Assembly (NCBI RefSeq): GCF_001581925.1
Contig: NZ_LQZA01000003.1
Coordinates: 62,001 to 126,000, forward strand
Source: Ferrovum sp. PN-J185
GTDB lineage: Bacteria > Pseudomonadota > Gammaproteobacteria > Burkholderiales > Ferrovaceae
Direction of reading: 5' to 3'
DNA length: 64,000 nucleotides
The notes below the pieces were generated by a model that made no database searches, was not told the DNA's origin, and saw only the letters and a program-made list of their open reading frames with translations. The stretch's first letter is position 1. Each line of letters starts with the position of its first letter. The position numbers were made by a program, and so were the translations under genes. This document shows, piece after piece, positions 1 to 64,000 of the stretch.

Positions 1-878
1 TATGGATTGGCCTTATTGCTTTACCAATCCTTGAATTGGTATTTCATCGCTACCAAGGACCGATTCCCTATTGGCGTTTCGGCGTATTGCGAGTCATTAT
101 TGCCGTTATTACCATTCAAGGTATTGTTGGTGCCTTATTAGCCGTTAATTATCCTTGGTGGTTGGTTATTCTAGCCGGAGCAGGATCAGGGTATGCAGCT
201 GGTGGCTCAGGCAATGCGTTAGGTCATGAATTAGGACACAGTCGTTCTATTTGGGATAAACGCCTTGCTAAATGGTTTTTTACTACGGTTTGTTTTGGTC
301 ATTACACACAAGAACATGGCGCAGGTCATCATGTTCTTGTTGGTACCCCAAAAGACAGTCTTTACACACATGTTAGTGACAATTTAACCAGTTTTTCTAA
401 ACGTAACATGATCAAGCAACTACGTTTAGGTATTGAAATTGCTACAGCCCGAAGAAACATTTGGTCTGAAGTGTATGGTCCCATCTTCTTTTATATTGTT
501 TTAAATATCATCATTGGCTATTTTGCAGGTTTCAAAGGCGTTGTATTTATGATGGCACAAACCATAGTGATGTATATGGTAGATGCCTCCATCACTTTCA
601 TACAACACTGGGCATTACACCGCAATCAAGTTAACGGTCGTTATGAGCGCGTTGGCCCTCAACATACCTGGGATTGTAACAATTGGATTACAACCGTAGT
701 CTCATTTAATAATTGCCGCCATGTTGATCACCACATTAATCCAGGAAAAGATTTGAATGGCCTTGAAAACGTTCCAGAGGCTCCACAAATGCCTTATGGA
801 TATGCCGTTATGGGAACATTGGCTAACTTCCCTGGTTTATTTAGACGTGTCATGGAACCACATTTACCACAACACTAA
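1..878 (+). CDS. AlkB/XylM-family di-iron membrane hydroxylase, 5' end outside window
   Basis: The frame is open to the left edge, so this is the C-terminal part (about 292 residues) of a longer protein; the first internal TTG is not a real start. It has the histidine boxes of membrane di-iron alkane or xylene monooxygenases: HELGH, then EHGAGHH, a helix-associated QHWALH, and a last box CRHVDHH. Several hydrophobic segments lie between them. The family hydroxylates a terminal or benzylic carbon using O2 and electrons from rubredoxin or a ferredoxin reductase. The QHWALH box differs from the HYG motif typical of AlkB, so the substrate is open; a fatty-acid-type substrate is also possible. No rubredoxin gene is visible in the window. 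Family assignment is firm, substrate is not. Confidence 0.85.
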   Translation, partial: WIGLIALPILELVFHRYQGPIPYWRFGVLRVIIAVITIQGIVGALLAVNYPWWLVILAGAGSGYAAGGSGNALGHELGHSRSIWDKRLAKWFFTTVCFGHYTQEHGAGHHVLVGTPKDSLYTHVSDNLTSFSKRNMIKQLRLGIEIATARRNIWSEVYGPIFFYIVLNIIIGYFAGFKGVVFMMAQTIVMYMVDASITFIQHWALHRNQVNGRYERVGPQHTWDCNNWITTVVSFNNCRHVDHHINPGKDLNGLENVPEAPQMPYGYAVMGTLANFPGLFRRVMEPHLPQH

Positions 879-897
879 TAATACTTGTCACTTCTCA

Positions 898-933
898 GGC
901 ATCAGTTAAATCACGAACTGTAAAACTGATGCC
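898..933 (+). terminator. Hairpin after the AlkB-type gene
   Basis: A perfect 10-bp inverted repeat (GGCATCAGTT and AACTGATGCC) with a 16-nt loop begins about 20 bases after the stop codon. The following bases are only moderately T-rich, so it is a plausible but not classical rho-independent terminator. Confidence 0.5.
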
Positions 934-1045
934 TATCTAAATGTCTACCCAACATAGATTTAGCAACCAAAGAGTATCTGTACACTGCCAAATAGTTTAA
1001 TGCGTATAATCTGGTTTTACGTTAAGTTAAGTAAGGTTGATCATC

Positions 1046-1840
1046 ATGCTGGTACATCCAAACTTTGACCCTGTGGCCATTCATATTGGCCCTCTTGCTG
1101 TGCGCTGGTACGGCTTGATGTACCTGTTTGGCTTTCTTGCAGGGTCTTACGTGGGTCATTGGCGTGCCAAGACACAGCCATGGCTAAAATGGGACGTTGA
1201 TGAAGTAGATCAATTTCTAACGTACGTTGTTTTTGGTGTTGTTTTGGGTGGTCGTTTAGGTTACGTACTCTTTTATAAACCTGACTATTATTTTTCTCAT
1301 CCTCTTGATATCTTTGCTGTATGGCAAGGGGGAATGTCTTTTCATGGTGGTTTTTTAGGAGTAACGATTGGCAGTATGTTATTTGCTAGAAAAACACAAC
1401 GGCGCTGGTTAGAGGTTACTGACTTTGTTGCGCCCTTAGTTACTTTCGGATTAGGATTTGGTCGCCTTGGTAACTTCATAAACGGAGAATTACCAGGACG
1501 CCCTACTTCTTTGCCATGGGGTATGGTTTTTCCTCAAACAGATCTCATAGCGCGCCATCCGTCACAAATCTATGAAGCCATACTTGAGGGACTAGTGCTT
1601 GGTACTATTCTCGTTATAGCAAGTCGACGCCAACGCCCAATAGGGGTATTGTCCTCTTATTTTTTAATGGGTTACGGTAGCTTCCGATTTTTAGTTGAAT
1701 TCACACGCGAACCAGATAATTTTCTTGGTTTACTTACTTTTGGTCTCAGTATGGGTCAATGGTTAAGCTTACCCATGGTTATTGTCGGCATTTGGCTATG
1801 GAGAACTTCATTAAAATCGGCTATTATAAAAAGTGAATAA
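1046..1840 (+). CDS. lgt: Prolipoprotein diacylglyceryl transferase
   Basis: Lgt transfers diacylglycerol from phosphatidylglycerol to the lipobox cysteine of prelipoproteins in the inner membrane. The product is about 264 residues with seven or so membrane helices. The family signature [10 protein letters not shown] lies near residues 139-148, and the conserved HGG near 99 and GGR near 66 are present. I chose the ATG at 1046, not an in-frame TTG nine bases upstream, because AAGG ends nine bases before it and Lgt proteins usually begin ML(V/I)HP. Its substrates in this window include the LivK-like, LptE, FixH-like and thioredoxin-like lipoproteins. Confidence 0.97.
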
Positions 1841-1940
1841 TAAAGCTTTTTATATGGCAGGTAGAAAGTAACAAAAACGAAGAAAACCGACAACGAGAAC
1901 GTTGATACTGCCTTTGGTAATTATTTTTTGGGAGAAAAAA

Positions 1941-2258
1941 ATGAATAAACTCGTGTCTTCAACTCTAGCCCTTTCACTAGCTTGCCTTTCATTCACCACT
2001 TTTGCTGCAGAAAAGGGTGAGACTCTTGCGGCTCAACACGGCTGCCTGTCATGTCACGCTGTTGACCATAAAATTGTAGGCCCCGCTTACAAAGATGTCG
2101 CTAAAAAATACCAAGGTGTTGCCGGTATTGAAGATAAACTCTTTCATAAAGTAAGAAACGGTGGTGGAGGCGTATGGGGTGCCATGGCTATGCCTGCCCA
2201 AAAAACAGTCTCTGATGCGGATTTACACACTATTTTAAAATGGGTTTTAAGCAGATAA
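1941..2258 (+). CDS. Small periplasmic class I cytochrome c (c-551/c-552 type)
   Basis: A 106-residue protein with a signal peptide ending near FAA (residue 22) and one heme site CLSCH at about 35-39. A methionine in the MPAQ stretch near residue 83 is the probable sixth ligand, and the C-terminal helix ends WVLSR. This is the pattern of small soluble electron carriers such as cytochrome c-551/c8. The frame extends upstream, but GGGAG ends about six bases before the ATG at 1941 and the signal peptide starts there. It sits alone between lgt and a solute-binding protein, so its redox partner is not shown by context. Confidence 0.9.
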   Translation: MNKLVSSTLALSLACLSFTTFAAEKGETLAAQHGCLSCHAVDHKIVGPAYKDVAKKYQGVAGIEDKLFHKVRNGGGGVWGAMAMPAQKTVSDADLHTILKWVLSR

Positions 2259-2281
2259 ACAAATAAGGAGCGGTTAATTTT

Positions 2282-3427
2282 ATGGATGTTAAACACGCAG
2301 TCAAGACTACTATTTTATTAACCGCTCTAGCACTTCTTTCAAGTTGTCAAAAAAGTAGTCCTTCTACTTCCAGCGATACACTGGAGGTACTAATTGGCTC
2401 TGCGGCACCTTTAACGGGTCCACAATCACACCTAGGTCAAGACAACGCCAATGGAGCACAACTGGCTGTTGATGATGCGAATAAAGAGCATATCGTTATT
2501 AATGGCAAAAAAATACATTTCACCCTACAAAGTGAAGATGATGCGGCTGATCCTAAAACCGGTACTATCGTTGCACAAAAATTTGCTGATCAAAAAGTGA
2601 ATGGTGTAGTGGGGCATTTGAATTCGGGAACGACAATTCCTGCTTCACGCATATACTCTGATGCAGGAATTGTTCAGATTTCTCCTTCAGCGACCAATCC
2701 CAAATATACCCAACAAGGTTTTAAAACCGCTTTCCGTGTTATGGCTAACGATATACAGCAGGGCAAAGTCTTGGCGCAATTCACAAGTCAACATCTTAAA
2801 GCCAAGCGGGTTGCTATCATTGACGATGCCACTTCCTATGGGCAAGGGTTAGCAGATGAATATGCGAAAAGCTTACAGGGTGTCGAGATCGTTTCTCGTG
2901 AACACACAGATGATCACAGTACAGATTTTAGTGCTATCTTAACGCGTATTAAAGGTAAGTCACCTGATGTTATTTTTTATGGCGGTATGGATGCGCAAAG
3001 TGGCCCTATGCTAAAACAACTGCGTGATCTACGTGATAAATCAATCTTTTTAACGGGTGACGGTGGCTGTTCAATTGAATTTGCTCAACTTGCCGGCGCT
3101 GCTGCTCAGGGTAGTTTTTGTAGCCTTCCTGGTGTACCACTTAACAAAATGCCCAAAGGCGTAGACTTTCAAACCCGATTTAAAGCGAAATACGGTGATA
3201 TTCAAGACTATGCTCCCTATGCCTATGATGCTGTAGGGGTGATGATTGCAGCCATGAAAAAAGCGCAGTCAGTTGATCCTCAAGTATATGTGAAAGTTAT
3301 GCCCACTATTCATTATGATGGAGTGACCGCTAATATAGCCTTTGATGATAAAGGTGATCTTAAGGATGGTGAAGTCACACTTTATGAATGGCAGAACGGG
3401 AAGAAAGTACCCATCAATAATCAATAA
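2282..3427 (+). CDS. livK: Branched-chain amino-acid type ABC transporter substrate-binding lipoprotein
   Basis: A 381-residue periplasmic binding protein of the Leu/Ile/Val (type I fold) family. The N-terminus is a lipoprotein signal with lipobox LSSC at residues 19-22, followed by a Ser/Thr-rich linker and the family start IGSAAPLTG. A ribosome site AGGAG lies 11 bases before the ATG. The gene converges with the livF end three bases away, so it is transcribed apart from the permease and ATPase genes although it is surely their partner. The ligand could be branched-chain amino acids, another amino acid or an amide; sequence alone does not settle this. Confidence 0.9.
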   Translation: MDVKHAVKTTILLTALALLSSCQKSSPSTSSDTLEVLIGSAAPLTGPQSHLGQDNANGAQLAVDDANKEHIVINGKKIHFTLQSEDDAADPKTGTIVAQKFADQKVNGVVGHLNSGTTIPASRIYSDAGIVQISPSATNPKYTQQGFKTAFRVMANDIQQGKVLAQFTSQHLKAKRVAIIDDATSYGQGLADEYAKSLQGVEIVSREHTDDHSTDFSAILTRIKGKSPDVIFYGGMDAQSGPMLKQLRDLRDKSIFLTGDGGCSIEFAQLAGAAAQGSFCSLPGVPLNKMPKGVDFQTRFKAKYGDIQDYAPYAYDAVGVMIAAMKKAQSVDPQVYVKVMPTIHYDGVTANIAFDDKGDLKDGEVTLYEWQNGKKVPINNQ

Positions 3428-3430
3428 CCA

Positions 3431-4132
3431 CTAACCTAAGTAGGCCTGTTGCACCAAGGGATGGTTTAAACAGGCCGCAGCACTCTCTGCCAAGACAATC
3501 TCTCCTGTATCCATCACATAAGCCCTGTCGCATAGATTTAATGCTAACCGAGCATTTTGCTCAATTAATAACAAACTTACTCCCGTTTCAACTACACGAC
3601 CAATAATTTCAAATAAATGGTCAACCATTTGCGGCGCTAACCCCATGCTTGGCTCATCTAGCATAAGTAATTGTGGTTGAGAGAGAAGCGCACGGCCAAT
3701 AGCCAGCATTTGCTGTTCTCCGCCTGAGAGCGTGCCAGCATTTTGTAAACGTCGCTCATAGAGTCGAGGAAAAATAGCATATACTTGATCTAGATGTTGT
3801 TTTAATGAAGAAACAGATCGAGAGTATGCACCCATCCATAAATTTTCTTCAATACTCATACGCTGAAAAATTCCTCGACCTTCAGGTACTAAACATAAGC
3901 CTTGCGATACACGAGAAAATGCGGGAACAGTATTAATTAATTTGTCGTTAAATAAAACAGTCCCCTTCTCGATACGCACTAATCCCGCCAAGGCTTTTAA
4001 AGTACTACTTTTACCGGCACCATTAGCACCAATAATAGTTACCCTTTCTCCAGAATTAATATGAAAACTAATATCACGTACCGCTTGTATTCCGCCATAA
4101 CTAACAGATAATTGTTTGACCTCAAGCAGCAT
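3431..4132 (-). CDS. livF: Liv-type ABC transporter ATP-binding protein LivF
   Basis: A 233-residue ABC ATPase. Walker A GANGAGKSS is at 35-43, the signature LSGGEQQ near 136 and Walker B LLMLDEP near 156. It is the shorter of the two cytoplasmic ATPases that energise LivHM. The start overlaps the livG end by 11 bp, which suggests translational coupling. It is the last gene of hemF-livH-livM-livG-livF. Confidence 0.95.
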   Translation of the reverse strand: MLLEVKQLSVSYGGIQAVRDISFHINSGERVTIIGANGAGKSSTLKALAGLVRIEKGTVLFNDKLINTVPAFSRVSQGLCLVPEGRGIFQRMSIEENLWMGAYSRSVSSLKQHLDQVYAIFPRLYERRLQNAGTLSGGEQQMLAIGRALLSQPQLLMLDEPSMGLAPQMVDHLFEIIGRVVETGVSLLLIEQNARLALNLCDRAYVMDTGEIVLAESAAACLNHPLVQQAYLG

Positions 4133-4898
4133 GATGATGCCCTTTACCTAAATAAGCCTCAATCACTTTGGGATGAGTTTGTACTGTATCAGCATCGCCT
4201 GTGGCAATCACTTCGCCAAAATTTAATACCGTAATATGTTGGCATAGTGACATAATCCATTTCACGTCGTGCTCAATCACAAGTACTGCAGTCCCATCTT
4301 GCTTTATCTGTTGGATTAGCAGTGCTAAATCATTACGTTCTTTGATATTCATGCCTGCTGCCGGCTCGTCCAGAGCCAATAATTGAGGCTCAGTAGCAAG
4401 CGCCCTGGCTATTTCCAAACGACGTTGGTCACCATAAGAGAGCACTTTGGCGTAATCATTAGCACGCTTTGTTAATCCCACATAGTTTAAAAAAAACAGC
4501 GCTTTTTCACGCAAATTGCGTTCTTCTTGACGGGTTTTTTGGGTATCAAAAATAGCCCCTAACACAGACGAATGAGAGCGCATATGTCGACCAACCAAAA
4601 TATTTTCTAAAACGGTCAAATTATTAAATAAGCGAATATTCTGAAAAGTTCTAGCAATACCATGTTGAGCTACCTTATGAGGGATTCCAACAGGTAGTGG
4701 TTTATTTCTGAGCAATATCTCACCCTGATCAGGGCGGTAGAGTCCCGTAATAATATTAAATAGAGTGGTTTTTCCTGCTCCATTAGGACCAATTAATCCC
4801 ACAATGGCTTGCTCTGGAATATGAATACTGACTTCCTTTAATGCCACCAATCCACCAAAGCGTTTAGAGACTTGATTGATTTCAAGTAGATTAGTCAT
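4122..4898 (-). CDS. livG: Liv-type ABC transporter ATP-binding protein LivG
   Basis: A 258-residue ABC ATPase with Walker A GPNGAGKTT near 37-45, the LivG-type signature LSYGDQRR in place of LSGGQ, and Walker B LLALDEPAAGMN. The C-terminal segment with KVIEAYLG is typical of LivG proteins. It overlaps livM by 8 bp at its start and livF by 11 bp at its end. It works with LivF, LivH and LivM in uptake driven by ATP hydrolysis. Confidence 0.95.
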   Translation of the reverse strand: MTNLLEINQVSKRFGGLVALKEVSIHIPEQAIVGLIGPNGAGKTTLFNIITGLYRPDQGEILLRNKPLPVGIPHKVAQHGIARTFQNIRLFNNLTVLENILVGRHMRSHSSVLGAIFDTQKTRQEERNLREKALFFLNYVGLTKRANDYAKVLSYGDQRRLEIARALATEPQLLALDEPAAGMNIKERNDLALLIQQIKQDGTAVLVIEHDVKWIMSLCQHITVLNFGEVIATGDADTVQTHPKVIEAYLGKGHHHAA

Positions 4899-5919
4899 GA
4901 TGCATCTCCTTACGTCTTAGTGCAGAAGGGATTAACCCTTCCGGACGAACAAGCATCATAACAACCAAAGCCAAAGCAAACATAATCAAACGAAGATTAG
5001 CGGGGTCAACAATCACCTGACCAAATAAACTACGTTGCCAATGCGCGGTCTCTCTTAATAGCTCAGGCAGAATACTCAATAAAAGTGACCCCAAAATAAC
5101 ACCAGGTATGTGCCCCATCCCACCTAATACAACCATACATAAAATCATGACCGACTCCATGAGAGTAAAACTCTCCGGACTAACAAACCCCTGAAATCCA
5201 GCAAACAAGCCGCCTGACAAACCGCCCATAGTAGCACCCAAACCAAATGCCAATAACTTATAGCGTTTGGTATGTATTCCTACGCATGAGGCAGCAAGCT
5301 CATCTTCTCTAATAGCCATCCAAGCTCGACCTACCCTGGATTTTTCTAATCGATAAGAGAAGATCATCGTCATAATTACTGCCAATAAGAACAAGTAATA
5401 AATATTGATGACTGAGGGTATTCTAATGTCACCAAGTAAAAGGCTATGATTAAAAACAAAAGAACCCATATGCAAAGGATCAATATCACTAATTCCTTGC
5501 GGTCCATTAGTAATATTCACAGGTGCAGATAAGTTATTAAGAAAAATACGAATAATTTCACCAAAGCCTAAGGTGACAATAGCCAGGTAATCCCCTTTTA
5601 AGCGCAAGGTGGGGGCACCTAATAAGACACCAAATAATCCAGCACATAAAGCACCAAGAGGAAGAATAGCCAGTAGGGGCCAATGTATGCCAAATTGTGG
5701 TGAGGATAACAGTGCGTAGCAATAAGCCCCCACGGCAAAAAAAGCGATATAACCTAAATCAAGTAATCCAGCATAGCCCACCACCACATTTAATCCCAAA
5801 GAGAGCATGAGATAGAGTAAAGAGAAATCAACAATTCTGACCCAGCTTTGCCCTATAGAAAAATAAAGTAGCCAAGGCAAAAACAATACAGTAAGGAGAA
5901 GCAATAATTTTTTTCTCAT
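4891..5919 (-). CDS. livM: Liv-type ABC transporter permease LivM
   Basis: A 342-residue inner membrane permease with about nine hydrophobic segments. It carries the family stretch GYAGLLDLGYIAFFAVGAY near 48-66 and GDYLAIVTLGFGEI near 109-122. The ATG shares its first base with the TAA stop of livH, so the two are probably translationally coupled. It forms the channel with LivH. Confidence 0.95.
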   Translation of the reverse strand: MRKKLLLLLTVLFLPWLLYFSIGQSWVRIVDFSLLYLMLSLGLNVVVGYAGLLDLGYIAFFAVGAYCYALLSSPQFGIHWPLLAILPLGALCAGLFGVLLGAPTLRLKGDYLAIVTLGFGEIIRIFLNNLSAPVNITNGPQGISDIDPLHMGSFVFNHSLLLGDIRIPSVINIYYLFLLAVIMTMIFSYRLEKSRVGRAWMAIREDELAASCVGIHTKRYKLLAFGLGATMGGLSGGLFAGFQGFVSPESFTLMESVMILCMVVLGGMGHIPGVILGSLLLSILPELLRETAHWQRSLFGQVIVDPANLRLIMFALALVVMMLVRPEGLIPSALRRKEMHHD

Positions 5920-6842
5920 TACACCTTCTCCTGCGTGTTACTACCTAATAAACCATTTGGCTTAAAAATCAAAACTAAAATTAATACCAGAAAAGCAAAC
6001 GCATCTTTATAGTTACTGCCAAACAAACCATGGGTGATGTCACCAATATATCCCGCCCCAAGCGCTTCTACTACACCTAACAACAACCCACCTAACATAG
6101 CCCCTTTCAAATTACCTATGCCACCCAATACAGCAGCAGTAAACGCTTTAAGTCCCAACAAAAAACCCATGGTGTAGTTACCCACAGCGTAATACATCAC
6201 ATCCATTACTCCAGCCACAGCAGCCAGTGCTGAGCCTATAACAAAAGTTTGGGAAATAACACGATCGGTATTCACTCCCATCAGTTGCGCAAAGGCAACA
6301 CTTTGCGCAGTGGCTCGCATAGCACGACCTAGTTTCGTGTGGTGGACAAGCTGCCAAAGTAAAAACATAAGCAGCAAAGATAAGACAAATATATCAACCT
6401 GCAATGCTGAAATAACTACGCCATTCCAAGACCAACTGGTGTTGGTTAAGATGTATGAAAAGGGTAAATAACTTTTACCCCAAATGAGAGCAGCAATTTG
6501 CTGCAGCAATAAGGATAAGCCTATCGCTGTAATTAATGGTGCTAGTTTTGGTGCGTGGCGAAGGGGGCGATAGGCTATTTTTTCAATGGTCCAACCAAGT
6601 ACCATACATACCAACACTGAAACCACTATCGCAACGCTAAGAGAGATGGGTAATGATATACCCTGGTGAACCAGTATCTCACTGATACTAAGTGCAATTA
6701 ATGCGCCGATCATCACCACATCGCCATGAGCAAAATTGATCAGCTCCATAATGCCATAGACCATGGTATAACCTAGCGCAACTAATGCATAGATACTACC
6801 TAAAGTTAACCCATTAACAACTTGTTGCCAAAAAGTACTCAC
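5919..6842 (-). CDS. livH: Liv-type ABC transporter permease LivH
   Basis: A 307-residue permease with about eight membrane helices. The N-terminal NGLTLGSIYALVALGYTMVYG and INFAHGD stretches are characteristic of LivH. It begins only three bases after the hemF stop, so it is very likely co-transcribed with hemF. Its partner permease is LivM. Confidence 0.95.
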   Translation of the reverse strand: MSTFWQQVVNGLTLGSIYALVALGYTMVYGIMELINFAHGDVVMIGALIALSISEILVHQGISLPISLSVAIVVSVLVCMVLGWTIEKIAYRPLRHAPKLAPLITAIGLSLLLQQIAALIWGKSYLPFSYILTNTSWSWNGVVISALQVDIFVLSLLLMFLLWQLVHHTKLGRAMRATAQSVAFAQLMGVNTDRVISQTFVIGSALAAVAGVMDVMYYAVGNYTMGFLLGLKAFTAAVLGGIGNLKGAMLGGLLLGVVEALGAGYIGDITHGLFGSNYKDAFAFLVLILVLIFKPNGLLGSNTQEKV

Positions 6843-6845
6843 GCG

Positions 6846-7742
6846 TTAAATCCAATCACGTCCATTAATAAAATCAGTTAGTAAACTCGCTTCAGCACTA
6901 CCTGGTTCAGCGCTCCAATCATAGCGCCAACGCACTATAGGTGGCAGAGACATAAGAATGGATTCGGTTCTACCTCCAGATTGAAGACCAAATAGTGTTC
7001 CTCGATCGTATACCAGATTAAATTCAACATAACGTCCACGGCGATAGGCTTGAAAGTCCCGTTCTCTTTCACCGTAGACATGGTCACGACGTCTCTCAAC
7101 TATCGGTGCATAAGCATCAATGAAATGATCTCCTACACTCTGCCACAAGGCGCGAGATTGATCCCATCCAAGATCATTAAAGTCATCAAAAAATATCCCA
7201 CCCACACCGCGTGGTTCTTGGCGGTGTTTTAAATAAAAATACTCATCACACCATTTTTTATATGTTGGATAATAGTTAGCGCCAAAAGGATTCAATGCAG
7301 CGCGACAAGTTTCATGAAAGTGAACAGCATCCTCTTTAAAACCATAATAAGGAGTCAAATCCATCCCACCACCAAACCACCACACAGGTTCTTTATGGTC
7401 ATCAAATGCAATAAAACAACGAACATTCATATGTACTGTGGGCACATAAGGGTTTCTTGGATGAAGAACCAAGGACACACCTAACGCTTCAAAACGACGA
7501 CCAGCTAACTCTGGGCGATGCTGAGTGGCCGAAGGCGGTAAACCTTGTCCCATAACGTGAGAGAAATTAACGCCCCCTCGTTCAAACAGATTCCCCTCTT
7601 CGATCAAGGCACTTATCCCTCCTCCACCTTGAGGACGTTGCCAACTATCAAAACGGAAAGTTTGCCCATCTAATTCCTGACAGCGATTAACGATACGCTT
7701 TTGTAACCCCACTAAATAATCTTTAATATCGCTTACATCCAT
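6846..7742 (-). CDS. hemF: Oxygen-dependent coproporphyrinogen III oxidase
   Basis: HemF oxidatively decarboxylates coproporphyrinogen III to protoporphyrinogen IX with O2, a late step of heme synthesis. The 298-residue protein is full length and has the family stretches [21 protein letters not shown] and [10 protein letters not shown], with conserved histidines in [13 protein letters not shown]. It leads the transcript into livHMGF, an arrangement without an obvious functional link. An O2-dependent enzyme agrees with the aerobic respiratory genes and the heme-rich cytochromes here. Confidence 0.97.
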
Positions 7743-7810
7743 AGTCGCTTTATCCGTTAAAATCAGTATAAACAGTGAAGTGTAACACTCTCAGGCTAAT
7801 CATATAAACT

Positions 7811-8380
7811 ATGAAACAACATCGACTTTCACAATCACAACGCGCTCTCAGACATTATTTAGCACAAGGAGGAGTTATTGCCTATGCTACCCGTGCTGTC
7901 TTTGGACTTGGTTGTTCACCCTATAGCCAACGCGGACTAAAAAAACTTCTCAGCATAAAAAAAAGACCCAGTCACAAGGGATTGATTGTCATTGCCCATC
8001 AAGCACGTGAGCTACAAAAACTCCATCATCCACTCACCGCTACTGAACAAAACAGAGTCAATCAAGCGTGGCCTGGTCCTGTGACCTTTTTAGTCCCTGC
8101 GCGCCAGCGTTGCCTACCATTAGTGAGAGGACGACACAAAAGCAAAAAAGTGGCTGTGAGAGTGGACGCTCATCCTGATACGCTTACTTTACTGCGGACA
8201 ATCAAGATGCCCATCACATCCACTAGTGCCAATTTATCTGGACGTCGCCCTATCCGTACTCTACGCGAGTGTCACAGACAACTTGGTAACAAAGTAAAAA
8301 TCATCAGTGGCCGTACGCTGCGTCACACCCAACCCTCTAAAATAATTGATTTAGCCAATGACCAGATAATTCGCCGTTAA
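7811..8380 (+). CDS. TsaC/YrdC-family threonylcarbamoyl-AMP synthase-like protein
   Basis: A 189-residue YrdC-domain protein. TsaC makes threonylcarbamoyl-AMP from threonine, bicarbonate and ATP for the t6A37 tRNA modification. Visible family motifs are AVFGLGC near 29-35, KKRPSHKGL near 51-59, WPGPVTF and STSANLSG. The usual YPTE preceding AVFGLGC reads YATR here, a change in a conserved spot. It stands alone on + between divergent hemF and convergent purD, whose end is one base away. It is probably TsaC; a second YrdC-type protein elsewhere in the genome cannot be excluded. Confidence 0.85.
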   Translation: MKQHRLSQSQRALRHYLAQGGVIAYATRAVFGLGCSPYSQRGLKKLLSIKKRPSHKGLIVIAHQARELQKLHHPLTATEQNRVNQAWPGPVTFLVPARQRCLPLVRGRHKSKKVAVRVDAHPDTLTLLRTIKMPITSTSANLSGRRPIRTLRECHRQLGNKVKIISGRTLRHTQPSKIIDLANDQIIRR

Positions 8381-8381
8381 G

Positions 8382-9650
8382 TTAGTTTTTTAAAGCGCGC
8401 CAACCTATATCTCGGCGGTATTGCTGCCCGTCAAATTGAATATCAGCTAAGCGTTGGTAGGCTTTATTAGCTGCAACTCGTAATGTATCGCCTAGTGCTG
8501 TCACACACAGTACACGGCCACCGCGAGTGACAAGTTGGCCCTTGTCATCAATCGCAGTTCCAGCATGAAATACGTGACTGTCCAGATCTGACACACCTTG
8601 ATCAACAATAACATCTCCTGTTCTTGGTGTATTAGGATAGTTATAAGCAGCCATAACAACACCTACCGCACTGCGTCTATCCCACTCAAGATGAACTTGA
8701 TCTAAACGCCCTTTGACAGCCAAGTCCAGTACTTCCACCAAATCCGACTTGAGACGCATCATAATGGGTTGGGTTTCTGGGTCACCCATACGACAATTAA
8801 ACTCAAGTGTTTTAATGTCTCCATTAGGACTAATCATTAATCCAGCGTACAGAAAACCAGTATAAGTATTACCCTCTGCTTTCATCCCTCGAATAGTTGG
8901 CATAATTACTTCACGCATAATTTTTGCGTGAAGCATGGGTGTAACCACTGGTGCGGGAGAATAGGCCCCCATACCACCTGTATTAGGGCCTAAATCACCA
9001 TCAAGTAACCGTTTATGATCTTGACTGGTCGCCAAAGGACAAACATTCTCACCATCAGAGAGCACAATAAAACTAGCTTCCTCTCCCTCTAGAAACTCTT
9101 CAATCACGACGCGATGTCCGGCACCACCCAGTGCCCCTGAGAACATATGATCAATGGCTTGATGCGCTTCATCAAGACTCATTGCCACCACCACACCTTT
9201 CCCTGCAGCAAGGCCATCGGCTTTTATAACGATAGGCGCGCCCTGTTGATCAATATATTGATGAGCGAGAGCAGCCTCTTCAAAAGTAGCATAAGCTGCC
9301 GTGGGAATACTATGGCGCATCATAAATGCTTTAGCAAAATCTTTAGAGGCTTCTAATTGACTGGCTAACTGAGTTGGTCCAAAAATAGCTAATCCAGCAT
9401 TTCTAAATGCATCAACAACACCTTGTGATAAGGGGGCTTCTGGACCAACTACTGTTAAATCAATAGGCTCTTCTTTAGCAAAGCGAACCCATTCATCAAC
9501 ACTATTAAGGTCAACGTTGTATAGCCCCTCTTCACGTTTGGTGCCGGCATTACCTGGTGCCACGTAAACGCGGGATACTTTTTTTGACTGAACAAGACGC
9601 CATGCCAAAGCGTGCTCACGTCCGCCCGAACCAATAACTAAAATTTTCAT
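8382..9650 (-). CDS. purD: Phosphoribosylamine-glycine ligase
   Basis: PurD joins glycine to phosphoribosylamine with ATP in the second step of purine synthesis. The 422-residue protein has the ATP-grasp layout: N-terminal VIGSGGREHALAW at 4-16, the grasp domain with ADGLAAGKGV near 143 and the signature FNCRMGDPETQ near 287. It follows purH by five bases in the transcript order dusB-fis-purH-purD. Confidence 0.98.
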   Translation of the reverse strand: MKILVIGSGGREHALAWRLVQSKKVSRVYVAPGNAGTKREEGLYNVDLNSVDEWVRFAKEEPIDLTVVGPEAPLSQGVVDAFRNAGLAIFGPTQLASQLEASKDFAKAFMMRHSIPTAAYATFEEAALAHQYIDQQGAPIVIKADGLAAGKGVVVAMSLDEAHQAIDHMFSGALGGAGHRVVIEEFLEGEEASFIVLSDGENVCPLATSQDHKRLLDGDLGPNTGGMGAYSPAPVVTPMLHAKIMREVIMPTIRGMKAEGNTYTGFLYAGLMISPNGDIKTLEFNCRMGDPETQPIMMRLKSDLVEVLDLAVKGRLDQVHLEWDRRSAVGVVMAAYNYPNTPRTGDVIVDQGVSDLDSHVFHAGTAIDDKGQLVTRGGRVLCVTALGDTLRVAANKAYQRLADIQFDGQQYRRDIGWRALKN

Positions 9651-9655
9651 GGAGA

Positions 9656-11215
9656 TTAATGCCTAAAATGTCGTAAACCTGTTAGTACCATTGCAATACC
9701 ATGCTCATCTGCAGCAGCGATGACTTCTTCATCTTTAATACTGCCACCGGGCTGAATAATAGCCGAAACTCCAGCACTGGCAATTACATCAATCCCGTCT
9801 CGAAATGGGAAAAAAGCATCCGATGCAACAACGGATTGCGCAAGAGAAAGAGAAGCGTCCTCGGCTTTGCGTCGGGCAATACGAGTGCTATCCACTCGGC
9901 TCATTTGCCCTGCTCCCACTCCCAGAGTCTGTCCATCACGACAAAAGACAATGGCATTAGATTTCACATACTTAGCCACGTGAAAAGCAAACTTCAAGTC
10001 ATTCATCTGTTGAGCGGTAGGCTGTTTTTTAGTAACAACACGAAGCTCATTATCATTAAGAGTAATATGATCAGGAGTTTGAATTAATAATCCCCCACCC
10101 ACACGCTTCATATCCCAACCATTAAAAGCGCCACTTAGCGGTACTTGTAGCACCCGAATATTGGCTTTTTCTTTAAATATCTCAAGCGCTTTTTTGTCAT
10201 ACTCAGGAGCCAGTACTACTTCCACAAATTGTTGTTGTAAAGCGACAGCGGTTTTTTCATCTACCTTACAATTAAAAGCGATAATGCCACCAAAGGCAGA
10301 GGTAGGATCCGTTGCATAGGCACGTAAATAAGCCTCTTTAGCACTTTGACCAATTGCCACACCACAAGGGTTAGCATGTTTCACAATAACACAGGCCTTA
10401 TCCTTAAGAGTACGAACACAATCCCACGCCGCATCACTGTCTGCAATATTGTTATAGGACAACTCCTTACCCTGTAATTGCTGATAATCACTGAGTAATC
10501 CAACAGGAGCATGAATATCTCGATAAAATGCCGCACTTTGGTGAGGGTTTTCTCCATAGCGCAAACTTTGCTCACGAGTAAAGGTGAGATGCAAACGCTC
10601 GGGGTAACCTTGATTCGCTTCTCCTTCCTCAATGCAGGAGAGATAGTTGGCAATCATGCCATCATATTCTGCAGTATGTGAAAACGCTTTAACTGCCAAA
10701 TGAAAACGTGTAGTCTGTGACAATTCGCCATGACTACTTTTCATTTCCTTCAAAACGAGCGAATAATCTTCCGGATCGGTAACCACTGCAACATGGGCGT
10801 GATTTTTAGCGGCTGAACGAACCATTGCCGGTCCACCTATATCAATATTCTCAATAGCCTCGTCAAGAGTACATTCTGGATTAGCGACTGTTTCTTTAAA
10901 AGGGTACAAATTAACCACAACCAAATCGATCGGTTGTATACCGTGCAATGCCATGGCATCACGATGGCTACTTAAATCGCGTCTAGCTAAAATTCCTCCG
11001 TGTATTTTCGGGTGAAGTGTTTTGACACGACCATCAAGCATTTCTGGAAAGCCAGTAAAATTCGATACCTCTATAACAGGTATACCCGCATCACGTAATA
11101 GTCTTGCCGTACCACCTGTCGAGAGAATTTCAACTTTTTGTTGATTCAAGGCGCGGGCAAACTCTACCGCACCTTGTTTATTTGATACGCTAATTAACGC
11201 TCGCTGAATCGCCAT
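9656..11215 (-). CDS. purH: Bifunctional AICAR transformylase/IMP cyclohydrolase
   Basis: PurH performs the last two steps of de novo IMP synthesis. The 519-residue protein has the N-terminal MGS-like cyclohydrolase domain ([35 protein letters not shown]) and the C-terminal transformylase with [10 protein letters not shown] and KHANPCG, the latter carrying the catalytic Lys-His pair. The placement fis then purH is common in betaproteobacteria. Confidence 0.98.
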
Positions 11216-11228
11216 GATTTTTTCCCAA

Positions 11229-11474
11229 TTATTCTTGTACTAAGCCGTATTGTTGAATTTTCTTTCTCAGTGTGTTGCGATTGATCCCTAATACCTGCGC
11301 TGCTAGAGTTTGATTTCCTTGTGTGTGATTAAGTACCACCTCAAGTAACGGTTTTTCAACTGTATTGATTAATAACTCATGCACCCCAGTACACTTCTCC
11401 CCCTCAAGACGTGCAAAAAACTCTGTCGCTAAGCGACGCACGCATTGAGCCAATTCTGATTCTTGTTCACTCAT
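11229..11474 (-). CDS. fis: Fis-family DNA-binding protein
   Basis: An 81-residue protein with a C-terminal helix-turn-helix ([20 protein letters not shown], about 59-78) of the Fis family. The N-terminal half is short, as in betaproteobacterial Fis-like proteins. Its start overlaps the dusB stop by four bases (ATGA), the classical dusB-fis pairing. Fis bends DNA and tunes growth-phase transcription; whether this short form does all that enteric Fis does is not known. Confidence 0.93.
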
Positions 11475-12487
11475 GCAGCAATATCCTCAGATTCTTCTGT
11501 GTAACGCAATCTTTCACTGTGTTCTAAGCATTGATCAAAAAAATCAATCACTGCCTGTCGTTGTAGCTCTAGTTCAGTTAATTGATTCATTTTATGCCTA
11601 AAATGAGCTGATCCCACCAATCCTTTGGTATACCAACTAATATGTTTTCGAGCAACTCTCACTCCTGTTTCTTCACCATAAAAGTCATATAAGTCCACTA
11701 AATGGTGCAGTAACACTGTTTGAATTTCATGGACGGTGGGCGGAGGGAGTAGTGACCCGGTTTTTAAATAGTGATCTATCTCTCTAAAAATCCAAGGTCT
11801 ACCTTGTGCCGCACGCCCGATCATTACTGCATCGGCTTGTGTTTTATCGAGTACATATTTGGCTTTTTCAGGAGAAGTAATGTCACCATTAGCCACCACA
11901 GGAATAGCAATGGCAGCTTTCACTGCTGCAATTGTCTCGTACTCTGCATCTCCAGTATAACCACACGCTCTTGTGCGGCCATGTATCGCTAAAGATTGGA
12001 TACCAGATTGTTCTGCAATTTTAGCAATAGTAATGGCATTACGATGTGACCTGTCCCATCCTGTTCGGATTTTTAATGTAACAGGGACGTTGACTGCTTT
12101 GACTACCGCCTCAACAATCTCTTTAACCAAAGGCTCATTCTGCAATAAGGCTGAACCCGCCATAACATTACATACTTTTTTTGCAGGACAACCCATATTA
12201 ATATCGATAATTTGCGCACCTTGGTCGACGTTATATCGAGCAGCCTCTGCCATCATTTTGGGATCAGCACCGGCAATTTGAATGGATTTAGGTTCTACTT
12301 CACCCTCATGGTTTGCTCGACGTCGGGTTTTCTCAGAACCCCACAACAGTGAATTAGACGACACCATTTCAGATACGGCAAGACCGGCCCCCATATTTTT
12401 ACAGAGGACCCGGAAAGGACGATCAGTCACTCCGGCCATAGGAGCCACAATGAGATTATTCTTAAGCTGATAAGGACCAATACGCAT
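11471..12487 (-). CDS. dusB: tRNA-dihydrouridine synthase B
   Basis: DusB is an FMN enzyme that reduces specific uridines in the tRNA D-loop with NADPH. The 338-residue TIM-barrel protein has APMAGVTDRPFR at 16-27, the catalytic motif DINMGCPAKKV near 95-105 (the Cys is the acid), KIRTGWD and GRAAQGRPWIF. It is the first gene of dusB-fis-purH-purD and starts 63 bases after the polA stop. Confidence 0.97.
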   Translation of the reverse strand: MRIGPYQLKNNLIVAPMAGVTDRPFRVLCKNMGAGLAVSEMVSSNSLLWGSEKTRRRANHEGEVEPKSIQIAGADPKMMAEAARYNVDQGAQIIDINMGCPAKKVCNVMAGSALLQNEPLVKEIVEAVVKAVNVPVTLKIRTGWDRSHRNAITIAKIAEQSGIQSLAIHGRTRACGYTGDAEYETIAAVKAAIAIPVVANGDITSPEKAKYVLDKTQADAVMIGRAAQGRPWIFREIDHYLKTGSLLPPPTVHEIQTVLLHHLVDLYDFYGEETGVRVARKHISWYTKGLVGSAHFRHKMNQLTELELQRQAVIDFFDQCLEHSERLRYTEESEDIAA

Positions 12488-12550
12488 AATATCAATTGAA
12501 AATTTACAATCTAATTGCCCATTATACCTCGAACCCGATAAATTGATGCT

Positions 12551-15277
12551 TTAGTGAGCAGCATCCCAATTTTGTCCCCAACCTAACTCTACTTTTAAGG
12601 GTACATTGAGTGACACCACATTTTCCATCGCCTGTGGTAGTAATTCATTAATCGTGTCTTTTTCTTCAGTAGGCACTTCAAGAATTAACTCATCATGTAC
12701 CTGCATGATGAGACGACTCTGTAATTTTAAACGCTGAATATCCTCCGTCACTTTAATCATGGCAAGTTTTATCAAATCAGCGGCGGTACCTTGCATAGGG
12801 GCGTTAATTGCTGCCCGCTCCGCCCCTTGGCGACGCATTGGATTGCCTTGACGAATATCAGGTAACCATAAGCGACGTCCTAAAACAGTTTCAACAAAAC
12901 CATGTTTTTTTGCACTCTCACGCGTTTCACTCATATATCGTTGCACCCCAGGATAGCGTTGGAAATATTTATCCATGTAGGCTTGAGCTGCTGAACGTTC
13001 GCAGTTAATTTGCTTGGCAAGACCAAAAGCTGACATACCGTAAATCAAACCAAAGTTGATCGCTTTCGCTGCTCGTCGTTGTTCATCAGTTACCTCATCA
13101 GGTGTGGTAGCAAAAATTTCAGCAGCAGTTGCTCTATGTACATCTAACCCCTGAGAAAAAGCCTCAACCAAGCCCGCATCCTGTGACAAATGCGCCATAA
13201 TTCGTAATTCAATTTGGGAATAATCAGCAGAAACCAGTAATTTCCCGGGGGGAGCAATAAATGCTTCTCGAATACGTCGCCCTTCTGCAGTACGAATAGG
13301 GATGTTCTGCAAATTAGGATCGCTACTACTTAACCGTCCTGTCACAGCAACAGCTTGGGCGTAATGAGTATGTACACGACCGGTATGTGGATTGACCATG
13401 CGTGGCAATTTATCTGTATAAGTGGATTTTAATTTAGCCAAACTGCGATAAAAGAGTAATTGCTTGGCAATGGGGTAGTCTAAGGCCAACTCTTGCAATA
13501 CGCTTTCATCAGTGGAGGGGTCTCCTTTGGGCGTTTTTTTAATCACCGGAAGACTCAACTGTTGAAAGAGAATCTCTTGTATCTGCTTTGGTGAATTGAG
13601 GTTAAAAGGTCTACCCGCTAATTGGTGAACCTGGTTTTCAATATCGATAAGTTGCTGCCCTAATTGATCACTCTGCTTGAGCAATAAGTTGGCATCAATC
13701 AGGACCCCCTCTCTTTCCATTTCCCATAAAATGGTTTGAATAGGTAACTCTATATCGTGATAAACGTCAAATAACTTAGGGGTAGCGCTGAGCTCTGTAA
13801 TTAATTTTTGGTGAATCCTATAGGTAATGTCAGCGTCTTCGGCTGCATAGTAACTTGCCTTATCAATCGCCACCTGTTCAAAGCCAATGGCTTTTGCCCC
13901 CTTACCCGTTATACTTTCGTAAGACAGTGTGTCCTCACCCAAATGTCTCTTAGCAAGACTTTCAAGGTTATGAGGAAGATGTGATTCTAAGATATAAGAC
14001 TCTAGTAGCGTATCATGCGTAATACCCCTAAGAGTAACGCCATGATTGGCTAATACGTGGGCATCAAATTTTAAATTTTGTCCTACTTTCTTTTTCTCTG
14101 GACTTTCTAACCAAATCTTAAGTTTCTCTAATACTTCCTGCAGTGGTAACTGATCAACTCTATCAGGGCCTTGATGCTGTAGGGGTAAATATGCAGCCTC
14201 ATAGGGCGTAACGGCAAATGACATTCCCACAAGCTGCGCCTGAAACGGATCAAGACTTGTGGTTTCTGTATCAAAGGCTGTTAATTCAGAGGCGTTAATC
14301 TTGCTAAACCACTCTTCAAAATCTTGCCATAAAAGTATGGTTTGATAATCTTTATCCTGGGTTGTAGCGGGTATATGTTGCACTGGGTTTTCATTGGAGG
14401 CTTGAGTTGTTGCTGTTAAGAGTTGCTCTTCACGCATTAACTGACGTAAATCATAGGTTTTAGCAATGGCTAATAACACCTCTTCTTGACGAGGTGATTT
14501 AATAAGATCATCTAAAGTATGTCTTAACGGAACATCGCAACGAATAGTCAAGAGCTCGCGGGCTTGCGGTAACCAAGTTAATGCTTCTTTTAATCTCTCG
14601 CCGAGAGCGCCCTTGACCTCACTTGCCCGCTCCATAACTGCATTGAGCGTACCATACTCACTAATCCATTTTTGTGCGGTTTTTGGGCCTACCTTATGTA
14701 CCCCAGGAACATTGTCAGCGCTATCCCCAATTAAAGTCAGGTAGTCAATAAACTGACTGGGATGAATCCCATATTTTTCTTGCGCTGCTTGTTCGTCAAG
14801 CTTTTCGTTAGTCATGGTATTCATTAAGCTCAAATGTGGCTTAATGAGTTGCACCATATCCTTATCGCCGGTAGAAATCAGAACCTCCACCTGCGCTGTT
14901 AGGGCATGATGCGCAAGCGTACCAATAACATCGTCCGCTTCCACCCCCTCTTCAACAATTAACGGCCAACCCAAAGCAGAAATGGCTTCATGAAGCGGTG
15001 CAATCTGTTGCGCTAAATCGCTTGGCATAGGTGGTCGATGCGACTTGTAATCAGGGTATAATTCATGTCTGAAAGTCGGCCCCTTAGCATCAAATACGCA
15101 AGCAAGGTAATCCGGCTTATAATCATGTTCTAGACGCCTTAACATATTAAGTACGCCAACCATTGCCCCTGTCGGGAAACCGGTATGGCTCCTAAGATCA
15201 GGCAAGGCGTGATATGCTCTGTAGAGATAAGATGAACCGTCTACAAGTACTAAAAGCGGTTTGGCGCGTACTGACAT
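12551..15277 (-). CDS. polA: DNA polymerase I
   Basis: A full-length 908-residue polymerase for repair and Okazaki fragment maturation. Three domains are visible: an N-terminal 5'-3' nuclease (LVDGSSYLYRAYHAL, EADDVIGTLA, STGDKDMVQL), a 3'-5' exonuclease around 330-510 with intact acidic residues (FDTETTSLD and YAAEDADITYRI), and the polymerase with motif A SADYSQIELR, motif B KAINFGLIYGMS and motif C MQVHDELILE. So proofreading appears functional, unlike some Pol I proteins. It is divergent from the 2Fe-2S gene with a 40-base gap. Confidence 0.98.
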   Translation of the reverse strand: MSVRAKPLLVLVDGSSYLYRAYHALPDLRSHTGFPTGAMVGVLNMLRRLEHDYKPDYLACVFDAKGPTFRHELYPDYKSHRPPMPSDLAQQIAPLHEAISALGWPLIVEEGVEADDVIGTLAHHALTAQVEVLISTGDKDMVQLIKPHLSLMNTMTNEKLDEQAAQEKYGIHPSQFIDYLTLIGDSADNVPGVHKVGPKTAQKWISEYGTLNAVMERASEVKGALGERLKEALTWLPQARELLTIRCDVPLRHTLDDLIKSPRQEEVLLAIAKTYDLRQLMREEQLLTATTQASNENPVQHIPATTQDKDYQTILLWQDFEEWFSKINASELTAFDTETTSLDPFQAQLVGMSFAVTPYEAAYLPLQHQGPDRVDQLPLQEVLEKLKIWLESPEKKKVGQNLKFDAHVLANHGVTLRGITHDTLLESYILESHLPHNLESLAKRHLGEDTLSYESITGKGAKAIGFEQVAIDKASYYAAEDADITYRIHQKLITELSATPKLFDVYHDIELPIQTILWEMEREGVLIDANLLLKQSDQLGQQLIDIENQVHQLAGRPFNLNSPKQIQEILFQQLSLPVIKKTPKGDPSTDESVLQELALDYPIAKQLLFYRSLAKLKSTYTDKLPRMVNPHTGRVHTHYAQAVAVTGRLSSSDPNLQNIPIRTAEGRRIREAFIAPPGKLLVSADYSQIELRIMAHLSQDAGLVEAFSQGLDVHRATAAEIFATTPDEVTDEQRRAAKAINFGLIYGMSAFGLAKQINCERSAAQAYMDKYFQRYPGVQRYMSETRESAKKHGFVETVLGRRLWLPDIRQGNPMRRQGAERAAINAPMQGTAADLIKLAMIKVTEDIQRLKLQSRLIMQVHDELILEVPTEEKDTINELLPQAMENVVSLNVPLKVELGWGQNWDAAH

Positions 15278-15317
15278 GACAACCTCGTTAAACTAAAAAA
15301 GGAATTATCTCAAAGTT

Positions 15318-15773
15318 ATGACAACAGAACTGAAATTAAATGGTAAGTTATTTCAGCTAGAAACAGATCCTAACACGCCTCTATTATGGGTGATAAGAGA
15401 TGTAGTTGGTCTAACTGGAACTAAGTTTTCCTGTGGGGCAGGACTGTGCGGTGCATGCACGATTCATATTAATGGTGTCGCAACGCGTTCATGTATTACC
15501 CCTTTATCAGATGCAGTTGGGAAAGAGGTCACAACCATTGAAGGACTTTCTGTAGAAGGTGATCATCCTCTGCAATTGGCTTGGCAAGAGCTCAATGTGT
15601 CACAATGCGGTTATTGCCAATCTGGGCAAATCATGAATGCCGCAGGGCTTCTAAAACAAAATCCACATCCTAGTGTTGAAGAAATTGATCAAGCCATGTC
15701 AGGCAATATTTGCCGTTGTGGTACTTATAACCGTATTCGTGCTGCGATCCAACAAGCAGCTAAAAAAGGCTGA
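15318..15773 (+). CDS. [2Fe-2S] small subunit of a molybdenum hydroxylase (IorA/CoxS type), orphan
   Basis: A 151-residue protein of the xanthine oxidase small-subunit family. It has a plant-type [2Fe-2S] motif CGAGLCGAC-x12-C near residues 39-59 and the C-terminal all-helical cluster domain with CGYCQSGQ near 98 and NICRCGTY near 130. Such proteins pass electrons from a molybdopterin large subunit, as in isoquinoline 1-oxidoreductase. No large-subunit gene follows: the next gene is DUF2782, two bases away. The partner must be elsewhere or absent. Overlapping frames are not genes. Confidence 0.9.
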
Positions 15774-15775
15774 TT

Positions 15776-16180
15776 ATGACCTATCAACCAAGCTTGAAAA
15801 GCCTAACTATTACTATCGCTTTATTAGCACTGATGTATGGTATCTCTTATGCGGCAGATACTGAATCATTTAAAGACGCCCCACCACCACCGCAATTAAA
15901 TAATGCGAATACCAAAGAGGTCCCCCCTCCACCGCAATATGCTCCCAGTAAAGACAATACGAATGACCGGGCCGAAGAGCCTCAAGTAACAATTGTTGAG
16001 CGTAATGGAGCAACATTCGAAGAAACTCGTTTACATGGGAAGCTCTATAAAATCAAAGTTACACCTAAGGTAGGCAAACCTTATTACTTGATTGATGAAG
16101 AAGGTAAGGGTGAATGGCATCGTTATGATGGCCCGGTTGATCGCACTGTGGTTCCTCAGTGGGTTATTCTGAAATTCTAA
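15776..16180 (+). CDS. DUF2782 family exported protein
   Basis: A 134-residue protein with an N-terminal signal peptide (cleavage likely after SYAAD near 26), a proline-rich low-complexity segment with repeated PPPPQ, and a compact C-terminal domain of about 75 residues beginning VTIVERNGATFEE. This matches DUF2782, a family of unknown function usually found beside polA and thrB in betaproteobacteria, as here. It is probably periplasmic. No function can be given. Confidence 0.82.
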   Translation: MTYQPSLKSLTITIALLALMYGISYAADTESFKDAPPPPQLNNANTKEVPPPPQYAPSKDNTNDRAEEPQVTIVERNGATFEETRLHGKLYKIKVTPKVGKPYYLIDEEGKGEWHRYDGPVDRTVVPQWVILKF

Positions 16181-16194
16181 AGACTGAGTGATTC

Positions 16195-17136
16195 ATGGCT
16201 GTTTTTACTACTGTAGCCCATGCTGACTTATCTGCATGGCTTAAACATTACAACGTAGGTGAACTTCTTCACTTCGAAGGTATTGCCTCTGGGATTGAAA
16301 ATACCAATTATTTCGTTACCACTGACAAGGGACAATTTGTTCTTACCTTATTTGAAAAATTAACATCGAGCGAAGTGGATTACTATCTCCACTTTATGGC
16401 TTATGTGAGTGACCACCACCTGCCTTGCCCCAAACCTCAAATTAATGTGCAAGGAGAGCTACAAGGTCAACTCTGCAACAAACCCGCTACGTTAGTGACT
16501 CGTCTATCAGGGAAATCTATTATGACCCCCTCAGTGACTGAGTGTGCTGCCATGGGCGAGTTGTTAGCCAAACTTCATTTGGTTGGCCAACATTATCCTG
16601 TTGTTCATCACAACCCTCGTGGACGTAGCTGGTGGCAGTTAACTGCTCCTCAAGTCATACCTTTTATAGACCCTAATCAACAAGATACGCTGACTCAAGA
16701 GTTAACTTACCTGTTATCTCGCTCATGGGATAGCCTACCTAAAGGAACGGTTCATGCTGACTTATTTCGCGATAATGTGTTATTCAACAATCATCAAATT
16801 AGCGGCATAATCGATTTTTATTTTGCTGGCCAAGAAGCGTTATTATTTGATTTATGTGTAGTCATTAATGATTGGTGTATGAATCATGATGCTACGCTCG
16901 ATAGTGAACGCTACCGCACCTTGTTACAGGCCTATCATCAGGTAAGGGCCTTAAATGAAGAGGAAATAATAGAATTACCGATTATGTTAAGATCAGCTGC
17001 GATGCGTTTTTGGTTATCTCGACTATTTGATAAATATTTACCCAGAAAAGGAGAAATGGTTCAGCCTCACGATCCTAACTGGTTTTATAAAATGATTTTG
17101 CACTACCAAGGAAATCCCGCATCATGTCAGCTGTAA
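16195..17136 (+). CDS. thrB: Homoserine kinase, type II (APH-fold)
   Basis: ThrB phosphorylates homoserine in threonine synthesis. This 313-residue protein is the aminoglycoside-phosphotransferase-fold form. It has the nucleotide loop SGIENTNYFV near 32-41, the catalytic HADLFRDNVLF near 187-197 and the metal-binding IIDFYFAG. The start MAVFTTVAHADL is typical of the family. It overlaps the next gene by 13 bp, suggesting coupling. Confidence 0.95.
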   Translation: MAVFTTVAHADLSAWLKHYNVGELLHFEGIASGIENTNYFVTTDKGQFVLTLFEKLTSSEVDYYLHFMAYVSDHHLPCPKPQINVQGELQGQLCNKPATLVTRLSGKSIMTPSVTECAAMGELLAKLHLVGQHYPVVHHNPRGRSWWQLTAPQVIPFIDPNQQDTLTQELTYLLSRSWDSLPKGTVHADLFRDNVLFNNHQISGIIDFYFAGQEALLFDLCVVINDWCMNHDATLDSERYRTLLQAYHQVRALNEEEIIELPIMLRSAAMRFWLSRLFDKYLPRKGEMVQPHDPNWFYKMILHYQGNPASCQL

Positions 17137-17876
17137 CTGAACCACGCTCTGTTTCTCCCGTTCGCGGACTGTACTGGATTAGCGAAGGATTTACTTTGGT
17201 TTTTCAAAGCCCTTTTGGTTGGTTAAGCGTCATGACAGTATGGTTCTTATTTACGCTGTTATGTTCTATTTTTTGGGGCTTTGGGCCGGTATTATTTTCA
17301 TTAACTCTGCCAATTTTTTTTGCTGGTCTTATGGTGGGTTGCGAGAAAGTTCATCAAGGTCAGTCACTAAAAGTCCGTCATCTCTTTTTAGGTTTTAACC
17401 TTAATAATCCGCGCTTAGTGGGATTGGGTGGGGTCAATGTATTCTGGGAGGTGGTCTTATCGATTGTAACTCTCATTTGGGGAGGACAACACATGACTGC
17501 ATTTCAGGGAATGGTATTTGACAGCAACGCCAACCTTGAAGAACTACAGGTACTAGTCAGCGACTTAACACCTATGTTTATTACCCTCAGTTTAGTGCAG
17601 CTGCTTCTTTTAGTATTAGGTTGGTACGCCCCTGCTCTGCTGATTTTCACTCCAGTTTCAGTCATTCAAGCAATCACCATTTCAGGGAAAGCTTGTGCGA
17701 TAAATGTGGTCCCTATTCTTTTTTATTTGATCGCTATGGGCGCCATTCTTGCAGCAATCAGTATCACACTCTTTACTGTCCCTGTACTTGGAGTGCTGTT
17801 AGGCTTGTTTGTAGTTCCTACCATTACAGCGAGTGTGTATATTAGTTATAGCGATGTTTTTAAAGAAGAAGTGTAA
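17124..17876 (+). CDS. BPSS1780-family multi-spanning membrane protein
   Basis: A 250-residue protein with about six hydrophobic segments and the N-terminal GLYWISEGFTLVFQSPFGW stretch seen in the BPSS1780 family. The family has no known function and commonly follows thrB in betaproteobacteria, as it does here with a 13-bp overlap. Its stop codon lies in the loop of a hairpin. Confidence 0.75.
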   Translation: MSAVTEPRSVSPVRGLYWISEGFTLVFQSPFGWLSVMTVWFLFTLLCSIFWGFGPVLFSLTLPIFFAGLMVGCEKVHQGQSLKVRHLFLGFNLNNPRLVGLGGVNVFWEVVLSIVTLIWGGQHMTAFQGMVFDSNANLEELQVLVSDLTPMFITLSLVQLLLLVLGWYAPALLIFTPVSVIQAITISGKACAINVVPILFYLIAMGAILAAISITLFTVPVLGVLLGLFVVPTITASVYISYSDVFKEEV

Positions 17877-17887
17877 CCACTTCTTCT
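17864..17887. terminator. Stop-spanning hairpin between convergent genes
   Basis: A perfect 10-bp inverted repeat (AGAAGAAGTG and CACTTCTTCT) has a four-base loop TAAC that contains the stop codon of the upstream + gene. It lies three bases before the end of the convergent SCO1 gene. It could end transcription in both directions, though T-tracts are weak. Confidence 0.5.
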
Positions 17888-17890
17888 CAT

Positions 17891-18514
17891 TCAATGATGT
17901 GACATCAATTGATTGGTATCACTCACAATTTGATCGACTGTGCCCGGCATTGTGAAGGCAGCGCGTAACTGTCCTTTTGGATTTAATAAAAATACTGAGC
18001 TTGTGTGATCTACCGTATAGCCATCTTTAACAGCACCATTGTTATCTTTACGTTGATAATACGCTGATAAGCTTTTCACTAAAGGCTTAAGAGACTCATC
18101 GTTTCCTACGGCACCAATAAAAGTTTTATCAAAGGATGTCACGTACTGTTTTAAAATTGATACGTTATCTCTCGGCCAATCAACTGATACAAACACCACC
18201 AAGGGTGATTTATCATTACCTAACTTTTGTGTCACTTTAGCTAAAGTAGCTAGGGTTGTTGGACAGACATCAGGGCAATGCGTATAACCAAAAACCAAAT
18301 AAGTCCAATGCCCCTCAAGACTGGTATTATCTAATACCCCCTCTTGCGAAGTGGACTGTAATTTAAAATCATCAATCTGTGGGCCATCATCGATGGCTAC
18401 GACTAACTTACTGACTTTCATCTCTGATGGAGCAGGAATCGTACTTACCCAGTAGATCGCACCCACCAACACCAATACGGACAATCCTGCAATAATCGCT
18501 ACAAACACCTTCAT
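17891..18514 (-). CDS. SCO1/SenC-family copper chaperone
   Basis: A 207-residue membrane-anchored thioredoxin-fold protein. One N-terminal helix precedes the copper-binding motif CPDVC near 80-84 in the FGYTHCPDVCPTT stretch, and the distal ligand histidine is in VDHTSS near 168. SCO proteins deliver copper to, or reduce, the copper site of heme-copper oxidases. A C-family oxidase has only CuB, so here it would serve CuB or redox control. It ends the transcript with the SUMF-domain gene one codon upstream. Confidence 0.93.
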   Translation of the reverse strand: MKVFVAIIAGLSVLVLVGAIYWVSTIPAPSEMKVSKLVVAIDDGPQIDDFKLQSTSQEGVLDNTSLEGHWTYLVFGYTHCPDVCPTTLATLAKVTQKLGNDKSPLVVFVSVDWPRDNVSILKQYVTSFDKTFIGAVGNDESLKPLVKSLSAYYQRKDNNGAVKDGYTVDHTSSVFLLNPKGQLRAAFTMPGTVDQIVSDTNQLMSHH

Positions 18515-19276
18515 TTAATTAATCCTCACCACTCTAAAACCTACACTATTTGAATGAGCATGAGGGTCATCAGCGCTGCGCTTACTCACCTCTAACTCAT
18601 CTGCTGAATTATTCCATGCACCACCACGCAACACTCTAGAGGGGCATGTTGTTGATTGCTCTGGTACCATGGCGTCTTCCCAGGCACTGCCGTTGGACGG
18701 TGCGCCCTTCAGCGACTCATGATAACAATCCTCAAGCCATTCCCACACATTACCATTCATATCAAACAATCCCCAATCATTGGGGCGTTTTGTGGCAACG
18801 GGATGAGTAGAGTTGTCACTGTTTTCTTTATACCAAGCAATACTAGAGACATTGTTGCTACCACAGTAATTGATATTGCTACGTCCAACACAGGCATATT
18901 CCCATTGAGTTTCTGATGGGAGGCTATAATGTTTCCCTGTTCTAGCGTTAAGGCGAAGTATAAATACTTGCGCTTCCTCCCAACTTACATTTTCCACTGG
19001 GCAAGCATCACCACAGGATTTAAACGAGCTAGGATTATTCCCCATAACGCTTCGCCATTGACCTTGCGTAATTAATGTTGCGCTCATCAAAAAAGGTTTT
19101 GCGAAGGTGACACGATGCGGAGCATCACCTCTTGTTTGATAACTACCTGCTGGAATTTGAACCATGTCAGGGCAATTTGGACAATCTTTGGTCATTTGTG
19201 CTGCATGACCCACAGTTGATATCAACAACAATAAACCACCCAATAGAATAGACAGTGTTTTCATCATTCCTCCCAT
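18515..19276 (-). CDS. Exported SUMF1/formylglycine-generating-enzyme-domain protein
   Basis: About 250 residues: a signal peptide (ISTVGHAAQ) and a SUMF1/FGE-sulfatase domain with MVQIPAGSY, LPSETQWEYAC, GNVWEWLEDCYH and RVLRGGAWNNS, ending GFRVVRIN. Conserved cysteines are several (CPNC, CGDAC, CVG, CGS, CYH, CPS), which suits a periplasmic fold with disulfides; I do not see the FGE catalytic Cys pair clearly. The start is ambiguous: ATG at 19276, or a tandem ATG at 19267/19264 directly after GGGAGGA. Directly linked to SCO1, so a role in oxidase biogenesis is possible. No sulfatase is in the window. Confidence 0.85.
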   Translation of the reverse strand: MGGMMKTLSILLGGLLLLISTVGHAAQMTKDCPNCPDMVQIPAGSYQTRGDAPHRVTFAKPFLMSATLITQGQWRSVMGNNPSSFKSCGDACPVENVSWEEAQVFILRLNARTGKHYSLPSETQWEYACVGRSNINYCGSNNVSSIAWYKENSDNSTHPVATKRPNDWGLFDMNGNVWEWLEDCYHESLKGAPSNGSAWEDAMVPEQSTTCPSRVLRGGAWNNSADELEVSKRSADDPHAHSNSVGFRVVRIN

Positions 19277-19412
19277 TTTATCCCCTATTTTATATTTTAT
19301 TCTTATATGTTGCAGTGTAGCCCAGTAACTTATTTAGCTCAATCCTCAATTTAGTGGGCATAATACAATGAGTAAATTGTAATATTCCATTACAGAATAG
19401 ACTCATTTAATA

Positions 19413-19448
19413 TTTGCTAAGCAAAAAGGGTTTTGATAGACTAAAACC
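19413..19448 (+). promoter_or_regulatory. Two inverted repeats upstream of the 42-codon gene
   Basis: TTTGC-TAA-GCAAA (19413-19425) and GGTTTT-N8-AAAACC (19429-19448) lie in the 208-base gap before the 42-codon gene. The first resembles repeats upstream of actA. They could be operators; no clear -10/-35 pair was identified. Confidence 0.35.
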
Positions 19449-19484
19449 ACTAGTAAAATAAGTAATAACTTTTAGGGGGGTATT

Positions 19485-19613
19485 ATGGAAGTATTAAATA
19501 CGTGGGTTATGATTGTTCCGGTTATTTTGTTTGTAGCTGGCATTGTGGTTTCATTCACTCTAGGCGGCGTTGGCATCGATAGAGTTAAAGAAATTCGTCA
19601 AAACGAAAGATAA
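19485..19613 (+). CDS. 42-residue single-span membrane protein
   Basis: A short frame of 42 codons: MEVLNTWVMIVPV, a hydrophobic helix of about 20 residues (8-27), then a positively charged tail ending IRQNER. A run of six G ends four bases before the ATG. A strong terminator follows at once, so this is a compact transcription unit or the first gene ahead of the mini-CcoN gene. Size and topology resemble small oxidase subunits such as CcoQ or CydX, but I see no sequence identity to name it. Too short for routine gene calling. Confidence 0.75.
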   Translation: MEVLNTWVMIVPVILFVAGIVVSFTLGGVGIDRVKEIRQNER

Positions 19614-19623
19614 ATTAATAAAT

Positions 19624-19656
19624 AACCTGATTATTTGAAATAGTCAGGTTTTTTTA
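19624..19656 (+). terminator. Rho-independent terminator
   Basis: Stem AACCTGA / TCAGGTT followed by seven T, eleven bases after the stop of the 42-codon gene. It would separate that gene from the downstream mini-CcoN gene, or attenuate read-through. Confidence 0.85.
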
Positions 19657-19687
19657 TATCTTAATTATAGAAAATAACAATAACAAT

Positions 19688-20251
19688 ATGATCACCAAAA
19701 GCGAAACACAACTATTAGTTAAGTTCCTTGTTGTCTCGGCTTTGTCTTTTTTAGTCGGAACAATTCATGGCATGCTGCAAGTGATGCCTCCCATACGCGC
19801 TTGGCTTGATTCCATCGGTAGCCCTTACGGTGGTCCAGGACACATGATTGATCCACTCGCTCACGCACACATGAATCTAGTGGGTGGGGTTGTGATGTTA
19901 GCCATGGGGGTCACTTTTTATTTGTTACCACAGTTCTCAGGCAAACGCCTCTATTCCAAAAAACTTGTACAGTACACTTTTTGGTTTACCGTAATGGGGG
20001 TATATAGTTTTTACACTATTCTTATGGTGTTTGGTACCTGGGAAGGTTATTTGATGTTACATAATCGTGAGTTATTAAGAGCAGTACATCAACACTACTA
20101 CAGTCCATTAATGGCTTTATCTGGTACCTGTATGGCATTAGGATTTTTATTCTATTTCCTTAATATTGTCTTTACCTTAATCAAATCACCTAAAATCACT
20201 GAGGTGACTGCAAAGGAAAACGTAGTTCGCCCTCTTCATTTCCGTGCTTAA
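19688..20251 (+). CDS. Half-size CcoN-like heme-copper oxidase subunit I homolog (copy 1)
   Basis: A 187-residue membrane protein with about five helices. It resembles the C-terminal half of CcoN: HAHMN (His59 and His61) matches the heme-ligand helix AHAHL of the CcoN at 30064-31470, followed by a YS-(K/L)KL and FW stretch, and the last helix before a short tail. The helices that carry the three CuB histidines of CcoN are missing, so it cannot form a binuclear site alone. A heme protein role is plausible. It has a related copy at 41777-42364. The last 56 bases overlap the convergent lipoprotein gene. Confidence 0.75.
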   Translation: MITKSETQLLVKFLVVSALSFLVGTIHGMLQVMPPIRAWLDSIGSPYGGPGHMIDPLAHAHMNLVGGVVMLAMGVTFYLLPQFSGKRLYSKKLVQYTFWFTVMGVYSFYTILMVFGTWEGYLMLHNRELLRAVHQHYYSPLMALSGTCMALGFLFYFLNIVFTLIKSPKITEVTAKENVVRPLHFRA

Positions 20252-20585
20252 TTGAAATTTTTAACGTTGATCTCTCCCCGGGTTCAACGTTAACTGCACG
20301 TCTATAAACGCCCATACGACCATCCTCAATCATCTGTTTCCAATCATCTTGATCTGAGCTACGAATCGAAATAATCAAATCCCATGCGGGGATATTTTTT
20401 TTAATATCGTTAGCAGTCACGACAATTTCATTCATACCCTTTTGGGGAGGGCTAGGTCTGGTATCCACTTGAAAACTGATATTATGCCAACTTTGAGGAG
20501 CAGGATCTGTTGACGTATTAGAGCCAGAACAAGCAGAGAGAGACAGTATGGTTGATATAAATAGGCTTTTAGCGATTAATCTCAA
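20196..20585 (-). CDS. FixH-like lipoprotein
   Basis: A 129-residue lipoprotein: signal with lipobox LSAC at about 16-19, a short linker, then one beta-rich domain with NEIVVTANDI, WDLIISI, MGVYRRAVNV and ending FPLQSPQ. The domain resembles the periplasmic part of FixH/CcoH or YtkA-like proteins, which aid oxidase assembly; this is a weak family match by eye. The start is TTG with AGGGAGA seven bases upstream. It is the last gene of the long - strand oxidase transcript, three bases from its upstream neighbour. Confidence 0.65.
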   Translation of the reverse strand: MRLIAKSLFISTILSLSACSGSNTSTDPAPQSWHNISFQVDTRPSPPQKGMNEIVVTANDIKKNIPAWDLIISIRSSDQDDWKQMIEDGRMGVYRRAVNVEPGERSTLKISIKHGNEEGELRFPLQSPQ

Positions 20586-20588
20586 TTA

Positions 20589-20999
20589 CTATTCTCCCTT
20601 ACCCTCAACGTTGTCTTCTTGTTTCTGATTGGCCTTAGCATGGGCTGTGTCACCATGCCACTTAACCATATAATAAACAAAGTATCCAGCCACACTAATA
20701 TACGCTAAAGCGATGGCAAATCCCCAGTCTATCCAATGTTTTTGATGTCCTGGACGTGTTCCCCAAAAAGGAAAGGCCAATCCCACACCAACGAGTAATA
20801 CCACTCCCACCACAGCAAAAAACCAATAGGGAACAGGGCGCTGTGACTCAGGAATTTTTTCCACTAGCTCCCAATCTTCCAAACCTCTTTTTGCGCGTCT
20901 TTCTTCATCTGAGGCATAGCCCAAATGGTCATCAGAGAGTTTTCCCCACTGTGACTCAACTTTATCAAGCTTGGTACTATTATCATTGTTTTCTTCCAT
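20589..20999 (-). CDS. Two-helix membrane protein, short paralog of the 28397 protein
   Basis: A 136-residue protein with an acidic cytoplasmic N-terminus and two helices (about 57-77 and 90-111). The first helix starts PVPYWFF and ends FPFWGTRP, matching PVPVVWL and FPLWGQRP in the 210-residue protein at 28397-29029. It resembles the N-terminal anchor of CcoP but has no CxxCH. I moved the start from a TTG at 21026 to the ATG at 20999, because GAGGAGGGG ends six bases upstream of it. It lies between CcoG and the FixH-like lipoprotein. Function unknown. Confidence 0.75.
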   Translation of the reverse strand: MEENNDNSTKLDKVESQWGKLSDDHLGYASDEERRAKRGLEDWELVEKIPESQRPVPYWFFAVVGVVLLVGVGLAFPFWGTRPGHQKHWIDWGFAIALAYISVAGYFVYYMVKWHGDTAHAKANQKQEDNVEGKGE

Positions 21000-21015
21000 C
21001 ACCAACCCCTCCTCA

Positions 21016-22287
21016 CTATTCTGCAAAATACTGTATAGGAAAACGCTCTTCCCAACCTTGTGGTGATTTAGCGCTAATAATTACGCGGTGTATACCATGG
21101 GCTATGGTTGGCGATAAACTTAATATCATCGAGTAACGTGATGAAGCGGGGACAACCACTTGCTCAGTAGCTAAATGATATTGATCAGGGGTCAACCCTT
21201 CTACAGAAAAAGCTATCACTCCATCACGATACTGTTTATTAGCTACAGAAATCTGATAATCACGACTGGTGGCGTTTTTTAATCCTTCTGCTTTATATAC
21301 AGCCAAATGATAGGGCTGCCAACTTATCAATCCCCAAATAAAAAATGACAGTCCCATCAAACCAATAACACTTACCCAGCGTGTTCTAGTATCAAGAGAA
21401 ATACCTGCATTTTTAAAACTAATACGGGACTCTTTCTTCTCTTTCCTCTCACCCATTTCAAAGGTTAACAAACCAGGTTCATTTTTCTTGGCGTGCAACT
21501 TATTGCATGCATCAATACATTCACCACAATTAATACAGCTGTCGTAGATGTCAGTTTTCTTAGGATCGAGATCGATAAAACAGGCGGTGACACAGTAATT
21601 ACATTTCAAACATTCAGAGGAACGCGACTCATCGTACTTAATATGTAGTGTCTCACGTGTTTTAAAGCTGTGCTGCCATACTCGATATACACAAGCAAAA
21701 CGGCACCAAAAGTGTCGGATAATAGCGATATCTATAAAAATAATAATTACTACCACAGAGTAGATGTAATGCAGTGAACGAGCCAGTTTAGGATTAGAAT
21801 TCCATGCCAGAAAATCCCATACCACCTGTGGTGGATAAAAATAAAATAATGGAATCACAGCAAAAAACATCGCGGCCAGCAAAAATGACAATCCTAATAA
21901 TGTCCAATTCAGTGCTTTATTTTTATTAGGTGCAACCAGAGGTGCATCACCCTCAAGACTAACTTCTGCCCTTTTACCGAGTAGTTTATGAGTCATAAAA
22001 TTAGCCCATTCGGCCATAATATTTTGTGGACATACCCATCCACAAAATACTGTGCCTGCGATGGAATACAACATGACTAAAAAACATACTACTAAAATCC
22101 ATAATCCAGCAACTAAAAAGAAATCAGCAAACCAAATCTGACGACCCAATACCACCATCGCCCCGGCAATAGGATCAAGACGAAATATGCCAAGAGCTGG
22201 GATTAGAATGACCAATAAAACAGATAGAAACTGCGCTGCACGTCGACGCAGATGATAATGGTTTGGAGCAAGAGTAAGGTTACTCAT
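21016..22287 (-). CDS. ccoG: CcoG/RdxA-family polyferredoxin, oxidase assembly
   Basis: A 423-residue membrane protein with four or five helices, CGWVCPQN at 82-88, two [4Fe-4S] motifs (Cys226-229-232-236 and Cys251-254-257-261), and a C-terminal Ig-like periplasmic domain. CcoG is reported as a cupric reductase that assists cbb3 oxidase CuB assembly. Its presence next to CcoN/CcoO supports their identification as a C-family oxidase. It follows the spermidine-synthase-like gene by 25 bases. Confidence 0.95.
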   Translation of the reverse strand: MSNLTLAPNHYHLRRRAAQFLSVLLVILIPALGIFRLDPIAGAMVVLGRQIWFADFFLVAGLWILVVCFLVMLYSIAGTVFCGWVCPQNIMAEWANFMTHKLLGKRAEVSLEGDAPLVAPNKNKALNWTLLGLSFLLAAMFFAVIPLFYFYPPQVVWDFLAWNSNPKLARSLHYIYSVVVIIIFIDIAIIRHFWCRFACVYRVWQHSFKTRETLHIKYDESRSSECLKCNYCVTACFIDLDPKKTDIYDSCINCGECIDACNKLHAKKNEPGLLTFEMGERKEKKESRISFKNAGISLDTRTRWVSVIGLMGLSFFIWGLISWQPYHLAVYKAEGLKNATSRDYQISVANKQYRDGVIAFSVEGLTPDQYHLATEQVVVPASSRYSMILSLSPTIAHGIHRVIISAKSPQGWEERFPIQYFAE

Positions 22288-22312
22288 GGGTAAGATTCAC
22301 CTAAATCAAACA

Positions 22313-24880
22313 CTACAAACCTCCATTCTTCGCCGAGTTGGCTTCAAGGTCAAGAGGAGCCAAACGTAAAATTTGAGCTAATGAACTACTTGCGCTAGGA
22401 TCGTGTTCTACCTGTTGAAGATGCCACAATGAACGCCAAGCCTCTACATGATAAGGGTTAATGGTTAAGATACGTTTAAGTAACGTTTTCTCATCCATTC
22501 CTTGAGATAATATTGCCTTTTGGTTAGCGAATAGCTGATCACTAAGTGCGTAGTCAACCCAACGATCTTTTGGATTTGCTTGATAAGCCAACTGGATCAA
22601 ATGATCCGCTTCTCTATCTTGTCCACTAAATGTTGCTAACCAAGAGCGTACTAAGAAGTCGCTGGCTATATAGCTTCCTTCAAAACTTTTAACAAGCGGA
22701 GCAGGCAGTGATAAGTCTTTTTTAGCCTGGTCTAAACTAGGTCTTTTAGACATCATATATGACAAGACTTGTACTAGTTCATTGGCTTTACTGTAATGTA
22801 AGCGCGGTAGAGAAAACTCTATCACTGGAGCCCATTCATCCTGTAGGGGAGCATGATTATCTGGTATTGCTCCCCAGTATCGCCCAAGCCAAGTAATGGA
22901 AGATTCACCAAGATTATCAGATTGCTGGTTACTGATTGCTTGTTTGTTGAATAAACCATTCACATCAAGGGTATCATCGATGCTTCCAACCAATGCCACA
23001 TGCATTCCATCCATAAACATGACAGCTTGAGGAAATACTGTTTTAAATGTTTTTAATACCACCTGAAAAGAAGGTAGATCAAACTGATTAAGAGCCAGCC
23101 ATTGAACAAATAGGCCATGCTGATTGAGATGCTGACGTACTCGTTGAAATTGTTCTAGTGATAAGAGCGATGAAACGCCGGCTAGATCAGGATGGAATAA
23201 ATCACCAACTATGACGTCATAATGATCTTGGTGAGCGCTTAAAAAATGTCTTGCATCATCTTGAATCACTACAGTTTGGTTTAATGCATTTTTATTTAAC
23301 GGCGCAAACCATTCTCTGGCTCCAATAATGGCTCCTCGGGATAGCTCTACTGCGGTTCTGGTTAAGTCCTTGAATTGAGCTGACCCTTCATCTGAGATAC
23401 CTGTACCTAATCCTAAGAGTAATAAACTATGTGGGTTTCCATGATAAATAAGTGGAAAAAACACCTGATTCTGTTGTGTAAAAACTGCCGTTGGGTCACT
23501 TGAGGCATCGCGCCTTTGTAAATCCGTTAATAAATAGCGTTGACCGTTAGGCTGTTCGACCACCTCTGTCATAGCAATGGCATCTTCATAATGGTATATA
23601 TCATGGCTATGCCCCATTTCTTGGGGCAACAATCGTGACGTAGGCGGCATGATAGAGGCCCAAAAGAGAAGCCCTGCTGCAACAGGTAAAACAACCCACT
23701 GAATTTTATTTTTAATATTAAATTCAAGAAAAAGAAACAAAAAAGCAATCAGTCCTAATGTTGTGGTCGTACCCAATAAAGGAATAAACACAAAACCAGT
23801 CAACAGCGCTCCTACTCCGCCACCTAGCGCATTCACTGAATAAAACCATTGGCCAGAGTTATCAAATTTATTAGTTAATAACGGTAACCAGGCACCTAGG
23901 CTTAAAGTAACAGGTAAAGTCATACCCAACATCAGTAGCCCTTGAACAATTAACGCTTGATTAAAATCACTAAATTGAGCTGTTTCTAAATAAGCTGAAA
24001 CAGGCACCCATTCTAATAGTGATAAAAATATTCCTGCACTCACCACCCAGGGTAAAACTTTAAGCCAGTCATACCGTCCCGCCTTGACAGTCAGTACACT
24101 TCCTATAGCGATACCGAGTAAAAATGTAGCTAGTATCAACGCTAAAACATACTCTGTGCGCAGCATAATTAGACCAAATAATCTTGTCCAAGCCACCTCT
24201 AAGGCAAGGCTTAAGGCGCCTAAAATTCCATAATTAATCAGTGAAGAAATGGGCGGACGTAAGGTGGGTCTACCAGCCGCTCTATGAGTGTTGTGAGTTT
24301 TAGGTAGAAGAAACCAGAAAGACAATGCCAGAGCAATTCCTAATAATGCCGTAATGCGTAAACTTGCTACCCAACCAAAATGGGGTAATGCCCACAAAGG
24401 GAATAAGGCTCCTAGTACAGCACCAAAGGTATTTAATCCATAAATCCAAGGAAGCAAACGCGTCTGATTATTTACGTATTTTAATACCAAAGAAAAACCT
24501 GCTCCCATGGCATAAGCAGGAATACTCAGTAAAATTAAGGCCGATAAAATAATCAGCAAATGCCACAACTCATTAGAAAAGCGCACAGCTGCTGAATCAA
24601 TAAAAGGCGAGCTAATTCTGACCAGTGTTGGCAAAAATATAGCGAACAGGCTTAACCCAAACTCGATCCAACCTAAATAAGTAGGCGTTTTTAATGAAGG
24701 AATCCACTCTTTTGAGAAACGCCAGGCACCAAGTCCTAGACCAAACATGAATGCAGCCACCGTTACAACAACGGCAAAAGAACTTACTCCAAATTGAATG
24801 GAAACGAGGCGCATCCATAGCACCTCATAGACCAACGCTAGAAATCCGGAACAGGCGTATAGACCAACTAACCGGATCAT
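22313..24880 (-). CDS. Membrane-fused spermidine-synthase-like protein
   Basis: An 855-residue protein. Residues 1-410 form a transporter-like membrane domain with about 12 helices that begins SGFLALVYEVLWMR, a start typical of fused MFS/spermidine synthase proteins. Residues about 430-690 form a Rossmann spermidine-synthase domain: YLLTDLQRRD, LLLLGLGTG, DDARHFL, YDVIVGDLFHP. The remaining 160 residues resemble TPR-like helices. The GLGTG loop and the acidic YDVIVGD are kept, but the polyamine-site residues cannot be judged. It is embedded in the oxidase transcript, ten bases from its upstream neighbour. The substrate and role are unknown. Confidence 0.85.
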   Translation of the reverse strand: MIRLVGLYACSGFLALVYEVLWMRLVSIQFGVSSFAVVVTVAAFMFGLGLGAWRFSKEWIPSLKTPTYLGWIEFGLSLFAIFLPTLVRISSPFIDSAAVRFSNELWHLLIILSALILLSIPAYAMGAGFSLVLKYVNNQTRLLPWIYGLNTFGAVLGALFPLWALPHFGWVASLRITALLGIALALSFWFLLPKTHNTHRAAGRPTLRPPISSLINYGILGALSLALEVAWTRLFGLIMLRTEYVLALILATFLLGIAIGSVLTVKAGRYDWLKVLPWVVSAGIFLSLLEWVPVSAYLETAQFSDFNQALIVQGLLMLGMTLPVTLSLGAWLPLLTNKFDNSGQWFYSVNALGGGVGALLTGFVFIPLLGTTTTLGLIAFLFLFLEFNIKNKIQWVVLPVAAGLLFWASIMPPTSRLLPQEMGHSHDIYHYEDAIAMTEVVEQPNGQRYLLTDLQRRDASSDPTAVFTQQNQVFFPLIYHGNPHSLLLLGLGTGISDEGSAQFKDLTRTAVELSRGAIIGAREWFAPLNKNALNQTVVIQDDARHFLSAHQDHYDVIVGDLFHPDLAGVSSLLSLEQFQRVRQHLNQHGLFVQWLALNQFDLPSFQVVLKTFKTVFPQAVMFMDGMHVALVGSIDDTLDVNGLFNKQAISNQQSDNLGESSITWLGRYWGAIPDNHAPLQDEWAPVIEFSLPRLHYSKANELVQVLSYMMSKRPSLDQAKKDLSLPAPLVKSFEGSYIASDFLVRSWLATFSGQDREADHLIQLAYQANPKDRWVDYALSDQLFANQKAILSQGMDEKTLLKRILTINPYHVEAWRSLWHLQQVEHDPSASSSLAQILRLAPLDLEANSAKNGGL

Positions 24881-24889
24881 ACACTCACC

Positions 24890-25279
24890 TTAAAAAGGAT
24901 AAAACCAAACCAATCCTACAATTAAGTGTACGATCGCTAAGGTCATTGTTAAGCCAGCTAATATCATGTGAGCGACAAACCAAGGCTTACCAAAAACTCC
25001 AACGGCTATACCTAAAGCTCCAGTAACTAGTAGTAATACAAGCAAAGGAATTCCAATAAGAAACATAATGACTTGTTTCTTGTGAGCACTAATTTGATCT
25101 TGATCTTGTTGTTCTTTTTCTTCTTTTTGCTTATCAAACGCTTCAAGAACTTGAATACCGTTTACATCTTTCTCAACGGATGATTTGGTGGATAAGGTAT
25201 TGTCGGCAAAAGCGAGTTGAATACTAGAGAAGGACAACAGAACAATTAAAAAAAGCGTAACAACTTGACCCAGTTTCAT
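24890..25279 (-). CDS. Exported or membrane protein with coiled-coil segment
   Basis: A 129-residue protein. It starts with a signal peptide or helix (to about FAD 26), then a highly charged stretch rich in Lys, Glu and Gln near 52-68 that may be a short coiled coil, then two helices (about 70-95 and 103-127) ending WFYPF. I do not recognise the family. It lies between the 84-residue membrane protein and the spermidine-synthase-like gene, so it belongs to the oxidase operon. Confidence 0.65.
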   Translation of the reverse strand: MKLGQVVTLFLIVLLSFSSIQLAFADNTLSTKSSVEKDVNGIQVLEAFDKQKEEKEQQDQDQISAHKKQVIMFLIGIPLLVLLLVTGALGIAVGVFGKPWFVAHMILAGLTMTLAIVHLIVGLVWFYPF

Positions 25280-25296
25280 ACCGCTTATTATCCTTT

Positions 25297-25551
25297 TTAA
25301 TTTTGACCAGAGTCATGATTAACTTCTGTTGACTCTTCATCTGATTTATAACGAGTGGAGTAACGCCAAATTAAAACAGCCATTAGTATAAATGGAGCAA
25401 AGATACCAATTAACAGAAATAAAAAAATACTCCATGGTGTATCAATAGTGACATGTAAATAGCGGTAGCTATCAATTGCATAGGCAGATTGACTAGCAAT
25501 AGCTGCAATCAATCCAACATAAAAAACAAGTAAATAAGATATTTTTTTCAT
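25297..25551 (-). CDS. Small two-helix membrane protein
   Basis: An 84-residue protein with an N-terminal signal-like helix (to SAYA, about 24), a short periplasmic loop, and a second helix about 41-62 followed by a charged tail. The ATG is two bases from the stop of the SUMF-domain gene, so the two are probably coupled. No family recognised. It may be a small subunit or assembly factor. Confidence 0.7.
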   Translation of the reverse strand: MKKISYLLVFYVGLIAAIASQSAYAIDSYRYLHVTIDTPWSIFLFLLIGIFAPFILMAVLIWRYSTRYKSDEESTEVNHDSGQN

Positions 25552-25553
25552 GC

Positions 25554-26618
25554 CTAATGCCCTTTTGCAGGAGAGTCGCTAGCACAACGAAAACCATAAA
25601 AGTCTGAAGCGTAATTAGCAAAAGCAAAATTTCTATGGAAGCTAGATGTAGAAAAAGGATCTCCCTTCCATGAGCCACCACGTAAAACTTTGTAATGGGA
25701 TTTAACATTAATTTGATCAGAAATTTTCAATTGCTGATCTTGTGCGTTGTCTTGTACTGAGACCTTACCTTGAAAAAGCTCAGAGGGGGCACTGGAGCCT
25801 TTATAGGGAAGAAATTCGCTGTCTACCCACTCATCCACATTGCCGGCCATGTCCATGGCGCCATAGGGGCTCACACCCGTCGGAAAGGCACCTACATCTG
25901 TAGCAGAGCCTACGTCATAGTATGTGTTTACGTTTTTAGGGTCCATGATATTTCCCCAAGGCCAACGTCTCCCATCCTGCCCTCTAGCAGCCTTTTCAAA
26001 CTCAGCTTCTGTGGGTAATCTTTTGCCATCCCATTTACAATAATCTTTAGCGTCATACCAAGTCACCATTGTAACTGGATGCATCTTTTCACCATTTGGG
26101 ATACGCCCGTTTTTCCAATTCAATGGTGGACGATGGTGACTTTGATAAACAAATTTTGCATATTGGGCATTAGTTACTAAGTACTTATCAATGTAATAGG
26201 TAGGAAGAGTAACAGTGTGTTGTGGCTTATCTTGAACATCAGCGCGTTCCAGGTTTGTTCCCATGATAAAACCACCCGCAGCAACCTTTACCATGGTTTC
26301 AACATCAGCCCATTGCTCTCGTGATAACAACTGTTCAATTTCTGCTGCATTATAACCACGATTTGCAGCCTGACCATGTTCGTGTTTTTCTTGCAGTGTA
26401 ATATCTTCGCCCGCAGCACGAATACGTTTACTTTCATCTTGTAAATTATAGGTAGCAAGATTACGCATGTCTTCCATACGTATGGATCCAAGCTTAATCA
26501 CGTGTAGAGTACTACCAATCATCACAGCAATGACACAAGTCACAATAGTTGCATGTAGATAACGTTTTCTTTTACGTCTCTCCTCTGGTGAGAGTTGTTT
26601 TTTATTGTAATTAGCCAT
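25554..26618 (-). CDS. Membrane-anchored SUMF1-domain protein
   Basis: A 354-residue protein with a basic N-terminus, one helix (about 22-42), a linker to about 110, and a SUMF1/FGE-type domain: FIMGTNLERADV, YIDKYLVTNAQY, PVTMVTWYDAKDYC, RLPTEAEFEKAARG, MAGNVDEWV, YKVLRGGSWKG and a final FYGFRCAS. The domain faces the periplasm by charge. FGE enzymes convert a cysteine to formylglycine in sulfatases, but many SUMF proteins are not enzymes. A sulfatase is not present nearby, so an assembly or structural role with the oxidase is more likely here. Confidence 0.85.
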   Translation of the reverse strand: MANYNKKQLSPEERRKRKRYLHATIVTCVIAVMIGSTLHVIKLGSIRMEDMRNLATYNLQDESKRIRAAGEDITLQEKHEHGQAANRGYNAAEIEQLLSREQWADVETMVKVAAGGFIMGTNLERADVQDKPQHTVTLPTYYIDKYLVTNAQYAKFVYQSHHRPPLNWKNGRIPNGEKMHPVTMVTWYDAKDYCKWDGKRLPTEAEFEKAARGQDGRRWPWGNIMDPKNVNTYYDVGSATDVGAFPTGVSPYGAMDMAGNVDEWVDSEFLPYKGSSAPSELFQGKVSVQDNAQDQQLKISDQINVKSHYKVLRGGSWKGDPFSTSSFHRNFAFANYASDFYGFRCASDSPAKGH

Positions 26619-26640
26619 GTACTAAATGAGATAATTGACG

Positions 26641-27078
26641 TTAATTTTTTTTATAGACAACATTTTTTGCTCTTCTACCATATGTTCTTTTGTTTATAAC
26701 CTCACCCACCACGCCACCAATCATGGCAGACTCCATTATGAGAATCAAAAAGAATCCCCACCATCCAATTGGCTCACGAGACATATGATCAGGTAAAGGA
26801 CTGTTGGTGACTTGGTATAAAGCCATTACTCTTACGAGTAACGGAGGAAAGACTGCCAGCCATTTTCCACCACCACCAAAAATATAGGCAACAATAATAC
26901 CTGATATAAAAGGCAGGAAGAACACAGCAGTAATCCAAGAAAAACTAAAGTAAGCAATTCCGTTAAATAATTCTATGTGAGAATCCAATAACAAATCGCC
27001 AAAATGAAGTAACGCTGCGGCGATGCCGAAAGCAATAAAGCCTTTTAAAAGACGATCATCTTGCGGTCTTTTATTCAT
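26641..27078 (-). CDS. Four-helix membrane protein, unknown
   Basis: A 145-residue protein with about four hydrophobic segments (15-30, 37-66, 73-88, 105-125) and a basic C-terminus ending YKKN. Its ATG overlaps the stop of the cytochrome c gene by four bases (ATGA), so the two are tightly coupled. No motif or family is recognised. Context makes it a candidate oxidase-complex subunit. Confidence 0.7.
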   Translation of the reverse strand: MNKRPQDDRLLKGFIAFGIAAALLHFGDLLLDSHIELFNGIAYFSFSWITAVFFLPFISGIIVAYIFGGGGKWLAVFPPLLVRVMALYQVTNSPLPDHMSREPIGWWGFFLILIMESAMIGGVVGEVINKRTYGRRAKNVVYKKN

Positions 27079-27566
27079 TTTTTAGCATAAACCTTGCCAG
27101 TTAATTTTTCGTATTCCATTTTCTTTGTCTGTTCAAGATACCAGTCTTTTACTTTCAAACTAGCCATATACTGAGCTAAGAGACGTCTATCATGCTCCGA
27201 AAGTGATGCGTAGGAAGGCATTCTATATTCTTTTTTTAGACGACTAGGCAAAATATCTTGAGGTACTTTCGCAGAAAAATAATTATAAAACCACTCTTCA
27301 CTTCTAATTGAACCAATACCATCTAAGGCTGGAGCAGGTATAGTTTCCATCATGTTTTTCACAGTCCATAAGGAATGGCATTGCTTACAATCTTGTTCCT
27401 TGTAGATCAAGGATGCTTCTTGCATTAACTGATGGTTAGCTGTTGTATAAAAGGGAATACCTTGATCAGGTTGCTTCTGTGTTTCTATATTAATAAAGTT
27501 TCTAGCCATCACTGAAACAATCACAACTGCCATGATGGCGTAGACTATTTTTTCACCACGTCTCAT
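27075..27566 (-). CDS. Membrane-anchored monoheme cytochrome c
   Basis: A 163-residue protein with an N-terminal RRGEKI, one helix (about 7-22), and a class I cytochrome domain with CKQCH at 60-64, LDGIGS near 82-87 and a probable Met ligand in RMPSY near 121. It resembles the 190-residue cytochrome at 41188-41760, which also starts with GEK before its helix and has LDGVGT. It may take the electron-input place of CcoP, which is missing from this oxidase. Confidence 0.88.
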   Translation of the reverse strand: MRRGEKIVYAIMAVVIVSVMARNFINIETQKQPDQGIPFYTTANHQLMQEASLIYKEQDCKQCHSLWTVKNMMETIPAPALDGIGSIRSEEWFYNYFSAKVPQDILPSRLKKEYRMPSYASLSEHDRRLLAQYMASLKVKDWYLEQTKKMEYEKLTGKVYAKK

Positions 27567-27577
27567 TTCATTCTTTC

Positions 27578-27838
27578 TTATAGTTTTCCAGTAGCTTTAA
27601 GGAATTTAACACGTTCATCTTCCTGTTTTGCTAACACTTCACGACTTTTAGCAAAATCTTCTGGAGTCATTTTTTCTTTATCTGATTCTGAGAAGACCAA
27701 GTATTTAATATCTTCATCAAATTGATTGTTTTTTGACGCCCAACGAATACCATAAATTGATGCAATAATAATTAAGCCACCAGCAATAAGCCATAAGTAA
27801 ATTGTCCAACCGTCACCTAATGAGTCAAAAAAGTTCAT
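27578..27838 (-). CDS. CcoS-like small membrane protein with extended tail
   Basis: An 86-residue protein with one helix (about 13-31) followed by RWASKNNQFDED, which resembles the WAVRSGQFDD pattern after the CcoS helix. The 40-residue charged C-terminal tail is longer than usual. CcoS is needed for cofactor insertion in cbb3 oxidases. AAGGAGAA lies before the ATG. The match is by eye and short, so the name is tentative. Confidence 0.6.
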   Translation of the reverse strand: MNFFDSLGDGWTIYLWLIAGGLIIIASIYGIRWASKNNQFDEDIKYLVFSESDKEKMTPEDFAKSREVLAKQEDERVKFLKATGKL

Positions 27839-27887
27839 GACATTCTCCTTAATATATTTCTTTGGACAAGAATTTAATAATCTAGTT

Positions 27888-28187
27888 CTAGAATAAGAAT
27901 CCGTTTAACAATTGCGCACCACCAAAAATAACGGCAACAACCACACCCATTATTATGGCACCAAACATAATTTTTTCGCCTGTGCGCATTTTTCCTTCAC
28001 GCATTTGCTCACGAATAGTAGCAAATATAATGCCGCAAAAAACTGCAATACCGACCATTAAGAAAACAAAAATTCCATAACCAAATTTCTGGCTACGCAT
28101 ACCTTCAATACTCAAATCTACATTGGCGTTATAACCCGAGTATTGGGTAGAAATATTCAATAAATACGTTGTAAAGAATTTATACAT
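27888..28187 (-). CDS. Two-helix membrane protein, unknown
   Basis: From the ATG at 28187 the protein has 99 residues, with a short N-terminal region, two helices (about 38-56 and 72-93) and a basic loop with REQMREGKMRTGEK between them. An upstream GTG at 28217 is in frame but falls inside a hairpin stem, so I prefer the ATG although its ribosome site is weak. No family recognised. It is part of the oxidase transcript. Confidence 0.65.
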   Translation of the reverse strand: MYKFFTTYLLNISTQYSGYNANVDLSIEGMRSQKFGYGIFVFLMVGIAVFCGIIFATIREQMREGKMRTGEKIMFGAIIMGVVVAVIFGGAQLLNGFLF

Positions 28188-28208
28188 TTTCAAATCTACT
28201 AAATAAAT

Positions 28209-28230
28209 ATGCCACACTTTAGTGTGGCAT
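28209..28230 (-). terminator. Intra-operon hairpin
   Basis: A perfect 9-bp stem ATGCCACAC / GTGTGGCAT with a four-base loop, followed on the - strand by an A/T-rich stretch. It sits between the 41-residue and the 99-residue protein genes inside the oxidase operon. It may be a weak terminator or an RNA-stability element that sets subunit ratios. Confidence 0.5.
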
Positions 28231-28254
28231 ATTGTTTAAAACAAGACAAATCAA

Positions 28255-28380
28255 TTAGCTTTTAATTTGTGGCTTATCTTTATCGTAATTATCTACGAAA
28301 AAACTATAGATAAAAGGAAACACAAAGGCAACCGTAATTGGCAACATAATTGCTAAAGGACCATAATCTAATTCGATCAT
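28255..28380 (-). CDS. 41-residue single-span membrane protein
   Basis: A short frame of 41 codons, starting MIELDYGPLAIM with a helix of about 20 residues (8-28) and a charged tail ending KPQIKS. AGGAG lies seven bases before the ATG. The upstream gene stop is 16 bases away. This layout is like a CcoQ-type or accessory small subunit, but no sequence identity allows a name. It was seen only by reading the gap between larger genes. Confidence 0.72.
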   Translation of the reverse strand: MIELDYGPLAIMLPITVAFVFPFIYSFFVDNYDKDKPQIKS

Positions 28381-28396
28381 TTATTTTCTCCTAAAA

Positions 28397-29029
28397 TTAT
28401 TCTTCAACGTGACCGTGTCTTGGTTGCCATGAAGTGGGTGGCAAACGCTTAATCATCAAGAAAACAGCCAAGAAGAAATAAGACAAATAGAACAAGTCAA
28501 TGGTGTAACCCTTATCCCACCAAGGTTGCTGGCGAATTCGGCTTCCATCAGGACGATAGTTTCCTTCAAAGTTTGCTAAAACAACATTTGGACCTACAAC
28601 TGTATAGTCACCCAAGTGAGCATTATGTGCTTTTAAAGCTTCAATTTGTGGCGCTACAATTCTTAAGTCATCCATGGTAACGGGATGTCTTTCTAGCAAA
28701 GCTTGATTTGCGTTTGGATCTTGCTTAGCTATTTTTTCAACTAACTTCAATGCTTCGTCATCATTTTTAGCATTTAATACCTCAGGGTTTTGCATTGCCT
28801 CAACGTATGGCAAAAATAACTTTGCTGTTGGACGCTGCCCCCAAAGTGGGAAAGTAACCAAAAATGCTGTAACCACAGTTAACAGAACCAACCATACTAC
28901 CGGTACTGGAACTGGATTATTGTCTTCTGTCAAACCACCTAACAATTCTCTTTCCCACAATCTTTTATTTTTTTCTGTGGTTTCATCATCACTGAGCGTA
29001 ACTAATGGATCTTTAAATGACCAGCCCAT
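28397..29029 (-). CDS. Two-helix membrane protein in place of CcoP
   Basis: A 210-residue protein with a charged N-terminus, helix 1 (about 42-62) ending FPLWGQRP, a periplasmic-type domain of about 110 residues, and helix 2 (about 175-194). It lacks any CxxCH. Position just after CcoO is where CcoP would be expected. The 136-residue protein at 20589-20999 looks like a version without the central domain. A run of six G ends three bases before the ATG. Unknown function, probable oxidase subunit. Confidence 0.75.
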   Translation of the reverse strand: MGWSFKDPLVTLSDDETTEKNKRLWERELLGGLTEDNNPVPVPVVWLVLLTVVTAFLVTFPLWGQRPTAKLFLPYVEAMQNPEVLNAKNDDEALKLVEKIAKQDPNANQALLERHPVTMDDLRIVAPQIEALKAHNAHLGDYTVVGPNVVLANFEGNYRPDGSRIRQQPWWDKGYTIDLFYLSYFFLAVFLMIKRLPPTSWQPRHGHVEE

Positions 29030-29091
29030 ATTCCCCCCTATAATTCTTGATTAATTTAGGTGGGGTAAATACCCCACCTCGATACAACGTA

Positions 29092-30033
29092 TTACTTAAG
29101 ATTTAAAATAAAATCTATCAAATGTCTTGCATCGCTATTTGACGCATACATTGGTACTTCAGGTGGGTAAATTCTCTTACCTTCTGCGTACTCACTGTAT
29201 TCTTTACGCCATTTAGCATAATCGATTGGTTTACCGTTAGCATCAACTTTACCCCAGAGATAATCAAAGCGAGGCATAATTGAATGAGGTTGTACCAATC
29301 TTGGGTTGAAAAAGTGCAACATCAACCATTCTTTTGATGCATTACGTGAGCCAACATGCAATAAGTCTGGAGCTTTACGATCAGAACCAAATGCAGTTGG
29401 AGATTCTCCGTTAAAGTCACCTAACATAGGTGGGGCACCAAATACTTGCCAATCCTGAGTTTGTTCAGGTAACAATGTATGACACCACCAGCAACCCTCA
29501 CGAACAAATATTGATTTACCTGCACTAGCATAATAGGTGTTGGCATCACCAGCTGCTTTTAAAACTTGTTCTGGATTCCAACCTTTAGTTGCTGTTGCAT
29601 CTTCAATGTAATATTGCTTTTGGTCATTTGAACGGATCAAGAATACCGCGCCCTGATCTTTACTTGCTTCGTTAATATGACCTTGATCAATACTCAGTCT
29701 TTCTGAAACCTTACCTAAATTTCCTGGATGTAATACGCCACCAGGGAAAGGAGTACCTTTCTCATAAACGTAGGCAGTAGTTGGCTCAATAGGCTGTCCT
29801 GTTTTTGGATCAGTTTTTAATATTACTTTCTCAGGGCGATTCCAACCTAACAGTAATGGGTCATCTAAACTAAATCCTGACTCATGTCCTGCCCAGAGTT
29901 GTTTGTCTAGCGCCACTTCTGTGGCGCTTACTGAAGAAATATCAAAACTGGGTAATAACAATGTAATTGTCATTGATCCGCCTAGCGCTAAGGCAAAGAA
30001 ACGGGATCCGACTTTATACTCTCTAAAATTCAT
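29092..30033 (-). CDS. ccoO: C-family oxidase monoheme subunit, CcoO-like
   Basis: A 313-residue protein with one N-terminal helix (about 10-30) and heme motif CWWCH at 181-185. The stretch FVREGCWWCH, then KAPDLLHVGSR, HFFNPR and IMPRF is the CcoO pattern. Usual CcoO has the heme site nearer the helix; here about 100 extra residues lie between them, so the protein is longer than typical. It receives electrons and hands them to the heme b of CcoN. It follows ccoN by 30 bases. Confidence 0.88.
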   Translation of the reverse strand: MNFREYKVGSRFFALALGGSMTITLLLPSFDISSVSATEVALDKQLWAGHESGFSLDDPLLLGWNRPEKVILKTDPKTGQPIEPTTAYVYEKGTPFPGGVLHPGNLGKVSERLSIDQGHINEASKDQGAVFLIRSNDQKQYYIEDATATKGWNPEQVLKAAGDANTYYASAGKSIFVREGCWWCHTLLPEQTQDWQVFGAPPMLGDFNGESPTAFGSDRKAPDLLHVGSRNASKEWLMLHFFNPRLVQPHSIMPRFDYLWGKVDANGKPIDYAKWRKEYSEYAEGKRIYPPEVPMYASNSDARHLIDFILNLK

Positions 30034-30063
30034 GTCGTTTTACCTCTTATTATTAGTTAAATT

Positions 30064-31470
30064 TTAACGCTCGTAAGCCAGTTCGTGTGGCATACGACCT
30101 TGTGGAACTTCTGTACCTTCACGTGCTGTCATCCACATATTGTAGAGCCAGAAACAGTTACCAACAAACACAAGCGTACCACCAATCCAGCGGGCGATCA
30201 TGTATGGGTGTTCTGCAATAACCACGTCAATATATGGTACTTCATAAATCTTACCGGCACCTTGAATCAATCCAGCAATTGTCATGGATACCCAGTAGGT
30301 GGTAAATCCAATCAACAGTAACCAGAAGTGGATGTTAGCAAGAGTTAAAGAGTAAAGTTTACGACGCATCATGCTTTGTAAACCCAAATACACTGCAGCA
30401 GCTTCTAAGAAGGTTGAAAAACCAAGTAGAGCCAAATGTGCGTGAGCAACAATCCAGCCAGTACCATGGATGTACCAGTTAATTGCGCGTGTTTGCTGAA
30501 AACCGCCTTGCATGTTCAATGGAATAGCCATCAAACAGCCTGTAACAGTAAATCTAACTTCGATATTTTCAACAAACATGTTCCACTTACCTTGCATGGT
30601 AAGAAGAATATTGGATACGAATGCAATTGCAGGTACCAAAATTAACACACCTTCAACTGACGCAAATGATTTGAGCCACTCAGGTAACGGTGCTGACATT
30701 AAGTGGTGAGCAGCAGGTGTTGAATAAAACACAACTACAGACCAAAAATGCAAATGACCAATACGGTGTGAATAAAGTGGGTTACCTGTAACTTTTGGTA
30801 TGGTGTAATAAGCAATAGCTGCAGCAACAGGAGTAATCCACAAGCCGAGTACATTGTGAGCAAACCACCATGTAAGATAAGCTTCTGTCAAACCAGTTAA
30901 GTGGAAAAACTCGGGTAGATTACCAACAGTAAATACAATAGCCAACATAAAGGTTGCCGCTGCAAAGAACCAGTTAGTGGTGTAAATACCTTGAGTTCTA
31001 CGATTTATGATCGTCATCCAAACGTTTACACCAAGTGGGACTACCATAAAGCAAATAATGTAAAGGTCAATAAACCATGGGAAATCAGAATACTCACGAC
31101 CAGAAGTCATACCCGCCCACAAAACGGTTAAGCCTAATGAAAGACCAACGTTCCATAGAAAAGCATTCCATAAGCCAAGCTTCTCTGACCATAGTCTGGT
31201 GTTACCCAAGGCAGGTGTGATATACATCATTGCCATACCAAAAGCCATTGAAATCCAGCCGAAAATAACTGCATGAACGTGAACCTGACGCATGTGCCCA
31301 AAAGACAAGAACTCATAACCGGTTACAAAATCTGGAAAAGCTAATTTAGCAGCATTAAAAGACCCTAAGCCGGTACCAATTACAAACCATACAATGGCTG
31401 AAAATCCCCAATACACTGCTGATGCACCATGAGGTATATCCTCATTTTTTGCCAGCAAATATTTAAACAT
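30064..31470 (-). CDS. ccoN: C-family heme-copper oxidase catalytic subunit, CcoN-like
   Basis: A 468-residue protein with about 12 helices. All six ligand histidines can be placed: the low-spin heme His in MRQVHVHAV (64/66), CuB His205 in WWFAHN and His255-His256 in PAAHH, and heme His343/345 in VAHAHL. The YS motif near 233-234 follows the CuB helix as in cbb3. It differs from typical cbb3 at TFEGP, which aligns with NMQGG (Gln321), and YSY, which reads YSH. Terminal O2 reduction is likely; NO reduction is not excluded. A run of six G precedes the start. Confidence 0.88.
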   Translation of the reverse strand: MFKYLLAKNEDIPHGASAVYWGFSAIVWFVIGTGLGSFNAAKLAFPDFVTGYEFLSFGHMRQVHVHAVIFGWISMAFGMAMMYITPALGNTRLWSEKLGLWNAFLWNVGLSLGLTVLWAGMTSGREYSDFPWFIDLYIICFMVVPLGVNVWMTIINRRTQGIYTTNWFFAAATFMLAIVFTVGNLPEFFHLTGLTEAYLTWWFAHNVLGLWITPVAAAIAYYTIPKVTGNPLYSHRIGHLHFWSVVVFYSTPAAHHLMSAPLPEWLKSFASVEGVLILVPAIAFVSNILLTMQGKWNMFVENIEVRFTVTGCLMAIPLNMQGGFQQTRAINWYIHGTGWIVAHAHLALLGFSTFLEAAAVYLGLQSMMRRKLYSLTLANIHFWLLLIGFTTYWVSMTIAGLIQGAGKIYEVPYIDVVIAEHPYMIARWIGGTLVFVGNCFWLYNMWMTAREGTEVPQGRMPHELAYER

Positions 31471-31563
31471 CGTTACTACCCCCCTTGTTTTTTTACTTCA
31501 AAATTTACTAATACGAATTACACATAACACAAAGGCCTTAGCGTTTGCTAAAGCCCATATTCT

Positions 31564-31674
31564 TTAATGGTGATTTGTATTACTACGATCATGCGGCATT
31601 AAAATATACCAAGATAAGAGCATACTTGAAAATGCTAAAGCAATTCCGAATGCTGCAGCTATTGTATTTAACAT
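31564..31674 (-). CDS. 36-residue single-span membrane protein (CcoQ-like position)
   Basis: A short frame of 36 codons: MLNTIAAAFG, a hydrophobic helix to about residue 26, and a His-rich tail ending NTNHH. AAGGAG lies eight bases before the ATG. It sits between the 91-residue membrane protein gene and ccoN. The size suits a small oxidase subunit such as CcoQ, but the sequence is not close enough to name it. Confidence 0.75.
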   Translation of the reverse strand: MLNTIAAAFGIALAFSSMLLSWYILMPHDRSNTNHH

Positions 31675-31691
31675 GTTAGTCTCCTTATATA

Positions 31692-31967
31692 TTAAGCTGG
31701 ATTTTCAAGAGCATTGTGGCGTTTTAGTGAAATTGCTAGTAACGCAACATAAGCAAATCCAAACACCAACATACACCAGTCAATAAACCCTGTGAAAGTT
31801 GATGGCACAAAAGCCCAGCTCATCCAACCACCCCAGTCTTGAAACTTACCACGTCCAGCAAAACACATAACGGTGGCACCAAACACACTTCCGTTTCCCA
31901 TACCGGTAAGCATGCCACCAACAATCATAATCCAGAAACCACGTTCTCTAATAGACTTTTTTTGCAT
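31692..31967 (-). CDS. Two-helix membrane protein upstream of ccoN
   Basis: A 91-residue protein with two helices (about 10-33 and 59-80) joined by a Gly/Trp-rich loop (GRGKFQDWGGWMSWAF). A run of seven G ends two bases before the ATG, an unusual ribosome site shared with other genes here. It is the first gene of the ccoN transcript after a 195-base gap from actF. No known family recognised. Confidence 0.7.
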   Translation of the reverse strand: MQKKSIRERGFWIMIVGGMLTGMGNGSVFGATVMCFAGRGKFQDWGGWMSWAFVPSTFTGFIDWCMLVFGFAYVALLAISLKRHNALENPA

Positions 31968-32162
31968 TTCCCCCCCTTCGGTACTTTAACCTTTTATCCG
32001 ACTTGTTTTAAATAGTTTAATCAAACTTTCTTTAATAAAAGTAACAAATTATTAAAAATACTGTCACTAAACAGATCTTAAAAATTAAGCTTGCAAAAAC
32101 CTTATTTTCTTTATACCAGCTTAAGATTTACTTTTCAACTAATTTCAATATTTCTAATTATA
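31968..32162 (-). promoter_or_regulatory. A/T-rich gap between actF and the oxidase genes
   Basis: A 195-base A/T-rich gap without a frame worth calling. It is the largest gap in the - strand run from actA to the FixH-like gene, so it probably holds a separate promoter for the ccoN transcript. I could not fix -10/-35 elements. Confidence 0.4.
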
Positions 32163-33167
32163 TTATCTTATTAATTGATTCCTTTTTAATGATCTCCTCA
32201 TGATCATATAAGCAATTCCAAACACTATCACTGTTGAGCCAATATCAAAGACACCAGTCATTGGCATATGGTGGCTTGGATACGTACCTGAAATCCAGGT
32301 ATATCTTTCAATCCAGGTTCCAGCAACAATCGAACAGGCTATGACTGCAATCATATTAGGATTATGACGATTAAACGGAAATACCAACATCACAAAAGGA
32401 AACACAAACTTCATAATAAAAAACGACCAAAATAAATTACCGTAAGGGCCGTTTTGCATCAAGAATATACGGTCAGTTTCTTCACCAAAATTGGCATACC
32501 AAATAATAAGATATTGAGCAAAAAAGGTGTAAACCCATAATATTGAAAAACCAAGCATCATCTGAGCTATGTAGTTATAAACATATCTACTTGGAGACTT
32601 GATAAAAACACCTGATTTGTCTAAAAAATATAAAGTTAATACCAGTACCCCCAAATACATACCAAAAGCACTAATGAAATGATAAATGGCATACATGGAG
32701 CTTTCCCAATCAGGTAACAATGTCATCTCAAAATCCCAGGCAACCATTGTGCAAAATAATACATGTGCAAATGGAATCAACGCAGCCACCCACCTAAAAT
32801 TGTGACTGGCATCAGGGTTGGTTTCTGCTTTTGCCTGTAAACGTACAAATGAGCCATATAAAATACCTACCACGATAAAACCTAGAATTTCTCTTGTAGC
32901 TAGGAATGGTAAATTATTCCAAGTTGGTAATTTTTCATAGGACCCCACCCATGGAAAGGTTAGTTTTCCGCCATAAAGTAATATTAAAAGTAAGACAAAA
33001 GCTAACGGATATAATGAAAAGAACGAAACAGAAATTGCACGAATATCAAAACGCCATTTCGCTCCAACAAGATGTAACAATGCTGCTAACATCACCCCTG
33101 CTAACGACAAATGTAGAATAATTAAAAAATCTACAGTTAGTACTGACCAACTTGAAAAAGAAATCAC
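32163..33167 (-). CDS. actF: Alternative complex III membrane subunit ActF
   Basis: A 334-residue protein of the NrfD-like group with about ten helices. Alternative complex III oxidises quinol and has two NrfD-like subunits, ActC and ActF; this is the shorter. The start is GTG at 33167, with GGGGG seven bases upstream. It follows actE by 22 bases and ends the actABCDEF set. The order and lengths of the set give the name more than any single motif. Confidence 0.88.
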   Translation of the reverse strand: MISFSSWSVLTVDFLIILHLSLAGVMLAALLHLVGAKWRFDIRAISVSFFSLYPLAFVLLLILLYGGKLTFPWVGSYEKLPTWNNLPFLATREILGFIVVGILYGSFVRLQAKAETNPDASHNFRWVAALIPFAHVLFCTMVAWDFEMTLLPDWESSMYAIYHFISAFGMYLGVLVLTLYFLDKSGVFIKSPSRYVYNYIAQMMLGFSILWVYTFFAQYLIIWYANFGEETDRIFLMQNGPYGNLFWSFFIMKFVFPFVMLVFPFNRHNPNMIAVIACSIVAGTWIERYTWISGTYPSHHMPMTGVFDIGSTVIVFGIAYMIMRRSLKRNQLIR

Positions 33168-33189
33168 GCTGTCTCCCCCTTACGCTTTA

Positions 33190-33738
33190 TTATTTTGCTG
33201 AACCAACTGTATTTTTTTGTTGTGCTATTTTTTTGTCATCGGCTACCAGTCCGTGTCGAACATAGTTAACCACATCCCATCTTTCACTTGGATACATATC
33301 ATTGCCATATGACGGCATCAATGCTCCACCAAAGGTAATGTGAGCAAAAATATAACCTTCTGGAACAATCTTTTGAACATTGTCAGAAGTAAGATCAAAG
33401 GGACGCACCAACAACTTTGCGCCAACCAAACCATCACCTGTTCCCGAGGTTCCATGACAGGGTACACAATAAATTTGAAATAATTCACGACCATAACCAA
33501 TCGACTTTTCAGTTGCTGGGTTTGGATTTTTCAACTTCATTGCTTCATCATGAGTTTTAATAAATGGCGTTGTTTTGGTCCCTGCCATAGGTACAGAAGT
33601 TTGTGGGTATGGTCTAACTGACTCAGGTCCTTCTTGAGGCTTAATACTAATTTGGTTAGCCATATCTCGACTCCACGGCCAAGCAAAAGCGACACTGGGT
33701 AACAACACCATTAAACTTAAGAGAGCGCCTCGTTTCAT
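33190..33738 (-). CDS. actE: Alternative complex III monoheme cytochrome ActE
   Basis: A 182-residue cytochrome c with signal peptide (to AFAW near 20) and CVPCH at 91-95, followed by GTSGTGDG and a Met ligand candidate in LMPSYG near 147. ActE is the small monoheme subunit which can pass electrons to an oxidase. It overlaps actD by four bases. Confidence 0.92.
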   Translation of the reverse strand: MKRGALLSLMVLLPSVAFAWPWSRDMANQISIKPQEGPESVRPYPQTSVPMAGTKTTPFIKTHDEAMKLKNPNPATEKSIGYGRELFQIYCVPCHGTSGTGDGLVGAKLLVRPFDLTSDNVQKIVPEGYIFAHITFGGALMPSYGNDMYPSERWDVVNYVRHGLVADDKKIAQQKNTVGSAK

Positions 33739-34259
33739 TTTTTATCCTCCCCCAGGATTTCAAGTGAATGATGTTTTTTAAATATTTCATTTATATATGG
33801 AATAGCTGAGGTCTCAGCTTTGACTAAAATACCAATTTTATCTTCACTGACTCGAGTGTTATATAAAGGACTTCTGTTACCAGGTAACTTCCATCCAATA
33901 AAACATCCAATAACTGTCATCAATACTCCAGACAGAATAAAGAACTCGTAAGTTAAAACCATATCAGGAGGAACAGGAACAACAGGGCGTCCTCCACGAA
34001 CCTGATAGATAAAGGAAGCTTGTGCCGAGGCTACTAAAGTAAGGCCTGTAATTGGACCAAACAACACGCCAATTAACGTAAATAGTTGAACGTATACAGG
34101 ACGTTTGCCAAGCTTCTCAGACAGTTCAGGATGTTCAATTGGGGACTTAATGACTACATCTTTCATACTAAAGCCAGGAAGTTTAGTCTCATTAAGCTCA
34201 TCCAAAACCAGAGCCGCTTCATCCATGTCGTTATATAAAGCAAGTATATGTGATTTCAT
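33735..34259 (-). CDS. actD: Alternative complex III subunit ActD (DUF3341)
   Basis: A 174-residue protein with two helices (about 58-82 and 105-127) and the DUF3341 start HILALYNDMDEAALVLDEL. ActD is a small membrane subunit without cofactors. Its ATG shares a base with the actC stop and its end overlaps actE by four bases, so the genes are coupled. Confidence 0.92.
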   Translation of the reverse strand: MKSHILALYNDMDEAALVLDELNETKLPGFSMKDVVIKSPIEHPELSEKLGKRPVYVQLFTLIGVLFGPITGLTLVASAQASFIYQVRGGRPVVPVPPDMVLTYEFFILSGVLMTVIGCFIGWKLPGNRSPLYNTRVSEDKIGILVKAETSAIPYINEIFKKHHSLEILGEDKK

Positions 34260-35677
34260 TATGCCACCTTCTTCGCTTTAAGCATTTTGCTTTGATCATG
34301 AACCATTTCTTTCACCTCATACATTGAAATAGTAGGGAAGATCTTGCAATACAACATAAAGAGCATGGTAAACCAACCAAAACTACCCGCTACGATGCCA
34401 AACTGAACCCAACTTGGCCACCAACCAGAAGTCCAAGTCCATGGGTACTGCGAATGCCCAAAGGTAGGGGTAATAATTTGCACACGCTCAAGCCACATAC
34501 CGAAGTTTAAAATTAATGACACAACCATCAATGTTGGTAAATGTGTTCTGACAAACTTAATTAGTAATGTGAATGGCATCACCGTAGAACAAAAAACCAT
34601 ACCCCAGAATACGGGCGCATAAGTCCCCGTCATTTTGTCTAACAACTGTTGTTTGGCAATTTCATTAGCACTATACCAAACGGTTGAATACTCAATGATG
34701 TTTAAATAATTCCAAACCATAGCAATTGCAAAAGTCATCTTAATTAACTTATTCAGTATAGGCATTGTCATATATGCCTCAAAACGGAATACATGTCTTA
34801 ATAAGATAAATAGTGTAATAATCACAGCGCAGCCTGAATACAAAGCACCAGCCACAAAATAAGGAGGGAATGAGGTGATATGCCAACCTGGATTTTGTGA
34901 AACAGCAAAGTCTGTTGAAACAATAGAGTGTACTGATACGGCTAAAGGCATTAAGAAACAGGCTAGTGTCATATAAGTCACTCTAAAGGTTGACCACTGA
35001 CGGTCAGTTCCCTGCCAACCCAATGATAAAAATGTATACAGTTTCTTTCTTGCTCCCGTTGCGTTATCCCGACAAATCGCCAAATCTGGAACCATCCCTG
35101 TATATAAAAATAATAGTGATGAAGTCAGGTAAGTTCCAATAGCAGTGGCATCCCACACTAGAGGAGAACTAAAGTTAGGCCAAACCCATCTTTCGTTAGG
35201 GTAAGCTACAACATAATAAAATTGCCAAACGCGTCCTAAGTGAATCAATACGAAGAGCGCTGCTGTTAACAACGAAAAAGTTGTCATTGCTTCAGCGTAC
35301 CTATAAATAGGTTTACGCCAATCAGCATGGATGATGTGTAACAGTGCGGATAACAATGTGCCAGAGTGCCCCATACCAATCCAAAAAATGAAGGTGGCAA
35401 TATAGAGCCCCCACACTTGTGGATTATTTAAATCGGCAACACCTAGACCATTATCATATTGATATTTTTCACAGTAAACACCAAAAGAAAACAATGCCAT
35501 TGCCGCAAAAAATATTACCCAAAATATAGGACGCGGACGATCCATGCTTCGTAATACATCCTTATTAATTCTCGCCCAACTAATATCTTTATCTATATCC
35601 AGATCTTTAGGTATAAATTTCTTTTCGATCTGAATCTCATGATCGTCTGGTATATCGTGATTAATCATTTGGCTCAT
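34259..35677 (-). CDS. actC: Alternative complex III quinol-site membrane subunit ActC
   Basis: A 472-residue NrfD-family protein with about ten helices, matching ActC in length. Conserved stretches are GMGHSGTLLSALLHI near 101-115 and HSIVSTDFAVSQNPGWH near 243-259. ActC probably contains the quinol site and may contribute to proton movement. It lies 48 bases after actB2. Confidence 0.93.
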   Translation of the reverse strand: MSQMINHDIPDDHEIQIEKKFIPKDLDIDKDISWARINKDVLRSMDRPRPIFWVIFFAAMALFSFGVYCEKYQYDNGLGVADLNNPQVWGLYIATFIFWIGMGHSGTLLSALLHIIHADWRKPIYRYAEAMTTFSLLTAALFVLIHLGRVWQFYYVVAYPNERWVWPNFSSPLVWDATAIGTYLTSSLLFLYTGMVPDLAICRDNATGARKKLYTFLSLGWQGTDRQWSTFRVTYMTLACFLMPLAVSVHSIVSTDFAVSQNPGWHITSFPPYFVAGALYSGCAVIITLFILLRHVFRFEAYMTMPILNKLIKMTFAIAMVWNYLNIIEYSTVWYSANEIAKQQLLDKMTGTYAPVFWGMVFCSTVMPFTLLIKFVRTHLPTLMVVSLILNFGMWLERVQIITPTFGHSQYPWTWTSGWWPSWVQFGIVAGSFGWFTMLFMLYCKIFPTISMYEVKEMVHDQSKMLKAKKVA

Positions 35678-35725
35678 AAATTCCCCTCTCTCCCTTATCC
35701 TTTATTGAGACTCTTATTTATATTG

Positions 35726-36574
35726 TTACGCTTCTAAATCTCTCACTCGTTCAAGATAAACGACTGATGGATAAGTCCTAAACTCTTCAAAAATTCTATA
35801 GCCTCGTAAATCCTCATCTTTCTTTTGTTTGTCTTTTTCAAGCGCTATCTGTTGGTTTTTCCATACTTTTGCAACTTGAGACTGAGGATTAGCCAGGTTT
35901 CCAAAAGTAATTGCTGATGTGGGACAAGCTTGAGCGCATGCCGTTGTCACTTCACCGTCTTGAACTAAGCGACCATCTGTTTTGGCATGGTCCATAGACT
36001 CTCTTAAACGCTGCACACAGAAGGTACACTTTTCCATAACCCCTTTACTTCTTACAGAAACATCTGGATTGAGCTGTAACTCTAGGGGGTTAGGCCACGC
36101 AGAATCAGCGTATTGCCACCAGTTAAAATAGCGAACTTTATAAGGACAGTTTGCTGAACAATAACGAGAGCCTACACAGCGGTTATATACCTGGGTGTTT
36201 AATCCATCAGCTGAATGATGCGTTGCTCCTACAGGACAGACTACTTCACATGGAGCAGCTTCACATTGTTGACACATCATCGGTAAAAACTGAGCGCCCC
36301 TATCAGGAACCATATCGACAGGAACGCTCTCCCCCTCCCCCCAATATCTTTCAATACGCATCCAATGCATGGCATGGCCTTTTTCAAACCTTTCTTTTCC
36401 AACAACAGGTAAATTATTTTCTGCATAACATGCTGTTGTACATGCGTTACAACCGGTACAAGCATCCAAATCGATGACCATTGCCCATTTGTAATCTGCA
36501 TTTTTATACTGATCAAGGTATGGACGACGAGCTCTGAAACTTGTCCAGTTTTTTATTAAATTATTTAAAGACAT
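35726..36574 (-). CDS. actB2: Alternative complex III iron-sulfur subunit ActB2 (separate gene)
   Basis: A 282-residue ferredoxin-type subunit with cysteines for four clusters: 39-42-45-49, 101-104-109-113, 133-139-143 (three Cys only, as in a [3Fe-4S] site), and 183-186 with 213-217. The RYCSANCPYKVRYFNWW stretch is a hallmark of complex III alternative and related enzymes. In many species this is the C-terminal part of a single ActB; here it is an independent gene three bases after actB1. Confidence 0.93.
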   Translation of the reverse strand: MSLNNLIKNWTSFRARRPYLDQYKNADYKWAMVIDLDACTGCNACTTACYAENNLPVVGKERFEKGHAMHWMRIERYWGEGESVPVDMVPDRGAQFLPMMCQQCEAAPCEVVCPVGATHHSADGLNTQVYNRCVGSRYCSANCPYKVRYFNWWQYADSAWPNPLELQLNPDVSVRSKGVMEKCTFCVQRLRESMDHAKTDGRLVQDGEVTTACAQACPTSAITFGNLANPQSQVAKVWKNQQIALEKDKQKKDEDLRGYRIFEEFRTYPSVVYLERVRDLEA

Positions 36575-36577
36575 CGC

Positions 36578-38803
36578 TTACACCTCCTTACTTAATTCAG
36601 CTTGATCTGCGGCCATAGTAACGACAAGTTTTCTACCTTGTTGAAGCGTGGTAGGTCCTTCGTCTTTAACTACTTTTTCTTTATTACCTGTTTTAATAAT
36701 TTGTACCCGTGTAGCAAATAACGCTAATTCACCTGTTTTTTCATCGGTTATAGGGTTGATAATTTTGAATGGGTTAACGCCACGATTATTTGCATATCTA
36801 CCATAAGAGCTATGCCCCTGACCAAAGGGAATGGATATCGTATTAGGTTGTATTCCTGGGAATAAGTAGGCTTTAGCCATTAACGACCCCATGGATGATT
36901 TCACTTCCAAAATATCGCCTTCACGTATTTGCATCTCTTCTGCAGTTTTAGGATGTATTTCGACCCACGAATCCCAAACTACCGTTGTCATTGGATCTGG
37001 TGACTCCTGTAACCAAGGTAAATTAGCGTGCTTCCCATCACGTAAATCTGCTTTTATTGAAGGAACAAAATAAAAAGGATAATTTACATCAAGAGGTTTA
37101 TTTTCTGCTTTAGGTAAATCTGCCGTATTTAGCTTAATTTTAGTGAACTCTGCCTCTTTCGGCGGAACATGTAAAACACCATTCATCAAAGCGCTGTCCC
37201 AAAATTCGTCGTCTGTCATAGATGACTTGAAGACAGGTTTTGACTTCACTACAGCTTCTCTAATATATGAATAATAATCTGGATATTTACTATAGTTTTT
37301 TGGATCACGTTCTTTCAATAGTACTAATAGTACATCACCAAAACTCTTCGTATGTGGATGTAGTTTTTCCATGAGTGGTTGTTGTATGCTAATTTCAATC
37401 CCTTCTGGCTGATAACTAGCAACGTGAGTACCAAACTCTTCTACTGGTGACAATAAAGGTAAAACCACATCACACATCTCAGCGGTTTCATCTAACTGAG
37501 TTACCATGGCAATTTTCAAAGAAACATTTTTGAATTTGTTTTTAATATCTACAAATGAGGGGCCTGTATAGATTGGATTGACACCCATAATCAACATGGC
37601 TTTTGTTTTTTTTGTATTTAGTTGATTATCTAGATTAACTAGAGATTGGTAACTTGCGTTAATCGGATTCATTTGAGGAAAAGGATTTTCTGTTGGCGGG
37701 GTGACTGTTTTACCAACATTTCCTAAAATAACATTCAATAACTCTATTGCGTAAGCATTTTGATATCCCTGCTTATGTCCTTCAGCCGTCGCACCAGATA
37801 AAACTAATGTAGGACTTTTCTCCCACATCATAGCAACCACATGACCTATCGCATCAGGATTAATACCTGTAATTTCTCCAACGGTATATTTGTCATATGC
37901 TTTGAGTGCCAACTTCAATTCTTCTGGCACGGTTTTATCGTATTCAGGATGTTGAACTAAGGCATTAGCAAGGCCCAAAGCAAACACGCCTTCAGTACCA
38001 GGACGAATTGGGTACCAACGATCAGCATTACCACCTGTCAAGGTCATTCTAGGTTCAATTTGAATTAATGTACCTCTGGGTGCTTTTCTAAATTGGGCAT
38101 ACTGTGTAGCCATAAACACAGGGGATACACCTGAACCTAGAAAATCATTACCAAATGACACGATTAATTTAGCATCTTTTACCTTTTGAACAGGATTACT
38201 GTAACCATACAGATTTTCTCTAACCGTTTCGCCCACTCGATTTGATAGAGCCTCGTAGGCTATATGATTTTTTGAATTGTAGCTTTCTAGAAAATTATCA
38301 ATCAAAACTTTTTGGTGGCCACTCACACCATTTGTTAAAAAGATAATTTCATCTCCTGAAATCTGACTATCTTTACCCAATCCTTGATTGATGACTTTAA
38401 TAGCCTGATCCCACGTAGCTGGAACAAGACTTTCACCATCTCTAATCATTGGGGTTGTTAGTCGATCAGGATTATATTGAACCTGAATACTCGCTTGACC
38501 TAATCCACAAATTTTACCTTTACTGATAATCGAGTTGGGATTACCTTCTAATTTAAGTACTCTCCCCTCTCTCACCCTACCCATAATGCCGCAGTTTGAC
38601 TGACACTGAGTACATGTAGAAGCATAAAACACACTATTACCAGGAACCACAAAATCTTCAGGTTGTACATAAGACTGTACTTTTTCTACCCCTGACTCAA
38701 TAGATGTGTTTCCGCAACCCGCTAAAGTTGCTGCCGCACCACTAATACCTAATACTTTTAGAAAATCTCTTCGATCTACAACTGGTTTTTTTTCAGTAGC
38801 CAT
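36578..38803 (-). CDS. actB1: Alternative complex III molybdopterin-enzyme-like subunit ActB1
   Basis: A 741-residue protein of the complex iron-sulfur molybdoenzyme family. A Tat signal DRRDFLKVLG (10-19) is followed by LAGC, which could also be a lipobox (Cys30). An N-terminal cluster motif has Cys64, 67, 71 and 99. Well-studied ActB proteins lack Mo and have lost this N-terminal site, so these four cysteines are noteworthy. The rest has the usual domain order through the C-terminal dinucleotide-type domain with HPKTAEEMQIREGD. It comes directly after actA. Confidence 0.9.
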   Translation of the reverse strand: MATEKKPVVDRRDFLKVLGISGAAATLAGCGNTSIESGVEKVQSYVQPEDFVVPGNSVFYASTCTQCQSNCGIMGRVREGRVLKLEGNPNSIISKGKICGLGQASIQVQYNPDRLTTPMIRDGESLVPATWDQAIKVINQGLGKDSQISGDEIIFLTNGVSGHQKVLIDNFLESYNSKNHIAYEALSNRVGETVRENLYGYSNPVQKVKDAKLIVSFGNDFLGSGVSPVFMATQYAQFRKAPRGTLIQIEPRMTLTGGNADRWYPIRPGTEGVFALGLANALVQHPEYDKTVPEELKLALKAYDKYTVGEITGINPDAIGHVVAMMWEKSPTLVLSGATAEGHKQGYQNAYAIELLNVILGNVGKTVTPPTENPFPQMNPINASYQSLVNLDNQLNTKKTKAMLIMGVNPIYTGPSFVDIKNKFKNVSLKIAMVTQLDETAEMCDVVLPLLSPVEEFGTHVASYQPEGIEISIQQPLMEKLHPHTKSFGDVLLVLLKERDPKNYSKYPDYYSYIREAVVKSKPVFKSSMTDDEFWDSALMNGVLHVPPKEAEFTKIKLNTADLPKAENKPLDVNYPFYFVPSIKADLRDGKHANLPWLQESPDPMTTVVWDSWVEIHPKTAEEMQIREGDILEVKSSMGSLMAKAYLFPGIQPNTISIPFGQGHSSYGRYANNRGVNPFKIINPITDEKTGELALFATRVQIIKTGNKEKVVKDEGPTTLQQGRKLVVTMAADQAELSKEV

Positions 38804-38845
38804 TTTCCCCTCCCAAATACTGTTGGCCTTTTAGCATTGCTTTAT

Positions 38846-39427
38846 TTATTTGTGACACATCCAGCAATCATTAGGACCATTTGTTGTTTTTAAATTAACG
38901 GCACTGATTTGATGATCTTTCTTATGACAATCAATACACCATCCCATTGAAATTGCTTTAACCCTTCTTGCCGTTGTCATATTTGCAACATCACCATGAC
39001 AGTATCCACACACCTCTCTTACAGGACGTTTGTCTTGGAAATAGAATCGTTGAATATGCCGCTCATGATTAAATCGAACAAAGTCTGGAAGATCATGTAC
39101 TTTTTTCCAGGGAATGGATTTGTGATTATCCCAATACCAAAATAACTTCTTAATTCTTGGTCGATCCCGCACCTCTGGAATCATTTTGTGACAACCAATA
39201 CACTTATCTAATCTAGGAATGCCTGAAACAGCACTTCTTCTGGCATAGGTATGACAATACATACAATTTATTTTCATCACATTAGCGTGAGTGTAATGCG
39301 GAAACTCTATTGGCTGTTCTACTTGCGGACCTAATGCGTTATAGCCATCAATTGTTTGAGTGCCAGGCGCTCCTCCAGCTTTAAATGGCTCAGCGTTTAT
39401 TGAATATGAAGCGCCCACTAGGGCCAT
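38846..39427 (-). CDS. actA: Alternative complex III pentaheme cytochrome ActA
   Basis: Five CxxCH sites at residues 55-59, 76-80, 140-144, 164-168 and 188-192 define ActA, the pentaheme electron-transfer subunit. The ATG at 39427 gives only a partial signal peptide (MALVGASYSINA) and no ribosome site of note. Upstream, GGAGGAGG precedes a GTG (39460-39462) that would start a full signal peptide, but a run of seven A puts it one base out of frame with actA. The true start therefore depends on a frame shift, transcript slippage or a sequence error. Confidence 0.92.
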   Translation of the reverse strand: MALVGASYSINAEPFKAGGAPGTQTIDGYNALGPQVEQPIEFPHYTHANVMKINCMYCHTYARRSAVSGIPRLDKCIGCHKMIPEVRDRPRIKKLFWYWDNHKSIPWKKVHDLPDFVRFNHERHIQRFYFQDKRPVREVCGYCHGDVANMTTARRVKAISMGWCIDCHKKDHQISAVNLKTTNGPNDCWMCHK

Positions 39428-39508
39428 TAACGATAAAACGAATAATATTTTTTTATAATCACGCCAATCTCCTCCTCCAAGATTAGACCAATGTAAGCGT
39501 CAGTTGTA

Positions 39509-39619
39509 TTTTTGCAACGCAAAAAACTTTTTTATTCTAAGAAACACTTGCATTAACGATAAAATTTGTTTATAGTGCAAATTGGGTTATTTTTTATTTT
39601 TTTGCTTTGCAGCAAAAAA
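39509..39619. repeat. Pair of TTTGC/GCAAA inverted repeats
   Basis: Two inverted repeats with arms TTTTTGC/GCAAAAA lie 72 bases apart. A smaller version TTTGC-TAA-GCAAA occurs at 19413-19425 upstream of the 42-codon gene at the other end of the island. The shared core suggests a common site rather than chance, but A/T-rich DNA yields such patterns often. Confidence 0.4.
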
Positions 39620-39716
39620 CATTTTTTCTTGTATACGCACTTAAAAACATTAGTTATCAGATTAACTTATTAAAACTTTACGAGTAATTTATTTTTCTTA
39701 TTATTTTCAGAGAAAC

Positions 39717-39750
39717 AAAAGGCGGCGTGCAATGCACCCCGCCTTGTTTT
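39717..39750 (-). terminator. Terminator of the HiPIP-like gene
   Basis: Stem GGCGG / CCGCC with an inner GTGC-AAT-GCAC stem, flanked by A-rich and T-rich arms, begins ten bases after the HiPIP-like stop. It could act in both directions. Confidence 0.8.
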
Positions 39751-39759
39751 TTACAACTA

Positions 39760-40050
39760 TTAACCAGCTTTTTGAACGAAGCCGTTGCAATAGCAATTTG
39801 GGCAAATTTCGTCATCGCCTGGATACAATTTACAACCACTGTGATCCAAGTTAGCTTTGTTTGGTAAGAAGTTCATACATACGGCACAGTGTTTTGCGCC
39901 ATTAGGTTTGTTTTGAAAATGCAAAGCTGCGCGCACAGCTGTGTTTTGTTTAGCAGATGCACCAGTTGAAAAACCAACTAAAGGTGCTGCAACCAAAGCA
40001 ATTGAACCCATCTTCAAAAGTTGACGACGTGAGTGTTTAATCTCTTCCAT
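39760..40050 (-). CDS. HiPIP-like high-potential iron-sulfur protein with extra cysteines
   Basis: A 96-residue protein with a Tat signal HSRRQLLK (6-13) and cleavage near ASA (33). The mature part of about 63 residues has HCAVCMNF and cysteines at 55, 58, 73, 83, 86 and 88. Classical HiPIP uses four cysteines, CxxC then C then C; Cys55, 58, 73 and 88 fit, and the CPNC pair (83 and 86) is additional. HiPIPs carry electrons between quinol-oxidising complexes and oxidases, or from iron. AGGGGG lies eight bases before the ATG. It has its own terminator. Confidence 0.82.
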   Translation of the reverse strand: MEEIKHSRRQLLKMGSIALVAAPLVGFSTGASAKQNTAVRAALHFQNKPNGAKHCAVCMNFLPNKANLDHSGCKLYPGDDEICPNCYCNGFVQKAG

Positions 40051-40374
40051 TTGGTATTCCCCCTAAAACTTGATGATTAATTAAACCAGTTTTCAAACTT
40101 TATATTTCGCATATGCATGCGACAGACCAGTCGTTTGAATAACTGACATGTGTTTAGCGTATCTCTAAAAAAAATTGTTGTCAAACGTTTGTTTGCATTC
40201 AATTTAAATAATTTGAACTTTGTTACAATTTAATACGATTCTTAAAAACTAATTCCAATTAAGTTATTGATCTGATATTTTTTTTGGGTTATTCTCGTAT
40301 CAAGTACCGATTTTAAAAAAACCAAAGAAGTATGTATTTAAAACTAACAATGCCTTTGACACTTGGGGGGGTAA
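40051..40374. promoter_or_regulatory. 324-base divergent promoter region
   Basis: This A/T-rich gap separates the divergent HiPIP-like and diheme cytochrome genes and must hold both promoters. A 10-bp palindrome CAAACGTTTG (40182-40191) lies near its middle. I saw no small gene. No -10/-35 pair is certain. Confidence 0.5.
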
Positions 40375-41118
40375 ATGTATAAGTCATTAAAAAAAGCTAG
40401 TTTAGCGCTGGCAGTAGCTTCAACATTAGTATCTAGTATTGCTATGGCTGAAGGTGTTCCAATGGATGGAAACCCCGCCAATGGAAAACAGATTTTCATG
40501 AATGGTAAGGGTCCTGTTGTTGCTTGTATGACCTGTCATGGTCCAACAGGTTGGGGAACTGAAGCCATGGGTGCACCACGTTTAGCTAACCTTGGTTATC
40601 CTTATATTGTTAAACAATTAACTGATCTTGCTGAGGGTAGACGTGTACCACAAGGTGCAGGTGCTGTTATGCCTTATTTTGCTAGTCAGTTAACTCCACA
40701 AGAAAGAAAAGATATTGCAGCCTACGTTAATACCTTAAACACCACACCGGAACTATCCGACGTGAAAGAACTCAAAGCTAGTGGACAGCCTGTGGGTGTT
40801 CGTTACAAGGGTGAGATTCTCGTTAAGTATGGTGTAGAAAATAAAGTTTCTGCCTGTGTTTCATGCCATGGTTACAATGGCCGCGGTGCTCCACCTATGT
40901 TCCCAGTTATTGGTCAACAAAAATTTACTTATTTAGTTAACCAATTACATAATTGGAGAGATGGTAGCCGTGCCAATGATCCTTTAGGTATGATGAGAGC
41001 TATTGCTAAAAACTTGACTGACCAAGATATTCTTGATGCAGCCACTTATTTATCAACAGCACCTCGTACTACTCAAGGTGGTAGCGATTACACCTCATTT
41101 AGTCCAAAAACACAGTAA
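40375..41118 (+). CDS. Diheme c4-like periplasmic cytochrome c
   Basis: A 247-residue protein with signal peptide (to AMAEG, about 25) and two cytochrome domains with CMTCH at 51-55 and CVSCH at 161-165. The GPTGWG and GYNGRG stretches after each heme, and the MPYF Met candidate near 100, follow the c4 pattern, in a longer form. It is a likely soluble electron carrier to an oxidase. A run of seven G ends three bases before the ATG, and a strong terminator follows. Confidence 0.9.
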   Translation: MYKSLKKASLALAVASTLVSSIAMAEGVPMDGNPANGKQIFMNGKGPVVACMTCHGPTGWGTEAMGAPRLANLGYPYIVKQLTDLAEGRRVPQGAGAVMPYFASQLTPQERKDIAAYVNTLNTTPELSDVKELKASGQPVGVRYKGEILVKYGVENKVSACVSCHGYNGRGAPPMFPVIGQQKFTYLVNQLHNWRDGSRANDPLGMMRAIAKNLTDQDILDAATYLSTAPRTTQGGSDYTSFSPKTQ

Positions 41119-41141
41119 TTCTTTATTGGATTAATGAGTAC

Positions 41142-41174
41142 AAAACCCGCCCTTTAAAGTGCGGGTTTTTTTTT
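41142..41174 (+). terminator. Rho-independent terminator
   Basis: Stem AAAACCCGC / GCGGGTTTT with a ten-base loop followed by a run of T, 24 bases after the diheme cytochrome stop. Clear terminator. Confidence 0.92.
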
Positions 41175-41187
41175 AAAAGAGATAAAT

Positions 41188-41760
41188 ATGGCAACAAGTA
41201 AATTTAGAATTGGTGAAAAGGTTTTATTTGGCATTATTGGGCTTATCGCAATCTTTGCGATTGTCAGTTTTGTTGGTCTTGAAATTTATAGATCAAAATT
41301 AAAACATCCGATGTATCAAATAAACGACTCCTTTAATTTCACCGAAGCAGGTCTTAGAGGCTCTGTTTTGTTTCGTGATCGGGGTTGTACAAGTTGTCAT
41401 CGGGCCGTTCGCAATGGAACCAATAATGGTGTTGATTTAGATGGAGTGGGTACGAAAAGAACATTTACATACTTAATCAACTTTTTACATAAACCTGAAG
41501 CTACCTATGATGCAAAAACTATCGATCATGGACCATTCAAAGAAGCTGCGTATGTTGCTAATTTACCTGCTAATGAATTGAACGACCTGGCTACTTTCTT
41601 ATCTGAATTAAAAGCAAGACAAGGTGCAGCAGATTCCCCAATGCCAATGCCTGAACGTTCTGGATTTGTTGATGAAATGGTTAAAATTTGGGCTCCTAAA
41701 AACTGGAAATCTGAACATAAAGACCTTAGAATAGAAGCTGGAGAGCCACCCGCAAAATAA
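41188..41760 (+). CDS. Membrane-anchored monoheme cytochrome c
   Basis: A 190-residue protein with one N-terminal helix (about 12-32) and a cytochrome domain with CTSCH at 67-71 and LDGVGT near 85-90. It resembles the anchored cytochrome at 27075-27566 (shared GEK before the helix, and LDG). It is followed by the second mini-CcoN gene 16 bases on, giving a cytochrome c plus half-CcoN pair. The long C-terminal tail is Pro/Glu rich. Confidence 0.88.
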   Translation: MATSKFRIGEKVLFGIIGLIAIFAIVSFVGLEIYRSKLKHPMYQINDSFNFTEAGLRGSVLFRDRGCTSCHRAVRNGTNNGVDLDGVGTKRTFTYLINFLHKPEATYDAKTIDHGPFKEAAYVANLPANELNDLATFLSELKARQGAADSPMPMPERSGFVDEMVKIWAPKNWKSEHKDLRIEAGEPPAK

Positions 41761-41776
41761 TAGGAGATAAATAAAA

Positions 41777-42364
41777 ATGACTACTGCTCGTCCTTATCAC
41801 GCTGAGATTTATAATCCAGTTTATACACGTTATACATTGTTATTTGTTTATGCTTGCGTTACTTACGCGATCATTGGATTTTCATGGGGTGCCATTATGG
41901 GTGGAATCCCTGCATTAAGAAACTTTGTTGATTATGCTCCGCATGGCAAATTAATTCTTCTTGCACATGGACACATCAATTTATTGGGGTGGGTAGAGAT
42001 GGCTATTTTTGGAGCTATTTACTACTTTATCCCACGTCTTGTTAACCGTCCTATTTATAGCTTAAAACTAGTAAAAATTCACTTTTGGATCCATAACGTT
42101 GGCTTGATGGGAATGGTTGTACTATTTACCTTAGCCGGTTCAATAGGTGGTTATACGCCCGATGCACACAGTGAACAAATGGTTAACCATCTTATGGCTG
42201 GGGTAGGTTTTTTTGGTACCTTAGTATTGTTGGCAAATATTATTTGGGGTTATAACATTTTTAAAACTGGTAAAAATGGACCGGATTATGTTGTCGCACC
42301 AGATAATAAAGTTGAACAATCTCGTTCTTCAAGTTTTTCAACTGGTAATTTAGTTAACTCATAA
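41777..42364 (+). CDS. Half-size CcoN-like protein (copy 2)
   Basis: A 195-residue membrane protein with about five helices. AHGHIN (His64, His66) matches the heme-ligand helix AHAHL of CcoN; RPIYSLKL and HFW follow as in CcoN (KLYSLTL, HFW), and the last helix also aligns with the CcoN C-terminus. The CuB-binding helices are absent. A related copy is at 19688-20251. It lies between the anchored cytochrome and a thioredoxin-like lipoprotein, and all seem co-transcribed. May bind a heme b; no catalytic role can be assumed. Confidence 0.78.
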   Translation: MTTARPYHAEIYNPVYTRYTLLFVYACVTYAIIGFSWGAIMGGIPALRNFVDYAPHGKLILLAHGHINLLGWVEMAIFGAIYYFIPRLVNRPIYSLKLVKIHFWIHNVGLMGMVVLFTLAGSIGGYTPDAHSEQMVNHLMAGVGFFGTLVLLANIIWGYNIFKTGKNGPDYVVAPDNKVEQSRSSSFSTGNLVNS

Positions 42365-42392
42365 TTATCAGTTATATAAAAATACGACAACC

Positions 42393-42905
42393 ATGAAAAA
42401 AGCTATTGCATTATCATTTATTGCTGCTGTATCTACATTGTCGATAACGGCTTGTACGCCCACAAGCCGTCTTCATGTTGGCTCTGAAGCCCCTAAAATT
42501 AGAACTAAAACTTTACAAGATGTAGGTGGTGATATGGCGAGAATTACCACCTACAGACAACCGGATAAAAGAATGTATCAATATTCGCTTGATCAGGCTT
42601 TATCAACCGGTAAACCTATCATGCTCGAATTTGCTACCCCTGGTCACTGCACGGTATGTGACCGTCAGTTACAAGAGGTAAAAGCATTGCTTGATAAGTA
42701 TCAGGGGCAAGTAATATTTTTGCATATGGATCAATATGAAAATCCTGATGCCTTTAAAGCCTATCAAGTTATGGGAGATCCTTGGAATTTCTTTATTGAC
42801 GGTAAAGGCATTGTTCGCTATGAACAACCAGGGCCTATGTTAATGACGGAAATGGATGCTGCTATCCAGAAAATGTTACCAAAACAAAATAACGCAAAGA
42901 ATTAA
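42393..42905 (+). CDS. Thioredoxin-like lipoprotein
   Basis: A 170-residue lipoprotein: lipobox ITAC with Cys21, then a thioredoxin-fold domain with CTVC at 86-89 in the GHCTVCDRQ stretch and a PWNFFID element near 130. The DsbD/DsbE- or SCO-like periplasmic location suggests handling of cytochrome c thiols or copper for oxidase maturation. It follows the mini-CcoN gene. The redox partner is not shown. Confidence 0.82.
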   Translation: MKKAIALSFIAAVSTLSITACTPTSRLHVGSEAPKIRTKTLQDVGGDMARITTYRQPDKRMYQYSLDQALSTGKPIMLEFATPGHCTVCDRQLQEVKALLDKYQGQVIFLHMDQYENPDAFKAYQVMGDPWNFFIDGKGIVRYEQPGPMLMTEMDAAIQKMLPKQNNAKN

Positions 42906-42906
42906 C

Positions 42907-43362
42907 GTGTCAAAAAAAGCCTTTACTCTACATCAAGATAAACAAGGATTAATCTGGGACTTAATGCTCTACATCCCTACCGTTGCTGCCCTATTAGGAC
43001 TATCAGCAAGTTTTTGGTTTCAAAACAACCCTTATTTAAGTTATCTACTCCTTTTTTTAGGTAGCTTTTTTGCTATAGCAGGAACAAATAGAATACTTAA
43101 AACAAGATTGATGATCTTGCCTAAGTCGCCAATTGCGTTAGAAGTTAATCTTGATGGAAAGTGGGTCAATATAAAATTAAGAAGCGGTCAGTCTATTGAG
43201 TTGATAAAACAAGTTAAATTTTTTAGAGATCTATCAGGTAAAAGTGTTGGTCTGTCAGGTATTGACGGTACTGGGCGTTTACAACAATTTGTGTTTCATA
43301 AAGGACAGTTTATTCTTGAAAAAGAATATGACGCATTAACTAAAGTATTTATAAAAGCTTAA
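42907..43362 (+). CDS. Two-helix membrane protein with C-terminal soluble domain
   Basis: From the GTG at 42907, one base after the previous stop, the protein has 151 residues. A longer frame from 42856 would overlap the lipoprotein gene by 50 bases and is unlikely. Two helices (about 21-40 and 43-61) precede an 85-residue domain with LDGKWVNIKLRSGQS that may be a PH-like or DUF2244-like beta domain. Its end overlaps the opposite-strand small gene by four bases. Function unknown. Confidence 0.7.
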   Translation: MSKKAFTLHQDKQGLIWDLMLYIPTVAALLGLSASFWFQNNPYLSYLLLFLGSFFAIAGTNRILKTRLMILPKSPIALEVNLDGKWVNIKLRSGQSIELIKQVKFFRDLSGKSVGLSGIDGTGRLQQFVFHKGQFILEKEYDALTKVFIKA

Positions 43363-43562
43363 CGCTTGTTTTTTCTTTTTTTATACACATCCCAAGCCAT
43401 ATAACTAATCGCCGCGGCAACCAGCAAGCACATTATCCCCATTAGGGAATATTCAGTCTTCTCTTCCACAACACCACCAACCACCATATGAACGGTATAG
43501 GCAGAGAGAAATAGTGAACTACAGCCCACTACAATGTAGACAAGAATTTCTTTAAAATCCAT
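43359..43562 (-). CDS. Small two-helix membrane protein
   Basis: A 67-residue protein with two helices (about 5-30 and 38-58) and a very basic tail KKRKNKR. It starts two bases after the stop of the 470-residue membrane protein, so the two are coupled. No family recognised. Confidence 0.65.
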   Translation of the reverse strand: MDFKEILVYIVVGCSSLFLSAYTVHMVVGGVVEEKTEYSLMGIMCLLVAAAISYMAWDVYKKRKNKR

Positions 43563-43564
43563 TG

Positions 43565-44977
43565 TTATTTATCACCTTGTTTAACGTGCAAAATAACCCC
43601 ACCAGGTTGCAAAGATACCGTCGCAACACGATCCCCTAACATTGACAAGTTCTGCGTTAAAGCAAGATTTTTATTCTCATTAGGGACAAATACAATATGT
43701 GTAATCCCCTTTATCAAAGCCAATTCTTGCTCTGGTTTGGCTGTCGCAGGTGGTAGAGGTAACACATCACATCGACAAGCAATCATTGTACGAGCGGGCC
43801 ATTGGCTGGCAACGCGAATTTTTGGCATAGGAACACTTTTCTGATCTGAAATCTTTCTTATCAAATCAATATCATCTGAAAGCGTTTGAATAAGCTGGTC
43901 TTGATTAGATAATAAGTTATTCTTTACTAAGAAATAGTGATTGCGGTCAGTGTACAAGTACGAAGTACTTACGATAAGTAACACAATCCATAACCATCCG
44001 CGTTGAATAAAAAAACCATGTTGTAAAAGCGCTTCTCTTGGCTTCAAAATCCATGGAAAGCCTACGTTGAGAATAAACATTAAAAGAATATATCCCCAGT
44101 TAAAGTCACCCGAAACAACACCAATTACTACTGCAATGGCTAAGGAACGAGAGAGGATATTTTGAGCAATATTTTTACGATCCGATACTAAAAACAATAA
44201 AACCAAAAACATGGCTAACAAACCCAATAGAGCCACTTTTAAATTAAGGACTACATCTATGGGATGTCCGAGAAAAACACTCGCTGCTCCGGGAAAAGGA
44301 TTTAAACCAAAGTTAATTTCCCTCCATCCCCATCTTAACAAAATACCAAATATCACTGTGATTAAGGAGCCCACCAGAAAACTTCTTTGATGTAGTTTTC
44401 CTAAGGACCCCTCTTTATACCACCCATAGAAAAGAGAGAGCCCCAAAGCAATTCCCATAGGGTGCAAGGATGTAGCAAATAAAATGAGTATTAACTGAGC
44501 AAAAAAGTTACCCCCAAAAAGACGTGGTGCTAAACGGTAATTGCGATCCAAATAGGCTAGATAAACCATACTCACAAAGAGCATTAATCCTGGATTTAAT
44601 TGGTCAATTTGTTGTAGCGTTAATGAAGCAATTAAAGCTAGACCGCAAGCCAATAAAGCGGTTTCCTCTTGTTTGTTTGATTGATGCCATTTAAATAGCA
44701 AGTAAATAGCATGAGTAAATAATAGCAAGGTAACTATTTTGGCAGCCATAACCTGACCTGGCCATAGAAAACCTAAAGGAATCCAAGTTAGAACACGCAA
44801 GTCTGGTAAACCCAATGTGACAACAGAACTTGCTACCTGATCGCCGATGGACCAATCAAGTAACAGTGCTTTTGCAGCACCTTCATCCAACGCTAAGGGA
44901 GTGTGTCTTAATGTCAAGAACACAACAATCACCCACAGGCCCAAAAGAGCCATTCCTTGTATTTTTTGACTCATCAA
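43565..44977 (-). CDS. Multi-spanning membrane protein, glycosyltransferase-like topology
   Basis: A 470-residue protein with about ten helices and a C-terminal periplasmic domain of about 120 residues (from RNHYFLVKNN). An acidic LDEGAAK near 30-36 after the first helix recalls the conserved acidic residue in loop 1 of GT-C glycosyltransferases, but other signs are lacking. It lies between the c4-type cytochrome gene and a small membrane protein. Function not assigned. Confidence 0.6.
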   Translation of the reverse strand: MMSQKIQGMALLGLWVIVVFLTLRHTPLALDEGAAKALLLDWSIGDQVASSVVTLGLPDLRVLTWIPLGFLWPGQVMAAKIVTLLLFTHAIYLLFKWHQSNKQEETALLACGLALIASLTLQQIDQLNPGLMLFVSMVYLAYLDRNYRLAPRLFGGNFFAQLILILFATSLHPMGIALGLSLFYGWYKEGSLGKLHQRSFLVGSLITVIFGILLRWGWREINFGLNPFPGAASVFLGHPIDVVLNLKVALLGLLAMFLVLLFLVSDRKNIAQNILSRSLAIAVVIGVVSGDFNWGYILLMFILNVGFPWILKPREALLQHGFFIQRGWLWIVLLIVSTSYLYTDRNHYFLVKNNLLSNQDQLIQTLSDDIDLIRKISDQKSVPMPKIRVASQWPARTMIACRCDVLPLPPATAKPEQELALIKGITHIVFVPNENKNLALTQNLSMLGDRVATVSLQPGGVILHVKQGDK

Positions 44978-44986
44978 TATATCCAG

Positions 44987-45601
44987 TTACCTTAAACCCG
45001 CCGTGAAGTCAGCGAGTGCTTTAATTTCATCATTACTTAAACGTGAGGCAATGGCCATCATAATTGCCGAATTGTGTCTTGTACCGCTTTTAAAATGAAG
45101 TAGCTGTGTTTCCGTATACTCTTGGTACTGTCCAGCAAGCCTAGGATACTGACTAGGTACACCTGCCCCTGTTGGACCATGACAACTGGCACATGCGGGA
45201 ATCCCTCTTACCGTATCACCTGCACGCCAAAGATGTTCACCCACCGCCACAGACTGCTTGCTGTGAGCTGAAGCCAAATTTGGTTTTTGTTCAGCATACC
45301 AAGCGGCAACATTTTTCATATCTGCATCACTGAGGGTTGGGACAATCCCTGACATGACTAAGTTCTCACGCTCAGGAGGAGCGCCATTAATCGACTTCAT
45401 GTTCTCAAGTTGCTTCACTATATACTCTTCAACTTGTCCAGCCAAATGGGGCTGGGTTGGGATAGGACTCACCCCATCAAGACCGTGACAGGCATAACAT
45501 ACTCCTGAAGCAACGACCTTTCCTTTAGCTGGGTCACCGTTTTGAGCATACGTAGAGATAGTAAGCACTAACAAGCTCAACGTTAGAATTGTTTTAAACA
45601 T
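44987..45601 (-). CDS. Cytochrome c4
   Basis: A 204-residue diheme cytochrome with signal peptide (to TYAQ near 20), CYACH at 35-39 and CASCH at 137-141, each followed by a Gly-rich stretch. Length and two-domain layout are those of cytochrome c4, a common electron donor to cbb3 oxidases. It is the first gene of the transcript with the 470- and 67-residue membrane proteins, nine bases upstream of the former. Confidence 0.93.
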   Translation of the reverse strand: MFKTILTLSLLVLTISTYAQNGDPAKGKVVASGVCYACHGLDGVSPIPTQPHLAGQVEEYIVKQLENMKSINGAPPERENLVMSGIVPTLSDADMKNVAAWYAEQKPNLASAHSKQSVAVGEHLWRAGDTVRGIPACASCHGPTGAGVPSQYPRLAGQYQEYTETQLLHFKSGTRHNSAIMMAIASRLSNDEIKALADFTAGLR

Positions 45602-45646
45602 GGCGCTTCTCCCTTTTAGCCAATTTGCATTCTATTTTAGCAGAAC

Positions 45647-47797
45647 TTAACCAACGCTTAACTTAGCATAAGCTAAAGCCAACCATTTGACCCCCACTTC
45701 CCTAAAGTTTACTTGCACGCGCCCCTCTTCTCCACTTCCCTCCACAGTCAAAATAACACCCGGACCAAACTTGGCATGCGTTACATTTTGTCCAACTCGG
45801 TAAGGGTTAGAGGACTTAGGGGTAGAAAACTGATTTTGAGATAGCGATGCGGTACTTTGACTTGAAGGAAAGCTAAAAAAGGAGTCCACTTTCTTTTTTG
45901 GCGTTAGATATTTACACAAAGACTCAGGAATTTCCTCAATAAAACGCGAACGCATGCCATATCTTACTTGACCATGAAGCATCCTACTCTCTGCGCGCGT
46001 TAAAGTGAGTCTCTGGCGTGCTCGTGTAATAGCCACATACATTAATCTTCTCTCTTCTTCACACCCTGTTGCGTCATTAAGTGCATTGTCATGGGGGAAA
46101 AGGCCTTCTTCCAAACCACTAACAAATACCACGTTAAACTCAAGACCTTTTGCAGCATGAACAGTCATTAACTGTAAGGCATCAGATCCCACCTCTGCCT
46201 CATGATCCCCAGCCTCAAGACTGGCGTGAGAGAGAAAAGCTGATAAATCATCCAAATCGGTTTGATGATCAAAACCATTAGCTGCAGCCACCAACTCCTC
46301 TAAGTTTTCTACTCGATCAAGTCCTTCTTTTTCTTGCTTGAAATGACTAACCAATCCACTTTCTTCAATCACCATAGCTATCAGCTCAGCCAAACTGACT
46401 TCCTGAGCCATTTCTCGCCAACGCTCTATGCGACTGACAAACTGCATTAATCCAGTTCCTGCTTTCCCTGTCATCTCAATGGCTGAAGACGCTTGAAATA
46501 AACTCATAGAGCGCTGCACTGCAGACGACTGAATAATCTCAATAGACTTAGGACCAATACCTCTTGGCGGAAAATTCACAACACGTAAAAAAGAACCATC
46601 ATCATTTTGATTAGCGACCAATCGCAAATAAGCTAACGCATGCTTGATTTCCATACGCTCAAAAAAACGTAACCCACCATACACACGATAACTTACTCCT
46701 GAAGCAAACAGCATTTGCTCTAATACCCTAGATTGGGCATTTGAACGATATAAAATGGCCATATCTGAGAGAGCTGTTCCTGTCGCACTTAATTCTTTAA
46801 CATTTTCAACAATAAAACGCGCTTCATCTTGATCAGTTGGCGCCTCATAAATTCTAATCGGTTCTCCTGCCCCTGCCTCTGTCCACAGATTTTTTCCCAT
46901 ACGGCCTTGGTTATTTTTAATTAAAGCATTTGCCGCATCTAAGATATTGCCAAAGGAACGGTAGTTTTGCTCTAATCTAATCACTACTGGTTGCCCAAAA
47001 TCGGTTTCAAATTGGCGCATATTTGCCACTTCCGCACCACGAAAACCATAAATGGACTGATCATCATCACCTACAGCAAACACTGAAGCATGCTCCCCTG
47101 CTAACAGCTTTAGCCACAGGTACTGCAAGCGATTGGTATCTTGAAACTCATCTACTAAAATATGCATAAACCTTTGTTGATAATGCTCTCTTAATACCGT
47201 ATTACGTTTCAGTAACTCAACGCTCCGCAATAACAATTCGGCAAAATCAACAACCCCTTCCTGTTGGCATTGACTTTCATATTGAGCATAAATGTCACGC
47301 ATTGATCGGGTTATAGCATCATAAACTGACGCCTCTTGAGCCCGCCTACCCTCTTCTTTATTACTGTTTATAAACTGTTGGATTTGTTTGGGTGGGTACT
47401 GTTCTTCATTCACCCCCATAGATCTCAACAATCTTTTGATAGCAGACAACTGGTCTTGGCTATCCAATATTTGAAATAAAGGAGGAAGGTTAGCCTCTTG
47501 AGCGTGCGTACGTAATAAACGGTGGCATAGACCATGGAAGGTGCCCACCCACATTCCTCGCGTGTTAATCGGTAACAGCGCAGAAAGACGGGTGAGCATT
47601 TCTTTTGCGGCTTTATTAGTAAAAGTCACCGCTAAAATACCGTGAGGAGAAACCATTGAATTTTGAATTAGCCACGCCATACGAGTTGTTAGCACCCGAG
47701 TTTTTCCGCTTCCCGCTCCTGCTAAAATCAATGCGGAACCCGAATTTAATGTGACAGCTTGTGCTTGCTCTTGATTTAAACCTGACAACAACTCCAT
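45647..47797 (-). CDS. uvrD: UvrD/Rep-family DNA helicase
   Basis: A superfamily 1A helicase of about 716 residues. Motif I AGAGSGKTR is near 26-34, motif II VDEFQDTN, motif III GDDDQSIYGFRGA, motif IV QNYRS, motif V VHAAKGLE, motif VI VAITRARQRL. The C-terminus has the NVTHAKFGPGVI domain of UvrD. I chose the ATG at 47797 (MELLSGLN) over one at 47812 because AAGGG lies seven bases before it. It unwinds DNA in excision and mismatch repair. Confidence 0.93.
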   Translation of the reverse strand: MELLSGLNQEQAQAVTLNSGSALILAGAGSGKTRVLTTRMAWLIQNSMVSPHGILAVTFTNKAAKEMLTRLSALLPINTRGMWVGTFHGLCHRLLRTHAQEANLPPLFQILDSQDQLSAIKRLLRSMGVNEEQYPPKQIQQFINSNKEEGRRAQEASVYDAITRSMRDIYAQYESQCQQEGVVDFAELLLRSVELLKRNTVLREHYQQRFMHILVDEFQDTNRLQYLWLKLLAGEHASVFAVGDDDQSIYGFRGAEVANMRQFETDFGQPVVIRLEQNYRSFGNILDAANALIKNNQGRMGKNLWTEAGAGEPIRIYEAPTDQDEARFIVENVKELSATGTALSDMAILYRSNAQSRVLEQMLFASGVSYRVYGGLRFFERMEIKHALAYLRLVANQNDDGSFLRVVNFPPRGIGPKSIEIIQSSAVQRSMSLFQASSAIEMTGKAGTGLMQFVSRIERWREMAQEVSLAELIAMVIEESGLVSHFKQEKEGLDRVENLEELVAAANGFDHQTDLDDLSAFLSHASLEAGDHEAEVGSDALQLMTVHAAKGLEFNVVFVSGLEEGLFPHDNALNDATGCEEERRLMYVAITRARQRLTLTRAESRMLHGQVRYGMRSRFIEEIPESLCKYLTPKKKVDSFFSFPSSQSTASLSQNQFSTPKSSNPYRVGQNVTHAKFGPGVILTVEGSGEEGRVQVNFREVGVKWLALAYAKLSVG

Positions 47798-47986
47798 GAC
47801 TACCCTTCTCATATAAATTACTAACTTAACATTATACGTTGGCTTATCAGCTCTACTGAATAGAAATATTTTTCTTTTTTTTATGAGTCACAACTAAACA
47901 CTGAATGGTTAAGGTCACCCGCCAATTAACAACCCCCTTTTAGGTTAAACAGATGGTCATGAGAATCAGCCCGTGAATTGGTATAA

Positions 47987-50452
<2,466 letters not shown>

Positions 50453-50456
50453 TTGA

Positions 50457-50957
50457 ATGAAAATCAAATTACTCATTACCAGTCTATTCACATTATTGAT
50501 ACTCACCTCATGCGGTTTTCATTTACGTCAACCACCGCAGCTTCATTTTCACACTATTTTTATTGATGGATCACTGGATCCGTCAATAAAACGTATTGTT
50601 GTTGACTCACTCACCAAGGATGAAGGTCTTACTATTACTAAAAATCCAGCGGATGCAGAAGTGATTGTTAGTATTTCTCCACCTCAACCGAGCAGACAAA
50701 TCTTAAGCTTAAATGCGCAAGGATTAGTATCTCAATATACGCTTTATATGAAACTCAATTTTCGTGCTAGAGACAATGAAGATAACGAGTTATTACCACC
50801 AACTCAATTAGTTGCAACACGCATATTAAAGTACAGTGATGCTCAGATCTACGCTAGCTTGCAGGAAGAAAAAAGTCTTAATGATGATATGCGTCAAGAT
50901 TTAGTCTTACAAATGCTGCGTCGTCTATCTGCGATCAATCCAAAATTGGTGCATTAA
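50457..50957 (+). CDS. lptE: LPS-assembly lipoprotein LptE
   Basis: A 166-residue lipoprotein with lipobox LTSC (16-19) followed by GFHLRQ, the conserved start of LptE. LptE sits as a plug inside the LptD outer-membrane barrel for lipopolysaccharide export. It is placed between leuS and holA as in most proteobacteria, four bases after leuS. Confidence 0.95.
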   Translation: MKIKLLITSLFTLLILTSCGFHLRQPPQLHFHTIFIDGSLDPSIKRIVVDSLTKDEGLTITKNPADAEVIVSISPPQPSRQILSLNAQGLVSQYTLYMKLNFRARDNEDNELLPPTQLVATRILKYSDAQIYASLQEEKSLNDDMRQDLVLQMLRRLSAINPKLVH

Positions 50958-50962
50958 GTCAC

Positions 50963-51979
50963 ATGCGTATTGATTCTAATGAACTGGGTAATCACTTAAA
51001 AAAACAACTATTAGCAGTCAATATTATCCATGGTATCGAACCGTTATTGGCTCAAGAAGCACTTGATTTGATTGTTCAGTCTGCTAAAAGCAAAGGCTAT
51101 AACGTTCGTGAAACGTATGTTGCTGATACAGGATTTGATTGGCCAAGCTTTAGGGCAAATTGTCAGAGTCAATCTCTGTTTGCCTCCCAGAAAATAATTG
51201 ATTTACGTATCCCTACAGGCAAACCTGGCACAACAGGTGCAGAGATATTAACTGAACTAAGTGTTTCTCCTCCTCCTGATACAATTGTCATAATCAGTTT
51301 GCCTAAAATTGACTATCGAACACAACAAAGTAAGTGGTTTGATACATTACAAAAAAACGGCTTATTAATTCAATGTAATTTGATTGAACGTTCTCATTTG
51401 GCACAATGGATTACACAGCGCTTTCAACAACAAGGTCAAAACATCACTCCTCACAGTGCTGAGTTTATTGCTAACCAAGTGGAAGGAAATTTATTAGCAG
51501 CACATCAAGAAATTCAGAAATTAAGGTTAATATTTCCAGAAGGACCTGTTTTAGATTCTGATATTGAAAACGCTATTGTAGACGTCTCGCGTTTTCAAGT
51601 TTTTGACTTAATGCCTGCTTTATATAAACGTGATTTAATTCAGTTTGAACGGATATTATATGGATTGAAAGCAGAGGCTGAAGCGTTACCTTTGATTTTA
51701 TGGGCTTTAAATGAAGAAACTCATTTACTTGAAAAAACGTTAGAGCTTAAAAACAAAGGATTACGTTTCCCCGATATCGCTCGCCAACTCTATCTCAAGC
51801 CTCTCCATAATAAATTTTACCCCTCTCTAATCGAACATTGTTCAGCACAACTTGGTATTAAGCTTATTCATGAGTTACACCATATTGATCGAATGATAAA
51901 AGGGGTTAAAAATGGTGATCCTTGGCATGCCATTGCCAACTGGGGACTAATATTTGTCAGGGGTTTTAAAAAAACTTAA
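50963..51979 (+). CDS. holA: DNA polymerase III delta subunit
   Basis: The 338-residue clamp-loader delta subunit, which opens the beta sliding clamp. The family N-terminal VNIIHGIEPLLAQEA, PDTIVIISLPK and the C-terminal helical collar domain are seen. It starts five bases after lptE, with the usual leuS-lptE-holA order. Confidence 0.96.
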   Translation: MRIDSNELGNHLKKQLLAVNIIHGIEPLLAQEALDLIVQSAKSKGYNVRETYVADTGFDWPSFRANCQSQSLFASQKIIDLRIPTGKPGTTGAEILTELSVSPPPDTIVIISLPKIDYRTQQSKWFDTLQKNGLLIQCNLIERSHLAQWITQRFQQQGQNITPHSAEFIANQVEGNLLAAHQEIQKLRLIFPEGPVLDSDIENAIVDVSRFQVFDLMPALYKRDLIQFERILYGLKAEAEALPLILWALNEETHLLEKTLELKNKGLRFPDIARQLYLKPLHNKFYPSLIEHCSAQLGIKLIHELHHIDRMIKGVKNGDPWHAIANWGLIFVRGFKKT

Positions 51980-52017
51980 TCTAAACGTAACATCATGCAA
52001 TCTGATAACATTAAACA

Positions 52018-53286
52018 ATGAACACAAACGAATTAAAATCCATTATCAATCAACTCGGACAAAATGCGAGAAAAGCCTCTCGTTTTGTTGCAAAGGCTAC
52101 TACCGCAGCAAAAAACACAGCTTTGCGTTTTGCCGCAGCAGAAATCAGAAATCATGTTGATGACATTTTACAAGCCAATCACCAGGACCTGAATAAAGCT
52201 CTGCAACAAGGATTAGAACAGTCTTTTATTGATCGTTTAACACTAACGCATAAAAGTATTGAGAATATGGCGCAAGGATTAGAACAGATTGCTTCTCTAC
52301 CTGACCCTGTTGGTGAAATTACTGATGTAGCTAGACGTCCCTCCGGCATTGAAGTGGGTAAAATGCGTGTACCACTTGGGGTCATTGCTATTATTTACGA
52401 AGCACGACCTAACGTAACAGCTGACGCCGCAGGTTTATGCCTGAAATCAGGTAACGCCTGTATTTTAAGAGGTGGCTCTGAAGCTTTTTACTCAAATCAA
52501 GAAATTGCCAAAGCACTTCACGCTGGCCTTAAGTTTGCGGAACTCCCTACAGAGGCAATTCAAGTTTTAAATACGACTGATCGAGCCGCTGTGGGAGAGC
52601 TAATTAAACTCAATCAATTTATCGATGTAATTGTTCCTCGAGGCGGTAAAGGGCTCATTGAAAGAATTTCTAATGAAGCCACCATTCCAGTTATTAAACA
52701 CCTTGATGGTATTTGTCATGTTTTCATTGATAAAAGTGCTGATATGAATATGGCCATAGCCATTGCAGATAACGCCAAAACCCAGCGCTATGGTACCTGT
52801 AACACGATGGAAACGCTTCTGATTCATCAGGATATTGCAGCCCAAATATTACCTCCTTTATTAACTATTTATCAGCAAAAAGGAGTGGAATGTCGAGGTG
52901 ACACATTAACGCGACAGCTCGTTCCTAACATGATTGCAGCCACTGAAGAGGATTGGGCTACAGAATACCTAGCTCCGGTTCTATCAATTAAAATAGTGGC
53001 TGATATCAGTGAAGCCATTGACCATATAGCCCGTTATAGCTCACAACATACCGATGCAATTGTTACTAACGACTGGACTAATGCCAATCAATTTTTAAGA
53101 GAGGTTGACTCAAGCTCAGTCATGGTAAATGCGTCAACGCGTTTTGCTGACGGTTTTGAGTATGGATTAGGTGCAGAAATCGGTATTTCTACTGACAAAT
53201 TGCATGCACGAGGACCAGTAGGCTTAGAAGGCTTAACCAACCAAAAATATGTGGTCTTTGGCCATGGGGAAATTAGAGTAGGTTAA
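52018..53286 (+). CDS. proA: Gamma-glutamyl phosphate reductase
   Basis: ProA reduces glutamyl-5-phosphate with NADPH in proline synthesis. The 422-residue protein has the aldehyde-dehydrogenase fold, with [28 protein letters not shown], the catalytic Cys in [12 protein letters not shown] near 258-269, and [20 protein letters not shown]. It is 38 bases after holA. ProC is nearby at 57399-58214 on the other strand. Confidence 0.98.
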
Positions 53287-53290
53287 GCAC

Positions 53291-53929
53291 TTGAAAGCAC
53301 AAGGTTATTTTGGAGGCACATTTGATCCTATACATAACGGCCATTTAAGCGTGGCCCAACAGTTAATTGATAAATTGGCTCTAGAAACTCTATGGTTTTT
53401 ACCAGCTGGATCTCCCTGGCAACGCACTCCTCAAGCAGACGCACAGCATCGTTTGGCTATGGTAAAGCTAGCTCTATCTAATTATCCCTATTTTAAAGTT
53501 GATGAAAGAGAAGTTCATCGTCAAGGATTAACTTATACCATTGACACATTGAAAGAAATTCGTGCCGAACAAGGTGGCTCTGTGCCATTATGGTTTGTTA
53601 TTGGTGCAGACAGTTTTTTGAATTTAACAACGTGGCATAATTGGCAAGAATTACTTAATTACTGTCACTTAGCTGTTGCCTGTAGACCCGATTACTCTGT
53701 GAATGAAGATAAGTTATCTCCACAACTACGTTCACTACTCATTAAGCATTATGATAGTGATCCTCAAAACGTTAATGACCCAGCTGGAAAACTAAGCATC
53801 ATTAATATTGAAGAAAGTCCTATTTCTGCTACTGCAGTTAGACACTGTTTACAACAACACAAAGATATTCAATCTGTTGTACCTAATTCTGTATATCACT
53901 ATATACATCAACATCATCTCTACCAATGA
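53291..53929 (+). CDS. nadD: Nicotinate-nucleotide adenylyltransferase
   Basis: NadD adenylates nicotinate mononucleotide for NAD synthesis. The 212-residue protein has the nucleotidyltransferase motif GGTFDPIHNGHL at 8-19 and the C-terminal ISATAVR. The start is TTG (53291), four bases after proA; no other start would keep the motif intact. It is followed by rsfS as usual. Confidence 0.96.
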   Translation: MKAQGYFGGTFDPIHNGHLSVAQQLIDKLALETLWFLPAGSPWQRTPQADAQHRLAMVKLALSNYPYFKVDEREVHRQGLTYTIDTLKEIRAEQGGSVPLWFVIGADSFLNLTTWHNWQELLNYCHLAVACRPDYSVNEDKLSPQLRSLLIKHYDSDPQNVNDPAGKLSIINIEESPISATAVRHCLQQHKDIQSVVPNSVYHYIHQHHLYQ

Positions 53930-53935
53930 GCGATT

Positions 53936-54301
53936 ATGAATCCAGATCAAATTAGCCAATGTATCGTTAAAGCCTTAGATGACATTAAGGCTAAAAATAT
54001 TGAGGTATTACATGTTGCAGAACTGACAACGCTGTGTGACGTTATGATCATAGCAAGCGGAGATTCTACACGCCAAACAAAAGCACTAGCACGTAACGTT
54101 GAAAAAGAATGTGCTCTTCAGCAGATTCCCGTATATGGAACAGAAGGTGAGAGTGGTGGCGAATGGATTTTAGTAGATTGTGGGAGTGTGATTGTACATA
54201 TTATGCAACCTAGTATTCGTGAGTACTATAATTTATCTGAATTATGGGGAGGGACTATTCAATCCCCTGCCTCTTTGAGTAAAAAGAAGACAGTCAGTTG
54301 A
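53936..54301 (+). CDS. rsfS: Ribosomal silencing factor RsfS
   Basis: A 121-residue protein of the Iojap/YbeB family that binds L14 and blocks subunit joining. The family elements CDVMIIASGDSTRQTKAL near 29-46 and GEWILVDCGSVIVHIMQP are seen. It overlaps rlmH by four bases through a TTGA junction. Confidence 0.96.
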   Translation: MNPDQISQCIVKALDDIKAKNIEVLHVAELTTLCDVMIIASGDSTRQTKALARNVEKECALQQIPVYGTEGESGGEWILVDCGSVIVHIMQPSIREYYNLSELWGGTIQSPASLSKKKTVS

Positions 54302-54768
54302 AAGTCCGTATTCTTGCTCTAGGTAATAAAATGCCCAATTGGGTAACGCTCGTTCAAGAAGAATATCTAAGTAGACTCCCTAAAGACTTTTCTGTTGAGC
54401 TCATAGAAATAAAACCAGAAGTTAGAACTTCAGGTCGTACCACAGAACAAATTCTTGAGAACGAAGCAAAAAGAATTACCCAATCTCTCAAAAAGGACCA
54501 TCTTACTGTTGTACTCGATGAGCGCGGGCGTTCTATCAGCACCATGCAATTGGCCTCCTTAATCAAAGATGAAGAAGAATTGGGTCGATCTATTGATTTT
54601 ATTATTGGTAGCGCTGATGGACTACATCACTCAATCAAACAATTAGCCAATTTAACAATAACACTATCTCCTTTTACTCTGCCTCACGGTATGGTACGTG
54701 CCATACTTTGCGAACAACTCTATCGCTCATATACAATTCTCCAAGGCCACCCTTATCATAGAGAATAA
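54298..54768 (+). CDS. rlmH: 23S rRNA pseudouridine-1915 N3-methyltransferase
   Basis: RlmH methylates pseudouridine 1915 in helix 69 with SAM. The 156-residue SPOUT protein has the knot-type motifs DERGRSIS, IIGSADGLH and LSPFTLPHGMVRAIL, and ends in HPYHRE, which matches the family C-terminus. The start is TTG within the rsfS stop. Confidence 0.97.
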   Translation: MKVRILALGNKMPNWVTLVQEEYLSRLPKDFSVELIEIKPEVRTSGRTTEQILENEAKRITQSLKKDHLTVVLDERGRSISTMQLASLIKDEEELGRSIDFIIGSADGLHHSIKQLANLTITLSPFTLPHGMVRAILCEQLYRSYTILQGHPYHRE

Positions 54769-54770
54769 TA

Positions 54771-55349
54771 ATGATTTATCTTGCATCTAACAGTCCTAGA
54801 AGACGAGAGCTACTCAGTCAAATAGATGTAGAGTACGAACTCTTCTTACCAGACAATCAGTTAGAAGTCATCGATGAAACCCCTCTTCATAATGAAGCTG
54901 CTATTGATTACGTGACACGGGTAGCAAGGGCCAAAGCGACGGTTAGCTGGGAACGTTTAATTCAGTCAAACAAACCGCTTTATCCTCTGCTAGCAGCTGA
55001 TACGACTGCCACGATTAATAATTTTATTCTTGGTAAACCACAGAGTGAAAAAGAAGCAAAACAGTTTTTAGAATTATTGTCAGGACAAAAACATACGGTT
55101 CTTACTGCTGTAGTATGTTGCTTTAAAAATCAATTATTAGAAAAGTTGAGTGTGAACCATGTGTTTTTTAAGTCACTGACACAACAGGATATTGAATGGT
55201 ATATTGAGTCAGGAGAATATAAAGACAAAGCAGGGGGATATGCTCTACAAGGATTAGCTGCGTCATTTGTGACGCATATTGAAGGGAGTCCTAGTGGCAT
55301 TATAGGCTTACCTCTTTATGAAACCCGTGAGCTACTGAACGCTTTTTAA
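54771..55349 (+). CDS. maf: Maf-family nucleotide pyrophosphatase
   Basis: A 192-residue Maf protein with the N-terminal LASNSPRRRELL at 4-15 and catalytic Asp in LLAADTTA near 73-80. The sequence GLP near the end and KDKAGGYALQG near 152-162 belong to the family. The group hydrolyses non-canonical or pyrimidine nucleoside triphosphates. It lies two bases after rlmH and before rng, as is common. Confidence 0.94.
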   Translation: MIYLASNSPRRRELLSQIDVEYELFLPDNQLEVIDETPLHNEAAIDYVTRVARAKATVSWERLIQSNKPLYPLLAADTTATINNFILGKPQSEKEAKQFLELLSGQKHTVLTAVVCCFKNQLLEKLSVNHVFFKSLTQQDIEWYIESGEYKDKAGGYALQGLAASFVTHIEGSPSGIIGLPLYETRELLNAF

Positions 55350-55356
55350 CTAAATT

Positions 55357-56811
55357 ATGAATAACCAAATACTTGTTAATGTTACTCCTCAAGAAACTCG
55401 CGTGGCTATTATTGAATTGGGTGTGGCTCAAGAGCTACATATAGAGCGCGCAAGCTCAAGAGGATTAGTAGGAAATATCTATTGGGGTAGAGTGGCTCGC
55501 GTATTACCGGGCATGCAATCTGCCTTTGTGGATCTTGGTCTAGAAAAATCTGCTTTTTTACATGTTGCAGATATTGCACTTAATAAAGATTCAACCCAAC
55601 CCATCCCGCCAATTGAAAAACTATTAGCAGACGGACAATCTATTCTTGTGCAAGTTATTAAGGATCCTATTGGCACCAAAGGAGCACGTTTATCTACGCA
55701 AATTAGTATTGCTGGACGCTATCTTGTATATCTGCCATTTGATGACCATATCGGTGTCTCACAACGTATTGAAAATGAAGAAGAACGACAACTACTAAAA
55801 GATCGTTTAATCAGTATTCTTCCTAGCGGTTATAAAGGGGGATTCATCATACGAACCGTGGCAGAGAACACCTCTGACCAAGAACTGTTATGTGATTATG
55901 ATTATTTAACGCAATTGTGGAAACACATTACCAAAGCACAAGAAACACACTCTGCTCCCCATTTGTTATATCAAGAATTAAATCTTGCACAACGTATTAT
56001 CCGTGATTTTGTTATGGATAATACAGATCGATTATTAATTGATTCACGTGAAAATTTTTTAAAACTAAAAGAGTTTGCTAACGAATATTGTCCACAAGCA
56101 TTGGCTTCTCTTGAACATTACATTGGTCCCAGACCGTTATTTGATTTGTTTGGTGTGGAAGAGGAAATTGAAAAAGCGCTATCAAGACGTGTACAACTCG
56201 AATCAGGTGGTTATTTAATTATTGATCAAACAGAAGCCATGACCACTATAGATGTAAATACGGGTGGATTTGTTGGTATTAGAAATTTTGATGATACGAT
56301 TTTCAGAACCAACATGGAAGCGGCGCAAGCTATTGCAAGACAATTACGATTACGTAATTTGGGTGGCATTATTATTGCTGATTTTATCGATATGGAATCT
56401 GAAGAGCATCGTCAAGCCGTATTAACAGAATTCAATAAAGCTTTGTCTCGCGATAGAACCAAAATAAAAGCCAGCGGCTTTAGTAGTCTTGGATTAGTAG
56501 AAATTACTCGCAAACGTACTCGTGAAAGTTTGGCACATGTACTCTGTGAACCTTGCCCCTGCTGTGAGGGACGCGCTCAACTTAAAACACCTCAAACATT
56601 GTGCTATGAAATATTAAGAGAAGTAGTTCGTACCGCAAAACAATTTACGGCAAAAGAATATCGTGTAATTGCTCACCAAAAAGTCATTGATTTGTTTCTT
56701 GATGAAGAATCTGCGAACTTGGCTGAAGTAAGCGATTTCATCGGTAAACCGATCAGCTTACAAGCAAGTCAAGGACTAAGCCAAGAGTATTATGATGTGA
56801 TATTGATGTAA
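55357..56811 (+). CDS. rng: Ribonuclease G
   Basis: A 484-residue RNase E/G endonuclease. The S1 domain (GNIYWGRVARVLPGMQSAFV) is at about 34-53, the metal-binding acid site in TTIDVNTGGF near 299-308 and FIDMESEEHR near 344-353, and the zinc-link type CEPCPCC near 398-404. Without the long C-terminal scaffold of RNase E, it is RNase G, which processes 16S rRNA 5' ends. Confidence 0.95.
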   Translation: MNNQILVNVTPQETRVAIIELGVAQELHIERASSRGLVGNIYWGRVARVLPGMQSAFVDLGLEKSAFLHVADIALNKDSTQPIPPIEKLLADGQSILVQVIKDPIGTKGARLSTQISIAGRYLVYLPFDDHIGVSQRIENEEERQLLKDRLISILPSGYKGGFIIRTVAENTSDQELLCDYDYLTQLWKHITKAQETHSAPHLLYQELNLAQRIIRDFVMDNTDRLLIDSRENFLKLKEFANEYCPQALASLEHYIGPRPLFDLFGVEEEIEKALSRRVQLESGGYLIIDQTEAMTTIDVNTGGFVGIRNFDDTIFRTNMEAAQAIARQLRLRNLGGIIIADFIDMESEEHRQAVLTEFNKALSRDRTKIKASGFSSLGLVEITRKRTRESLAHVLCEPCPCCEGRAQLKTPQTLCYEILREVVRTAKQFTAKEYRVIAHQKVIDLFLDEESANLAEVSDFIGKPISLQASQGLSQEYYDVILM

Positions 56812-56818
56812 ACGAATT

Positions 56819-57388
56819 TTAAAGTAGTTGTTCAACCAGCATCTCCAACGCACCAATTAAAATAGTAATAGTAAGTTGGTAAATGACCATTAACACTACG
56901 GGTGACAAATCCAATTGCCCGATTGGCGGAAGAATTTTTCTGACTGGTCCTAAAAACGGATAAGTCAGTGATCGTGCTAAAGGCATGAGTTCATTTGCAG
57001 GACTAATCCAACTTAAAATGGCATACACAAATACACTACTCATTAAGATGTATATCATTTGTTTTAATACAGCAATCATTGCCATGAATATCACAAAAGG
57101 AAGAGCGTAAACAAACTGAGTAAAGTGTATCTGCCCAAAAGCTGCCATATTCAATAAAACCAGAAGAATATCTAACAGGTATGCCCATAATAAGGTCGCA
57201 TAGTCAAATTTAGCCGATTTGGGTAAGATCTTTTTAAGCGGACTAACCGCAAACTCAGTGAGCTTATAACACCATTGTCCAATTGGATGGCGCCAAGGAG
57301 CAGAAAAATAAATCATTAAAAAGCGCAGTACTGCCATGATAGTTAGCAATGTAAGCGCAATCTCAATAATGGTTTCCAGTGAACGCAT
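56819..57388 (-). CDS. yggT: YggT-family membrane protein
   Basis: A 189-residue protein with two tandem YggT repeats, each with two helices and a proline-bearing element: PWRHPIGQWCYKLTEFAVSP near 31-50 and LARSLTYPFLGPVRKILPP in the second. It is not biochemically defined; linkage to proC and yggS is conserved in bacteria and is found here. Its end nears rng (7 bases) on the opposite strand. Confidence 0.93.
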   Translation of the reverse strand: MRSLETIIEIALTLLTIMAVLRFLMIYFSAPWRHPIGQWCYKLTEFAVSPLKKILPKSAKFDYATLLWAYLLDILLVLLNMAAFGQIHFTQFVYALPFVIFMAMIAVLKQMIYILMSSVFVYAILSWISPANELMPLARSLTYPFLGPVRKILPPIGQLDLSPVVLMVIYQLTITILIGALEMLVEQLL

Positions 57389-57398
57389 AATGATCCTT

Positions 57399-58214
57399 TT
57401 ATTGTTGGCTTAGGATATGACCTAATTCCTGTGCTTTGTCTCGTGCTGCAAAGAGTGCTTTTTTTAGTAATTCTCCCGCGTGCTCTGCTTGTAATACATT
57501 TAAAGCAGCTTCCGTGGTCCCACCTTTTGAGGTCACTTTTTGCCTTAACGTAGAGAGATTATCCTGTGACCTGTGCGCTAACTGTGTACTTCCTAATGCA
57601 GTTTGCAATACTAGTTTTTTTGCTACATCCTCAGACAAGCCTAACGCCACTGCAATTTTTTCCATCTCTTCCATCATCCAGAAGAAGTAAGCTGGTCCAC
57701 TTCCAGATACAGCTGTGACAGCATCGAGATCCGCCTCCTTGTCTACCCATATGACAGAACCCACTGCGGTAAGTAGTGACTGAGCATGCAATCGATCCTC
57801 TTCACTTACCTGTGGTAGCGCATAGAGACCTGAAATCCCCTCTTGAATAAGTGCTGGGGTATTTGGCATAGCACGGACTATATTGGTATGCCCACCTAAC
57901 CATTGTGATAAAGCTTTTGTGGTAATACCAGCAGCAATACTCACTACTCGTAGCTCTGGATATAAGCCTGTTATGCCACGGGCTACCTCAGCCAGTTGTT
58001 GAGGTTTAACAGCTAACACCACCGTAGTGACTTGTTCTAAAGATAAATGTTCTACTGAGGGGATAACAGTTAAAGAGTAATCTTGTTGAAGTGTGGTAGC
58101 TACCCCTTGATCAATTTCAACGACAACAATGTCTTCCACAGATTGGCCATGGTTAATTAAGCCGCCAATTAACGCTCTGGCCATATTGCCACCACCAATG
58201 AAAGCGATAGTCAT
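57399..58214 (-). CDS. proC: Pyrroline-5-carboxylate reductase
   Basis: ProC makes proline by NAD(P)H-dependent reduction. The 271-residue protein has the Rossmann start IAFIGGGNMARALIGGL (3-19), AVKPQQL, the RAMPNTPALI element and the signature SGSGPAYFF near 169-177. It overlaps yggS by four bases at its start and is followed by yggT ten bases on. Confidence 0.97.
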   Translation of the reverse strand: MTIAFIGGGNMARALIGGLINHGQSVEDIVVVEIDQGVATTLQQDYSLTVIPSVEHLSLEQVTTVVLAVKPQQLAEVARGITGLYPELRVVSIAAGITTKALSQWLGGHTNIVRAMPNTPALIQEGISGLYALPQVSEEDRLHAQSLLTAVGSVIWVDKEADLDAVTAVSGSGPAYFFWMMEEMEKIAVALGLSEDVAKKLVLQTALGSTQLAHRSQDNLSTLRQKVTSKGGTTEAALNVLQAEHAGELLKKALFAARDKAQELGHILSQQ

Positions 58215-58915
58215 TTATTTTTCTCCCGAACACCAAATATGCCTGTTCCAATTCTAACCAATGTTGCCCCCTCTTCTATAGCCACTAAGTAATCATGGGT
58301 CATACCCATAGAAAGCGTATCTACGGTAGGGTAAAGGTATTGTAGTTGATCAAACCAATTTTTCATTTTTTTAAATTGGACTCTTAGCTCTGTCTCATTT
58401 AGGGTTGGATCTGGAATGGTCATTAATCCTCTCAAAACCAGTCCTCCACACTGACTGATTACTTTTGCAAGACCCAGTATGTCACCTTCTGCCACTCCAG
58501 ATTTAGACTCTTCATGACTTATATTAACCTGTATACATACTGACAGGGGAGTTTTACCACTGGTTATTCTCGCTTCGGACAAACGTGTGGCTATTTTTTC
58601 TCGATCAACACTCTCAACCCAATCAAAGTGTTGAGCGATAAGCTGAGTTTTATTACTTTGTATGGGACCAATAAAATGCCATACAATCTCTAAATCACTT
58701 AAATGAATTTGCTTTGTCAGTGCTTCTTGTAAGTAATTCTCACCGTAATGCCTAATACCTGCCTGATAAGCCATTCTAATCGCTTCACTGGTTTGCGTTT
58801 TACTCACAGCAACCAAAGTGACCTCTTGGGATGAAGGTAATGATTCTATAGCCTTTGAAATAGCCTCTATCCGTTGAGGAATTGTTGGCTGTAGAATAGT
58901 AGATTGTGTACTCAT
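58211..58915 (-). CDS. yggS: PLP homeostasis protein YggS
   Basis: A 234-residue TIM-barrel-like PLP-binding protein of the PLPBP family. The Lys in VAVSKTQ near 35-41 is the Schiff base residue, followed by YGENYLQEA and HFIGPIQSNK, and SMGMTHDY near 201-208. It handles vitamin B6 balance. It is the first gene of yggS-proC-yggT. Confidence 0.96.
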   Translation of the reverse strand: MSTQSTILQPTIPQRIEAISKAIESLPSSQEVTLVAVSKTQTSEAIRMAYQAGIRHYGENYLQEALTKQIHLSDLEIVWHFIGPIQSNKTQLIAQHFDWVESVDREKIATRLSEARITSGKTPLSVCIQVNISHEESKSGVAEGDILGLAKVISQCGGLVLRGLMTIPDPTLNETELRVQFKKMKNWFDQLQYLYPTVDTLSMGMTHDYLVAIEEGATLVRIGTGIFGVREKNK

Positions 58916-58979
58916 AATTTATTACTAAAGCATGTTGTTAGTATATGATAATGTTAATTTTTAATTAGGATGGTTTGTC

Positions 58980-59363
58980 ATGGCAGGATTAACTCCAGAA
59001 ACCCCCTGGCCTACTGATATTATCCTTCATCAAGAGAGCCGACAACTAGAAATCAAGTTTGACGACAATACGCAATACTTGTTTCCAATTGAATACTTAA
59101 GGGTCTATTCTCCATCTGCTGAAGTGATTGGTCACGGACCTGGTCAGGAAGTTCTTCAAACTGGTAAAAGAATGGTCAATATCCATGAAATAGATCCAGT
59201 GGGACACTACGCAATTAAGATACGTTTTTCAGATGGCCATGATACAGGTATTTATTCATGGGATTATTTGAAACGTTTAGGTATTTATTATGAAGAAAAT
59301 TGGGCTGATTACCTAAACCGTCTAGAGGCAGCCGGAGCCAGTCGCGATCAAGAGGTTCATTAA
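58980..59363 (+). CDS. DUF971 protein
   Basis: A 127-residue protein of the DUF971 (gamma-butyrobetaine hydroxylase-like N-terminal) family, with [34 protein letters not shown]-like [12 protein letters not shown], and [12 protein letters not shown] small iron-sulfur or metal protein role is suspected elsewhere. It is followed by ubiE with a one-base overlap, as is common in betaproteobacteria. Function unknown. Confidence 0.88.
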
Positions 59364-60094
59364 TGAATAAAACTCATTTTGGTTTCACTGAGGTTGATGA
59401 AAGTGAAAAAGCAAAACGTGTTGGTGCAGTATTCGACTCAGTCGCCTCGTCCTATGACATTATGAATGACATGATGTCTATGGGACTCCATCGTATTTGG
59501 AAACGTTTCACCATTCATACCGCAGCCATTCAATCTAATGAACGAATTTTAGATATTGCTTCAGGTAGCGGTGATTTGGCGCTTGGATTCGCAAAAAAAC
59601 TCGGGCCTCAAGGTCAAATCATCATGTCTGACATCAATGGATCAATGTTAGAGCGTGGTCGTAATCGTGTTTTAGATCAAGGTGTAGCTATTCCCGCGGT
59701 ACAATGTGACGCTGAGGCGCTACCTTTCCCTAATAATTACTTTGATTGTGTCAGTGTTGCTTTTGGTTTACGTAATATGACGCATAAAGATAAAGCACTC
59801 AAAGAAATGACGCGTATCCTAAAACCAGGCGGTAGATTATTAGTGCTAGAGTTTTCTGCTATTTGGGCACCGTTAAAACCACTATATGACCTGTATTCCT
59901 TTAAGCTACTGCCTAAAATGGGTGAGCTGATTGCTAAGGACGCTGCAAGTTATCAATACTTGGCAGAATCCATCAGAATGCACCCAGATCAGCTAACACT
60001 AAAAAACATGATGGAAGAGGCAGGGCTGTTTTCTGTCAAATGGTTTAACTTAACGGCTGGGGTAGTAGCACTTCATCGCGGATATAAAATATAA
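59363..60094 (+). CDS. ubiE: Ubiquinone/menaquinone C-methyltransferase
   Basis: UbiE methylates the quinone ring with SAM. The 243-residue protein has the start [17 protein letters not shown], motif [13 protein letters not shown] near 68-79, and [10 protein letters not shown] near 154-163. It is followed without a gap by ubiJ. Quinone type is not settled by sequence, but UbiJ and UbiB point to ubiquinone. Confidence 0.97.
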
Positions 60095-60700
60095 ATGATT
60101 GACTCTATCCTTCCTCAGTCTATTAGAGAAAAATTGATTACTCTCACTAATCATCAATTTACTCGACTCATATCAAGCAATGCTTGGGTTTTGGATAGGT
60201 TAAAACCCCATCACAACAAACATATTCAATTGATTATTGGTCCTCAGTATTTTTACCTACTCATTAATGACAATGGGTTACCTCAGTTTATTGAAAAAAG
60301 TGAGGGAGATCCAGATTTAATGATTTCTATTGATAGCTCCTCTTTACCCGAAATTATCAAGAGCCCGGATAACGTACTTCATTACATTCATATGCAAGGC
60401 AATACTGCTTTAGCTAATGACTTGGGGTTTGTAGCAAAGAATTTTAGACCTGATCTTGAAGAAATACTGAGTCACTTTGTAGGGAATATTTTAGCTTATC
60501 GTGCAGCTCAATTTACTAAACATACTTTTTCTTATGGTCAATCTGTATTTAACTTAATTAAGAATAGTATTAGTGAGTACATGACAGAGGAAAAACAATT
60601 GTTGTTGTCACGCGCTGAATTTAATGATTGGCGTGAAGCACTACAGGATCTCACTTTACAACTAACCAAGATTGAAACCCAACTGCGTAATAAAACATAA
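60095..60700 (+). CDS. ubiJ: SCP2-domain ubiquinone accessory factor UbiJ
   Basis: A 201-residue protein with an SCP2 sterol-carrier domain (about 20-110, with [20 protein letters not shown]) and a C-terminal helical tail. UbiJ serves as a lipid-binding part of the aerobic Ubi complex. The ubiE-ubiJ-ubiB order is conserved. The ATG of ubiB overlaps its stop by one base. Confidence 0.9.
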
Positions 60701-62226
60701 TGCGACTACTTAGAATTTTTAAAATACTATCTGTTTTTATCCGCTATGGACTAGATGAGTTTCTCTTTTCTACTAATAATTTTTCTTATACAAAACGTAT
60801 TAGTAAAGGTCTTCTTTTTTGGCGCCCTATTACTACCCCACGTGGTAATCGTTTACGCTTGGCACTTGAAACACTGGGTCCTATATTCGTTAAGTTCGGT
60901 CAGGCTCTCTCCACACGTCGAGACTTACTACCACCTGATATCGCTGATGAATTAGCTCTACTACAAGACAGAGTAGCGCCATTCCCAGGTCTATTGGCAA
61001 AGAAAATGCTTGAGGATATTTATCAACGTCCGTTAGATAAAGTCTTCAAAACCTTTACTATCGAACCCGTGGCTAGCGCTTCTGTGGCTCAAGTCCATTT
61101 TGCTACGTTACATACAGGCGAAGAAGTTGCTGTTAAATTACTAAGACCCAATGTTCATCAAATGATTGCTCGTGATGTAGCACTTCTGTTCAGCATTGCG
61201 CATCTCATTGAACGATTCATTCCTACATCACGCCGATTACATCCAGTGGAAGTAATACAAGAATTTGAAAAGCACTTAAAAGATGAGCTGGATTTAATGG
61301 TTGAAGCCTCTAATGCCAGTCAATTACGTCGAAATTTTGCCGATCGAAGACTTCTTATCATTCCAGAAGTGTACTGGGACTATTGCGACAACTCTGTCAT
61401 GGTTATGGAACGTATGAACGGTACCCCAATTAGCCAAGTAGATAAATTAAGAGCGTTGGGCGTTGATATCCCTAAACTTGCTCGTGATGGGGTTGAGATT
61501 TTTTTTACGCAAGTCTTCAGAGATGGATTCTTTCATGCTGATATGCATCCTGGCAATATCCAAGTAGCTGATGATGGACGCTATGTTGGTTTGGATTTTG
61601 GTATTGTAGGCACATTAAATAAAACAGATAAAAATTATCTAGCACAAAATTTCATTGCTTTTTTCAGACGTGATTATGCCCGTGTAGCTCAAGCGCATAT
61701 TGAAGCTGGATGGGTTCCTAAAGACACCCGTCCTGATGAATTTGAGTCTGCTATCCGCTCAGTCTGCGAACCTATTTTTGATAAGCCTTTAAAAGATATA
61801 TCCTTTGGCAAGGTACTACTGAGATTATTCCAAGTATCAAGACGATTTAATATGGAAGTCCAACCACAGTTAGTGTTACTACAAAAAACACTGCTTAATG
61901 TAGAGGGTTTAGGACGTGATTTAGACCCTGAATTAGATTTATGGAAGACAGCCAAACCCTTTTTAGAAAAATGGATGAGTGAGCAAATTGGGGTGCGTGG
62001 TTTAATTAAAGCAATTAAAAATGAAGGTGGGCAGTGGGTTAGTCTTGTACCAGAATTACCACGTTTAATTCATCAAAAACTAAATCAAGACAGTGATACT
62101 CTCAAACTCAATCAAGATATTGAGATAATCAAAGCGCAAAATAGTAGTTTACAAAAATGGTTAATGTTAACTTTATTTTTGTTGGGCTTAGTCTTAGGAA
62201 GTGAGATAGCTCAGTGGCTTTCATAA
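60700..62226 (+). CDS. ubiB: Ubiquinone biosynthesis atypical kinase/ATPase
   Basis: UbiB is an ADCK-family protein-kinase-like ATPase for ubiquinone synthesis. The 508-residue protein has [17 protein letters not shown] near 67-83 (the KxGQ motif), the [10 protein letters not shown]-loop-like segment, EVAVKLLRP, the HADMHPGN catalytic loop and DFGIVG. Two C-terminal helices anchor it. Confidence 0.97.
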
Positions 62227-62255
62227 AAAAAGCCCCGCATTAACGGGGCTTTTCT
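62225..62255. terminator. Bidirectional terminator between ubiB and the second livF
   Basis: Stem AGCCCCG / CGGGGCT with a six-base loop, flanked by a run of A before and T after, lies between convergent genes and serves both. Confidence 0.93.
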
Positions 62256-62275
62256 GTTTAATCATATTCAATTAA

Positions 62276-63004
62276 TTAATGACCACCACCCAAATACGCT
62301 GCAACAACTTTAGGATCATTTTGTAGGTCTTTAGCAGGGCCATGAACAGCAATCTTACCGTTCTCCATAACGTACCCATAATCTGCAACAGCTAACGCTG
62401 CTGCTGCAAATTGCTCCACCAACAACATTGTAATGCCTTGCTCTTTTAATCTATTAATAATATGAAAAACTTCATCGACTAAAATGGGTGCCAACCCAAG
62501 AGAAGGTTCATCTAATAACAATACTTCAGGATTAAGCATTAAGGCACGTGCCATAGCAAGCATTTGCTGTTCACCACCTGACAAAGTACCTGCTAGCTGG
62601 TGCTGTCTCTCACGAAGACGTGGAAACAAATCCAGTGCGCGATCAAGATCACTTGAAATATCTCCCTTTGGTCTTCCTCCACCCATTGATAAACGAGTGA
62701 AAGCACCTAATAACAGATTATCCATGATTGACTGCGTCGGAAAAACTTTTCTGCCTTCTGGCGAATGAGCTAGGCCTAACTTCGCAATTCTATGAGAAGG
62801 GAGTCCTGCTATATTTTTACCGCTTAATACAACTTGTCCTGCAGCGGGCTTAATCATGCCGCTGATAGCGCGCATGGTTGTAGTTTTACCTGCACCGTTT
62901 GAACCGATCAGTGTTACAACTTTACCTTTAGGAACAGTTAAAGAAATATCATGTAAAACTTGTACCTGTCCGTATGATGCTTTTAGATTACGTACTTCTA
63001 GCAT
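62276..63004 (-). CDS. livF: Second Liv-type ABC transporter ATP-binding protein LivF
   Basis: A 242-residue ABC ATPase with Walker A GSNGAGKTT near 35-43, LSGGEQQMLAMARAL near 141-155, Walker B LLLLDEPSLGL, and the LivF C-terminus VVAAYLGGGH. It belongs to a second Liv system distinct from that at 3431-6842. It lies 17 bases after the livMG fusion. Confidence 0.95.
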   Translation of the reverse strand: MLEVRNLKASYGQVQVLHDISLTVPKGKVVTLIGSNGAGKTTTMRAISGMIKPAAGQVVLSGKNIAGLPSHRIAKLGLAHSPEGRKVFPTQSIMDNLLLGAFTRLSMGGGRPKGDISSDLDRALDLFPRLRERQHQLAGTLSGGEQQMLAMARALMLNPEVLLLDEPSLGLAPILVDEVFHIINRLKEQGITMLLVEQFAAAALAVADYGYVMENGKIAVHGPAKDLQNDPKVVAAYLGGGH

Positions 63005-63021
63005 AATTACATTCTCTCTAT

Positions 63022-64000
63022 TTAACTGGCCTGACTACCCAAATATGCTTCAATCACTTTAGGATTGCTTTGCACTTCCTGTGGCTTACCTTCAGCAATT
63101 TTCTGACCAAAATCAAGTACTGACACGTTATCACAGATACCCATTACCACATCCATATGATGCTCAATCAGAATGACCGTAATACCGTGCTCTTTAATCT
63201 TACGAATAATATCGATTAAATCAGTAATTTCAGGCGGAGTAAGACCTGCTGCTGGTTCATCTAACAGCAATAAGGCAGGATTTAATCCCAATGCTCTTCC
63301 AATCTCAAGTAATCTTTGGCGGCCATAAGGAAGATTACGTGCCTCTTCATTAATGAATGACTCTAAGCCAACAAACTTTAAAATACTCGCTGCACGCTCT
63401 CTAGCTTTCTGCTCTTCTCTCTTATAACGAGGGGTTTGGAGTAACACGTCAAGTAAGTTTGAGCGGTAGGTGTGATGTAGACCCACCATGACGTTCTCAA
63501 GGGCGGTCATCTCACCAAACAATTGTAGGTTTTGGAATGTACGAGCGATACCTTTTAGAGCAATATCAGCAGGTTTATTGCCGGAGATGACTTTTTCATC
63601 AAAAGACACGGTTCCTGAAGTGGGTGTATAAATACCTGTTAAGACGTTCATCATCGTCGATTTACCTGAACCATTAGGTCCGATAAGTCCATGAATCGTC
63701 CCTTTATAAACAGTCAAGTCAACTTCATTCAAGGCTTTCAAGCCACCAAATTGCATAAGAATTTTTTTAGCCGACAATAAATCATCTGACGCTAAAGTTT
63801 TACCTTCAACAGCATCGGCTAGTTCTTTATTTGGATCAATCTTAATGAGTGAACGAGCAACCCATTCTGGTTTGAAGTGCCCAATGACACTTCTTACCCA
63901 ACCTACAATACCATTCTGTAAGTAATAAACCACAAATAAGATTAAGCAACCAAATATAGTAATACGCCAATTAGTCATATCCTCTAAACGATAGGCACTG
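63022..64000 (-). CDS. LivM-LivG fusion protein, N-terminal part outside window
   Basis: The frame is open to the right edge, so the ATG at 63978 is internal. The visible part starts with the last LivM-type segment (RLEDMTNWRITIFGCLILF) and continues after a linker into a full LivG ATPase: Walker A GPNGSGKST, signature LPYGRQRLLEIGRAL, Walker B LLLLDEPAAGLTP. Fused permease-ATPase genes of this sort are known in betaproteobacteria. It forms the second Liv system with the livF at 62276. Confidence 0.88.
   Translation of the reverse strand, partial: SAYRLEDMTNWRITIFGCLILFVVYYLQNGIVGWVRSVIGHFKPEWVARSLIKIDPNKELADAVEGKTLASDDLLSAKKILMQFGGLKALNEVDLTVYKGTIHGLIGPNGSGKSTMMNVLTGIYTPTSGTVSFDEKVISGNKPADIALKGIARTFQNLQLFGEMTALENVMVGLHHTYRSNLLDVLLQTPRYKREEQKARERAASILKFVGLESFINEEARNLPYGRQRLLEIGRALGLNPALLLLDEPAAGLTPPEITDLIDIIRKIKEHGITVILIEHHMDVVMGICDNVSVLDFGQKIAEGKPQEVQSNPKVIEAYLGSQAS

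Follow-up and report, generated by a model that had tools for sequence, protein, structure and literature searches.

A single-repeat CcoN-like membrane protein linked to the distal cbb3-type oxidase of Ferrovum and its relatives

Introduction

The CcoN protein of the C-family heme-copper oxidases is built from three four-helix repeats. Its low-spin heme needs helix II, and its high-spin heme faces the helices that carry the CuB ligands. In the P. stutzeri protein (structure 3mk7), those ligands are reported to be His207, His257 and His258 (PMC3578206). In the related qNOR, the heme b3 ligand is described as joined via Gly630 to the heme b ligand His631 (PMC10256718), an arrangement by which the first histidine of an HxH motif would bind heme b3 and the second heme b.

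As PMC8788666 and PMC7029218 note, the naming of cbb3-type oxidases as "proximal" or "distal" goes back to Ducluzeau 2008. Among iron oxidizers, Emerson et al. 2013 (PMC3770913) listed 20 genes in three clusters that are common to Sideroxydans ES-1 and Mariprofundus PV-1. These genes are mostly hypothetical and partly redox-related, 14 of them have relatives in Leptospirillum, and the text section on the suite makes no mention of small CcoN-like proteins. The Tenderia paper describes a region that shares synteny with Mariprofundus and contains a polyferredoxin along with hypothetical proteins. For Ferrovum JA12, the account in PMC4725956 gives only subunits I and II of the oxidase and suggests a neighboring cytochrome c for subunit III. 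In the open-access literature, we found no description of small, truncated or paralogous CcoN-like proteins.

Here we describe such a protein, P1, together with its paralog, P2. Both are encoded by Ferrovum sp. PN-J185 in a 64,000-nucleotide stretch of contig NZ_LQZA01000003.1 (positions 62,001 to 126,000), called the window hereafter; all coordinates are those of the window. Like the cassette that contains P1, the suite shared by ES-1 and PV-1 forms conserved clusters in iron oxidizers, and it probably is the cassette of P1 and P2.

Results

P1 corresponds to one four-helix repeat of CcoN

The gene and its most conserved motif are located as follows.
19688..20251, plus strand: P1, a 187-aa, four-helix, single-repeat protein of the COX1 fold with conserved His27, His52, His59, His61 and His134
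19862..19870, plus strand: codons of P1 His59-Ala60-His61 (HxH), the counterpart of His345/His347 in helix X of P. stutzeri CcoN

The P1 frame runs from the ATG at 19688 to the TAA at 20251 and encodes 187 aa with 0 internal stops. A search of the COX1 family, which the preliminary description of this DNA had proposed, places P1 above the curated cut-off of Pfam COX1 (PF00115; 37.0 bits against 34.8, E 2.5e-9, profile positions 308-410 of 436). The NCBIfam ccoN profile (TIGR00780) is matched over positions 301-465 of 474 at E 3.9e-9, with 35.9 bits against an equivalog cut-off of 583 for CcoN proper. Together with the motifs HAHMN, YSKKL and FW, these matches bear out the resemblance to the C-terminal part of CcoN from which that description started. 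Across the entire 1.89-Mb genome, COX1 is matched four times at E up to 1, by a full-length sequence on contig 1, the window CcoN (30064-31470), P2 and P1. We also considered the Pfam family DUF2871 (PF11070), whose 134 positions make it of single-unit size like P1. Membership was rejected because P1 has no match at E up to 1 and P2 scores 16.4 bits against a cut-off of 27.4. That cut-off is reached in 0 of 249 phylum-sample genomes, and at least 8 of the 26 weak matches in this sample sit on P2 genes.

The AlphaFold2 model computed for P1 from 62 aligned sequences (pLDDT 87.4, pTM 0.79) has four long helices, at residues 4-32, 55-84, 91-125 and 127-166, and a glycine-rich loop in which model confidence falls below 50 at residues 50-53. 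When this model is used as a Foldseek query, the top five chains are all CcoN (9g83_t, 8smr_E, 6xkw_n, 3mk7_A and 3mk7_G), the first at E 5.9e-4 with a TMq of 0.71 and the five at about 0.7. VIA-align superimposes residues 3-168 on residues 299-462 of 3mk7_A (Z 14.4, rmsd 2.5, 154 aligned). The predicted fold therefore matches the C-terminal part of CcoN, a likeness on which the preliminary description had staked its interpretation. Structure alone does not single out CcoN, because qNOR 6t6v (Z 15.8, rmsd 2.5) and a mitochondrial oxidase (Z 15.8, rmsd 4.9) score more than 1 higher in Z than the best CcoN rows (14.4-14.5). It is sequence that picks out CcoN as the nearest relative: a P1 profile finds CcoN chains among PDB sequences at E 7.5e-11 to 1.2e-7, with NorB as the next family at 0.004.

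Profile-profile alignments with CcoN of the window type rank its third repeat best, both for P1 (residues 57-171 on 341-456, E 1.1e-7; second repeat 7e-7, first 0.017) and for P2 (42-169 on 322-453, E 4.5e-12; second 1.2e-5, first 3.8e-5), and P1 and P2 match each other at E 1.4e-14. This ranking identifies both proteins as single four-helix repeats of the three-repeat oxidase fold, and P1 is the counterpart of helices IX-XII. The earlier label of a "half-size" CcoN needs correction, although P1 has about 40% of the length of CcoN: both the structural and the profile-profile alignments rule out half of CcoN, since P1 is one repeat of three, with 4 of 12 helices and a third of the fold.

P1 shares with CcoN helices IX-XII, the HxH positions, the YS-K-L and FW motifs and a probable topology. 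Counted as K+R minus D+E, the loop that joins helices 2 and 3 has a net charge of +2.5, the C-terminus one of +1.1 and the N-terminus one of +0.1, and the two remaining, outer loops carry -1.0 and -0.3. These values fit the CcoN topology, with both termini predicted in the cytosol and the conserved histidines expected on the periplasmic side. Unlike CcoN, P1 has four long helices instead of about 12, aligns with one repeat at a time, has no helix II heme ligand and has a longer glycine-rich loop before the HxH. It also has no CuB ligands, as first noted from the sequence, because His207, His257 and His258 lie outside the stretch of 3mk7_A that it matches (299-462). NorB and qNOR have the repeat and the HxH in common with P1, and qNOR reaches the highest structural Z; relative to them, P1 comprises one repeat without FeB ligands, and its sequence likeness is below that to CcoN.

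Conserved histidines and the question of heme

Profile alignment places His59 and His61 of P1 on His345 and His347 of P. stutzeri CcoN. We compared 98 sequences of P1, that of the window among them, taken as open-frame segments of 110-260 aa with E up to 1e-40. His52, His59 and His61 are present in all 98, His27 in 96 and His134 in 92. The preliminary description had made conservation of the two HxH histidines in orthologs a point of decision, and both are invariant in this set; the first of them, however, is lost in the one remote homolog found (L181; COX1 34.6 bits), which keeps the equivalents of His27, His52 and His61 and has leucine at the His59 position. This replacement weakens the idea that both HxH positions are always needed.

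Because P1 is a single four-helix repeat, any heme b would need a partner for its other side, and because the repeats that close both heme pockets of CcoN are absent, an isolated P1 monomer cannot bind heme in the manner of CcoN. If helix 1 is ungapped, which the VIA-align ranges make likely but not certain, His27-Gly28 falls on Glu323-Gly324 of CcoN. We take Glu323 of CcoN to lie near the proximal histidine, which makes His27 unlikely as the second axial ligand, and on this mapping we set aside His27 as a simple intramolecular ligand of that kind. In the window CcoN and its relatives, glutamine occupies the Glu323 position (NMQGG) in 13 of 13 proteins compared, with the register counted by eye. 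Helix II of the same 13 reads His-Val-His in seven, HVM in five and HVL in one.

When P2 is aligned with the first CcoN repeat (hhalign), the helix II ligand, presumably His60, falls at the first-histidine position of the HxH. Two HxH units could therefore, in principle, sandwich a low-spin heme. Perhaps the free-standing repeats P1 and P2 form, together or each with its own kind, a ring or dimer that holds a low-spin heme b between units by paired HxH motifs, although we regard this arrangement as doubtful. The second histidine of one unit and the first of the next would then ligate the heme, as do helices X and II in CcoN.

Conservation, selection and phylogeny

P1 is a conserved family whose sequences show the imprint of strong purifying selection. 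Among 81 P1 sequences, the two blocks around the HxH have mean entropies of 0.06 bits (residues 45-56) and 0.17 bits (residues 57-67), and the other eight blocks range from 0.45 to 2.72 bits, with residues 33-44 the next most conserved at 0.45. The ratio dN/dS is 0.022-0.085 in seven of eight P1 ortholog pairs (dS is uncomputable in the eighth) and 0.031-0.078 in four P2 pairs; these ratios are rough, since dS is at least 1 in 8 of the 11 pairs. Four families of the order have P1, and the match is free of stops in 13 of 14 rows, with a TGA in one. The open frame and the low dN/dS agree with the early judgment that the gene is intact and not decayed. In a tree, P1 (81 sequences), P2 (46) and the third repeats of CcoN (13) form groups with support of 0.80, 0.98 and 1.00, respectively, and the remote homolog L181 groups with P1 (support 0.94).

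P2 lies among genes for cytochromes c

The paralog that had been pointed out downstream in the window is real, and it co-occurs with P1. Its gene has the following surroundings.
40375..41118, plus strand: cytochrome c with two CxxCH motifs (labeled "c4-like" by us), no more than 1200 bases away from P2 in 13 of 14 P2 loci
41188..41760, plus strand: cytochrome c with one CxxCH and, by our interpretation, an N-terminal helix, preceding P2 and co-directional with it in 14 of 14 P2 loci
41777..42364, plus strand: P2, paralog of P1, 195 aa, COX1 58.7 bits, with His64, His66, His102 and His106 in 46 of 46 sequences
42393..42905, plus strand: thioredoxin-like protein, adjoining P2 in 14 of 14 P2 loci

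Relatives of a further gene, m42856, also accompany P2 in 14 of 14 loci. An additional P2 histidine, His56, is present in 41 of the 46 sequences. P2 has Trp37 where P1 has His27, and His102 and His106 are specific to P2. The NorC gene precedes NorB, and the order of the anchored cytochrome c before P2 recalls this arrangement.

The AlphaFold model of P2 is weak (pLDDT 70.3 from 13 rows). With it, Foldseek returned no match at E <0.001, and V-ATPase chains were among the best rows. Its Z of up to 12.9 against oxidases may reflect only an arrangement common to helical bundles. The assignment of P2 to the family rests on sequence and not on this model.

The P1 gene cluster

We took 80 P1 loci from 188 relatives, with flanks of up to 8 kb, and restricted the neighbors sought in them to relatives of genes in the window. 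The window genes concerned are as follows.
17891..18514, minus strand: SCO1/SenC protein, 123 bits; relatives in 17 of 80 P1 loci
18515-19276, minus strand: SUMF1-like protein (formylglycine-generating-enzyme type, our assignment); relatives in 15 of 80
19485..19613, plus strand: 42-aa peptide upstream of P1; relatives above 25 bits in 30 of 80
20196..20585, minus strand: small lipoprotein-like ORF (our interpretation), in convergent orientation to P1 and overlapping its 3′ end
20589..21026, minus strand: m20589, a small membrane protein; relatives in 58 of 80
21016..22287, minus strand: CcoG-like polyferredoxin, 116.6 bits, below the equivalog cut-off of 316.7; relatives in 57 of 80
22313-24880, minus strand: protein of 855 aa with a spermine/spermidine synthase domain (spds); relatives in 53 of 80 and also near the L181 homolog
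25554-26618, minus strand: second SUMF1-like protein (same type, also our assignment); relatives in 48 of 80
27075..27566, minus strand: second cytochrome c, one CxxCH; CxxCH and Met116 in 45 of 45; relatives in 44 of 80
29092..30033, minus strand: CcoO-like subunit, one CxxCH, FixO E 1.2e-17
30064..31470, minus strand: full-length CcoN, taken as the "distal" type, with HNV, HH and HAH present

The order in the window is P1, lipoprotein, m20589, ccoG, spds, m24890, m25297, SUMF1, m26641, cytochrome c, m27578, m27888, m28397, ccoO and ccoN, and locus L123 shows the same order in full from P1 to ccoN. A relative of the lipoprotein is encoded somewhere in the stretch in 64 of 80 loci, and in 57 it is no more than 800 bases from P1 and on the strand opposite to it. 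The ccoN gene, about 10 kb from P1 in the window, is within reach in only 5 of 80 loci, those in which it sits close to P1. We take the window CcoN to be of the distal type from its cluster and company, not from a tree with reference sequences.

P1 stands alone, with none of the other window genes within the stretch, in 9 of 80 loci (L053, L057, L061, L063, L065, L068, L071, L072 and L077, the last only 4.6 kb long). Eight of the nine are titled Zetaproteobacteria or Mariprofund-, and P2 is present in eight of the nine genomes.

Several smaller features of the cluster deserve mention. A terminator-like hairpin of 12 pairs with a T tail lies between the 42-aa peptide and P1 (19624-19650, plus strand), which suggests that P1 may need its own promoter; 2 terminator-like sites were found where 0.7 were expected. 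The m24890 product, a 129-aa membrane protein (24890-25279, minus strand) with no Pfam family above cut-off, has His104 and His118, apparently within one helix, each in 49 of 50 sequences. Two histidines 14 residues apart suit a transmembrane two-heme b protein if it is dimeric, as in cytochrome b. The products of 20589-21026 and m28397 (28397-29029), both on the minus strand, have alike WxxxxPFWG/PLWG helix ends and no CxxCH, and the latter weakly resembles the CcoP N-terminus (FixP_N E 0.0084). By these sequence features, both are possible heme-less stand-ins for CcoP.

P1 co-occurs with the distal oxidase

The titles of the 80 loci name Ferrovum or Ferrovaceae (5), Gallionella or Gallionellaceae (13), Sideroxydans (3), Nitrotoga (5) and Mariprofund- or Zetaproteobacteria (12). 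These 38 are in named groups, and the other 42 are named to phylum, class, order or Gammaproteobacteria, with one Chromatiaceae. Judged from the record titles, the hosts of P1 appear to be related to known iron and nitrite oxidizers.

Among 250 genomes of the order, P1 is found in 14 and P2 in 10. Window-type CcoN, sought at E up to 1e-100, is found in 9, and each smaller set lies wholly within the larger one, so that all nine CcoN genomes have P1 and P2. P1 occurs without distal CcoN in five genomes (G082, G124, G162, G197 and G227); their contigs end inside the conserved run before ccoO and ccoN, and these absences are therefore not evidence against linkage. Among the listed genomes of the window's family, only G128 is without P1, and it has neither P2 nor window-type CcoN.

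Across 299 genomes of the phylum (CcoN at E up to 1e-90), 38 have P1 and distal CcoN, 7 only P1, 4 only CcoN and 250 neither. Distal CcoN thus occurs in 38 of 45 genomes with P1 and in 4 of 254 without it (Fisher p 2e-36, a value that does not count independent events, since the genomes are related and the positives come mostly from one family, f75). Profile matches number 46 genomes for P1 and 42 for CcoN; G390 was counted as P1-negative because its one weak match is on a P2 gene. Six of the seven genomes with P1 only are 57-90% complete drafts, and the seventh (G293, 98%) has only a remote homolog. The four with CcoN only are 68-93% complete. A search of P1 genomes from 43 of the 80 loci found P2 in 42, at 59-88% identity; the exception, G288, has one match of 33% identity in a 483-aa frame that resembles CcoN. 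By inspection, 24 of these 42 genomes have a CcoN-length frame within 15 kb of P2 on the same contig. This co-occurrence, together with the synteny, is the linkage expected of an accessory component of a cbb3 oxidase, and we consider it very probable that P1 is functionally tied to the distal enzyme.

Discussion

What P1 might do for the oxidase

Given these connections, P1 is most probably a companion dedicated to the distal cbb3-type oxidase. As a four-helix membrane protein, P1 would use its invariant HxH (His59/His61) to hold a heme b on the periplasmic side, where it would meet a partner that might be P1 itself, P2 or CcoN. Electrons might then pass from periplasmic or membrane-anchored cytochromes c via the heme b of P1 to the oxidase. 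The periplasmic placement of the histidines and the position of P2 among cytochromes c favor electron entry to the oxidase as the step involved. We therefore put forward, tentatively but as the likeliest reading, that P1 is a heme-b accessory component acting in electron transfer. Several observations weigh against this proposal, including the nine loci in which P1 is alone, the loss of the first histidine in L181, the weak P2 model and the higher structural Z of qNOR and the mitochondrial oxidase relative to CcoN. The location of P1 on the senC/ccoG side of the cluster would suit a role in assembly equally well, which counts against a relay.

It is possible, though on balance unlikely, that P1 is such an assembly factor, absent from the finished enzyme, that holds heme b or copper or replaces the third CcoN repeat during maturation. 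SCO1/SenC and CcoG-like neighbors in 17 and 57 of 80 loci would fit this role, as would the weak FixS- and FixP_N-like small proteins nearby (E 0.007-0.008), and the invariant periplasmic histidine cluster suits the hand-over of a metal or heme. However, Pfam and NCBIfam searches with P1 at E up to 1 returned no family of assembly factors, and the location of P2 beside cytochrome c genes is a better fit to electron transfer. P1 might instead be a heme-less structural subunit that packs on CcoN and, for example, ties the oxidase to ACIII or a cytochrome c. The single-repeat fold without CuB ligands accords with this idea, and ACIII genes adjoin P1 in a one-contig genome (G217) and in 4 of 80 loci (L043, L044, L046 and L062), a count that is weak evidence either way because the window's own ACIII lies 12 kb from P1 and thus beyond the 8-kb flanks. 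Yet a purely structural subunit leaves the invariance of His52, His59 and His61 unexplained, and ACIII is reported in few Zetaproteobacteria (PMC7029218), to which 12 of 80 P1 loci are assigned by title (including Mariprofund-). The same report leads us to rule out an obligatory link between P1 and ACIII, and we judge the structural role as a whole improbable.

The preliminary description had also raised a sensing role, and P1 could in principle bind heme with one free site and respond to O2 or redox state. It consists, however, of four helices with short loops and has no output domain in Pfam, and neither a kinase nor a regulator is among the recurrent neighbors (relatives of window genes), so that sensing is without support and very improbable. 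Finally, a match to only part of CcoN is what a leftover gene fragment would give, but the spread over four families of the order with almost all rows stop-free, the low dN/dS and the separation of P1 from P2 and CcoN in the tree make this origin hardly credible; a gene with such ratios is not a decaying fragment.

Implications

In iron and nitrite oxidizers, the electron path from periplasmic cytochromes to the oxidase is described, in the accounts we cite, only as a model. The subunit set of the distal oxidase looks incomplete, and P1 and P2 are specific candidates for its further parts. If the two proteins do form a heme-binding ring or dimer, this assembly would be an extra heme-b wire on the distal cbb3 oxidase. 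It would also offer a present-day picture of how triplication of a four-helix unit might have produced the 12-helix oxidase, and heme binding by P1 or P2 oligomers would thus bear on the origin of the three-repeat oxidase fold.
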